Source: Burkholderiaceae bacterium
Lineage (GTDB): Bacteria > Pseudomonadota > Gammaproteobacteria > Burkholderiales > Burkholderiaceae_C
Direction: 5' to 3'
Length of the DNA stretch: 37,137 nucleotides
Assembly (NCBI GenBank): GCA_024710165.1
Contig: JANJVG010000124.1
Span: 1 to 37,137 of the forward strand
Each line of letters begins with the position of its first letter. Position 1 is the stretch's first letter. The position numbers and the translations under genes are program-made. Below are positions 1 through 37,137 of the stretch, one piece after another. The notes beneath the pieces are model-generated. The model made no database searches, was not told the origin of the DNA, and was given only the letters and a program-made list of their open reading frames with translations.

Positions 1-3
1 AAT

Positions 4-79
4 GCGGGAATAGCTCAGTTGGTAGAGCGCAACCTTGCCAAGGTTGAGGTCGAGAGTTCGAGACTCTTTTCCCGCTCCA
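4..79 (+). tRNA. tRNA-Gly (anticodon GCC)
   Basis: A complete cloverleaf is visible. The acceptor pair is GCGGAA-like (GCGGGAA with TTCCCGC), the anticodon stem CAACC/GGTTG closes the loop TTGCCAA (anticodon GCC), and the T-loop is TTCGAGA. The 3' CCA is encoded. It is followed by its own intrinsic terminator and then by tRNA-Cys. This Gly-Cys order is common in proteobacterial chromosomes, so I read it as a host gene outside the prophage. Confidence 0.95.
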
Positions 80-89
80 ATTTCCATGA

Positions 90-116
90 AAAGGGAAGCA
101 GTTGCTTCCCTTTTTT
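90..116 (+). terminator. Intrinsic terminator after tRNA-Gly
   Basis: A GC-containing stem (AAGGGAAGC pairing with GCTTCCCTT, loop AGTT) is followed by a run of six T. It lies 11 bases behind the tRNA-Gly CCA end. Confidence 0.9.
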
Positions 117-137
117 GTCGAAGTAGTCGGTTTTTCT

Positions 138-211
138 GGCGCGGTAGCAAAGCGGTTATGCCCCGGATTGCAAATCCGGTTAGTCCGGTTCGACTCCGGA
201 CCGCGCCTCCA
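138..211 (+). tRNA. tRNA-Cys (anticodon GCA)
   Basis: The acceptor stem GGCGCGG/CCGCGCC, the anticodon stem CCGGA/TCCGG with loop TTGCAAA (anticodon GCA), and the T-arm CCGG-TTCGACT-CCGG are all intact, and CCA is encoded. The integrase gene starts 180 bases downstream. The 3' half of this tRNA is therefore the most likely bacterial attachment site of the element, as for many tyrosine integrases. The second att copy would lie outside this window. Confidence 0.95.
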
Positions 212-391
212 GAAATTCTGAATGAAATCAACAAGTTAGCCACCTTCGGGTGGCTTTTTTGTTTCCAGATTTCCGGCTAAATCCGCTTAAAGCTGTGGCT
301 TTGCTACTGGAATCCGTAGCAATGCTACTAGGTACAGGACTGGACAATCCGGGGAAGTCAGATATGCTTGCCGCCCTTCTAAGGAGCAGCA
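181..391. other. Probable attL / host-prophage junction
   Basis: This stretch joins the tRNA-Cys 3' half to the integrase start and codes for nothing recognisable. Around 300-332 the motif GCTACT recurs with GTAGCA in between, which could be integrase arm-type sites or chance. The exact core cannot be fixed because the other junction is missing from the window. A tRNA-Cys 3' core is inferred from position only. Confidence 0.4.
238..260 (+). terminator. Intrinsic terminator after tRNA-Cys
   Basis: The stem AGCCACC/GGTGGCT with a TTCG loop is followed by six T. It ends transcription of the tRNA-Cys unit before the element begins. Confidence 0.92.
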
Positions 392-1570
392 ATGGCAGTC
401 AACGTACAAAAGCGTGGTAACAAGTTTCAGCTCAGGGTGACGCACCCTTTGCTTTCAAAAGCGTTCTTTGCAACTTTTGCTGATGAGGCTTCTGCCCACA
501 GCTATGGAGCAGGCTTGCAAGCAATGTTGGATCGTGGGGTGGTTCCTGTAGAGCTTCTTCAAGAAGAAGAAAAGCGTGCAGGGATGTTGGTGGCCAAGAT
601 GTTGGATACCTACATAGCTACAGCCAGCCCATCCCCTGCTCCCACTGACATGGACACACTCAGGCTTTTAAAGAAAGAGCTAGATCCAACACTTCGCACA
701 AGTGACATTACAACCCGTTGGGTGGACGCTTGGGTAAGGCACATGAAGGTGGGAATGTATCTGGCTCCCAGCACACTCAGGAAGCGTGTGGAATCGCTTG
801 CCAGGGCCATGGATTGGTACATACGCTTGCACATCAAAGATGGTGCGCAAGCCATGCTCAATCCCTTGCGCAATCTGCCCAGAGGCTACAGCACCTATAC
901 CCCTGGTGAGGTGGAAGATCTCCAAGCCAAGGATGACACCAAGCAGGCCAAAATAGACAGGGAAAGGAATAGGCGTCTTTCCCCTGAAGAGGAAGAACGC
1001 ATTCATGCAGCTTTGGATGGTGTCAAGCGACCAGATAGGGAACGTGCATTGGCCAGGGATCCTGCGTTCATCCTGCTGTTTGACTTGATTGTGGACACTG
1101 GTTTACGGCTCAGTGAGGCCCTTCGTTTGAGGGTAGAGCAGTACGACTCCAAAAGGGTACTGCTGAACGTGGAAGGCTCCAAAGGACACAGGGGAAAAAT
1201 GAAGCCAAGGGTAGTTCCTTTGACCCCTGGTTTACATGGAAAGCTCCAGGAGTGGTGTAAGGAAAGGGCTGACCCTACTGGCCTGATTTTTCCCTTATGG
1301 AAGCCTGATACGGAGCCTTTGTCGGTAGCATCACACAGGGTTGCCAAAAGGTTCAGGGCACTGTTTGATTACGCCAATGTGCCTGACTGCACAGAACACG
1401 ATCTTCGGCATGAAGCCACGTGTAGATGGGTCACTATGCGTACTAAATCGGGTGCATGGATGTGGGGTGAGGCAGAGATATGCAAGATCATGGGCTGGAG
1501 CAACAACAAGATGTTGATGCGCTACCTCTCCTTGAGGGGAGAGGACTTCTCCAACCGCATGATGACTTGA
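392..1570 (+). CDS. int: Tyrosine recombinase / phage integrase
   Basis: This 392-residue site-specific recombinase would catalyse integration and excision of the element. The N-terminal ~170 residues look like a SAM-like core-binding domain. The catalytic domain follows, with the first Arg in GLRLSEALRL (about residue 230), a Lys in the GSKG turn, HDLRHEA supplying HxxR (about residue 335), a Trp in MGWS replacing the second His, and the nucleophile Tyr in MLMRYLS about 16 residues from the C terminus. The start follows an AAGGAG ribosome site. It points into the element and converges with the excisionase-like gene. Position beside tRNA-Cys and continuity with phage middle genes argue that it belongs to the prophage rather than to a neighbouring island. 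Confidence 0.93.
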   Translation: MAVNVQKRGNKFQLRVTHPLLSKAFFATFADEASAHSYGAGLQAMLDRGVVPVELLQEEEKRAGMLVAKMLDTYIATASPSPAPTDMDTLRLLKKELDPTLRTSDITTRWVDAWVRHMKVGMYLAPSTLRKRVESLARAMDWYIRLHIKDGAQAMLNPLRNLPRGYSTYTPGEVEDLQAKDDTKQAKIDRERNRRLSPEEEERIHAALDGVKRPDRERALARDPAFILLFDLIVDTGLRLSEALRLRVEQYDSKRVLLNVEGSKGHRGKMKPRVVPLTPGLHGKLQEWCKERADPTGLIFPLWKPDTEPLSVASHRVAKRFRALFDYANVPDCTEHDLRHEATCRWVTMRTKSGAWMWGEAEICKIMGWSNNKMLMRYLSLRGEDFSNRMMT

Positions 1571-1579
1571 TCTGCAGGC

Positions 1580-1867
1580 TTACATTGCTGTGAGTTTGGG
1601 CAGTGGCTTGGACTTACCCTTGGAAGTTGGGTTGAAGTTTAAGGCCACTGCTTCAACTGTCTTTTGAGACAGCTTCGCAGGGGTTTTGTTGATGCTTTGT
1701 TGCTTCACTGCTTCGATCACAAGATCTGCAGAAAATACCCAACCATCCCCAAATTTGGCACCAGGGATGGTTCCTTTTCGGGCATGGTCTTCTATGGTTT
1801 TTTTACTGCATTCCAGCAGCGTCGCAACTTGCTCTGCATTCATGATGGGAAGCAAAGTTGCTGCCAT
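1580..1867 (-). CDS. Excisionase-like HTH DNA-binding protein
   Basis: This 95-residue protein has a MerR/excisionase-type helix-turn-helix at residues 10-55 (NAEQVATLLECSKKTI, then HARKGTIPGAKFGDGWVF, the usual wing). The C-terminal tail is Lys-rich and lower in complexity. Such proteins act as recombination directionality factors or small repressors. Its place beside the integrase favours the first role, which is inference. The start codon is joined to the stop of the MazG-like gene by a TAACCATG junction, so the two are probably translationally coupled. It is the only clear transcription-factor-like protein in the window and so also the only candidate lysogeny regulator. Confidence 0.7.
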   Translation of the reverse strand: MAATLLPIMNAEQVATLLECSKKTIEDHARKGTIPGAKFGDGWVFSADLVIEAVKQQSINKTPAKLSQKTVEAVALNFNPTSKGKSKPLPKLTAM

Positions 1868-1869
1868 GG

Positions 1870-2304
1870 TTAGTAGAAGCCAGTGAGATTTGGTGGGGTG
1901 TAGTTAGGGCCTTTCATGATCTTGCCGTGTTCGTTGAACACAGGCTTGCCATCAACGAACTTGCTGAAGTTACTGCGATTGACTTCAGCCATAGCACCTT
2001 CAATGTTCATACCAAACATATGGGCCACACCGATAGCGGTGACGATCTGATCGCACAGGGCGTCCAGCAAACTTTTGCGGTCAATTTTGTGGTCGTTGCC
2101 AAACAGATCCTCCAGAGTACCTCCTTCCTTGTATTCTGTGGCCACGCTTTTAAGGATTTCGGCCAGATCCTTCTCCTCCAAGGCTTCGGCCATTTCACAC
2201 ACTTCTTCAAAGTGACAGCCGATCTGCACAGCACGGTTCTTGTCAGTAGGGTTTGGTACGGCTGCTTCAAACCATGATTTGGTATTGTTAATGTGATTAG
2301 TCAT
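1870..2304 (-). CDS. MazG-like nucleotide pyrophosphohydrolase
   Basis: This 144-residue protein looks like the all-alpha NTP pyrophosphohydrolase (MazG-like) superfamily. It has an HFEEVCEMAEAL helix supplying the EExxE metal ligands (about residues 31-42) and a later DALCDQIVTAIG helix supplying the DxxD ligands. The C-terminal segment carries NRSNFSKFVDGKPVFNEHGKI, a tail frequent in phage members. Such enzymes hydrolyse non-canonical or excess (d)NTPs, or lower alarmone levels, during infection. The substrate cannot be read from sequence. Its start overlaps the upstream stop (ATGA) and its stop abuts the xis-like start. Confidence 0.72.
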   Translation of the reverse strand: MTNHINNTKSWFEAAVPNPTDKNRAVQIGCHFEEVCEMAEALEEKDLAEILKSVATEYKEGGTLEDLFGNDHKIDRKSLLDALCDQIVTAIGVAHMFGMNIEGAMAEVNRSNFSKFVDGKPVFNEHGKIMKGPNYTPPNLTGFY

Positions 2305-2540
2305 TGTGTTTCTTTATTGGTTTTAGGGAATACAGGAATGCCTGCCCAGTGAGTAAAGCCAAAAGAGTCATTCCATACGGAATACATAGATTTTCCTGAA
2401 TGAATACTTCCGCAAATAAGTTCAATGTTTTTTGGGGGCGGTATCTTACTGGCATCTATCATTACGTGAGAATGATCTACCAAAGCAAAACCATCAGATG
2501 ATGGTCGGATTGATGGGGTGTTTTCATTTATGTAAGTCAA
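2301..2540 (-). CDS. Hypothetical protein, TTG start
   Basis: This 79-residue protein is not recognised. It has no signal peptide and no membrane segment. The middle contains IELICGSIHSGKSMYS, which superficially resembles a GxxxxGKS phosphate-binding loop, but the protein is too short for a P-loop NTPase. The start codon is TTG with a good AAGGA ribosome site about 7 bases upstream. No in-frame ATG occurs before residue 27. It overlaps the MazG-like gene by an ATGA junction and probably leads that small operon. Function unknown. Confidence 0.55.
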   Translation of the reverse strand: MTYINENTPSIRPSSDGFALVDHSHVMIDASKIPPPKNIELICGSIHSGKSMYSVWNDSFGFTHWAGIPVFPKTNKETQ

Positions 2541-2611
2541 AAGTATTCCTTAAAGTAGATTTCCAACTACAACCTTACTTTTTGCAACCATATCTAAAAT
2601 TTTAAGTAAAG

Positions 2612-2917
2612 TTATGGCTTTTTTCCCAGCCTTGCTTGGGCTGCGGTTATGCACTTTTTATGCTTTTTGAGACGAGATTCATATTCTTTTATCTTGCTGA
2701 TATGTGCATCTCTTCCATATGCGGCCCCAACTTCAATTTCTAAGTAGCGTTCAGTTAGCGTCAACGCCTCCAGCATCTGCTGAATCAGCTCATCGTCCTG
2801 CTTGCGCATTTCAGCTTCGATGGCTCTGGCAAACCCCATTGCGTGCCGTGGTGCGATGCTTGCGCAGCCCCACGCTTCTCGCATCATTTCCGCAATCTGC
2901 TCAGGTGTCAGTGCCAT
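2612..2917 (-). CDS. Hypothetical protein, paralogue of 3508-3744
   Basis: This 101-residue acidic, helical protein is the last gene of the accessory operon. It shares with the protein at 3508-3744 a start (MAL), a middle FARAIEAE-x-RK-x-DD-x-LI-x-Q segment, an Ala-Leu turn and a C-terminal AA-x-ARLG. The two are diverged copies of one family. Its start follows AAGGAGG and overlaps the end of the gene upstream. Function is unknown; small phage proteins of this shape are usually accessory. Confidence 0.7.
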   Translation of the reverse strand: MALTPEQIAEMMREAWGCASIAPRHAMGFARAIEAEMRKQDDELIQQMLEALTLTERYLEIEVGAAYGRDAHISKIKEYESRLKKHKKCITAAQARLGKKP

Positions 2918-3242
2918 GCTGGCCTCCTTGCTTAATGCCGTGGGCGCGCTCTCCGTCGCGCAGACCCAACCGATACCAGTTGATTAACACTTTGACGCTC
3001 GAGATCAGTTCGTAGCCTTCGTGGAAATGTTTGGCGGCAATCAGATCATCAATCTGCTCATCACTCAGCGGCTCCCCCACAACTGGCTGTGGGGTGCTTC
3101 GGACAAAAGCCATTGCGTCCAAGATGGTTGTGTACGCATCAGGGTTTCGGGACTCGTCAATGAATCCGCTGCCCTCCAAAATCTTCGATAGGCCGTGCAG
3201 CCTCCAGTAGAGGTCTTCGCTGGATGTAGGTGTGTTGCTCAT
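2901..3242 (-). CDS. Hypothetical accessory phage protein
   Basis: This 113-residue protein begins at the ATG at 3242, which follows AAGGAG and overlaps the upstream stop as ATGA. The longer upstream reading has no ribosome site. It has no recognised domain. Its C terminus (GGQHGTDT) is encoded by the ribosome-binding region of the next gene and matches the C terminus (GGQHGTE) of the protein at 3731-3958, because both end on the same duplicated overlap module. Soluble, function unknown. Confidence 0.7.
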   Translation of the reverse strand: MSNTPTSSEDLYWRLHGLSKILEGSGFIDESRNPDAYTTILDAMAFVRSTPQPVVGEPLSDEQIDDLIAAKHFHEGYELISSVKVLINWYRLGLRDGERAHGIKQGGQHGTDT

Positions 3243-3511
3243 GGTTTGCTCCTTGCCTTTAGCATGGCGTCGGCCATGTGATAGCGGTAAGCAGCCTCTC
3301 CTTTGGCGTACCAATCTATCTTTGCCCTGGCGTCAGCGTAGGCTGGAAAAGAGCCGATCAAAGCCTCATACGCACTTACCGCAACGTCTTTTGTGTCGAT
3401 GTGGACTGCGAAATAGTCGCGCATTGATAGCCCGTAGTAGATTTCTGGCGCTGTTGTTGGGCCTTGGCACGTAAATGGGAACGCCGGCCCGCCGTCGTCT
3501 TGTGTGGTCAT
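3239..3511 (-). CDS. GGPAFP-type small phage protein
   Basis: This 90-residue protein has the DDGGPAFPF opening, a GLSMRDYFA segment at about residues 28-36, and a C-terminal YHMADAMLKAR helix. That combination recurs in many short hypothetical proteins of temperate phages and prophages. It is soluble with no catalytic motif visible, and its role is unknown. It overlaps both neighbours by four bases (ATGA type), so it is co-translated with them. Confidence 0.75.
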   Translation of the reverse strand: MTTQDDGGPAFPFTCQGPTTAPEIYYGLSMRDYFAVHIDTKDVAVSAYEALIGSFPAYADARAKIDWYAKGEAAYRYHMADAMLKARSKP

Positions 3512-3744
3512 GTCTCTCCTCCCAGCCTTGCTCGGGCTGCGGTGATGGCCCTCAGCACTTCCTGTCGATCTTTGGCAAGCGGCGTGGTTGCCACTCCCAG
3601 CGCCTCCACCAGTTGCAGAATCAGCACATCGTCTGCCTTGCGGACTTCGGCCTCGATGGCGCGGGCAAATTGCCCAAGACCTGTGGCAACGTAGCCAAAT
3701 TCTTTGAGGTGAATGGCTTCAACTTCTGTATCACTCAGTGCCAT
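3508..3744 (-). CDS. Hypothetical protein, paralogue of 2612-2917
   Basis: This 78-residue helical protein starts at the ATG at 3744, chosen because AAGGAGG lies 5 bases upstream. The same 22-base start region precedes the 2612-2917 gene. It shares FARAIEAE, RK-x-DD and the closing AARARLG with that paralogue but lacks about 20 central residues. Function unknown. It overlaps the upstream gene by 14 bases. Confidence 0.7.
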   Translation of the reverse strand: MALSDTEVEAIHLKEFGYVATGLGQFARAIEAEVRKADDVLILQLVEALGVATTPLAKDRQEVLRAITAARARLGGET

Positions 3745-3958
3745 GCTGGCCTCCTTCATATCGACCAGTGCGCAACACCTCGGCTTTGCTTTCTGGCGTT
3801 ATTTGCACCGATACCTTTACATCACAGGTTTTCATGTTGCAAAGCATGCCGTCAACATGGGCGCAGCCAACCGTTTTGTATACGTTGCAATGACGAACAG
3901 GATCGTTCTTTGACCGCGGGAATAGGAGCTGAATCAACTGGTTCATGTCTTGCCTCAT
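3731..3958 (-). CDS. Small Cys-containing hypothetical protein
   Basis: This 75-residue protein starts at the ATG at 3958, which overlaps the upstream stop as ATGA. The longer reading to 4021 lies inside the upstream gene and lacks that junction. Four Cys (RHCN, GCAH, LCNM, TCDV) are spaced over about 30 residues and could bind a metal, but no known zinc finger pattern is clear. The C terminus is the GGQHGTE tail dictated by the next gene's start module. Function unknown. Confidence 0.6.
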   Translation of the reverse strand: MRQDMNQLIQLLFPRSKNDPVRHCNVYKTVGCAHVDGMLCNMKTCDVKVSVQITPESKAEVLRTGRYEGGQHGTE

Positions 3959-5142
3959 TTGATGCCGTGGAGTCGCAACTTCACGCACATATCCGCAAGC
4001 CGTTCGCCAAGTGCTTTGCACTGCTTGCCATGCGTCACTAGTCCTGCTGCTGTCAACACATCAGACAAAAACTGTTCGAACTCTGCCGACTCCGGCGCCA
4101 CGGCCTGCGCCTGGGTGGGCGATGTGGGCAAGGGCTGCGGTGCGGTGTAGAAAATGCAGGTTTCAAACAAATTTGGCTTGGCCGAAAGCTCTGCGTACCG
4201 CTTCTTTGTACAAGTACAGAAATTATCAAGGCCCTTGCGGCGGAATGCGTACACAGGCTCCCCTCTGGGTGCTGTCTGGCCCCACTTTGCAATCGCAGTA
4301 CGTACAAGTTCCCTGAGCTTCTTTATCATCAGGTCGCGCGAGTCTTTTCGTAAGCCAGATGTCGGGCCGAAATAGACAATCAGTGCATCAATCTCGGCGT
4401 CTGTCGGCGCCAGTTTGGTGTCAGTTGTCATGGCTCTTGCCTCCTGTGCTGCACGGGCGCGAAGGGCAGCCTTGGCTGCGTCGATGCGCTCGCGGATGAT
4501 TTCGATAACCCGAGCGTATGGCATGGAGCCCTCCCGCAGGCGGCCTATGAGGTAAGCCGCGTCGGCATGCAGGCTGTCCAGCGGCACACGCACAGCGTCG
4601 CTCAGCGCATCCCCCTGCGCTGCGGGCGAGGGCTGCGGTGCTGTCTTTACATCATGTGTAAAGGTGGTAAACGCATTCAAAAGCATGCGCTTCATGTAAT
4701 CAAATTCTTCCTGCTCATCCGGCTCATAAGCCAGCCTGAACAGTTGGTTTCCGATCTTGAAATGCATCTGTGGGCCAGACATACCGAACTCGACTCCGTA
4801 CTGGTTCGGCTGGTTCTCTGGGTCTGTCAATGCTTGCGTGAGGTGGTGCGCCTCCTGCCGGGGCGCTGTGTAGAGTGGGATTCCATGCTTACCGTAGGCG
4901 TCATAATCTGTCGTCACTTGGTCCGCCCTCCACGGGTCGAGCCAAGCCACCGGCTCCCCGCTGTGTGCAGGCTGGCCCCAGCGGGCAAGGACTGCGCGGG
5001 CAAATGCCTGCACAGCATTGGAATGTTTGCGCCCCACCCGTGTCTCTGGTGTAGGGTGCGAGTTGTCCGGCAGCAGTCCCGCTTCTCGCGCCACTACAAA
5101 AATCTCGGCGTCTGTCGGCGCCAGTTTGGTGTCAGTTGTCAT
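3955..5142 (-). CDS. Fused pair of accessory phage proteins
   Basis: One 395-residue frame contains two diverged copies of one gene type. Each half opens with MTTDTKLAPTDAEI (residues 1-14 and from about 238) and each carries a GEPV...YTAP motif common in Burkholderiales and enteric phage hypotheticals. The internal ATG at 4431 has its own AGGAGG eight bases upstream, so a 158-residue product (3955-4431) is probably also made. Neighbouring genes join by ATGA overlaps. Here the upstream frame passes the equivalent TGA in another phase, which suggests a small indel removed the first gene's stop and fused the two. Function unknown. Confidence 0.7.
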   Translation of the reverse strand: MTTDTKLAPTDAEIFVVAREAGLLPDNSHPTPETRVGRKHSNAVQAFARAVLARWGQPAHSGEPVAWLDPWRADQVTTDYDAYGKHGIPLYTAPRQEAHHLTQALTDPENQPNQYGVEFGMSGPQMHFKIGNQLFRLAYEPDEQEEFDYMKRMLLNAFTTFTHDVKTAPQPSPAAQGDALSDAVRVPLDSLHADAAYLIGRLREGSMPYARVIEIIRERIDAAKAALRARAAQEARAMTTDTKLAPTDAEIDALIVYFGPTSGLRKDSRDLMIKKLRELVRTAIAKWGQTAPRGEPVYAFRRKGLDNFCTCTKKRYAELSAKPNLFETCIFYTAPQPLPTSPTQAQAVAPESAEFEQFLSDVLTAAGLVTHGKQCKALGERLADMCVKLRLHGIK

Positions 5143-5357
5143 GATTGAATCCTTCCTATCTCGGCAAGCAGCCCTGCTCTTGCATCCCAGCGTTGTTGCT
5201 CTAGAGAATAGCCAATGGCGCGGTCAAGTTTGTGGGCGTCAGCAAACGTGTCGATGCGTAGGCTGACTTCGTTGGGCGTACCTACGAAATACGTCGCCAT
5301 GCCATGCTCGCCGCCTGCGCCATCTTGTTCCCATCGGAATGTGACCTTAGTTGTCAT
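5139..5357 (-). CDS. Hypothetical protein
   Basis: This 72-residue soluble protein is joined to both neighbours by ATGA overlaps (5357/5354 and 5142/5139). The N-terminal half is rich in beta-prone residues (TKVTFRWEQDG, MATYFVG) and the C-terminal half looks helical. There are no Cys clusters and no membrane segment. Not recognised. Its place in the overlapping operon makes real translation likely. Confidence 0.65.
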   Translation of the reverse strand: MTTKVTFRWEQDGAGGEHGMATYFVGTPNEVSLRIDTFADAHKLDRAIGYSLEQQRWDARAGLLAEIGRIQS

Positions 5358-5470
5358 GGCTTTTTGCCCTCCTGCACCGCATCACGCGGATATTCGCTGC
5401 ACCGGAGAAAATGATCGTCACCTACGCGGCGCACGATCCCGCACCACATGCATTTGAATTGCCGGTACAT
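5354..5470 (-). CDS. 38-residue zinc-ribbon-like microprotein
   Basis: The ATG at 5470 follows AGGAGG and overlaps the previous stop (TGATG), so this short frame is preferred over the longer reading to 5566. The product contains CMWCG and a later Cys (RCSE), half of a typical zinc-ribbon knuckle pair, and is basic in the middle. It may bind metal, but only three Cys are present. Function unknown. Confidence 0.55.
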   Translation of the reverse strand: MYRQFKCMWCGIVRRVGDDHFLRCSEYPRDAVQEGKKP

Positions 5471-6039
5471 CACTTGCCCTCCTGCGCTGCGCGGGCAGCG
5501 TCTATATTGGTGTCCCACTTGGCGTTCTTTTGCAGACGGATCGCTGTCAGCAATTCGGCAGGCCATTGATCCATCGGCACATCCCGGAGATAGCGATACC
5601 GCGCCGCATCCTCCAGCACGCTGTCTGCCGGGTCACGGGCTGCGCGGATGCAGCCCATGTGCTCACGGTGGTACGTCATGTATCCGCAGTATTCGCACTG
5701 CACGTCATGCAATTCGTGCTCACGCGCTGGCTGGTTGTCTGCCTGGGGCGTGGGGGATGGCTGCTGTGCTCCCGCAGGCTGCGCTGCACGCATTCCGTCC
5801 ATGTGTGCCACCATCAGTTCGTCCGCGTGTTTTTCGGCCATAGTCTTGATCCTGGCTTGCAGCGACTCAATCTCCAGCCGCGCTGCGGCGTAGCCGATGC
5901 GCAGGGTTTCAAGTTCGGCGTGCTGGCGTCGGAGTTCTGCGACGCACTCCTGCGCATAGCTGACAAGGGTCATATTGCCGGGCCACTCGTCTGCTGTCAG
6001 GAGTTCTGCCAGCCGCAGCGCGTTATTCTGTTTAGTCAT
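5470..6039 (-). CDS. Hypothetical phage protein with coiled coil and Cys cluster
   Basis: This 189-residue protein starts at the ATG at 6039 (GGAG seven bases upstream, ATGA overlap with the 24-residue frame before it). Residues ~35-75 look coiled-coil forming (AELRRQHAELETLR and following). A Pro/Gln-rich linker leads to CEYCGYMTYHREHMGC, a probable zinc-binding knuckle. A DAARYRYLRD segment follows, which recurs in many temperate-phage hypotheticals (Ead-like C-terminal regions). Function unknown. Its GC content matches the accessory operon rather than the phage core. Confidence 0.7.
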   Translation of the reverse strand: MTKQNNALRLAELLTADEWPGNMTLVSYAQECVAELRRQHAELETLRIGYAAARLEIESLQARIKTMAEKHADELMVAHMDGMRAAQPAGAQQPSPTPQADNQPAREHELHDVQCEYCGYMTYHREHMGCIRAARDPADSVLEDAARYRYLRDVPMDQWPAELLTAIRLQKNAKWDTNIDAARAAQEGK

Positions 6040-6110
6040 GCAAATGCTCCAAAAAGTCTTACGGCCCAATCGAGCGCAGCAATAGTCAGCTCTTTGGTTT
6101 GAATCTTCAT
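6036..6110 (-). CDS. 24-residue stub resembling the N terminus of DUF2591
   Basis: The frame reads MKIQTKELTIAALDWAVRL and ends after four more codons. This opening strongly resembles the conserved start of DUF2591-type phage proteins (MKI-T-EL-G-ALDWAVA...), which are normally much longer. It may be the remnant of such a gene, truncated when the next gene was joined, or a short leader. Its stop overlaps the next ATG (ATGA) and it starts one base after the stop of the gene at 6112-6489. Confidence 0.45.
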   Translation of the reverse strand: MKIQTKELTIAALDWAVRLFGAFA

Positions 6111-6111
6111 C

Positions 6112-6489
6112 TCAATACTCCGAGGGAAGAATGCACTTGATCAAGCCTTCTTCCAGAGCCAGGTAGAAGGTCCACTCACCTTCGGGCATGTCGGTGTAGC
6201 TGATTGACTTCTTGAAGGGTTGCTCGTCACCATCGGTGAACTCGATGACCAGCTCTGCCTTGTTGTTAGCCACGGTCAGAACAGCAATGGCTAGGGTGCT
6301 GTCCTTGGCTCGGAAGTTGGCTGGACGGATCTCGGTGGCCAGAATATCCAGGAGCCAGTAGCAACCTGCTTCAGCACATTCCAGCACACCATCCGAGAAG
6401 ATGGAGTTGCGCACCCATGAGTGCTGCACAAAAAAAGAAGCCCCATTACGGGACTCTTCGTATGCTCTGATAAAAGCTTCGGTGTTCAT
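6112..6489 (-). CDS. DUF6876-like hypothetical protein
   Basis: This 125-residue protein has the layout I associate with the DUF6876 family. There is an early FFVQHSWVRNSIFSDGV segment, then AGCYWLLDILATE, a beta-rich body with VIEFTDGDEQPFKKSISYTDMPEGEW, and the closing LPSEY. No catalytic function is assigned to the family as far as I know. It heads the run of overlapping accessory genes. The family call rests on remembered pattern only. Confidence 0.65.
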   Translation of the reverse strand: MNTEAFIRAYEESRNGASFFVQHSWVRNSIFSDGVLECAEAGCYWLLDILATEIRPANFRAKDSTLAIAVLTVANNKAELVIEFTDGDEQPFKKSISYTDMPEGEWTFYLALEEGLIKCILPSEY

Positions 6490-6572
6490 TCAGAAAATTC
6501 CTTAATAAGTCGATTGCAAATCCAGCATCAATTTATTTATTGGATAAGGTCACAATTGGCAGGTTTCAGTGT

Positions 6573-6869
6573 TTAGTCGCCAGGTTCCTGTACTTCGGCA
6601 TTGAACTCTGCATAAGTTCTAGCCAGTTTGTTCAATGCTTGTTTGGCTTCAATGTTCCCTTTGTTGGCACAAAGCACAAGAGCACGCATTACTAATTGAT
6701 CATTGGATCTGTAGTCCATTGCATCAAGTAGACGGGCGTAGTTACCCCACTTGGCCATGATCAGTGTTTCATTGGTAATTCTGGCTTCCTCAGCATCAAT
6801 CAATGTTTGATGCCGCTGGATCTTGTCTTTGTGCCTAGAACAGTGAGACATATTTGCTTCAAAAGACAT
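6573..6869 (-). CDS. Hypothetical helical protein
   Basis: This 98-residue protein is predicted mostly helical (KDKIQRHQTLIDAEEARIT, then AKQALNKLARTYAEF) with no membrane segment. The base composition is like the phage core rather than the GC-rich accessory operon. It is not recognised. A weak purine-rich stretch precedes the ATG. Confidence 0.6.
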   Translation of the reverse strand: MSFEANMSHCSRHKDKIQRHQTLIDAEEARITNETLIMAKWGNYARLLDAMDYRSNDQLVMRALVLCANKGNIEAKQALNKLARTYAEFNAEVQEPGD

Positions 6870-6921
6870 AAAGACCTCTTTATCATTCGAGAGGACTAAC
6901 CTCTTGTTGAGTTGGCGAGTT

Positions 6922-7104
6922 CTACTTCTGTTTTACGTAAGCACTCAAACGTTTCACAGTATCAAAGTAGTACTCAGACATCTTGTTGTGATATTCGGCT
7001 TGTGATTGAGAAAGCAACAATTGACGCTCTGCGTCTTCCAGATCACGTTGAGCGATCTGTTTGGGTGTTGGTTTCTTAAATGGGTTTGGAATGCTTATGT
7101 GCAT
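6922..7104 (-). CDS. Short coiled-coil phage protein
   Basis: This 60-residue protein opens with HISIPNPFKKPTPKQIAQRDLEDAERQLL and continues as one charged amphipathic helix. Small proteins with an N-terminal P-x-P-K-x-IAQ followed by such a helix are frequent in phages and are usually uncharacterised. It lies one base behind the stop of the gene at 7106, so the two are co-transcribed. Confidence 0.6.
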   Translation of the reverse strand: MHISIPNPFKKPTPKQIAQRDLEDAERQLLLSQSQAEYHNKMSEYYFDTVKRLSAYVKQK

Positions 7105-7105
7105 A

Positions 7106-7297
7106 TCAGACGCTCATGTTCTTGGGGTAAACCAGCCTATCGCCCATACGAGATGGGAGTTTGTAGGCGTCAAAGCGGGATTCTGGAATACCCGCATTAC
7201 GCCCCAGTTCAGGACAGGTATAAGGCGCACTGTCTCTGTTGAAAGACTTGGGAGTGATCACATGTTTTTGTGGCTTGAGAAGACGAATGTTGCTCAT
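7106..7297 (-). CDS. Hypothetical protein with PYTCPEL motif
   Basis: This 63-residue protein contains YTCPELGRNAGIPESRFDAYKLPS, a Pro-rich motif I associate loosely with small phage proteins but cannot name. There is no membrane segment. It begins just downstream of a minus-strand terminator (7315-7345), so it should have its own promoter or rely on read-through. The ribosome site is weak (GAAAG). Confidence 0.5.
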   Translation of the reverse strand: MSNIRLLKPQKHVITPKSFNRDSAPYTCPELGRNAGIPESRFDAYKLPSRMGDRLVYPKNMSV

Positions 7298-7314
7298 GGT
7301 TTTCTTTCAGGAAT

Positions 7315-7345
7315 AAAAAAAGTCACCGAGTATTAGTCGGTGACT
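7315..7345 (-). terminator. Intrinsic terminator behind the HNH gene
   Basis: On the minus strand AGTCACCGA pairs with TCGGTGACT around a 7-base loop and is followed by seven T. It closes the long polymerase-helicase transcription unit. Confidence 0.92.
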
Positions 7346-7460
7346 TAAAGGAGCTACCCTTTCGGGACTCAATGGCAGGTTGGATTATAGAGAATATCTT
7401 CAGCTATTCAACTTTTCCTTGAATTTAGAGCACAACTGAATAATTTCCTGATGTCAAGCG

Positions 7461-8063
7461 TCAGTCAGCGTATTGCCAAATATAGCCTCCAGCCGTTTTG
7501 CAGTGGGATTTTCCGCGACATACATCATTGATGTTGATTCGTGTGATTCCTGTGCTTCTTGCAGCGTTGGCAATTGAGCCAAAAACTGCAATCTCTTTCC
7601 CGTCTAAAGAGCACTGACGTACTTTCCTGTTTTGTGTAGTGATGTGTACACAGTGCTTTCTATCACTATACGCTTTATCGTTGTTGTCTTTCCACGTAAC
7701 GATGCGTATGTTGGTTAGGGAGTACCCTATTGTTGGATCTAAACGGTCCACTGAAGGGCACAGATCTTTTTCATACTTACTCTGCGCCCAGGCTGAGTGA
7801 AGCTGAGAGTATCCATTCAAATAAGCCCAATCCACCAACGCATTTTTTGAATATGCAGGTTGCGGGTGTTTTCTGGCTTTGGATACTTGCACTTGTGCGG
7901 TGTAAATCTGGGAAAGTCTGCCAAGCGGTGTACGCCAGTATTCTTTATTTCTTTTGGAAATACAGGATTTACATGTAGTGACGTACCCGTCTTTGTTAGT
8001 CGGTCCTTTGGAGAACTCACATAAATCTTTAAATACAGTGCACGCTTTACAGACTTTTCCCAT
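7461..8063 (-). CDS. Free-standing HNH homing endonuclease (NUMOD-type tail)
   Basis: This 200-residue protein starts inside the last codons of the DNA polymerase gene (17-base overlap). The N terminus carries a CKAC...CKSC zinc pair. The nuclease core resembles SVDRLDPTIGYSLTNIRIVTW...NN-K, the degenerate HNH form of phage homing enzymes. Residues ~150-195 (GSIANAARSTGI...GGYIWQY) look like a NUMOD1-type DNA-binding module. It is a close architectural paralogue of the enzyme at 17816-18469. No intron is needed to explain its position: the polymerase frame is intact, so it is a free-standing homing gene lodged at the gene boundary. Confidence 0.85.
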   Translation of the reverse strand: MGKVCKACTVFKDLCEFSKGPTNKDGYVTTCKSCISKRNKEYWRTPLGRLSQIYTAQVQVSKARKHPQPAYSKNALVDWAYLNGYSQLHSAWAQSKYEKDLCPSVDRLDPTIGYSLTNIRIVTWKDNNDKAYSDRKHCVHITTQNRKVRQCSLDGKEIAVFGSIANAARSTGITRININDVCRGKSHCKTAGGYIWQYAD

Positions 8064-10662
8064 ACTCTTCCTTTGCTTTTTGCGTTAATTCACGGATCAT
8101 TTTTTGAGATGCCCCATTGGGTAGGGTTATCGTATTTGCCCACGTTGGCCAACAAATTTCTAGGTTTGAGCCTAGTTTGACTTCGTGGTGTTGAATCTCA
8201 GGAAGGTTTTGCCATTCCATACATTCAACCAAAACTTTGTTTACCCACTCTACAACGCGAACATCGTCCTTAATTGTAAGATATATTGAGTCATGAATTA
8301 ATGCAATTGGTTTAATGTCGAGTTTAAAAGGTGATTTCCATACTTCCCTCATAAATTGAATTGCAGCTCTGTTGTTCAATAAGCCATAGCTTTGACCACT
8401 TACAGCATTACCCAGTGTTCGTGCCTCTGCTTCAGCTTCACGAGGTACAGCACCACTTCCTAGTAATACTTGTCCCAACAATGGTGTACGAATGCGTAAA
8501 CCAAATGCTGTAGTGCTGTAGCCTTTAAGCGATGCTTCGTGTACTTTTGCTTTTACCCAATCATCAGACACTGAGTACATCTTGTGATAATTGGCCTCAA
8601 TCTTCTTGGCTTCTTCTTCAGAAAAACCAAGGGTAGTTACCAATGTTCTCCACGTACCTGCGTACTGCAAAGCAAAAGCTGGTGCTTTAGCAAGCTGACG
8701 TATTTCAGGGAAAGTTGATTTAATTGAGTTGATGCTTGGTACTGTTTCTTGAATGCCTGGCAGTTTGTCAGGAAAGAAGTAGAAGGCCCTCAAACAGTGA
8801 GAGTCATACCCTTCAGTGAATACTTTGATCTTGTTAGGATCTTTAGTCAGAAGGGTATTTACACGGTCCTCTAGAGCATTAAAGTCTGCCCCACAGAACA
8901 ACCACCCAGGTGCTGCTTTGAAACACTTTTTAATCAACTTGCCATACATAGAGTTGGACGGCAATTGTTGTAGATTAGGGTTGGATGAACTGAGTCGGCC
9001 AGAGACTGTTCCACCAATGTTGAAGCTACCGTGTAGGTAGTGGTGCCCATCGCTCTTGAGCAATGCTTTCTTGAAGCTCGGAATGAAGGCTGTGAGGATC
9101 TTCTCCACACCTGCATACGCTATGAGAGCATTGAGCAGATCCAGGATCTGTTGATCCTTGGTATGGTTCAGTAGCTTCTTGAGGGTTTCTCCACCTGTGG
9201 CGGGTTGCTTGGTTTCGGTGTAGTCCAACACGGGGAGTCCCAGCATGTCGTACAGGAATGCCTGTAGCTGGGGGCCTGAGTTGGGGTTGAAGGTGACATC
9301 AGCGAAGGCTTCGATGGGGTGCTGCTTTTTCTTGAGCTTGGCATTGGCCGCTTTCATAAGCCGCTCTTGTAGCACCCGATTGAATCGCTGTGTGAGTGGA
9401 CTGTTGTTGATCACATCAGAGTGCTTCTGGCTTTCCCGAACGAGTTCTTGCTCCACGTGAAGGACTTGAGCCATGTCCATAGGCATCCCACTCAGCTCGA
9501 TCTGAATGATCAGCTTCAGGGAAGGCAGCATCATGTTCTGGTAGATGTTTAGTTGGTTGTCCTGCACCATGATTGGGTAGTCCCGCTTCTTGATGTAGAA
9601 CGTGCTCAGTGCATCCACCAGGTTGTATTCCAAGAGGTTATCCAGAGTAATGCGGCGTATGTCGTTGATTTCATCTACGGCATAGTTGCCTGCAAATTCA
9701 TGGGCCAATGCCTTGAGCTTCAGGACGTTGCCTGCAGTGCTGTTGTAAGCAAGGTAGGCAATAATCTTGGTGTCATCCAAGTTTTTGGTCATTACCTCTA
9801 AGCCAGTCAGTAGCCCACCTGTGTCTAGGGCATCTTTCATCCACAGGTTATAGATGATTACCTTGGCGTCATAGGTTGCGTTGTGGAATGTTAGGTTACC
9901 TTTGTAGTGCTCAAAGAACTCCAGAAGCAGTGACTTTAGGACAATGTTGTTTGTCCTGTAGCCGTAGTTGCCAGTGTCAGAAACCTCTCTCAGTGGCGTG
10001 TAATCCACCGGGAAAGCAACACCTTCATGCTCGTTCCAGGCAAAGGCAATGGTGCCGATGCCTGCTTCATTGAAGCTCAGGCTGAATGCTTCGATGTCGC
10101 ATGTCAGTTCTGGCTTCTCTAGGAGCATCAGCAGGGCCTTCTTCACTTCATCCAGCGTCTTGGGATAGATCGCTGTATGGATGATGTGAGAGCCTGGAGC
10201 TACATACGTACCTCCCAGGTAATTTGAGACTGCCTGAAGGCTTGCAGTGAGCTTGGTTTGCAATGTAGGGTCGTAGATCAACTGCTGGTAGCTCAAGCCA
10301 AGAACAACTTGAAATTCTTCATGCCCTTTGATGGCACAAGGCAGTACATAGCCAGCATGTGGCTCTGCTTTGCCTTGCTTAGTAAGTACCTTGAAGTAGG
10401 CACTGTCTGCCACGTAGAGTATCTTGGCTCCAAGTTCTTTCAAGCCAGGAAGCAGAGTCCCCAGATATGCTTTGATTTCTGTGGCAGTAGGCTTCCCAGA
10501 GGCTCCTTGATCTACTGTTACTGCAATCACATCTTCAAGCAAACCAGAAGCTACAAGGGCATCTACGTAGTACCGCTTGACAGCACTTTTGTCGAAGGCT
10601 GAGGGCTTCAGGAGCAGAGCAACTGGGTATTTGTCTGCTTGGTTAAAGATGTGGTGTTTCAT
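8047..10662 (-). CDS. Family A DNA polymerase (N4 gp39-like)
   Basis: This 871-residue replicative polymerase combines a 3'-5' exonuclease domain with a family A polymerase domain. Exo I is seen as CDIEAFSLSF (about residue 190). Polymerase motif A is GADFNALEDR in the region after GRLSSSNPNLQQLP. The finger-helix motif B region lies in RQLAKAPAFALQYAG, and motif C is LIHDSIYL near the C terminus. No intron or frameshift is visible. It follows the Nmad5-like gene through a TAACCATG junction and is overlapped at its 3' end by an HNH gene. In N4 this enzyme works with the helicase, SSB and primase on the linear genome. Confidence 0.95.
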   Translation of the reverse strand: MKHHIFNQADKYPVALLLKPSAFDKSAVKRYYVDALVASGLLEDVIAVTVDQGASGKPTATEIKAYLGTLLPGLKELGAKILYVADSAYFKVLTKQGKAEPHAGYVLPCAIKGHEEFQVVLGLSYQQLIYDPTLQTKLTASLQAVSNYLGGTYVAPGSHIIHTAIYPKTLDEVKKALLMLLEKPELTCDIEAFSLSFNEAGIGTIAFAWNEHEGVAFPVDYTPLREVSDTGNYGYRTNNIVLKSLLLEFFEHYKGNLTFHNATYDAKVIIYNLWMKDALDTGGLLTGLEVMTKNLDDTKIIAYLAYNSTAGNVLKLKALAHEFAGNYAVDEINDIRRITLDNLLEYNLVDALSTFYIKKRDYPIMVQDNQLNIYQNMMLPSLKLIIQIELSGMPMDMAQVLHVEQELVRESQKHSDVINNSPLTQRFNRVLQERLMKAANAKLKKKQHPIEAFADVTFNPNSGPQLQAFLYDMLGLPVLDYTETKQPATGGETLKKLLNHTKDQQILDLLNALIAYAGVEKILTAFIPSFKKALLKSDGHHYLHGSFNIGGTVSGRLSSSNPNLQQLPSNSMYGKLIKKCFKAAPGWLFCGADFNALEDRVNTLLTKDPNKIKVFTEGYDSHCLRAFYFFPDKLPGIQETVPSINSIKSTFPEIRQLAKAPAFALQYAGTWRTLVTTLGFSEEEAKKIEANYHKMYSVSDDWVKAKVHEASLKGYSTTAFGLRIRTPLLGQVLLGSGAVPREAEAEARTLGNAVSGQSYGLLNNRAAIQFMREVWKSPFKLDIKPIALIHDSIYLTIKDDVRVVEWVNKVLVECMEWQNLPEIQHHEVKLGSNLEICWPTWANTITLPNGASQKMIRELTQKAKEEYGKSL

Positions 10663-10664
10663 GG

Positions 10665-11189
10665 TTATGTTGCTGTTGATGCAGTTTTATTGGCTTTCTT
10701 TGGCCAGCCTGCTTTTACAAAATCTGTCACCAGATTAGTAATCGCTGGCAAATTGGTGCTTACTGCAGTTTCATTAGGGAGGTACTTTTCAAACTCAGGA
10801 AGGCGCTCAAGCAGTTGCTTTCGTGTATTGCATCCATATGCCACAGTCCGCAACTTGTATTCAAGATTGCTAAAGACCTCAACTTGTTTAGTGTGTTTAT
10901 CACTAAGTTCCCCCAGTTTCTCTTGTATCTTTGGAGGAAAGTCGACTGTCACTCTTCCGTGTCCATCTGGAGAGGGCACACAGAGAGAAATACCAAAGGC
11001 ATAGGTATACCCTGTATTGATGTACCCCTTCATGTTGGGATCTTGGTAGATTTTGGCTACTGCAGGTGGAAGATTGGCAACTGCCGTGTCATGAACAATT
11101 TTCCTGATTTGTTCGAGGTAATCCTCTTGAGGTACATCCTTCAAAGCAGAGGAAACAAAAGCATCTCGAATGTATTTAGTGAGTTTCAT
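10665..11189 (-). CDS. Nmad5-like (nucleotide-modification-associated) protein
   Basis: This 174-residue protein begins MKLTKYIRDAFVSSALKDVP and continues with a LPPAVAKIY segment. I associate this pattern with Nmad5-type proteins, a family named for occurrence near phage base-modification genes. No catalytic function is evident. The C terminus is basic and Ala/Thr-rich. It sits directly upstream of the DNA polymerase and is coupled to both neighbours by TAACCATG junctions, so a role at the replication fork is plausible but inferred. Confidence 0.6.
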   Translation of the reverse strand: MKLTKYIRDAFVSSALKDVPQEDYLEQIRKIVHDTAVANLPPAVAKIYQDPNMKGYINTGYTYAFGISLCVPSPDGHGRVTVDFPPKIQEKLGELSDKHTKQVEVFSNLEYKLRTVAYGCNTRKQLLERLPEFEKYLPNETAVSTNLPAITNLVTDFVKAGWPKKANKTASTAT

Positions 11190-11191
11190 GG

Positions 11192-11704
11192 TTAGGTAAC
11201 CATATTCAGAACGATACGTTCCTTAATGGTTTGAATGTGATGTGAGTGTTCCTCAATGAATGCCTGAATTTGTTCAGGTTTCAACTGAGATGGTGTACCG
11301 AGGGTATCGTTGTTATTGACTGCTGGCTTAATGCAGTCAGGAAGCAATGCGTAGGTATCAACAGCATTATTGGCTGTAGTCAGCAGGCAGGAAAAAAAGT
11401 CACCAATAACTTGTCGTTCCTTACTAAGCTCTGCTTGGTGTTCTAGCCATTTGTCCATTTGGTCATAGAGCCGCCTGGTAAGCAGCTCTATTCTTTGACC
11501 ACGAACAGGGCGATAGCCCTTTGGAGAATAGACTTCCCCTTTGTACATAAACGCCATGGATTGGTATTTACTGTCAAAAGAGAAACTCTGTGCAATGGTT
11601 AGAAACTCATTCTCTAGTTTTCTATCTGCAGGATGGTAAATATAGTCCATCAACAGATTTTTGATCGTCTGCTTTACGCAGGTTTTTCCAACATAGCTCT
11701 CCAT
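11192..11704 (-). CDS. Hypothetical protein between helicase and polymerase
   Basis: This 170-residue soluble protein is not recognised. It starts after AAGGGG, has a central amphipathic helix (RRLYDQMDKWLEHQAELSKE) and a further helix at the C terminus. Its position between the helicase and polymerase genes, in a continuous leftward transcription unit, suggests a replication or nucleotide role. Nothing in the sequence proves this. Confidence 0.65.
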   Translation of the reverse strand: MESYVGKTCVKQTIKNLLMDYIYHPADRKLENEFLTIAQSFSFDSKYQSMAFMYKGEVYSPKGYRPVRGQRIELLTRRLYDQMDKWLEHQAELSKERQVIGDFFSCLLTTANNAVDTYALLPDCIKPAVNNNDTLGTPSQLKPEQIQAFIEEHSHHIQTIKERIVLNMVT

Positions 11705-11719
11705 TTGAGGCCCCTTGGA

Positions 11720-12961
11720 TTAAACCAAGTCTCCTGTAAAGATGGCTTGGTAGCGTGCTCTTGAAGTACCTACATAAAGTAATCGGGCGATTTGTTCACC
11801 TGAGTTGCACTTCTTAATATCGTCCAGGTCAATGAATACCCGGTCATAGGTACTTCCCTGGCTTTTGTTAATGGTGCATGAGTAGACTTCACGAAGATCA
11901 ATCCACTGCTCTTCGATCACATTGACCAAATCAAAATCTTTTTCAGACTTGGCTTTACTCAACAGCCTTTTCTTTTCAGGCAGGCTGTCAGGACAGAAAG
12001 CACAGACTTTGCCATCCAGCGTGTATGTGTGGCCAGATACTCCATACTGTATTTCGGGTTGACTGATGTGAGTAATAAGGACCAGGGCATCTGTTTTGAT
12101 TGATAATTTGCCAGCATTGAAAAATTTGTTGCACTGAACATAATCTCCAACAGCAAAGTTGGTACGTCCATTAACCAGCCCAGAGATGGCTTTGTTGTAG
12201 GCATCCACTGTCTTGTTAGTCCATCCCAGAATCTTTGATTGCTGGGAAGTCCATTTGGTATCAGTGAACTCAGCCTTGAGCATCTGATTGAATGTATTCC
12301 GATCAACGTGTTGAACGTGATGGCCATCAGGCGTGAAGCTGAAGAACTCCCCAGTACGGACTGTTTCCCGAAACTTAGAAGCCAGTTCTAGCACTGGATT
12401 ACCTTGTGCTTGTCGAACTACCTGCTTCAGTTCTGCTTTTGGAAATGGAGCCAGGAATACCGGAGCATTGGTTGATTTCACTGGGATGAGCTGTGCTGCA
12501 TCACCAATAAATACTACCTTGCATCCTGGAGTCTTTTTGAAAATGAGTCCCAGCAATTGAGAGTCAATATAGCTGGCTTCATCAATAAAAAGCATTTGAT
12601 TACCAGGAACTGCTTTGTTTGATTCAATCAGCTTTGTCTGTCTGGTTTTGTAGTCTGTTTCTACTCTCAAGCCAAGATAGCTGTGAATAGTGGGTACAGA
12701 ATCACCTGCAATATGGGACAGATTATCTGCAGCCTTATTAGTGGTTGCAGTGAGTTGTACTTGGTAATAGGGAAAATCTTGTTTTACCAAGCGAATAGCT
12801 TTCATGATATTCTGTACGTTATCCAGAATATGGCGCACCAGTGTGGACTTACCTGTACCAGCATATCCTGACAAGACGAATGCAGATTCTGAATCGTCTG
12901 CCAGGAAAGCAGTAAAGGCGTTAACAGCATTCTGCTGATCGTTTGTCAGGGTAATACTCAT
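11720..12961 (-). CDS. Dda/RecD-like SF1 DNA helicase (N4 gp37-like)
   Basis: This 413-residue SF1B-type helicase has motif I GYAGTGKSTLV at about residues 32-42, motif II LFIDEASYID near residue 125, a motif III-like IGDAAQLIP, and a late motif V/VI region (NKSQGSTYDRVFIDL, LYVGTSRAR). The length and order fit the single helicase of N4-like phages, which unwinds ahead of the family A polymerase. It is preceded by a small gene whose stop overlaps its start. Confidence 0.93.
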   Translation of the reverse strand: MSITLTNDQQNAVNAFTAFLADDSESAFVLSGYAGTGKSTLVRHILDNVQNIMKAIRLVKQDFPYYQVQLTATTNKAADNLSHIAGDSVPTIHSYLGLRVETDYKTRQTKLIESNKAVPGNQMLFIDEASYIDSQLLGLIFKKTPGCKVVFIGDAAQLIPVKSTNAPVFLAPFPKAELKQVVRQAQGNPVLELASKFRETVRTGEFFSFTPDGHHVQHVDRNTFNQMLKAEFTDTKWTSQQSKILGWTNKTVDAYNKAISGLVNGRTNFAVGDYVQCNKFFNAGKLSIKTDALVLITHISQPEIQYGVSGHTYTLDGKVCAFCPDSLPEKKRLLSKAKSEKDFDLVNVIEEQWIDLREVYSCTINKSQGSTYDRVFIDLDDIKKCNSGEQIARLLYVGTSRARYQAIFTGDLV

Positions 12962-13272
12962 GTGGTTTCTCGAATTGATTTGGCAGTGTCCATACTGATA
13001 TTCAGTAACTTGGCTACCTTGATGTCATTAACCATTTCAGCCGGTACAAGCTGTACTGATATTTCGTCAGTAATAGGCGTGTATGATGGAGGAGATGAAT
13101 AATGGGATTCAAAAAGCATTCCATTTTCCAGAGATTGCATAATTGCAATTCCATCCTTGAATGGAACAATGATCTGACGGTCATACCTGAAATTGATCAT
13201 CAAAAAGTTTTCCTTGTCTTGTTTGGAAATCTTTTTGAGTGCTTCTTGATAATCAGCTTTTGTGAATGTCAT
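12958..13272 (-). CDS. Hypothetical protein between vWA protein and helicase
   Basis: This 104-residue protein is read from the ATG at 13272. An upstream TTG at 13290 is in frame but has no ribosome site, whereas GGAAAAG lies nine bases before the ATG. It overlaps the end of the vWA gene and, by four bases, the helicase start. The N terminus is helical and basic, and the C terminus KVAKLLNISMDTAKSIRE resembles a helix-turn-helix-like tail. Function unknown. Confidence 0.6.
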   Translation of the reverse strand: MTFTKADYQEALKKISKQDKENFLMINFRYDRQIIVPFKDGIAIMQSLENGMLFESHYSSPPSYTPITDEISVQLVPAEMVNDIKVAKLLNISMDTAKSIRETT

Positions 13273-14422
13273 AGTGGATTGCTTTTCCAAATACTGGTTT
13301 AAATTTTGGATTTTCGTGAATCAGCCACAACACGTTTTGTTTTGTGTGGTGATTTTTAAAATGAAATTCCCCATCAGTGAAAACCATTAACAACTGTGGT
13401 TTGTTGTCATTGGTCCACTTAATCAATTCTCCAATATCTGTGCCACCACGACCAATGAATTTGACTTGCATCAAATCACTGAAACCATTTAGATCATCTA
13501 CTGACTTAATCGAAGTATCGAATTGAATCAGTGTGATTTTGCGTGGCTTCATCATTTTGAATATGCCAGCAATCTCGGATATAAATGTTTTGAAATCGTG
13601 ATCGGTTACTGATCCAGATATATCTACTGCAATGGTGATGTCCATAAGTGAATATGAACTCATGCTGGGTAGATAATACTCAGGGAAGAACCTGCGATTA
13701 GGTTTCTTCATTGAATAATCTGTTTTGGAGAATGTGTTGAGATATTTTTGCAATATCTTTTGCCAGGGGAGTTTTGGATTCAATAACCCATTGATAAACA
13801 ATTCCAGTTCACCCGGAATAGTTCCTGGACTGTCGTTTTCTTCTCTGCTCCGAATCTGTGCACGAATGAGCGTCTGTTGCACAGCAACTTCTACATCTTC
13901 AGCAGTCATGCCTGGCGGTGGATCAAGCAGATCTTCGCCAAATGCCCCGTTCATGTCAGGCATGTTCAGCGGGCTATTGGGATTTTGATCTGCCTCTTTC
14001 TTCAGAAGCTCATAGACCTGCTCTGAAAACATACCGTAGTACTTGCTATCACAGTAGCCTCCATCTGGAATTTTCATTCCACGCTCAGTAATCGCCAGAT
14101 TGATGACGTGATCAGCAGCGATGTTGTACAGCTTGTGGTCACGAGACTGTTTGCGGACCATGTGCATGTAAGCCACATGCAGTGATTCATGAAGGATCAG
14201 TCCAATTCGCTGTTCAGGAGACCATTGCATGAACCATTCTGGATTCAAATACATGTGCACACCGTCAGTAGCAGCAGTGGGCACTTCCTCTGTCCACACG
14301 TATTTGAGAGAGAAAGCAATCTCACAAAAGAATGCTGTATCCCGTTGAATCATCAAAGCAATTTTGGCTTTCTCCAGTGCTTTGGTGTATTTGGGATCAA
14401 TTTGTTGGATTTGGGTTTTCAT
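13253..14422 (-). CDS. vWA / putative metallopeptidase-domain protein (N4 gp25-like)
   Basis: This 389-residue protein is read from the ATG at 14422; the longer frame would run back through a terminator. The N-terminal half has LILHESLHVAYMH, a zinc-peptidase-like HExxH with a further His, as in the DUF2201 N-terminal domain. The C-terminal half is a von Willebrand A fold with the MIDAS motif DISGS. Later D and T ligands sit in RGGTDIGE and FTDGEF. It is paired with the MoxR-type ATPase just upstream. MoxR/vWA pairs generally act as metal-dependent chaperone-like machines; the role in N4-like phages is not established. Confidence 0.85.
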   Translation of the reverse strand: MKTQIQQIDPKYTKALEKAKIALMIQRDTAFFCEIAFSLKYVWTEEVPTAATDGVHMYLNPEWFMQWSPEQRIGLILHESLHVAYMHMVRKQSRDHKLYNIAADHVINLAITERGMKIPDGGYCDSKYYGMFSEQVYELLKKEADQNPNSPLNMPDMNGAFGEDLLDPPPGMTAEDVEVAVQQTLIRAQIRSREENDSPGTIPGELELFINGLLNPKLPWQKILQKYLNTFSKTDYSMKKPNRRFFPEYYLPSMSSYSLMDITIAVDISGSVTDHDFKTFISEIAGIFKMMKPRKITLIQFDTSIKSVDDLNGFSDLMQVKFIGRGGTDIGELIKWTNDNKPQLLMVFTDGEFHFKNHHTKQNVLWLIHENPKFKPVFGKAIHYDIHKS

Positions 14423-14432
14423 GGCTCTAAAT

Positions 14433-14455
14433 AAAAAAGAGCCTTTGCAGGCTCT
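14433..14455 (-). terminator. Terminator between MoxR and vWA genes
   Basis: On the minus strand AGAGCC pairs with GGCTCT around a 6-base loop and is followed by TTTTTT. It lies between the stop of the ATPase and the start of its vWA partner, so partial read-through may set their ratio. Confidence 0.75.
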
Positions 14456-14457
14456 GG

Positions 14458-15468
14458 TTAGATGGTTTCTGTGGCCACTTTCGTAACCCATGGTGCAAAG
14501 CTGGGTGCTTTGATTACTGCAGGGTTTCGCTTGAGCATCCCACGTACACAGACAATCTGAAATTCTGCTGGAAGTCGATTAACGAAGTCCAACAGTGCTT
14601 CACAGTTTTCTGGGGTCACGTTAGCAGCAATAGCGCCACAAATGGCAAACTGAATGGATGGTTCAGTTGGCACAGCAATGCTGTTGGGTGCTTTGACGAT
14701 TTCTTCGATCTTGGGCAGATTTTCGTGAATCTGCAGGAAGCCATAGAACTCACGGGCCACACCTTCACCCAGAGTACCGATCAACAAAGGAAGCGTTTCC
14801 CGATTGATAGAAGTCACTTGCAGCAGCTTGTGCGTGAACTCCCAAGTACGAGGGCTTGCATAAGTCTTGTCCGAATGATCAGGGTTGAATGTGTACACAT
14901 GATCAGGACGGAACTCGATGTACGAAGTAATCCGGTGATCAATGCCATTGGTTTGTGCCCAAGTACCCCAGTCCTTGGCATTGGTTTCCACTTCCAAATG
15001 AATCAAGCGAGACTGCAATGCAGTGCTCATAGGCTCAACAATAGCACCATCAGATTCCAGGTTGCCAGCACAGACTACAGCTACATTGGGGTGGAGGTTG
15101 TAAATGCCCACCATACGATCCAATGTGAGCTTGTAGCTGGCTTTTTGTACTGCTCGGTCGGCTGAGTTGAACTCATCCAGAAACAGCAACCAGCCGTTAT
15201 ACCCTTGAGGAATTGCATCCCCTTCAATGGGGAATGTTTCCATGGGTACATAACCAGCACGTTCTCCCTTGATGGATGGAAAACCCAACAGGTCAGTTGG
15301 ATCACACTGACTCAAACGAAGGTCAATCAGCTTCAGATTGAACTGCTTGGCAATCTGACGAACAATGGCTGACTTGCCCACTGCAGGAGAGCCATGCAGC
15401 ATAGGCACCAGCTTTGCTTTCAAAGCCGCAATGACTAGATTAATTGCTTGAGAGATTTTGATTTTCAT
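14458..15468 (-). CDS. MoxR-type AAA+ ATPase (N4 gp24-like)
   Basis: This 336-residue protein is read from the ATG at 15468 (MKIKISQAINLV); the frame is open further upstream but overlaps another gene. Walker A is GSPAVGKSAIV near residue 25. Walker B is LLFLDEFN near residue 85. Sensor 1 is seen as VCAGNLESDGA and an Arg-finger region as ALQSRLIHLEVE. It is the ATPase partner of the vWA protein encoded next. The start has no clear Shine-Dalgarno but an A-rich leader (CAAACAAA). Confidence 0.9.
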   Translation of the reverse strand: MKIKISQAINLVIAALKAKLVPMLHGSPAVGKSAIVRQIAKQFNLKLIDLRLSQCDPTDLLGFPSIKGERAGYVPMETFPIEGDAIPQGYNGWLLFLDEFNSADRAVQKASYKLTLDRMVGIYNLHPNVAVVCAGNLESDGAIVEPMSTALQSRLIHLEVETNAKDWGTWAQTNGIDHRITSYIEFRPDHVYTFNPDHSDKTYASPRTWEFTHKLLQVTSINRETLPLLIGTLGEGVAREFYGFLQIHENLPKIEEIVKAPNSIAVPTEPSIQFAICGAIAANVTPENCEALLDFVNRLPAEFQIVCVRGMLKRNPAVIKAPSFAPWVTKVATETI

Positions 15469-15637
15469 TTTGTTTGAGAAGGGTGTTGTGGTACATGGCC
15501 AGAAGAGAGAACAGTGTCTGACTGTCTTCGATTGGCATCTTGGAATTACAGTAGTTAACTGCTTCATCAATGGAGTCTTTCGCAGGAAATAGCGTGAACT
15601 CCTTTGCTTGCAGTTGATTGGGTTGATGGATGAGCAT
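15440..15637 (-). CDS. Small hypothetical protein upstream of MoxR
   Basis: This 65-residue frame starts at the ATG at 15637 behind an A/C-rich leader like that of the MoxR gene and overlaps the MoxR start by 29 bases. The product is mildly acidic and helical (SIDEAVNYCNSKM, TLFSLLAMYHNTLL), with no membrane segment long enough to span. Not recognised. It is the first gene after the RNAP terminator and may couple translation into MoxR. Confidence 0.5.
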   Translation of the reverse strand: MLIHQPNQLQAKEFTLFPAKDSIDEAVNYCNSKMPIEDSQTLFSLLAMYHNTLLKQNENQNLSSN

Positions 15638-15688
15638 TGGGTTTGTTTGGTTTGACTGTCTTGTTCTTCACAGCAGCCGTTGAATAAA

Positions 15689-15723
15689 GAAAAAAAAGCT
15701 GAACCCCGTTAAGGATTCAGCTC
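15689..15723 (-). terminator. Terminator behind the RNA polymerase genes
   Basis: On the minus strand GAGCTGAATCC pairs with GGTTCAGCT (one mismatch region, 6-7 base loop), followed by eight T. It closes the RNAP transcription unit. Confidence 0.9.
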
Positions 15724-15766
15724 ATTCACCGAGCGCAGAAAGCGCCTGGTGTTTACTAGGAGGCGA

Positions 15767-17816
15767 TCAGGTCAGTGCGTAGTTGCTTTGACGGATCAGA
15801 TCACCCAGATCATCAGACAGCTTCTCGTACTTGCCCTGCTTGCCGTAGATACCACTGAGGATCATGTCCAGTGTGGTGCTCTCGGCCAGTTCAGCAAAGA
15901 TATTGATGTAGTGTTGACGCAGATGATTCATGTAATTTGCATGGCACTTGAACTCATCCAAATGTTCAGATAGCTTCGCTACTGCTATCCCGGAAAGATT
16001 ACCTATCTTCCAGCCTCATAGTTTCCTATGGGATCGGACCATATCATGCTCTTTCGAGCCGTACTGTTTCCACCCCGCTTGGGGCGTACTCTACTTGGTT
16101 CATCTCACGATGCCTTTCGATGGTCTCTGAACGTTAGTATCCTCTATGTACCCAAGAGTATGTTTTTGAGATTTCAGTTCTTGAACGCCTACATTTAATG
16201 TCTCTTACTGTTCCTCTAGTCACCCCACACCGATCTGCAATAGCAGTATCAGATAGGTCGGTGTCTTGGAGCAGCTTGCAGACTTGATGTATGGTCGTAG
16301 TAGTGAATCGTCCAATCTTTCGATTGTTACTTCCTGCGTTGTTAACGGATTTGGTAGCTACACACAGATTCTTAATAGCGTTGTTATCCCGCTGTTTGTC
16401 TATGTGATCTATCTCATGTCCTGCTGGTGGCAGTGCTCCATGGTATAGATAGAACAGCAAACGATGTTTCATTCGTAGCCGTCTATTGCACCAAAGCCTT
16501 ATATATCCATCTGGGTTTTTGCTACCAACATCTTGATAGATGTGGTTTCCATTTCTACCGCCTTTGGCGTTAATTACCCCAGTTGAATAGTCAACGCTAA
16601 GTAGTTGATGATTCTTGAAATACTCAAAATCAATTTTCTCTTGAGACATAACTTTCCTATAAACAACTCTGCATGAATTGTAATACAGGGCGAGTTATAA
16701 AGATACTCTTCGCTGCTGATTGCCATATCCTTTCGGACTTAGGGTTCCAGCAATTAAATACGTTTAATGTGCACCATGAGGTTAATGCACAGTAACCACT
16801 TCAAATGGCTTGTGAACAAGCATCGAATTGATAATGCCAAGCAGATCTTCCAAGTGTTGATGACTGAGGTTGTGAACGTTCTTGCTGTTGAGATGAGGCA
16901 AGATCACTACATCAGCCATGTGGCTACGGTCGTACAGATCCTTGTAGTAGCTGGTTGCCTTGTCAGGGCCACCCAACTGAGGATTGTTTAGAGCTTGTTC
17001 GATCAGCTCCTTGGCTTGTTGCACCAGCTCTGCGTTGTAGTTGCAGCGGCGATGGATGTTACGTAGTACGTAAGCATCAACGCTGTGCACTACATTGGCT
17101 GCATTGGACAGTCCCTTCTTGGTGCCCTCATTCTCCTTATAGTGGTGAGTGAAGGATGCACCATCAAGCTCTTGCACCTCAATGCGAGTTTCCTTCTCAG
17201 ACATGACTTTCACCTTGGCTTCGTAGCCGTCAGGCAGTTGCCATGCGTGCATCTTGGCGTAGGGTTGCCATGAAGCCAGCAAATCCTGAAGCAGTTGCCA
17301 AGCACCTGGAGCCAGCTTGTATGCAGCAGCATAGAAGGCAGCAATCTCGGGAGTATCCTCACCGAACAACTTCAGAGGTTGTGCCTTGCTGCCATAGCAG
17401 GCAGTCATAAGCGCAGTCTTTGCCTTCTTGCGAGGCACGGAGATTCCTTCACCACCCAGAATCTCGTTCATCAGCTCTGTGCAGGATGTATAGGCATCGG
17501 CTCGCTTGTTGGGATCTACCAAGCCAGTAGCTTCAGCTCCAGCCTTGCAGCCGGTGAGGACTGACATGACCTGAATGCCAGAGCAGGTGGCATCGAAGCC
17601 AACAAGATGGCCTGTAGGAATGCCTGCTTGAGCCTTGCGAATAGCCATGACAGCCTTCACAAACAAGGGTTTCTTGTCTGCTTGATCAGCAAGGCTTTCC
17701 AAGGTATCCATGTTGTCCTTGACCCATTGAATGCGCTGATTGAATAGGAGTTTGTCGTTACCATAATGGTTTGAGGCATCTATTAGTAAATATTCAAAGC
17801 CGGTAAAAGTTTGCAT
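15767..17816 (-). CDS. T7-like RNA polymerase II large subunit (N4 gp16-like), intron-interrupted
   Basis: The spliced product has 407 residues: exon 1 is 17816-16785 (344 codons) and exon 2 is 15958-15767. With the product of 18775-19755 it forms a two-subunit single-polypeptide-type RNA polymerase, which in N4 transcribes middle genes. Motif A is GFDATCSGIQ, with the catalytic Asp. Motif B is RKKAKTALMTACYGSK, with the Lys and YG. Motif C is VH then DEFKCH, split exactly between His and the catalytic Asp by the intron at 15959-16784. Without splicing, exon 1 ends at a TAA right after the His and lacks the second metal-binding Asp. The ATG overlaps the HNH stop (TAATG) and follows AGGAG. Confidence 0.92.
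15959..16784 (-). mobile_element. Group I intron in RNA polymerase motif C
   Basis: All four conserved core strings are present in order on the minus strand. They are P AATTGCTGGAA (16755-16745), Q AATCAGCAGC (16721-16712), R GTTCAGAGACCA (16132-16121) and S around GATATGGTCC (16045-16036). P7 pairs GACCA with TGGTC. The exon end TGTGCAT (16791-16785) pairs with GTGCACA (16774-16768), giving P1 with the required U.G at the splice site. CTCAT (16780-16776) pairs with exon 2 ATGAG (P10). The last intron base is G (15959). The 826-base intron carries an HNH gene between Q and R, that is in the P6 loop. Confidence 0.93.
16134..16649 (-). CDS. Intron-encoded HNH homing endonuclease
   Basis: This 171-residue protein lies entirely inside the group I intron and its stop is two bases before the R element. 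The HNH core is HRLLFYLYHGALPP then EIDHIDKQRDNNAIKNL, which gives His, DH and the N-x-x-NL helix. The C-terminal third (QVCKLLQDTDLSDTAIADRCGVTRGTV) is a helix-turn-helix likely to read the target. It would cut intronless RNA polymerase alleles and drive homing. It differs in type from the two zinc-finger HNH enzymes elsewhere in the window, so the intron arrived independently. Translation start is at 16649 after a modest AGGAAAG site. Confidence 0.9.
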   Translation of the reverse strand: MSQEKIDFEYFKNHQLLSVDYSTGVINAKGGRNGNHIYQDVGSKNPDGYIRLWCNRRLRMKHRLLFYLYHGALPPAGHEIDHIDKQRDNNAIKNLCVATKSVNNAGSNNRKIGRFTTTTIHQVCKLLQDTDLSDTAIADRCGVTRGTVRDIKCRRSRTEISKTYSWVHRGY

Positions 17817-18469
17817 TATGTTTTCTCCTGATTGTCGTTAGGTGAAGTGGAATATCGCCATTTATGCCCATAGGCAGTGGTTGCAGTAATCAATCTAGTA
17901 GTCCCATTGGGATTACGTTTCTTGCTTACACGTTGGTTTATTGCACCTATGATGTTTGACGGAAGACCTTTAAATTCTCTTGCTGCTGCCGAAACAGAAT
18001 GGAATCTTTGAATAAAGTTTCCATCTAGATCTAGCATATCTACTGCTAACGTTTTTTTATTGTTTGCTCCAATGGTTCGATCAGAATAACCTTTTTGGTT
18101 GTTCTCATTCCATGTGACTACTTGCAGGTTATCTAGGCGATAACTAATATAGTCATTAAGACGATCAAATGATGGTTTGAAGTTTGATTTGTAACCTGAC
18201 TGTTCCCATGCTTCAAATAGAAGATGGAATTCAGGATTACTTTTAGACCAATCAAGAAGCTCTTTTTCGGTGTATGCAGGCGGTGCATATCCTCGCTTTT
18301 TGGCTTTTGATTTTTGAGTGGCGTAGCATTCTTTAATCAATCCTTCCTTTGATCGTATAAAGCGTTTCTTACATACTTTACAGTCTGCTCTATAGCCATC
18401 CTTACCTGTTGATTGTTTATCAAAGTATTCAAATGGAAGAGTTTGTTTGCAGCAAGAACATTCTTTCAT
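17816..18469 (-). CDS. Free-standing HNH homing endonuclease between RNAP subunits
   Basis: This 217-residue protein has an N-terminal zinc pair (CSCC, CKVC), a core SFDRLNDYISYRLDNLQVVTWNENNQKGYSDR and a NUMOD-like tail (HSVSAAAREFKGLPSNIIGAI...HKWRY). The architecture and spacing match the enzyme behind the DNA polymerase (7461-8063), so the two are paralogues. It sits between the genes for the two RNAP subunits. I see no group I core in its flanks, and both subunit genes keep their own starts, so it is a free-standing homing gene. Its stop overlaps the large-subunit start. Confidence 0.85.
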   Translation of the reverse strand: MKECSCCKQTLPFEYFDKQSTGKDGYRADCKVCKKRFIRSKEGLIKECYATQKSKAKKRGYAPPAYTEKELLDWSKSNPEFHLLFEAWEQSGYKSNFKPSFDRLNDYISYRLDNLQVVTWNENNQKGYSDRTIGANNKKTLAVDMLDLDGNFIQRFHSVSAAAREFKGLPSNIIGAINQRVSKKRNPNGTTRLITATTAYGHKWRYSTSPNDNQEKT

Positions 18470-18495
18470 GGTATTTTCCTTGTCGTAATGGTGTG

Positions 18496-18514
18496 ATTAG
18501 CATTATATGCTAAT
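18496..18514. repeat. Perfect 8-bp hairpin with 3-base loop
   Basis: ATTAGCAT and ATGCTAAT flank a TAT loop, 27 bases upstream of the HNH gene start. It could be a transcript-stabilising hairpin, a pause site or a hairpin promoter of the N4 virion-RNAP type. Nothing in the sequence decides between these. Confidence 0.6.
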
Positions 18515-18541
18515 TATGCTGTTATGACAAACTCCAATTGA

Positions 18542-18778
18542 TTACCTCAATAGGAGTTCAAGAACAATCAGTTCTTTAGGTACATGCTGAGGTAGTACAG
18601 GAGTCCAATCGCATCTGTACCATTCACCATTTCCTGATGAGTCGTACTGATGTACATATCCACCGTTGTAAATCTCTAATCCCCAATTAGTATGGAGATA
18701 CTGAGACAACGATGGGTATCCCTCTTCAAACGTATCTACTAGCGGGTTAGCGTAGTAGAGTCTGGTTTTGGTATTCAA
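18542..18778 (-). CDS. Hypothetical protein after small RNAP subunit, TTG start
   Basis: This 78-residue acidic, Tyr-rich protein begins with TTG overlapping the small-subunit stop (TTGA), with AGAGGG upstream, so it is coupled to the polymerase subunit. The sequence includes NWGLEIYNGGYVHQYDSSGNGEWYRCDW, which looks beta-rich. It is not recognised. Its place between the two subunit genes could mean an accessory role in polymerase assembly, or just that this is a spacer gene as found between N4 early genes. Confidence 0.6.
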   Translation of the reverse strand: MNTKTRLYYANPLVDTFEEGYPSLSQYLHTNWGLEIYNGGYVHQYDSSGNGEWYRCDWTPVLPQHVPKELIVLELLLR

Positions 18779-19755
18779 ACACCCTCTACCAACTCTTCTT
18801 TTGCTAAGTCGATTGAGGCTTTCTTGTAGGGATTACCTTGAGTGTTGATGTGATAGCCTTGGCTGTAGATGCGTCCCCGCTTGTCTACCTTATGAGTGAG
18901 GTGGAACTTGTTACCGGCATTGATCATTTCCATGTACATCTCCGCAGATGTTCCCTTGAACGTTTCCCACATACCTTCTACGTAAGCTACGTAATGGGCA
19001 TACGAAGGGAACTGCTTGTGCTTCTTCTTGATAGCAACCCATTCGTCGAAGTCTTCTTCAGACTTCAACTCAAATGACTTGTCTTCTTCAAGTGCCAGCA
19101 GGAAATCCACATCCAGCTTCAGCTTGACGCTGTTAGCTATGTTCAGTACATCCAAGCAGATGTTTCCATCGTGGTGGTTTCCCTTTCCAAGGATCAGTGA
19201 GTCCTTGTGAGTCAGATAGCCACTGTCGTAGTTGTTTTCCAAATACAGAGGCCCACACACCATCGGTGGTAGGTAGTCGCTGTGCTCGATGAACCGCAAC
19301 AGACGGTCTGGCAGTTCAATGCGGCTGACCACCATGAGAGAAGCCATACGGCTCTCTTTGGTAATGTCAAAGGCATCTGTGAGGCACAGCACAGACAGCA
19401 TTTCTGCCACTGTCTGAATAGCATCAGAACGATCATCAAAGCCAAGTCGCCCAGAAAGCTGTACATTGACTGATGCCATGAGCTGTGGCTTTTGCATATA
19501 GGCAATGCCTACAAACAGGTCTGTCACGAGTTGTGGCAGATCCGTTGCATAAGCCTTGAGCTGCTTGATACGTGCTTCCTTTTCAGGACGGTACTGTCCC
19601 TCCATCCAATCCTTGATGAGAGCAACACCCTTATCAACCTTGGATTGGTTGACAGGGTTTTCAATAATGGCTTTACGAATGTAGCCATCAATGTGCTTGC
19701 GGCTATATTTCCGTTCAATGGCTTCCTGAACCATGATTTGGGCATGCGTATCCAT
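18775..19755 (-). CDS. T7-like RNA polymerase II small subunit (N4 gp15-like)
   Basis: This 326-residue protein is the N-terminal half of a T7-like polymerase. It ends with DKRGRIYSQGYHINTQGNPY then KKASIDLAKEELVEG. This contains the DxxGR motif and the region before motif A, and the large subunit then resumes at GFEYLLID. The break matches the natural gp15/gp16 division of N4 RNAP II, so it is not a frameshift and no splicing is required. The start follows AAGGACTAATC. Length is somewhat above what I recall for N4 gp15. Together with the large subunit and, in N4, an accessory activator, it transcribes middle promoters. Confidence 0.9.
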   Translation of the reverse strand: MDTHAQIMVQEAIERKYSRKHIDGYIRKAIIENPVNQSKVDKGVALIKDWMEGQYRPEKEARIKQLKAYATDLPQLVTDLFVGIAYMQKPQLMASVNVQLSGRLGFDDRSDAIQTVAEMLSVLCLTDAFDITKESRMASLMVVSRIELPDRLLRFIEHSDYLPPMVCGPLYLENNYDSGYLTHKDSLILGKGNHHDGNICLDVLNIANSVKLKLDVDFLLALEEDKSFELKSEEDFDEWVAIKKKHKQFPSYAHYVAYVEGMWETFKGTSAEMYMEMINAGNKFHLTHKVDKRGRIYSQGYHINTQGNPYKKASIDLAKEELVEGV

Positions 19756-19773
19756 GATTAGTCCTTGGTTTGT

Positions 19774-20112
19774 TTATCGCCAGCCATCTGGGAGATGGCA
19801 ATTGCTTGGTGCGTTAGCGAACATAGGTGCAATTTGGGCATCGGTATAGCCAGCCAAACCACACCCAATACGGGTGACTTGGAAGTCAAGTTCTGGATGG
19901 TTTCTTGCATAGTGCAAGAACCCATTCACATAGCCTTGGATGGTTTCCAATGGCAATGTCTGGATGCGGTAATCCTTGGTTGGAATGGCATACGAATTGC
20001 CTTGCGGCCCTACGCCACAGCCATAGATAGCACCATGGTTTCTACGTGCAAACAATGCGGCACCAGCACCATGACGCCCTGCCAAGTTGCTACCAAATAC
20101 AAAAATCGACAT
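19774..20112 (-). CDS. Macrodomain-like A1S_2505-family phage protein
   Basis: This 112-residue protein opens SIFVFGSNLAGRHGAGAALFA and contains GVGPQGNSYAIPTKD, TLPLETIQGYVNGFL and VTRIGCGLAGY. These are the hallmarks of what databases label the A1S_2505 family of phage non-structural proteins. The glycine-rich loops resemble the ADP-ribose-binding loops of macrodomains. Such proteins could bind or remove ADP-ribose during infection; activity is not proven here. It is translated just after the DUF4326 gene and just before the RNA polymerase genes. Confidence 0.8.
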   Translation of the reverse strand: MSIFVFGSNLAGRHGAGAALFARRNHGAIYGCGVGPQGNSYAIPTKDYRIQTLPLETIQGYVNGFLHYARNHPELDFQVTRIGCGLAGYTDAQIAPMFANAPSNCHLPDGWR

Positions 20113-20122
20113 GGTTAGTGAC

Positions 20123-20416
20123 TTATTTTTTCAACAATTCAGTGAATGCCCAATGGGCAGCTTTAGTGAGGATGTCCCCATGACATCGGAGTGGTGCACA
20201 AAAACATACGAGATCTTTGTTGTGCAACTGAGCAAGCTGTTCAAGAGTGACCTCTCCGTTACTAACTTGGTTGCGCAAGTACTCGGCGTGCTTTTCGCAC
20301 ACATCGTCCCGAGTACCGTCTTTACCGATTACAAACGGGTTTCCCCACATGGAGCCTCGTCCAATATAGACAGCACCATGCGGAATACCAGACTTATGTT
20401 TGTTTAACACAGCCAT
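20123..20416 (-). CDS. DUF4326-domain protein
   Basis: This 97-residue protein has GAVYIGRGSMWGNPFVIGKDGTRDDVC and, near the C terminus, DLVCFCAPLRCHGDILTKAA. This is the defining LVCWCxPxxCHGD-type motif of DUF4326. The Cys and His pattern suggests a compact metal- or nucleotide-binding fold. The family often travels with macrodomain-like genes, as here. Function is not established. It appears to be the first gene of the RNAP transcription unit, with GAGGT seven bases before the ATG. Confidence 0.8.
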   Translation of the reverse strand: MAVLNKHKSGIPHGAVYIGRGSMWGNPFVIGKDGTRDDVCEKHAEYLRNQVSNGEVTLEQLAQLHNKDLVCFCAPLRCHGDILTKAAHWAFTELLKK

Positions 20417-20455
20417 GCTTAATACCTCGGGTGGATATAGTCAAAAAACGAAAAT

Positions 20456-20468
20456 CCTAAAAGTTAGG
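20456..20468. promoter_or_regulatory. 5-bp hairpin with 3-base loop upstream of the RNAP operon
   Basis: CCTAA and TTAGG flank a 3-base loop about 40 bases before the DUF4326 start. N4 virion RNA polymerase promoters are 5-7 bp hairpins with 3-base loops placed just upstream of the start site, so this is a candidate early promoter for the RNAP operon. The loop bases do not obviously match N4, so the call is speculative. Confidence 0.35.
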
Positions 20469-20501
20469 TTATCGGTTTGACTGTTTGGTTAAATTGGATA
20501 G

Positions 20502-20558
20502 AAGTTCTACAAAGTTCTATAGAAGTACCCAAAAGGTATCTAGAACTAAGTAGAACTA
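20502..20558. promoter_or_regulatory. Phased dyad of AGTTCTA half-sites (operator-like)
   Basis: AAGTTCTA occurs at 20502 and 20512, exactly 10 bp apart. Its inverse TAGAACTA occurs at 20541 and 20551, again 10 bp apart. Inside lies a smaller dyad (GTACC/GGTAT). The arrangement lies between the membrane-protein gene and the RNAP operon. It fits two helically phased dimers of a DNA-binding protein, or a long RNA stem. Confidence 0.55.
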
Positions 20559-20563
20559 CTGGT

Positions 20564-20857
20564 TTATTCTTGCTCCAACTCTTTCAATCCCCATGATGGG
20601 ACAGAGCTGTAAGGGACTTCACGCACGTAGAGATACTCCAGTTCATAGCCTTCTGGCTCATAGGCTGTATAGAACTGGTTACCAGATTGAATATTGGTGC
20701 AGAAGTACACAGTCGATTCAGCTTCTTGCATATAGAGCCTCAACAGAATAGAAAACAAGAGCAACATCGCCCCAGACCAAGCCGCTTGCGGCCATAAATA
20801 ATGTGTGTTGACTGTGTGTTTTCTTCTGGTTTCATCCCGGTAATAAAAAAACCCCAC
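20564..20857 (-). CDS. Small membrane protein, start uncertain
   Basis: The frame allows up to 97 residues. The first possible start (GTG at 20857) lies inside the terminator of the upstream gene and has no ribosome site. Later in-frame starts such as the ATG of MLLLFSILL are more credible. The sequence holds one hydrophobic segment (AWSGAMLLLFSILLRLYM) followed by an acidic soluble tail with two short YE/YL-rich stretches, so a single-pass inner-membrane protein with a cytoplasmic or periplasmic tail is likely. Function unknown. Confidence 0.5.
   Translation of the reverse strand: MGFFYYRDETRRKHTVNTHYLWPQAAWSGAMLLLFSILLRLYMQEAESTVYFCTNIQSGNQFYTAYEPEGYELEYLYVREVPYSSVPSWGLKELEQE
20781..20792. 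repeat. GCCGCTTGCGGC hairpin
   Basis: This is one of four compact GC stems with CTTG at the tip in the early region (others at 21241, 22075 and 22552). This copy lies inside the membrane-protein frame. Confidence 0.6.
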
Positions 20858-20878
20858 TGCACCGAAGTGCAGCAGGGT
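20844..20878 (-). terminator. Intrinsic terminator after the 92-residue gene
   Basis: On the minus strand CCCTGCTGCAC pairs with GTGCAGTGGG around TTCG, followed by seven T. It lies behind the gene at 20900-21178. Confidence 0.92.
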
Positions 20879-20899
20879 CTTTATGAGGGGGAACTGAGC

Positions 20900-21178
20900 T
20901 TAGAACCCAATGTTCACCGCAGAAGCTGGCTTATCTGCCATCTGGAAGTCCAGTTCCAGAGCTTTGGTAAGAGCCTCCAGACCATCTTCTTGCTGAAGAC
21001 GTTCGATGAGGGCTTTATCAAATGCGCGCTGATCCTTCAGTGCAATTGCACCGATCTTTGCACGACTACCATCAGCACGCTTGACCCAAATGTTCAGAAA
21101 AGCCTTGGCTTTCCACGATTCATCGGACTGAGCGTTGGTGTTGGTAGCTGCGGGTGCATTGAAATTGAAACGTGCCAT
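20900..21178 (-). CDS. Conserved small phage protein
   Basis: This 92-residue protein starts after AAGGAG. After a low-complexity Ala/Asn/Thr start it carries DESWKAKAFLNIWVKRADGSRAKIGAIALKD, a compact beta segment that recurs in small single-domain proteins of several phage groups, and an acidic helical C terminus. I recognise the type but know of no assigned function. It has its own strong terminator 20-50 bases downstream, so it is expressed as a short unit. Confidence 0.7.
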   Translation of the reverse strand: MARFNFNAPAATNTNAQSDESWKAKAFLNIWVKRADGSRAKIGAIALKDQRAFDKALIERLQQEDGLEALTKALELDFQMADKPASAVNIGF

Positions 21179-21240
21179 GATATAACTCCTTGATTATTAA
21201 CAGGTTTTGAACAGAGAGATGAGGCATCAAGCCCCACAAC

Positions 21241-21256
21241 ATGCCGCTTGCGGCAT
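21241..21256. repeat. ATGCCGCTTGCGGCAT hairpin with CACAAC flank
   Basis: A 7-bp stem with a 2-base (or 6-bp stem with a 4-base) loop. The context CACAAC before and CTA after is shared with the hairpin at 21501-21514, so the two are diverged copies of one element. It lies directly behind the stop of the gene at 21257. Confidence 0.65.
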
Positions 21257-21457
21257 CTACAGATCTATGGAAATGAAATGCCTGTCACTACGAGAGAAAA
21301 CCGTAGTGCTCTGGTCTTCAAGCAGACTCGCGCAGCGAGCTGCAATAGCTTCAGATTCAGTTTCATAAATGACCTTGGAAGGTGAAGCAAAGACCAAAGC
21401 AGACACTAAATCACTGATCTTTTCCTCAATAGAGGAAAGAACTTTTAAAGCTTGCAT
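21257..21457 (-). CDS. Small hypothetical early protein
   Basis: This 66-residue protein starts after TTAGGAGCACAAC with a good AGGAG site. The first half is helical (ALKVLSSIEEKISDLVSALVF) and the rest mixed, with no transmembrane segment of full length. Not recognised. It is flanked on both sides by the two related hairpins at 21241 and 21501, so it may form a small cassette. Confidence 0.6.
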   Translation of the reverse strand: MQALKVLSSIEEKISDLVSALVFASPSKVIYETESEAIAARCASLLEDQSTTVFSRSDRHFISIDL

Positions 21458-21500
21458 GTTGTGCTCCTAAGAGAAGAGCTGAGATATAACAGCTCACAAC

Positions 21501-21514
21501 ATGCCGACAGGCAT
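21501..21514. repeat. ATGCC-GACA-GGCAT hairpin
   Basis: A 5-bp stem and 4-base loop with flanks CACAAC and CTA matching the element at 21241-21256. It lies upstream of the gene at 21257-21457. Confidence 0.6.
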
Positions 21515-21930
21515 CTATAGAACTACTAAGAGTTCAATGAACTATGTAGAAGAACATATAGAAGTAGTTGGAGATGATTGAGTAGAAGAGTGTAGAGAGG
21601 AATGTAACAGAGTTATGAAGTGTGTAAGCAAATTACTTAGGGTATCGTGTGGGTATCGGAATGATAAAGGTGAAGAAAATGATGTAGAGTTTGGTGTGTT
21701 GATCACCTTAACCAAATTTAACAACATATAACCACCATAGTCATCAACTTAACGTGATTTAACTGAACTTAGTGAAACAATCGCTGAGTTGTCCAGTAAG
21801 AGACAGAGTAAAGGTTGAGGGATGCTTGAGTTGATCTCTATCTATCTTATGAATCTGTCTGTCTTTAAGGTGTGTAGGTGTGTGGTATCCCCGTGTGTGG
21901 TATTCGGATGTTGGATGTTCCTACAGCGGT
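21515..21930. other. Gene-free regulatory stretch of the early region
   Basis: I see no credible gene in these ~415 bases; the longest antisense frame lacks a ribosome site and has spurious composition. The stretch contains further TAGAACT/AGTTC motifs at 21518-21545, including the palindrome AGTTCA-A-TGAACT. It also has purine-rich GTAGAAGA tracts and a GTGTGTGGTAT repeat at 21878-21906. It may hold early promoters, operators or part of the virion terminal repeat. Confidence 0.45.
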
Positions 21931-21963
21931 AAAAAAACAAACACCCTACTCCGAAGAGCAGGG
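21931..21963 (-). terminator. Intrinsic terminator after a micro-ORF
   Basis: On the minus strand CCCTGCTC pairs with GAGTAGGG around TTCG, followed by TGTTTG and seven T. It lies directly behind the micro-ORF at 21972. Confidence 0.88.
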
Positions 21964-21971
21964 TTTATGTT

Positions 21972-22070
21972 TTAGTCGTAGAGCCACAGAATCCAATCCA
22001 GATCCACGGAATCATCCAGTTCGTAGTAGTACATACGAAGCTCCAAAGTAACAGGACAACATCGTCCCAT
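21972..22070 (-). CDS. Micro-ORF (20 or 32 residues) between two terminators
   Basis: The longer reading of 32 residues starts at 22070 with AAGGA immediately before the ATG, too close for good initiation. An internal ATG at 22034 has GGAG six bases upstream and gives MYYYELDDSVDLDWILWLYD, a 20-residue acidic aromatic peptide. The unit is enclosed by terminators at 22095-22123 and 21931-21963, so it would be a separate transcript. Whether it is translated is uncertain. Confidence 0.35.
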   Translation of the reverse strand: MGRCCPVTLELRMYYYELDDSVDLDWILWLYD

Positions 22071-22074
22071 TCCT

Positions 22075-22088
22075 TGCAGCTTGCTGCA
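22075..22088. repeat. TGCAGCTTGCTGCA hairpin
   Basis: A 6-bp stem of the CTTG-tipped family, lying between the terminator at 22095 and the micro-ORF, where a promoter for that unit would be expected. Confidence 0.55.
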
Positions 22089-22094
22089 CTGGTA

Positions 22095-22123
22095 TAAAAA
22101 ACAAACCTACCCCGAAGGGTAGG
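22095..22123 (-). terminator. Intrinsic terminator after the 88-residue gene
   Basis: On the minus strand CCTACCC pairs with GGGTAGG around TTCG, followed by TTTGTTTTTT. It lies right behind the gene at 22132. Confidence 0.92.
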
Positions 22124-22131
22124 AATGTTGA

Positions 22132-22398
22132 TTACTGGGCGATGACCTTTGTTTCACCTTCGACGGTGATACCTTGAGCCTTCAACGCTTCCAGCTCTTT
22201 GCGATATTCAGCCTTACGCTGCGCTGCCTTCAGTGCACGGTCGTCCCGTGCTTCGTCCACAAAGGTAGCAGTCTGCTCTTCAGCCCACTGACCGAGGTTA
22301 TCCAACGAGTTCGCACCACGTTGAACAGCAGAAGCCATCGTACCGATAGCAGCGTAGATGGAATGCAGCATTGCAAAGAAACCAAGCTTTTGAACCAT
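22132..22398 (-). CDS. Small hypothetical early protein with amphipathic N terminus
   Basis: This 88-residue protein is read from the ATG at 22398 because GGAG lies six bases before it; the frame opens earlier with a TTG. Residues 2-25 (VQKLGFFAMLHSIYAAIGTMAS) are moderately hydrophobic and could associate with membrane. The remainder is a charged helix (DEARDDRALKAAQRKAEYRKELEALK). Function unknown. It has its own terminator. Confidence 0.6.
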   Translation of the reverse strand: MVQKLGFFAMLHSIYAAIGTMASAVQRGANSLDNLGQWAEEQTATFVDEARDDRALKAAQRKAEYRKELEALKAQGITVEGETKVIAQ

Positions 22399-22551
22399 AA
22401 CAATCTCCAAATAAAGTTAAAGGAAGGAAAATGCCTCAATGCGCTGAGGGCTTTTATATATTGCCGCGCATGGCTGCTAATGACCCGTAGCAACGGGAGA
22501 TGGCCAATCTATATTCAGATATGAGCGGCCTATGCTCATACCCCATTACAA
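22399..22551. other. Intergenic stretch with hairpins
   Basis: No gene is seen. It holds CCCGT-AGCA-ACGGG near 22484 and a 7-bp TATGAGC/GCTCATA stem at 22520-22540. Together with the element at 22552 this makes three stem-loops upstream of the 88-residue gene. Confidence 0.4.
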
Positions 22552-22563
22552 GCGGCTTGCCGC
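22552..22563. repeat. GCGGCTTGCCGC hairpin
   Basis: A CTTG-tipped 5-bp stem behind the stop of the gene at 22573, with the same family as 20781, 21241 and 22075. Confidence 0.6.
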
Positions 22564-22572
22564 CAACAAACA

Positions 22573-22740
22573 TTAAATGTCCATGTGCTCACGTACAGTA
22601 CCAATGACAAACATCAGTACTGAGAGACCCATGTGCATTACTGCACCTGTATTGTTGCCGTCCATACTGAGTACGAGTGCAGTGGCCATGAGGCCAACAC
22701 CAATGAACAGACAGCAACCCAATTGAATACCCTTAGCCAT
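22573..22740 (-). CDS. 55-residue two-helix membrane protein
   Basis: The ATG at 22740 has AGGAG six bases upstream, which decides the start over a longer frame to 22908 that has no ribosome site. Two hydrophobic stretches (GCCLFIGVGLMATALVL and GAVMHMGLSVLMFVIG) are joined by a short DGNNT turn, giving a hairpin membrane protein with both ends probably cytoplasmic. Size and form would suit a superinfection-exclusion or host-takeover peptide, or a holin-like protein. This is inference. It is the first gene of the leftward early block. Confidence 0.6.
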   Translation of the reverse strand: MAKGIQLGCCLFIGVGLMATALVLSMDGNNTGAVMHMGLSVLMFVIGTVREHMDI

Positions 22741-22919
22741 GCTCAACTCCTGTGACATGTAGCTGCACCATGCAACCACTCCAGCACAGGCGCCATGGCG
22801 CACACAGCTACACACAAGGGTGGGTACCCCCTTGAATTTGTAGGAATCTAAGTACACCGGGGGGGTGATTTTGTTTTTGCTCGCCTCCTGCACCAGACCT
22901 ACAACCATACCCAGATAAC

Positions 22920-22966
22920 AAATTTTGAAAAAACCTGGGGTACATCCATACCCATTTTCAAAATTT
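22920..22966. repeat. Nested inverted repeat at the early/late divide
   Basis: AAATTTTGAAAA (22920-22931) is perfectly matched by TTTTCAAAATTT (22955-22966), and inside them GGGTA pairs with TACCC. Neither side has a classic terminator T-run. It lies between the leftward early genes and the rightward tRNA/late block, where the ends of the linear virion genome should join. It could be a terminus-processing site, an origin element or a bidirectional terminator. Confidence 0.65.
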
Positions 22967-23015
22967 CCCCCTAACCCTCACTATCCTTTTAATAGCGCAG
23001 AGTTTTCTCCCCTCT

Positions 23016-23043
23016 TTGATACTGGTTTTTCTTCATATATACT
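23016..23043 (+). promoter_or_regulatory. Sigma70-type promoter for the tRNA array
   Basis: TTGATA at 23016-23021 and TATACT at 23038-23043 are separated by 16 bases. The expected start site falls immediately before the first tRNA-like sequence. A host-polymerase promoter would let the tRNAs be made from the prophage or at any infection stage. Confidence 0.7.
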
Positions 23044-23053
23044 CGCGCCATAT

Positions 23054-23124
23054 TGCGGAGATTCAGGGTATCGGTCAGTCTCATAAGCTCGACCTAGATG
23101 GTTCAAGTCCGTCCTCCGCTACCA
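23054..23124 (+). tRNA. tRNA-Met-like (anticodon CAT), D-arm not foldable
   Basis: The acceptor GCGGAG/CTCCGC, the T-arm GATGG-TTCAAGT-CCGTC and an anticodon loop CTCATAA are clear, and CCA is encoded. The segment before the anticodon is about five bases short. I cannot form a D-stem; instead GGTC pairs with GACC, lengthening the anticodon arm with a bulged C. It is either a structurally aberrant phage tRNA or a decayed one. CAT could also decode AUA if the C is lysidinylated. Confidence 0.6.
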
Positions 23125-23129
23125 AATTC

Positions 23130-23215
23130 GGATGCATAGTCCCGTAAGGAGCGGGAGCTGCCTGTAAAGCAGTTGTCTAACGACCCACTTGGCTCGATAC
23201 CTAGAGCATCCACCA
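23130..23215 (+). tRNA. tRNA-Tyr (anticodon GTA)
   Basis: Acceptor GGATGC/GCATCC, a strong D-stem TCCCG/CGGGA, an anticodon stem GCTGC/GCAGT with loop CTGTAAA, a long class II variable arm and a CCA end are visible. The T-stem has one mismatch and the T-loop begins CTCGATA, slightly divergent. Confidence 0.85.
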
Positions 23216-23220
23216 GGTAT

Positions 23221-23296
23221 ATATCTCTAGCTCAATTGGCAGAGCAGCGGCCTCCAAATCCGCAGGTTGAAGGTTCGAGTCCTTCGGGGTATGCCA
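23221..23296 (+). tRNA. tRNA-Trp (anticodon CCA)
   Basis: The acceptor ATATCTC/GGGGTAT contains two G-U pairs. The anticodon loop is CTCCAAA, typical of tRNA-Trp. The T-arm GAAGG-TTCGAGT-CCTTC is perfect and CCA is encoded with G as discriminator. Confidence 0.88.
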
Positions 23297-23301
23297 AATA
23301 A

Positions 23302-23377
23302 GCAGTCAGAGTGTCTGTAGGTAGCACAATTGGCTTCCACCCAATTAGCTCGGGTTCGATCCCCGATGACTGCTCCA
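23302..23377 (+). tRNA. tRNA-Gly (anticodon TCC)
   Basis: Acceptor GCAGTCA/TGACTGC and anticodon stem ATTGG/CCAAT with loop CTTCCAC give anticodon TCC. The T-arm is CGGG-TTCGATC-CCCG and CCA is encoded. It reads GGA/GGG glycine codons, complementing the host GCC tRNA at the left edge. Confidence 0.9.
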
Positions 23378-23383
23378 GTTAAT

Positions 23384-23470
23384 GGAAGATGTGTCGCAAG
23401 GTGCGACAGGAGTTTGCTAAACTCTCGTTCAGAAATGGGCTGACAGGTTCGATTCCTGTATCTTCCGCCA
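23384..23470 (+). tRNA. tRNA-Ser (anticodon GCT)
   Basis: Acceptor GGAAGAT/ATCTTCC, anticodon stem GGAGT/ACTCT with loop TTGCTAA (anticodon GCT), a class II variable arm, the T-arm ACAGG-TTCGATT-CCTGT and CCA are present. It is the last tRNA before the terminator. Confidence 0.9.
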
Positions 23471-23476
23471 TATTCA

Positions 23477-23500
23477 AAGGAGCTTCGGCTCCTTTTTTGT
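23477..23500 (+). terminator. Terminator of the tRNA array
   Basis: AAGGAGC pairs with GCTCCTT around TTCG, followed by a T-run. It separates the tRNA transcript from the terminase operon. Confidence 0.93.
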
Positions 23501-23530
23501 TTGGTTCTGGTTGTATTAAGCCGATATACT
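23501..23530 (+). promoter_or_regulatory. Sigma70-type late promoter
   Basis: TTGGTT at 23501-23506 and TATACT at 23525-23530 are 18 bases apart, directly behind the terminator. The start site would coincide with the TerS ATG at 23537, implying a leaderless message. Late N4 genes are read by host sigma70 polymerase, which fits. Confidence 0.55.
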
Positions 23531-23536
23531 CGGCCT

Positions 23537-24226
23537 ATGCAATTAACCATAGACCAATTCAAACAGGCTCTACCGGATAAGGTGAAGAAATCCATCAATC
23601 AGGAACTGATTGATAAGATCAATGTAACCTTGTCCAATCCAGATATGTATGAGGCATATCGGGATAACCTTCTGTCTTATACGAAGGTCATGGCTGATGG
23701 AAGGTTTAAGGTAACGGATTATGTGAATGCCGTTAAGTACGTCAGCCACAAACTCATGGGCGATTCCAATATCGCTGCTTATACAAAGACCTTCCCGGAT
23801 AAGTACCAGAGGTTTGTGCAGAACGGCGTAGATGCGAAGGACATTGCAAGCTATGTCACTGCATACAACAAGAGCAAGCTGGTTAACCTGATCTTTGAAC
23901 AGACGTTGGTGCCGAGCTATGTGCTCAATCAGGATCTGTATCAGAAGGCGCTCAATGTCCAGGCTGAGTTAATGGTCACAGCTAAGAGCGAGAAGGTGAG
24001 GTCTGATGCTGCGAACTCCCTGCTTACCCATTTGAAGATGCCAGAGACACAGAAGGTGGAGCTGGATATTGGGGTTAAGGAGGATGGTTCTATTGCTGCA
24101 CTGAGAGCTACTACTTTGGAACTAGCCCGTCAGCAAAGGTTGATGGTTGAGGCTGGTGCAATGAATGCACAGCAGGTGGCCCATTCAAAGCTGCAAGTAG
24201 TGGATGTGGAGGCCAAGGAGATTTAG
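23537..24226 (+). CDS. Terminase small subunit-like (N4 gp69-like)
   Basis: This 229-residue protein opens MQLTIDQFKQALPDKVKKSI and is largely helical, with a C-terminal stretch (MPETQKVELDIGVKEDGSIAALRA) of mixed character. Position at the head of the late operon, length and the presence of TerL four genes later fit the small terminase of N4-like phages, which would recognise the concatemer end for packaging. The ATG at 23537 is chosen over an upstream TTG that starts inside the promoter. No Shine-Dalgarno is present. The identity rests on synteny more than on motif. Confidence 0.65.
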   Translation: MQLTIDQFKQALPDKVKKSINQELIDKINVTLSNPDMYEAYRDNLLSYTKVMADGRFKVTDYVNAVKYVSHKLMGDSNIAAYTKTFPDKYQRFVQNGVDAKDIASYVTAYNKSKLVNLIFEQTLVPSYVLNQDLYQKALNVQAELMVTAKSEKVRSDAANSLLTHLKMPETQKVELDIGVKEDGSIAALRATTLELARQQRLMVEAGAMNAQQVAHSKLQVVDVEAKEI

Positions 24227-24387
24227 TGGAACACGTAACCCTGATGCGGTTTATTTATGTGTCGCTTGCTGTTGCTGGTTTTGTATGGCCAATAGCTGCA
24301 CAGATTCTCGGTGGGTTGGTGTTTATGGTCCTGGTTTTTGGTAAGCCAAGGAGGCAAGTGAATGGCAGCAATAAGCGAGCACCCTGA
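24226..24387 (+). CDS. 53-residue membrane protein, GTG start
   Basis: A GTG overlapping the previous stop (TAGTG) follows AAGGAG by about six bases, a convincing start. The product has a near-continuous hydrophobic stretch (MRFIYVSLAVAGFVWPIAAQ, then ILGGLVFMVLVFG) that could form one long or two short helices with a Pro between, then a basic tail (KPRRQVNGSNKR). Positive charge at the C terminus favours a cytoplasmic tail. Placement beside the terminase genes would suit a holin-like or packaging-associated membrane protein, but nothing proves either. Confidence 0.65.
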   Translation: MEHVTLMRFIYVSLAVAGFVWPIAAQILGGLVFMVLVFGKPRRQVNGSNKRAP

Positions 24388-24637
24388 TGAAAAGGTGTAT
24401 GCCAAAGTGAAACGTCCTTATGAGTTTGGTAGTTTCACTTTTGAAGATGGCGGTTTTAGGGTAGCTCCAGCAAGGATGGAGTCTCAGTACCCAAATGCTT
24501 TCAGGCAAGCCATGTATCCCAATGGGAAAGTGGTAATGCAGGGTGCTTATGCCTGGAGTGAGGGATCGATGGGTGGGATTATCTGGAAAGATCTTCCCTT
24601 GGTTTGTGTAAATAACGAAGGACAAGAGGTTAAATAA
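24362..24637 (+). CDS. Hypothetical late protein
   Basis: This 91-residue protein starts after CAAGGAGG with good spacing and overlaps the membrane-protein gene by 26 bases. It looks beta-rich and soluble (RPYEFGSFTFEDGGFRVAPAR, NGKVVMQGAYAWSEGSMGG). I do not recognise it. Being in the late operon upstream of TerL, it may be structural or packaging-related. It ends TAATG, shared with the next start. Confidence 0.6.
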   Translation: MAAISEHPDEKVYAKVKRPYEFGSFTFEDGGFRVAPARMESQYPNAFRQAMYPNGKVVMQGAYAWSEGSMGGIIWKDLPLVCVNNEGQEVK

Positions 24638-25077
24638 TGATTCGTGTGAATTCCCCTGATAACTCTGATGCCGGTATTGAGCGATTGATCCAAGCCAAAG
24701 GAAAGACAGCGCCGCGTGTGACGCCTGCGGACGTTGAGGCGAACATTGCCAGTGAGCATTACTTCACGGCAGGCGAGGGCGTGATTGGTGCCTTTGTTGC
24801 TGGTGAATTTTGCGCTCACGGCGGCGATACCGTGACTGTGCTGCGCGACATTGCATCCCCGGAGGTGTTGAAGCCAAGCCTTAACCTGCTGACCTTCTGC
24901 GTCCTGGTGCTCAAGAACGGCTTCACCGTCACCGGCGAGAGCGCCTGCGCAAGCCCTGAGAACTTCGATGCCGATATTGGTCGGCGCATTGCTCGTGAGA
25001 ACGCAGTGCAAAAGATTTGGCCTCTCATGGGTTACGAGCTGCGCAGCAAGCTGGCTGCAGAAAGTGTCACTAAGTAA
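24637..25077 (+). CDS. N4 gp49 / Sf6 gene 66 family protein
   Basis: This 146-residue protein matches the remembered signature of the Phage_gp49_66 family: CVLVLKNGFTVTGESACASP, then ENFDADIGRRIARENAVQK and IWPLMGYELRSKL. The family is widespread in phages and uncharacterised, usually lying among early or middle genes; here it sits in the late operon next to TerL. Its coding DNA is visibly richer in GC than the neighbours at 24226-24637, which suggests it was acquired. It starts by TAATG overlap and ends three bases before TerL. Confidence 0.85.
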   Translation: MIRVNSPDNSDAGIERLIQAKGKTAPRVTPADVEANIASEHYFTAGEGVIGAFVAGEFCAHGGDTVTVLRDIASPEVLKPSLNLLTFCVLVLKNGFTVTGESACASPENFDADIGRRIARENAVQKIWPLMGYELRSKLAAESVTK

Positions 25078-25079
25078 GG

Positions 25080-27701
25080 ATGGCTGCACGGTTCCATGCT
25101 GACGGAATGCCGTGGAAGGTTGAGGATTACCTCAACTCCACGGAATACGGGGTCGATCCCAACTATGTTCCTAGCGAATTCGCACTGGAGTTTGTCACCT
25201 TTGTGAAGTTGGTTAACGGTTCTCAGGGGGAAGAAAACAAGACCCCTCTTGTGCACTACAAGATGTTGGATACCCTCACAGAAGGCGGTAATCGTGTGAT
25301 TAATCTGTGCCACCGGGGTATCGCAAAGACCACCCTGATGGCTGAGTACTTCTTCCTGTACCTGGCTACTTATGGTGAGATTCCTGAGTTTGGTCGGGTA
25401 GATCTTGCGCTTTATGTCTCTGACTCTATCGAGAACGGGGTAAAGAACATGCGCAAGAACTTGGAGTTCCGGTGGGATAACTCAGACTTCCTTAAACAGT
25501 ACGTTCCTGAAATTCATTTCACAGATATACGGTGGGAGTTCAAGAATGCAGATGGCAAACTCTTCATTGTGAAAGGCTACGGAGCAAAGGCCCTTGCCTT
25601 GGATACAGAATTGCACACCCTGAGCGGGCGCACCACGATTGGCGAGTGCCAGGTTGGTGACCGGATTTTCGGGGCGGATGGGCAGCTGACCACGATCACG
25701 GCCAAGAGTGCGGTATTCAACAAGCCCATGTACCGCTTGCAGTTGGCGGATGGTCGTTCCCTGAAAGTCAGTGAGGACCACCTGAATCCGGTAGTGATCA
25801 ACACTAACCCCAACAACACGGCGCGCTGGGAAGAAAAAGTACTCACCACCCTGGAGCTGTTGCAACAGCCCCTGACACACACCAAAAAAGGAAACCTGGG
25901 GCACCGCGGTACATCCACCAAGAGCCTGGTGGGTGTGCGCAGCATCCAACCCCTGGAGTACCCAGAAGCTGTCCTGGCTGTGGATCCCTACACCTTGGGG
26001 GTTGTGATTGGTGATGGCCGCATCCGCAAGGAATGTGGTTCTGTGGAATTGACCGTGCACGCCGACGAGCTGACCCACTACCACACAACTATCCCCTACG
26101 AGTTCGGCAAGATGCGGACGGACCCCCGCTCCAATGCTGTTACGCAATCCATTCGTGGTCTTGGGCCACGGCTCAAAGCCATGGAAATCAACGTGCGCGG
26201 GGAACAGAAGTTCATCCCGTTCGAGTATTTCTTGGGTTCGATACCCCAACGCCTGGCCCTGTTACGCGGCTTGATGGACACCGATGGCACCGTGTCTGAA
26301 ACAGGCCGAATGAGCTTCACAAGCTCATCACATCAACTCGTGGATGACCTGGGCTGCTTGGTGCGATCCCTCGGGGGCACAGCCAGCAGCATCGCCAAGC
26401 ATAAACACGCAGAGGCGTATCGGGTGGAGATTTGGATGCAGATGAACCCGTTCCTACTGGCCCGTAAAGCGGCACGGTTTGTTCCCAAGGACCGGCATGT
26501 CGCCGTGGTGTCTGTCGAAAGGATTGCTGACGAGCCTAGCCAGTGCATTGCTGTGGACAATGAAGAGCGGCAGTTCGTCGCTGACTGCTATGTTCGTACA
26601 CACAACACAGGTGTTCGTGGCGCCAAGGAAATGGGTAAGCGTCCTGGCGTTGCAGTGCTGGATGACCTGATCAGTGATGAGGATGCCCGCTCAGATACTG
26701 TGATCAAGGCAGTAGAAGACACTGTTTATAAGGCGGTGAACTACGCCTTGCATCCCACCAGAAATCTGATCATATGGTCGGGCACTCCTTTTAATGCCCG
26801 AGATCCTTTGTACAAGGCAGTGGAGTCTGGTGCATGGGGGGTGAACGTATTCCCTGTGTGTGAGCAGTTCCCTTGTGAAGAACACGAGTTTCGTGGTTCT
26901 TGGCCAGATCGCTTTACCTACAAGTATGTGAAGGATCAGTACGACAAGGCGGTACTGCTTGGCAAGGTGGATACCTTCAACCAAGAGCTGATGCTACGAA
27001 TCATGTCAGATGAAGATCGAATGATTCTGGATTCAGATATTGCTTGGTACAAGATTGATGCGGTTATACGTAACAAGAACAGATTCAACTTTTACATAAC
27101 CACTGACTTTGCAACCAGCATTAAACAGAGTGCTGACTACTCGGTCATTAGTGTTTGGGCCTATAACAACGCCGGGGACTGGCTGTGGGTGGATGGGGTT
27201 TGCAAGCGCCAACTGATGGACGCCAATGTGAATGACCTGTTCCGCCTGGCCCAGATGTACCGGCCTCAGCAGGTTGGTATTGAAGTGACTGGTCAGCAGG
27301 GCGGTTTCATTCAATGGATTCAGAATGAGATGTTGGAACGAAACATCTACTTTCCATTGGCCAGTGAAGGAAATGATTCACGCCCAGGCATTCGTCCCAA
27401 TACCAACAAGATGGTGCGATTCAACACCATGGTTCCTTTCTTCAAAGCCAGAAAGATCTTCTTTCCTGTAGAGAAGAAAGGTGAGGCTCCGATGAAGGAA
27501 GCCATCAATGAATTGAGTCTGGCTTCTGCTGGAGGGTTTAAGTCAAAGCATGATGACTTTATTGACACCATTTCCATGCTCAGTTCCTTGACTCCATGGA
27601 AGCCATCAGAAGAAGCTGTAGTTACTCCCGGTGACTCTGGTATGTGGGAGCTTGATGTTCATGAAGATTTCTCTGATCGTAAAAGCTCGTATATTGTTTG
27701 A
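25080..27701 (+). CDS. Terminase large subunit with intein (N4 gp68-like)
   Basis: The primary product has 873 residues; removing the intein (residues 171-509) leaves about 534. The N-terminal ATPase has a variant Walker A, NLCHRGIAKTTLM (about residue 80). The Walker B region is VAVLDDLISDED after the intein. The C-terminal nuclease has a first acidic motif FYITTDFATSIKQSADYS and a late SKHDDFIDTIS motif. The intein splits the conserved GYGAK / TGVRGAKEMG loop between ATPase motifs, so packaging needs protein splicing. The ATG at 25080 directly follows a purine stretch; MPWKVEDYL at 25107 is an alternative start. Confidence 0.93.
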   Translation: MAARFHADGMPWKVEDYLNSTEYGVDPNYVPSEFALEFVTFVKLVNGSQGEENKTPLVHYKMLDTLTEGGNRVINLCHRGIAKTTLMAEYFFLYLATYGEIPEFGRVDLALYVSDSIENGVKNMRKNLEFRWDNSDFLKQYVPEIHFTDIRWEFKNADGKLFIVKGYGAKALALDTELHTLSGRTTIGECQVGDRIFGADGQLTTITAKSAVFNKPMYRLQLADGRSLKVSEDHLNPVVINTNPNNTARWEEKVLTTLELLQQPLTHTKKGNLGHRGTSTKSLVGVRSIQPLEYPEAVLAVDPYTLGVVIGDGRIRKECGSVELTVHADELTHYHTTIPYEFGKMRTDPRSNAVTQSIRGLGPRLKAMEINVRGEQKFIPFEYFLGSIPQRLALLRGLMDTDGTVSETGRMSFTSSSHQLVDDLGCLVRSLGGTASSIAKHKHAEAYRVEIWMQMNPFLLARKAARFVPKDRHVAVVSVERIADEPSQCIAVDNEERQFVADCYVRTHNTGVRGAKEMGKRPGVAVLDDLISDEDARSDTVIKAVEDTVYKAVNYALHPTRNLIIWSGTPFNARDPLYKAVESGAWGVNVFPVCEQFPCEEHEFRGSWPDRFTYKYVKDQYDKAVLLGKVDTFNQELMLRIMSDEDRMILDSDIAWYKIDAVIRNKNRFNFYITTDFATSIKQSADYSVISVWAYNNAGDWLWVDGVCKRQLMDANVNDLFRLAQMYRPQQVGIEVTGQQGGFIQWIQNEMLERNIYFPLASEGNDSRPGIRPNTNKMVRFNTMVPFFKARKIFFPVEKKGEAPMKEAINELSLASAGGFKSKHDDFIDTISMLSSLTPWKPSEEAVVTPGDSGMWELDVHEDFSDRKSSYIV
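25590..26606 (+). mobile_element. LAGLIDADG intein in TerL, Ala at position 1
   Basis: The 339-residue intein starts ALALDTELHT (block A) with Ala rather than Cys or Ser and ends YVRTHN before extein Thr. Block B is SEDH in the usual TxxH position. The homing endonuclease has motifs LGVVIGDGRI and LLRGLMDTDGT. Block F reads QCIAVDNEERQFVADC, with a Cys at the place used as nucleophile by class 3 inteins, and block G supplies Thr-His-Asn. The Trp expected two residues after the block B His in class 3 is Asn here. Base composition is clearly GC-richer than the exteins. Confidence 0.95.
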
Positions 27702-27745
27702 TGTGGTTGATAATCCTTAACTGTTAATTGGTAGATGGGTTGAAT

Positions 27746-28480
27746 ATGAAACTCCAAGAAATCTTTGATCAACTGCGCCAGGGCGAGCTTTCTCAACTGA
27801 GTATTGGTGGCCAAGCTCAGGGTGTTATTAACGATAAAAACCAGAGTGCAGTGGTTAATGCTGTCACTCTTGGCTTGTCGAATCTGTACACACGGTTCAA
27901 CCTGCGAGAAGGTAGTCTGAAGCTGATCCTTGTTCCAGGAGTGTATTCGTATCACCTGAAGAGTGCTTTTGCCCTGAATAACTCCAGCTCCACTGAACCG
28001 GTTAAGTACATTGAAGGCGAGTTTGAAGATGATCTTTCCAAGGTAGAAGCTGTTTTTACCGAAGAAGGGCATCAGATCGATCTGAATATGCGGGGTAAAT
28101 ACTCATGTACTACCCCGTCTACACATGTTCTTAAAGTTCCGGTTACTGTTGTGGAGCAGGACATTAACCTGCCTACGGTGCTGAAAACCAACGCTTTGGA
28201 CGTTGTTTATCGGGCCATGCACCCTCCAATTGAGACTGATCAATACGGAGATATTGACCCGGAAATGGCTGAAATTGCCCTCCCATATCCATATTTGGAA
28301 GCTCTTTTGTACTTTGTGGCCAGTCGTATTCACCATCCTGTGGGCATGACAGGGGACTTTCAAATGGGTGCTAGTTACTCAGCAAAGTATGAACAAGCCT
28401 GTCAACGCCTGGAAAATAGCAATCTTCAGGTGGATAAAAGCAAGGGCAACACTAAGTTTGAAACTAATGGATGGGTTTAA
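27746..28480 (+). CDS. N4 gp67-like late protein (adaptor candidate)
   Basis: This 244-residue protein is read from the ATG at 27746 (MKLQEIFDQLRQGELSQLSI); an in-frame TTG at 27728 is less likely. The layout is a helical N terminus, a beta-rich centre (SLKLILVPGVYSYHL...KYIEGEFEDD) and a C-terminal helical part with ALPYPYLEALLYFVASR. It lies between TerL and portal, as gp67 does near gp68 in N4-like genomes. This suggests a role at the portal or head completion. The function is inferred from position. Confidence 0.75.
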   Translation: MKLQEIFDQLRQGELSQLSIGGQAQGVINDKNQSAVVNAVTLGLSNLYTRFNLREGSLKLILVPGVYSYHLKSAFALNNSSSTEPVKYIEGEFEDDLSKVEAVFTEEGHQIDLNMRGKYSCTTPSTHVLKVPVTVVEQDINLPTVLKTNALDVVYRAMHPPIETDQYGDIDPEMAEIALPYPYLEALLYFVASRIHHPVGMTGDFQMGASYSAKYEQACQRLENSNLQVDKSKGNTKFETNGWV

Positions 28481-28527
28481 TCCAGTACATTATCAGGCTG
28501 CTGAGAAAATCAGGATAAGGATACTGA

Positions 28528-30708
28528 ATGAGTAATGAACCCCAATCTGTAGAGACTCTTCTCAATCCAGAAGAGAAGTTGGTTAATTGGAAGAATCCTC
28601 CAAAGCTAAGTGACCTCAAGCAAGACTATGAGGACGCAAAGCCAGCTCATGACTCTCTCAAGGCTAAGGTTCAAGTATGGAGGGACAACCTTCATATTGA
28701 AGGGGCAGCAAAGGTAAAGACCCCCAAGGGAAATTCAGCCATTGTTCCAAAGCTCATTCGCAAGCAGGCAGAGTGGCGTTACCCGGCGCTTAGTGATCCT
28801 TTCTTGAGCACGGAAGATGTTTTCAATGTCAGTCCGGTTACCTGGGAAGACAAGAAGGGCGCCAATCAAAACCAGCTCCTTCTGAATCACCAGTTCAACA
28901 CTCGCATCAACAAGGTCAAGTTCATTGATGACTATGTGCGTGCTGCTGTGGATGAAGGCAGTGCAGTTGTGCGTGTTGGTTGGGAATTTGAAGAGGAAGA
29001 GTACACAGACCAGTTTCCTATTGTTGAGTACCGTATCAATCCTGAAGTAGCCCCACTTCATGAAGAGTTGGCTAGGAAGAAGGCCGAGTCTCCTGCTGAG
29101 TACGAACTGGATGTTCCAGAGGAACTGAAGACTGCCCATGAAATGACCATGGAGCAGGGAGCACCTATAGAGGCCGTTGTACTTGGTTTCAGAGAAGAGA
29201 CTCGTACCCGTATTGTGAAGAATCAACCTACGGTTGAAGTACGGGAAATTGATAACGTGATGATTGATCCCTCGTGCAATGGGGATCTGGATAAAGCTCA
29301 CTTTGTCATTGATAGCTTTGAGTCTTCTATTGCAAAGCTAAAGAAGGATGGGAAGTACAGGAATCTGAACAAGATTCAGGCCAACAATCATTCTGTTTTG
29401 AACGAACCTGATCACTCCAATAACTCTCCAGACCCCAACTTCAATTTCAACGACGCGTCTCGAAAGCTCTTTGTTGTTTATGAGTACTGGGGTTACTGGG
29501 ACATTGAAGGTGATGGTGTGCTCAAGCCAATTGTTGCTGCTTGGGTTGGTAACACCCTGATTCGTCTGGAAGAGAACCCATTTCCAGACAAGAAACTGCC
29601 CTTTGTAGTTGTTCCGTATCTGCCTGTACGTAAGCGTGTGCATGGTGATCCAGATGGAGAGCTTCTGGAAGATAACCAGAGGATCATTGGTGCTGTTACC
29701 CGAGGCATGATTGATGTCATGGGTAAGTCTGCAAATGGTCAGACTGGTATGCGCAAAGACATGTTGGACGCCACCAATAGGCGTAAGTTTGATGCTGGCC
29801 AGGACTATGAGTTCAATGCCAATGTAGACCCACGAGTTGGTGTTTACATGCACACATACCCAGAGATTCCTCAGTCTGCACAATTCATGCTGCAAATGCA
29901 GAACATGGAAGCAGAGTCGATTACTGGTGTCCGTTCCTTTTCACAAGGCATGGGCTCTCAGTCGCTGGGTGAAGTGGCTGCAGGTATTCGTGGTGCACTG
30001 GATGCAGCGTCTAAGCGTGAGCTGGCTATTCTCCGCAGATTGAGTGAAGGCATTATTAAGATTGGTCGCAAGATTATTGCGATGAATGCTGAGTTTCTTT
30101 CTGAGAAAGAAGTTGTACGAATTACCAATGAAGAGTTCCAGGTAATTCGTAGAGATGATTTGCCAGGAAACTATGACCTGAAGTTGTCAATTTCTACTGC
30201 AGAAGAGGACAACAATAAAGCCCAGGAATTGAGCTTTATGCTGCAGACCATGGGTAATAACATGGACCCAGCCATGAGCAAGATCATTCTTGCCGATATT
30301 GCCCGTCTTCGGAAAATGCCTGAGCTGGCCAAGAAGATTGAGGCATTTGAGCCTCAACCAGATCCTATGCAGCAACAGATGCAGCAACTGCAAATGGAAT
30401 TGCTACAAGCACAGCTTGAGAATGAACGTGCCCAGGCAATGGATCGACAAGCCGCTGCTCAGTTGAAGATGGCTCAAGCTGGTATGTCGGAAGCCAAGGC
30501 AAGTAATCTGCAGGCTGATACAGACATTAAGAACCTTGATTTTGTGGAACAAGAATCAGGTGTTAAGCAGGAGCGGGCAAAGGAATTGCATGGTGAGCAG
30601 GCGCGTAGCCAAGCTCAATTGAAAATGCTGGATCGGCAGTTTCAGCGAGAAGACAATAAACTTGATTTGATTAAAGAGTACATTAAGTCCCGTAAAACCA
30701 AGAATTGA
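28528..30708 (+). CDS. Portal protein (N4 gp59-like)
   Basis: This 726-residue protein is the head vertex channel through which DNA is packaged and injected. Recognisable features are the DNVMIDPSCNGDLDKAHFVI segment near residue 245, the FVVVPYLPVRKRVHGDPDGELLEDNQR core near residue 350, and the crown-like EVAAGIRGALDAASKRELAILRRL helix. A long C-terminal Gln/Ala-rich coiled coil follows (about residues 610-690). The size fits N4-type portals, which are unusually long. The start follows AGGATAAGGATACTG. It is in line with TerL and the capsid genes. Confidence 0.93.
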   Translation: MSNEPQSVETLLNPEEKLVNWKNPPKLSDLKQDYEDAKPAHDSLKAKVQVWRDNLHIEGAAKVKTPKGNSAIVPKLIRKQAEWRYPALSDPFLSTEDVFNVSPVTWEDKKGANQNQLLLNHQFNTRINKVKFIDDYVRAAVDEGSAVVRVGWEFEEEEYTDQFPIVEYRINPEVAPLHEELARKKAESPAEYELDVPEELKTAHEMTMEQGAPIEAVVLGFREETRTRIVKNQPTVEVREIDNVMIDPSCNGDLDKAHFVIDSFESSIAKLKKDGKYRNLNKIQANNHSVLNEPDHSNNSPDPNFNFNDASRKLFVVYEYWGYWDIEGDGVLKPIVAAWVGNTLIRLEENPFPDKKLPFVVVPYLPVRKRVHGDPDGELLEDNQRIIGAVTRGMIDVMGKSANGQTGMRKDMLDATNRRKFDAGQDYEFNANVDPRVGVYMHTYPEIPQSAQFMLQMQNMEAESITGVRSFSQGMGSQSLGEVAAGIRGALDAASKRELAILRRLSEGIIKIGRKIIAMNAEFLSEKEVVRITNEEFQVIRRDDLPGNYDLKLSISTAEEDNNKAQELSFMLQTMGNNMDPAMSKIILADIARLRKMPELAKKIEAFEPQPDPMQQQMQQLQMELLQAQLENERAQAMDRQAAAQLKMAQAGMSEAKASNLQADTDIKNLDFVEQESGVKQERAKELHGEQARSQAQLKMLDRQFQREDNKLDLIKEYIKSRKTKN

Positions 30709-30768
30709 TGTATATTACTCTCCGTTTGCACTTCTTTATTAACTAATACAGGGTAAGCCCTAATTCAA

Positions 30769-31122
30769 ATGAGTTCTATTGAAAGCCAAGTACAACAGCT
30801 AGAGGACAGTATCCGCGAGAACAAAAAGCTCGCGGAGATGGGAGAGTCTTTGGAACGACTCTATAGCAACCGGGATTTCAAGAAGCTGATTCTTGAAGGC
30901 TTCTTTCAAAATGAAGCTATTCGGTTGGTTCACCTCAAGGGCGATGCGAATATGCAGGGTCCAGACAGCCAGAAGGCTATTCTGAGTCAGATTGATGCAA
31001 TCGCTAATCTGTCCCAGTACTTCTCCACTGTTCGCTACAAGGCAGGTATGGCTGTAAAAGCCATTGCTTTTGACGAAGAAACTCGTGATGAACTTACCCA
31101 GGAGTCTCTGAATGTCGGTTGA
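30769..31122 (+). CDS. N4 gp58-like small late protein
   Basis: This 117-residue helical protein has a coiled-coil start (SQVQQLEDSIRENKKLAEMG) and a middle FKKLILEGFFQNEAIRLVHLKGD. It lies between portal and scaffold and overlaps the scaffold start by 11 bases, the arrangement of the gp58 position in N4-like phages. It is probably a minor head or assembly protein. No catalytic motif. Confidence 0.75.
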   Translation: MSSIESQVQQLEDSIRENKKLAEMGESLERLYSNRDFKKLILEGFFQNEAIRLVHLKGDANMQGPDSQKAILSQIDAIANLSQYFSTVRYKAGMAVKAIAFDEETRDELTQESLNVG

Positions 31123-32311
31123 TATTTTTGCCTTGTCTGATGAAGAGCTGCTGAAACTGGACCCAGCAACTTTGGAAGATTCTGGTGCTGCACCTCAAGA
31201 GAACGCAGACACGGAAGAAGAGGTAGAAGTCGCCCAGGAAGATGTTGGCGCAGACCAAGCCGATGAGGCAGAGGCTGGCGACGAAGGAGCCGAAGCCTCG
31301 AACGAAGAAGGCGAAGGTCAAGCCGACGCAGAGACTGAAAAAGATGAAGAAGAAGCAACAGAAACTGGTGTTGAAACGAGTGATCAAGGCACTGAAGCAA
31401 AAGCAGAAGTTCCTAAAGTCAGTCAAGAAAAGGCTCCAGAAAAGGCTGCAACAGATGTAGCCACTGACTACGAGAACGAATACAAGAAGCTGCTGGCACC
31501 TTTCAATGCCAATGGCCGTGAGATGTCTGTCAAGTCTGTAGATGAAGCACTCGATCTAATGAAGATGGGCGCCAACTACAACAAGAAGATGGCAGCTCTG
31601 AAACCAAATCTGAAAGTCTTGAAGCTATTGGAGTCCAATGGTTTGATGACTGAAGAGAAGATTAGCTATTTGATTGATCTTGCGAACAAGGATTCGGGGG
31701 CGATCAATAAGCTGATCAAAGATAGTGGTATTGATCCTATGGATCTTTCCACTGAAATTGCAGATGGATACAAGACCAAAGTACGTACCGTCACCGATAA
31801 GGAACTAGAGCTGGACAGTGTTCTGGAAGAAATCCAGGAAACACCAAGTTATCAGCGAACCCTTGGCGTGGTTGGTAAAGAATGGGACGAATCCAGCCGA
31901 CAAATCGTTGCGGAAAATCCCCAACTGCTGAAAGTCATCAATGGCCATGTACACACAGGCGTCTTTGATGTGATCAAAGCAGAGGTAGAACGCGAACGAA
32001 TGTTTGGCCGTCTGCAAGGAGTATCTGACATTGAAGCCTACCGGCAAGTTGGCGACAACATTCAGGCGCGTGGAGGGTTTGACCACTTGAACGTAACCGG
32101 AAACGGTCAAGGGCAACAGACGCAAAACAAGCCAGTGGTGGTTCAGCCGAAACCGAAGCAGGTGGATGAGAGCAGGCTCAAAGAAAAGCGCCGTGCAGCC
32201 GCACCGGCAAAGACAGCGGCAGGTTCTTCAAATGCAGCGCCAAAGGATTTCAATCCCCTGGCTTTGTCAGATGAAGAATTTAGCAAGCTGGTCAAACCCT
32301 CATTCCTGTAA
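31112..32311 (+). CDS. Acidic scaffold-like protein (N4 gp57-like)
   Basis: This 399-residue protein has a very acidic, low-complexity region at residues ~20-115 (Glu/Asp/Ala), then a helical body with NGREMSVKSVDEALDLMKMGANYNKKM, and a basic Pro/Lys linker. These features are typical of phage capsid scaffolds. Notably the first residues FALSDEELLKL recur at the C terminus as LALSDEEFSKL, so both ends carry the same short motif. Position directly before the major capsid gene supports the call. The start follows AGGAG. Confidence 0.85.
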   Translation: MSVDIFALSDEELLKLDPATLEDSGAAPQENADTEEEVEVAQEDVGADQADEAEAGDEGAEASNEEGEGQADAETEKDEEEATETGVETSDQGTEAKAEVPKVSQEKAPEKAATDVATDYENEYKKLLAPFNANGREMSVKSVDEALDLMKMGANYNKKMAALKPNLKVLKLLESNGLMTEEKISYLIDLANKDSGAINKLIKDSGIDPMDLSTEIADGYKTKVRTVTDKELELDSVLEEIQETPSYQRTLGVVGKEWDESSRQIVAENPQLLKVINGHVHTGVFDVIKAEVERERMFGRLQGVSDIEAYRQVGDNIQARGGFDHLNVTGNGQGQQTQNKPVVVQPKPKQVDESRLKEKRRAAAPAKTAAGSSNAAPKDFNPLALSDEEFSKLVKPSFL

Positions 32312-32321
32312 GGACTAAACC

Positions 32322-33509
32322 ATGACTATGAAGTACAACGATCCCGCAGGCGGTAGCGCCTCGTCCATGGGTAATCAACTGCGTACTGACTTTTACCAAA
32401 AGCAGGCGCTGATTGAAATCCGCAAAGAGCAGTATTTCACCCAACTGGCTGATGCCATCTCGATGCCCAAGAACATGGGCAAGAAGATCAAGCGATACCA
32501 CTACCTGCCTCTGCTGGATGACTCCAACATCAATGACCAAGGTATTGATGCGGCTGGTGCCACGATTGCTAACGGCAATCTGTACGGCTCGTCTAAGGAC
32601 GTGGGTACCATTTCTGGCAAGCTGCCTGTGCTGTCGGAAAACGGTGGCCGGGTGAACCGAGTTGGTTTCAAGCGCAAGGAACTGGAAGGTACTTTTGAGA
32701 AGTTCGGCTTCTTCGATGAGTACACCCAGGAATCGCTGGACTTTGACTCGGACGAAGAGCTGTGGATGCACATCAACCGCGAAATGCTGGCTGGTGCGAA
32801 TGAGATCACCGAAGACGCTCTGCAGATCGACCTGCTGAACTCTGCTGGTGTGATCAAGTACGCAGGCAATGCAACCAGCAATGCCACGATGGGTGCTGAC
32901 GATCTGGTGACTTACGGTGATCTTATGCGCCTGTCCATTGACCTGGACAACAACCGCACACCCAAGCAAACCACGATGTTTACCGGCACTCGGATGATCG
33001 ACACCAAGACGATCCCCAATGCCCGTTCGCTGTACGTTGGTTCGGAGCTGATCCCCACCATCAAGGCGATGAAGGATCTGCACAACAACCCAGCATTTGT
33101 GCCTATTGAGAAGTACGCAGGCGGTGGTGCTACTCAAGCCGGTACGTACAGCATGACTGGTGAGATTGGTGCTGTAGATGCTTTCCGCATCATCGTTGTG
33201 CCCGAGATGATGAAATGGGCTGGCCAAGGTGCTGATGCTACTGGTAACACAGACAGTTATCAGACTGCTGGCAAGTTTGACGTGTTCCCGATGCTGTGTG
33301 TGGGTGAGCAGTCCTTTACCACCATTTCCTTCCAGACGGATGGCAAGGGTGTGAAGTTCAAGATCTTCCACAAAAAGCCAGGTGAAGAAACGGCTGACCG
33401 CAACGATCCTTACGGTGAAAGCGGATTCATGTCGATCAAGTGGTACTACGGCTTCATGGTGCTGCGTCCTGAGCGTATTGGTCTGATTAAGACCGTTGCC
33501 AAGCTGTAA
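32322..33509 (+). CDS. Major capsid protein (N4 gp56-like)
   Basis: This 395-residue protein has the N4-type major capsid layout. There is an early [29 protein letters not shown] arm, a [13 protein letters not shown] segment, a long loop region, and the closing [28 protein letters not shown]. The start follows AAGGAC and comes 10 bases after the scaffold stop. Strong GC-rich codon use compared with neighbours fits high expression. It is followed by a terminator-like hairpin. Confidence 0.93.
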
Positions 33510-33516
33510 GTAGCAA

Positions 33517-33547
33517 CGAAAGAGGGGGCATGATGCCCTCTCTTTCT
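33517..33547 (+). terminator. Terminator after the major capsid gene
   Basis: AGAGGGGGCAT pairs with ATGCCCTCTCT (one G-T pair, very short loop), followed by TTCTACTT. A modest T-run suggests partial termination that would make capsid mRNA more abundant than downstream messages. Confidence 0.7.
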
Positions 33548-33577
33548 ACTTAACCCAAAGAACACTGGATTTAACAA

Positions 33578-34114
33578 ATGTCTGAACTTGATACCGATCT
33601 GCCTGTGGTTGATGAACTGGTTGCTCTGAAAGAGCGTGCTGATCTGTTGGGTGTGAAGTACCACCCCTCTATCAGCCTGGAAAAGCTGCGTGAAAAGGTG
33701 AACGCAACTCTGGCACCTACTGAAGATGAAGCGGAAGCTGCTCCCAAGAAGCCCAATCGTCTTGCGGCTCAGAAGCGAGCCAGTGAGCTGGTACGTATCC
33801 GTCTTACCTGCATGAACCCTGCAAAGAAGGAATGGGAAGGTGAGATCTTCACCGTTGGCAATTCTGCAGTGGGTACGTTCAAGAAGTTCATTCCTTTCAA
33901 TGCTGATGAAGGTTGGCATGTTCCACGAATCATCCTGGAACAGCTCCAAGAACGACAGTGCCAAGTGTTTGTCACCAGTCGGGACAAGCGAGGCAATACG
34001 ACTCGTCAAGGCAAGCTGATCAAGGAGTTTGCAGTTGAGATTCTTCCTGCACTGACGGAAGAAGAACTGAAAGACCTGGCACAACGTCAAGCCATGGCCA
34101 AGTCGATTGACTAA
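33578..34114 (+). CDS. N4 gp55-like late protein
   Basis: This 178-residue protein has an N-terminal helical segment that reads like a short DNA- or SAP-like helix pair (ALKERADLLGVKYHPSISLEKLREKV). A basic linker (PKKPNRLAAQKRASE) is followed by a beta-rich body (RIRLTCMNPAKKEWEGEIFTVGN). It follows the capsid gene, the gp55 position in N4-like genomes. Function is not known to me. Confidence 0.65.
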   Translation: MSELDTDLPVVDELVALKERADLLGVKYHPSISLEKLREKVNATLAPTEDEAEAAPKKPNRLAAQKRASELVRIRLTCMNPAKKEWEGEIFTVGNSAVGTFKKFIPFNADEGWHVPRIILEQLQERQCQVFVTSRDKRGNTTRQGKLIKEFAVEILPALTEEELKDLAQRQAMAKSID

Positions 34115-34152
34115 TCCACTGGCTTAGAAATAGAACCTGGATATACCGAAGT

Positions 34153-36003
34153 ATGAGCACCTACACCCCGATTACTCTCAATGATTTGACTGCTGCCACA
34201 GTAGATGGTGGAGGCGTGTTTGATGTTCTGATGCGGGCCAACAAAGTTCATCTGGACCAAGAGTTCCGGGCTGGGCGAATCAAAGGTAATGAGTACGCAA
34301 CGGTATATCTGGGTTCTCTTCAAAGTGTTCTGCAGACTGCTCTGCAGTTCACTCTGCAAAAGGAAGCGCAGAATCTGGACTTCTTGATTAAGTCCAAGCA
34401 GGTGGATCTTGCTACACAGCAGATTGCATTGGCACAGCAGGAAGTAGCAGTAGCTATTGCCAAGCTGGCAAACATCCCTAAAGAGGGTGCCTTGCTGGAA
34501 GCTCAGACAGCTAAGACATTGAAAGATGTGGAATTGGCTGACAAGCAAATTGAAATTGCTGAACAGGAAGTGCTGGTCAAAGGGCAACAGGTTCTTGTCT
34601 CTCAGGCAGAGGTTGGTATTGCCCAAGCCAAGTTGGTGAATGTACCGAAGGAAGGTGCATTGATCGACGCACAGACTGCCAAGACATTGAAGGATGTCTC
34701 CCTGGCGGATGCTCAGATTGAGATTGCAGAGCAAGAGGTTCTGATCAAGGGTCAGCAAGTTCTGGTAGCCCAGGCTGAAGTAGATGTGGCTGTAGCCCGT
34801 CTTGCCAATATCCCCAAGGAAGGGGACCTGCTGGAAGCACAAACTGCTGTACAAAGCCAGCAAGCAATCAATCTGGTTTCCGAGAAGTCACGCACTGATG
34901 CACAAGTGCTGCAGATTGCAGCCGAGACACTCAACATCCCCAAGCAGGGTTCTTTGATTGATGCGCAGTCGGCCAAAGCACTGAAGGAAGTTGACATTGC
35001 TGATGCCGAAGTGGACATTAAGCAGCAACAGATTTTGGTGGCTCAAGCTGAAGTCGGCATTGCTCAAGCCAAGTTGGTAAACATCCCCAAGGAAGGTGCT
35101 GTCCTGGATGCGCAGGCGCTGGTGCAAACCAAGCAAGCAGACAACATTGCTGCAGAGATTCTGAATGTGCCAAAGCAGGGTGCACTGCTTGATGCACAGG
35201 CTGCAAAGATGCTTAAGGATGTGGATCTGGCTGATGAAGAGATTGCCATCAAGCAACAGCAGGTGCTGATTGCTCAGGCTGATGTTGAAATCGCTGAGGC
35301 CAAGCTGGCCAACATTCCGAAGGAAGGAGCACTGCTGGTTGCCCAAACTAGCGTGCAGACACAGCAAGCTGCCAACTTGGTTTCTGAGAAAGCACGTATC
35401 GAAGCCCAGGCTGCGCAGATCGTGGCTGAGACTCTTAACGTACCCAAGCAGGGCTTGTTGCTCGATGCTCAAGTGGACGTGCAAGAACAGCAGGTTATCA
35501 ACCTTGGCTCTGAGAAGCTACGCATTGACGCACAGACCACAAACCTGGCTGCAGAAGCACTGAACATTCCCAAGCAGGGCTTGAAGATTGATGCCGATGT
35601 TGCAATGACTACTCAGCAGAAGCTGAACCTGGTTTCCGAGGAACTTCGCATTGATGCCCAGACTGCCCTAATCACCCAACAAGCTAATAACGCAGTGGTG
35701 GAGGGTACTGTGCTGGTGGCCCAGGAATGCAAGCTCCGTGGTGAGTTTGACAAGCTGACTGCAGAGACCGGGATGGTGGTGGATCTCCGTCAGAAAACCG
35801 CTGCTGAAAGCAATCTGCTGGATCAAAAGCGTGCTACTGAAGCAAAGCAAACCCTTGTGACAGATAAGCAGATTGGTTTGATTGAGGCTCAGGCTCTGGC
35901 CTTTGACAAGGACTACCAAGTGAAGATGCAGGATCTGCGTGTGAAGGCTTGGGCTACTGCACGGACTACCGATCCCGACTCTGTTCCTTTGATGAACTTC
36001 TAA
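34153..36003 (+). CDS. Large repeat coiled-coil virion protein (gp54 position)
   Basis: This 616-residue protein has a unique N terminus of about 95 residues and a unique C terminus of about 110. Between them are nine N[I/V]PK[E/Q]G punctuation motifs separating two kinds of helical repeat. One kind has KTLKDV-x-LAD-x-QIEIAEQEV and AQAEV-x-IA-x-AKL; the other has VQ-x-QQA-x-NLVSEK-x-R and AAETL. The composition is Ala/Gln/Glu-rich with almost no Cys or Trp in the repeats. It probably forms a long rod, either an internal or tape-measure-like virion component. Position after gp55-like supports a gp54 equivalent, apparently enlarged by repeat expansion. Confidence 0.75.
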   Translation: MSTYTPITLNDLTAATVDGGGVFDVLMRANKVHLDQEFRAGRIKGNEYATVYLGSLQSVLQTALQFTLQKEAQNLDFLIKSKQVDLATQQIALAQQEVAVAIAKLANIPKEGALLEAQTAKTLKDVELADKQIEIAEQEVLVKGQQVLVSQAEVGIAQAKLVNVPKEGALIDAQTAKTLKDVSLADAQIEIAEQEVLIKGQQVLVAQAEVDVAVARLANIPKEGDLLEAQTAVQSQQAINLVSEKSRTDAQVLQIAAETLNIPKQGSLIDAQSAKALKEVDIADAEVDIKQQQILVAQAEVGIAQAKLVNIPKEGAVLDAQALVQTKQADNIAAEILNVPKQGALLDAQAAKMLKDVDLADEEIAIKQQQVLIAQADVEIAEAKLANIPKEGALLVAQTSVQTQQAANLVSEKARIEAQAAQIVAETLNVPKQGLLLDAQVDVQEQQVINLGSEKLRIDAQTTNLAAEALNIPKQGLKIDADVAMTTQQKLNLVSEELRIDAQTALITQQANNAVVEGTVLVAQECKLRGEFDKLTAETGMVVDLRQKTAAESNLLDQKRATEAKQTLVTDKQIGLIEAQALAFDKDYQVKMQDLRVKAWATARTTDPDSVPLMNF

Positions 36004-36011
36004 GGTAGCTA

Positions 36012-37137
36012 GTGGGACTCTTCAGTACAAAGTATGTTCACCATGTAGGGACAACCATTCAACGTGTCGTTGAAGACAAGGATATTGTTGATCCCTTCGT
36101 GGCTGCAATTCTCCAAGCCAATCTGTCAAAGATTGACTTGGTGGATAACTTGCTTGAAACCAGTCTGAACACCTTGGGCATCAAAACAGAGACTTACTAC
36201 AACCTTGTAAAAAACAACTACCCTGAAAAACTTCCATCAGGGGAAACAATCTCTAATAGCAAATATGCTAGTGCGGTGAAGCAACATCTTGGAACTTCAT
36301 TAAGCTATGTATATAACCGTTACGGCCCGTTGAACGCTTTCCACGAAGCGTGGAGTATTCTCGTTGCTGTTCATGGTTTGAATCCAGTAACAGGCGTACT
36401 TGCATCAAAATCAACAGGTGAGATTACGTCCGTAGTAAAACATATCACTCTTGTATTGCCTGAAGCAATAAAGAATACAACTGTGAAGTGGCAGACGGAG
36501 GATTGGCTTAAAAATGAGGGCAGGGCTTCTCTGGGGTATTTCAACCTGTTTAATCAACTGGTCAGGGCTTTTTCTACCCAAGGAGTCATCTATAGCAATA
36601 TCCCAACTGCAAAGGTAGTTGTACATTACGTAGAGAAATCCCCGCCACCATCTATTGCTTATCTTGCATATGACGATATTGTTCAGACAGATCAGATCGT
36701 CTTAAAAGAGTTTTCTTTTGAATTGGTGGGATTCAATGATGGGGATGAGTACTTCCATTCGTTATATTTCAATAATGGGGTACCTACATTCTGGGCGTAT
36801 AAAACAGGAAGTGGCATTGCTGCGCTGGATAACATTGAAGAGACTGCAGACAGTTCCAAACTGATTGGGGATTTTTACCCAAATACGTATTACCGACTCG
36901 ATAAAGCCATTGTCGAGGACCCCGCATATACCAAAATGTCCAAAAGAATGGGCATGGATTATGGTGATGTAGCTGAAGCCATCAATACCAATCCAGATAT
37001 TACTGATGTGCAGTCAGCATTATTCAGTTTGGGTGTTCCTGCGGATACCACCAATGCACTGGAATTGGGGTACATTTTTTCTTTCTTCGATCAACTATAC
37101 CAAGCAGATGTGGAGGGAACATGGTCCCCTGCTGATT
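36012..37137 (+). CDS. Virion structural protein, gp53 position (partial)
   Basis: A GTG start at 36012 (MGLFSTKYVHHVGTTIQRVV) opens a frame that runs off the window after 375 codons without a stop. The opening resembles structural proteins that follow gp54 in N4-like phages. The body is mixed alpha/beta with no transmembrane segment. The GTG has only a weak GGTAG upstream, 8 bases after the previous stop. Full length and domain content cannot be judged. Confidence 0.7.
   Translation, partial: MGLFSTKYVHHVGTTIQRVVEDKDIVDPFVAAILQANLSKIDLVDNLLETSLNTLGIKTETYYNLVKNNYPEKLPSGETISNSKYASAVKQHLGTSLSYVYNRYGPLNAFHEAWSILVAVHGLNPVTGVLASKSTGEITSVVKHITLVLPEAIKNTTVKWQTEDWLKNEGRASLGYFNLFNQLVRAFSTQGVIYSNIPTAKVVVHYVEKSPPPSIAYLAYDDIVQTDQIVLKEFSFELVGFNDGDEYFHSLYFNNGVPTFWAYKTGSGIAALDNIEETADSSKLIGDFYPNTYYRLDKAIVEDPAYTKMSKRMGMDYGDVAEAINTNPDITDVQSALFSLGVPADTTNALELGYIFSFFDQLYQADVEGTWSPAD

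Follow-up and report, generated by a model that had tools for sequence, protein, structure and literature searches.

How can a phage RNA polymerase gene still yield an enzyme when its reading frame stops directly after the histidine of catalytic motif C, with the catalytic aspartate encoded beyond that stop? This question is raised by a minus-strand gene in a 37,137-nucleotide stretch of DNA from a Burkholderiaceae bacterium (hereafter the window), which comprises bases 1-37137 of a contig of 126,998 bp (C129). Judged by its sequence, the gene is RNAP2, the homologue of N4 gp16, arranged in two exons around an intron of 826 nt. We propose, with a probability of roughly 92%, that an N4-like prophage here carries in its gp16 gene (RNAP2) a mobile IA-like group I intron, with a predicted HNH homing endonuclease in P6, between the motif C His codon and the catalytic Asp codon. 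The kind of element is already known; its site is exactly defined and functionally striking.

Other N4-like phage genes in the window encode RNAP1 (18775-19755, phrog_2166), DNA polymerase, ATPase, helicase, terminase and portal. An integrase gene (392-1570, PF00589) adjoins a tRNA-Cys and a 50-bp repeat, which suggests an integrated N4-like prophage of some 76.3 kb, with its left portion in the window. The repeat is direct and exact, begins within the tRNA-Cys and links window positions 166-215 with positions 76431-76480 of the contig. Integrase-bearing N4-like proviruses have already been published (PMC10654107). An N4-like RNAP2 was also seen within a 914-kb bacterial contig of Xenophilus sp. 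Marseille-Q4582 (L306), possibly another N4-like provirus.

RNAP2 exon 1 (16785..17816, minus strand, as are all gene and intron parts below) comprises 344 codons, the last of which is the motif C His codon CAT, and matches phrog_2051 (E 2.5e-129) and PF00940 (E 4.4e-15). Exon 2 (15767..15958) begins with GAT, the codon of the catalytic Asp, and ends with a stop codon at 15769-15767. The two exons divide the phrog_2051 profile between them, with positions 1-338 falling to exon 1 and 339-399 of 401 to exon 2 (E 2e-19). To the N4 RNAP2 structure 6dt7_B, the translation starting at the first codon after the intron (P0002) aligns from residue 342, an Asp; exon 2 alone reaches E 0.00025. A profile built from ten relatives (A1) aligns with 6dt7_B at E 1.7e-149, including motifs A, B and C, which establishes homology to gp16. 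Profile A1 also places its HD onto the HD of T7 RNA polymerase, which we take to be His811 and Asp812, within a collinear stretch that scores weakly by itself (-0.7 bits). Thus, the split between His and catalytic Asp claimed by the first-pass annotation is borne out by both alignments, and its outer boundaries, 15767 and 17816, are exact. Its statement that the unspliced frame ends right after the His also holds, since exon 1, when continued into the intron (15959..16784), runs into an in-frame TAA formed by the first three intron bases (16782..16784), directly 3' of CAT.

The anatomy of the intron is that of a group I ribozyme. P1 pairs the end of exon 1, UGUGCAU (16785..16791), with an internal guide strand GUGCACA (16768..16774), in which G 16774 pairs with the splice-site U. 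The neighbouring guide strand CUCAU (16776..16780) forms P10 with AUGAG of exon 2 (15953..15957). P3 consists of CGUAUU (16757..16762) and AGUACG (16060..16065). The P and Q elements (P4/P5 and the start of P6) were placed by the Rfam alignment in a conserved block at 16709..16755, the ends being approximate. The loop of P6 holds an ORF of 171 aa for a putative HNH_3 homing endonuclease (16134..16649); it matches PF13392 at E 9.5e-15, with 54.4 bits against a cut-off of 24.8, and thus contains an HNH domain. Its C-terminus carries a possible helix-turn-helix (PF13384, 20.3 bits, under the cut-off of that family). The ORF is followed by the R element GUUCAGAGACCA (16121..16132), of which 16125-16122 form the 5' strand of P7, and by the S element GAUAUGGUCC (16036..16045), of which 16040-16037 form the 3' strand, the pairing being GACC/GGUC. 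Between them lie P3' and the P8 hairpin GCUC GAAA GAGC (16048..16059), and behind S follows the P9 hairpin CAUAG GAAA CUAUG (16017..16030). The terminal G of the intron (15959) is the same in the three relatives with an intron at the same site. Subgroup IA introns are defined by the extra stems P7.1/P7.2 between P7 and P3'. Here R and P3' are 55 nt apart, and the intervening insertion (16066..16120) occupies the place where P7.1/P7.2 would lie. A 7-bp P1 with U.G, a 5-bp P10, R, S and the terminal G all stand where they had been placed before.

Four introns interrupt RNAP2 at the same base: that of the window, L083 (824 nt) and L280, both from IMG/VR, and L012, which is Vibrio phage D445 (OZ196552.1). 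The MAFFT alignment of these introns (A5) misplaces P3'/P8 of D445 and L280; helices were hence listed by hand and checked by script, and since their strands were picked by eye, the counts lean towards pairing. P1 shows 7/7 standard pairs in 4/4 members, with both-sided changes at three positions, and P3 shows 6/6 in 4/4, likewise with both-sided changes. P7 and P8 are fully paired in all four members, the strand length of P8 varying among them. P10 comprises 5/5 pairs in the window and in L083, 4/4 in L280 and 4/5 in D445. P6 and P9 are fully paired in all but D445, which has mismatches at 1/2 positions of P6 and 2/6 of P9. Both-sided changes were found in P1, P3, P6, P7 and P9, the covariation counts being small, as they come from four sequences, all related. 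Exon 1 ends with GTGCAT in the window as well as in the intronless relative L002, and with ATCCAT in L083, L280 and D445. Because the exon end of the window is that of L002, it is the guide that changed to fit the resident exon; a guide that follows its exon is what selection for splicing would bring about.

D445 shares with the window the insertion base, the core and compensating changes in P1 and P3, and its HNH protein is 49% identical, whereas the exons of the two are merely 51 and 58% alike in DNA. In the D445 stretch examined, the annotation lists an HNH endonuclease and an RNA polymerase that ends where the intron stop lies; an intron is not among its features. Among the 40 matches listed of 160 for the HNH protein, 27 are from Vibrio phages, with 48.0% identity at the same coordinates; one of the 27 was read. 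Window and L083 are 84 and 90% identical in the intron core as compared to 64 and 57% in the exons and 65% in the ORF. Higher identity of intron than of exons was considered as proof of recent transfer and dropped, since ribozyme constraint may suffice. The HNH ORF of the L083 intron (approximately 4687-5202) contains an in-frame stop near its start; relatives without that stop exist.

By chance, a P1 of 7 bp ending in U.G arises within the first 40 intron bases in 2.0% of 20,000 single-base shuffles for the window and in 0.3-0.65% for the three same-site relatives, which are akin and so do not count as independent. A pattern spanning R to S, composed after the sequence had been seen, matches once in the 37-kb window and in 0/100 shuffles. 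With the Rfam model RF00028 the intron scores 22.5 bits (E 0.0035 in 1.3 kb, E 0.1 in the whole window), below the cut-off of 50 bits, which is a database threshold and no property of the family. This score was dropped both as support and as refutation, as the Rfam alignment misplaces R, P7 and P3'; misplacement and low score are due to the endonuclease ORF sitting in P6 with R after it. D445 (30.6 bits) and Achromobacter phage JWAlpha (22 bits) likewise fall below the cut-off, and the introns of phages ZC08 (88.9) and YH6 (82.7) pass it. As an independent test of the core, a covariance model of the R-to-P9 part (R1) was built from 12 introns of other RNAP2 genes, none of them at the exact window site and four elsewhere in motif C. 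R1 finds the 3' core of the window intron at 16134-16005 (45.4 bits, E 1.1e-8), and all four same-site introns at E 2.6e-17 to 9.3e-8. Its sole other match in the window at E up to 10 is 21380-21447 (7.8 bits, E 3.8), and three intronless relatives gave no match to R1. Hence a covariance model does recover the core for its 3' half, so that the refuting outcome named by the first-pass annotation, a covariance model unable to fold the core, did not occur there; the 5' half is placed by alignment only. Taken together, helices, exon ends of relatives and R1 strongly support a group I intron with precisely the splice sites that the first-pass annotation had predicted.

It might be argued that an HNH insertion has simply split RNAP2, the two parts being translated separately and assembling into an enzyme without splicing, which would extend the existing split between gp15 and gp16. 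N4 RNAPII already consists of two parts, and insertion of an endonuclease has been proposed as the cause (PMC5418858, Amgarten et al.); moreover, an in-frame TTG is the codon directly before exon 2 in 4/4 members. The break, however, falls between two catalytic residues and would leave a C-terminal piece of 63 residues, a ribozyme core is present, and P1 and P3 covary. Furthermore, by our reading, the three neighbouring motif C introns with readable 3' junctions, 4 and 7 nt downstream (ZC08, L098, L104), terminate in an ATG that is not in the frame of their exons. We consider separate translation very improbable, and a spliced group I intron is the reading that we retain.

It is equally improbable that splicing has been lost, leaving a nonfunctional RNAP2 in a decaying prophage. 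The element does lie in an apparently integrated prophage, and intron endonucleases decay, as exemplified by the L083 ORF. Both exons are open, however, with the catalytic residues in place, and the guide fits the exon exactly. For exon 2, dN is far below dS both between window and L002 (dN 0.136, dS 1.14, dN/dS about 0.12, the dS of window pairs being near saturation) and between L280 and L249 (dN 0.062, dS 0.66, dN/dS about 0.09), from which we conclude that purifying selection has continued to act on exon 2 since the gene was interrupted. The intron is very probably functional. Its RNA would excise itself by two guanosine-initiated transesterifications that join CAT to GAT and restore the RNAP2 message, and ribosomes translating exon 1 would halt at the TAA at the intron start and so be kept out of the folded core.

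In all seven relatives that span the whole of exon 1 (L002-L008, 60-70% protein identity), residue 344 leads straight into exon 2. A wider count of motif C covered 235 locus ids, several sharing contigs, from five source lists and the window itself; two of the lists comprise the best 80 of 197 and the best 80 of 132 matches. For 222/235 ids a tblastn match runs through motif C, giving 154 distinct contexts of 126 nt, and among these listed matches the His-Asp codons are intact in 152/154 contexts (219 loci). The other two contexts are the occupied contig of L083/L281 and L300, which is out of register. The 13 ids without read-through comprise the window itself (L001), four that carry introns in motif C (L098, L104, L208 and L280) and eight whose match is partial or cut off. 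The intron-bearing L280 and the intronless L249 are still 92.6% identical in exon 1 and 86.5% in exon 2 DNA. Occupied as well as empty gp16 sites were thus obtained from the survey that had been suggested, and an endonuclease ORF inside the intron occurs together with empty alleles at the same site, the combination that marks a mobile intron. Given the HNH_3 ORF inside P6 and the absence of the intron from seven close relatives, a homing intron is the most likely interpretation of the sequence. The HNH protein would cut or nick intronless RNAP2 near motif C, and recombinational repair would spread the intron. Insertion at catalytic codons would favour its persistence, since only exact loss restores the enzyme. 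The HNH query yielded 13 IMG/VR loci at 32-38% identity, 0/13 with a match to the RNAP2 panel. A DNA pattern for P4-P5 yielded 55 loci, of which L134 (the contig of L083) holds RNAP2, L125 has a weak polymerase-like match and the other 53/55 have none.

A further suggestion, compatible with a mobile intron, is that the intron has been retained as a regulatory switch, with splicing linking middle transcription to the translation or growth state of the host. The stop codon at the 5' junction would fit such a switch, yet most group I introns have a stop at this junction, where it shields the intron and is the usual arrangement (PMC3073962). The 152/154 uninterrupted motif C contexts among the matches listed and the L280/L249 pair, about 90% alike and differing in the intron, also speak against it, and we regard such a role as unlikely. 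The earlier statement that splicing efficiency gates the middle-gene polymerase would follow only trivially, from the fact that an unspliced RNA is without the catalytic Asp.

Phage introns had been described in the same annotation as better known from other genes than from an N4-type RNA polymerase. This rarity was overstated: interrupted RNAP2 genes are published for ZC08 and JWAlpha, and introns were found at several sites of the gene. In the following list, insertion sites (marked by a slash) are junctions read by us, unless given as tblastn breakpoints. In motif C, CAT/GA is the site of the window, L083, L280 and D445; 4 nt downstream, HD T/GT is occupied in ZC08 and in L208 (3' end absent); and 7 nt downstream, HDx T/TT is occupied in L098 and in L104, whose intron of about 296 nt is without a long ORF. 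Three insertion points thus lie inside 8 nt of motif C. In motif A, SG/IQ is interrupted in L092 and L291, and in YH6 by tblastn breakpoint only. Around motif B, tblastn breakpoints that are not base-exact were found in JWAlpha (L018), Vibrio phage 1.188.B (L020), L213, L299, L300, L301 and L303; the segment A/N..THS.D is interrupted in L112 and L289. Rfam recognises a group I core above its cut-off in ZC08 and YH6. R1 recognises one in JWAlpha (62.8 bits), 1.188.B, L299 and L300, none of which belonged to its training set; the remaining introns match R1 by construction, as members of that set. Judged by eye, the endonucleases differ between sites: those in motif C look like HNH or endonuclease VII enzymes, those of L092 and L112 like GIY-YIG enzymes. 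No R1 match was obtained, even at E 10, for L313/L314, whose RNAP2 is broken upstream of motif B; having no group I core by R1, this interruption was not counted as an intron. In L313, a Caldisericia MAG contig, it measures about 730 nt (2754-3482). L300 contains a further group I core upstream of RNAP2 (1015-1160, R1 100.6 bits). We give little credence to the combined proposal that the catalytic motifs of RNAP2 (A, B, C and A/N..THS.D) are a recurrent landing ground, with separate introns at three points of motif C, and that splicing at the Asp codon is a checkpoint tying middle transcription and prophage development to host translation.

Pseudomonas phage ZC08 resembles the window in having an Rfam-recognised group I intron in motif C of RNAP2 and an HNH-type ORF; its site lies 4 nt downstream, and its ORF follows P9, whereas that of the window lies in P6. 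The case is described as an endonuclease insertion in RNAP2 and such insertion as a proposed origin of the RNAP1/RNAP2 split, splice sites being absent from section 10 of that paper (PMC5418858). A second group I core of ZC08 (L021, 11847-11970, R1 39.9 bits) overlaps the end of an I-HmuI-annotated gene and falls in the region for which the same paper describes an insertion into a gene with an ATPase domain. In JWAlpha and JWDelta, RNAP2 is divided by a gene, with its function in doubt (PMC3915230). JWAlpha resembles the window in its two-part RNAP2 around an inserted gene with an R1 core and differs in being interrupted at motif B instead of motif C. A gp16 split into two genes has been reported for two species (PMC4496689). 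The T4 td intron with I-TevI likewise houses its endonuclease ORF in the loop of P6 and has a junction stop, but combines a GIY-YIG enzyme with thymidylate synthase, as compared to HNH and RNA polymerase here (PMC3073962, PMC2988022). The N4-like Vibrio phage pVa5 has a group I intron with an HNH ORF as well, in its case in the thymidylate synthase (td) gene and with a published Rfam E of 1E-18 (PMC5746245). Phage homing endonucleases are known to target active-site codons (PMC2988022). The main text of a review on bacterial group I introns does not contain the term 'RNA polymerase' (PMC3984707), and our search of open-licence PMC papers turned up none that defines a group I intron in RNAP2 of the N4 type.

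The present analysis yields exact predicted splice sites for an intron that interrupts a phage RNA polymerase gene. This suggests an answer to the question posed in PMC3915230: an interrupted N4-like RNAP2 probably still makes enzyme, by splicing. Annotations with two RNAP2 pieces, or with a shortened polymerase next to an HNH gene, may likewise be describing introns. Interest attaches to the clustering of intron sites within a single polymerase gene and to the temperate nature of the host phage, and the cluster in motif C offers a natural test of the convergence of homing introns on catalytic codons.

The window contains further elements of related type. A second homing-endonuclease-type ORF (17816-18469; phrog_1035, endonuclease VII) lies between RNAP1 and RNAP2 and overlaps the RNAP2 start by one base; phage G7C has an HNH gene at the same RNAP1/RNAP2 position. 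The product of this ORF was considered as a candidate mover of the RNAP2 intron. The large terminase ORF (25080-27701, 873 aa) includes a LAGLIDADG stretch (PF14528), which is probably an intein, as known from Vibrio phages JA1 and VchO139-I (PMC3670811).
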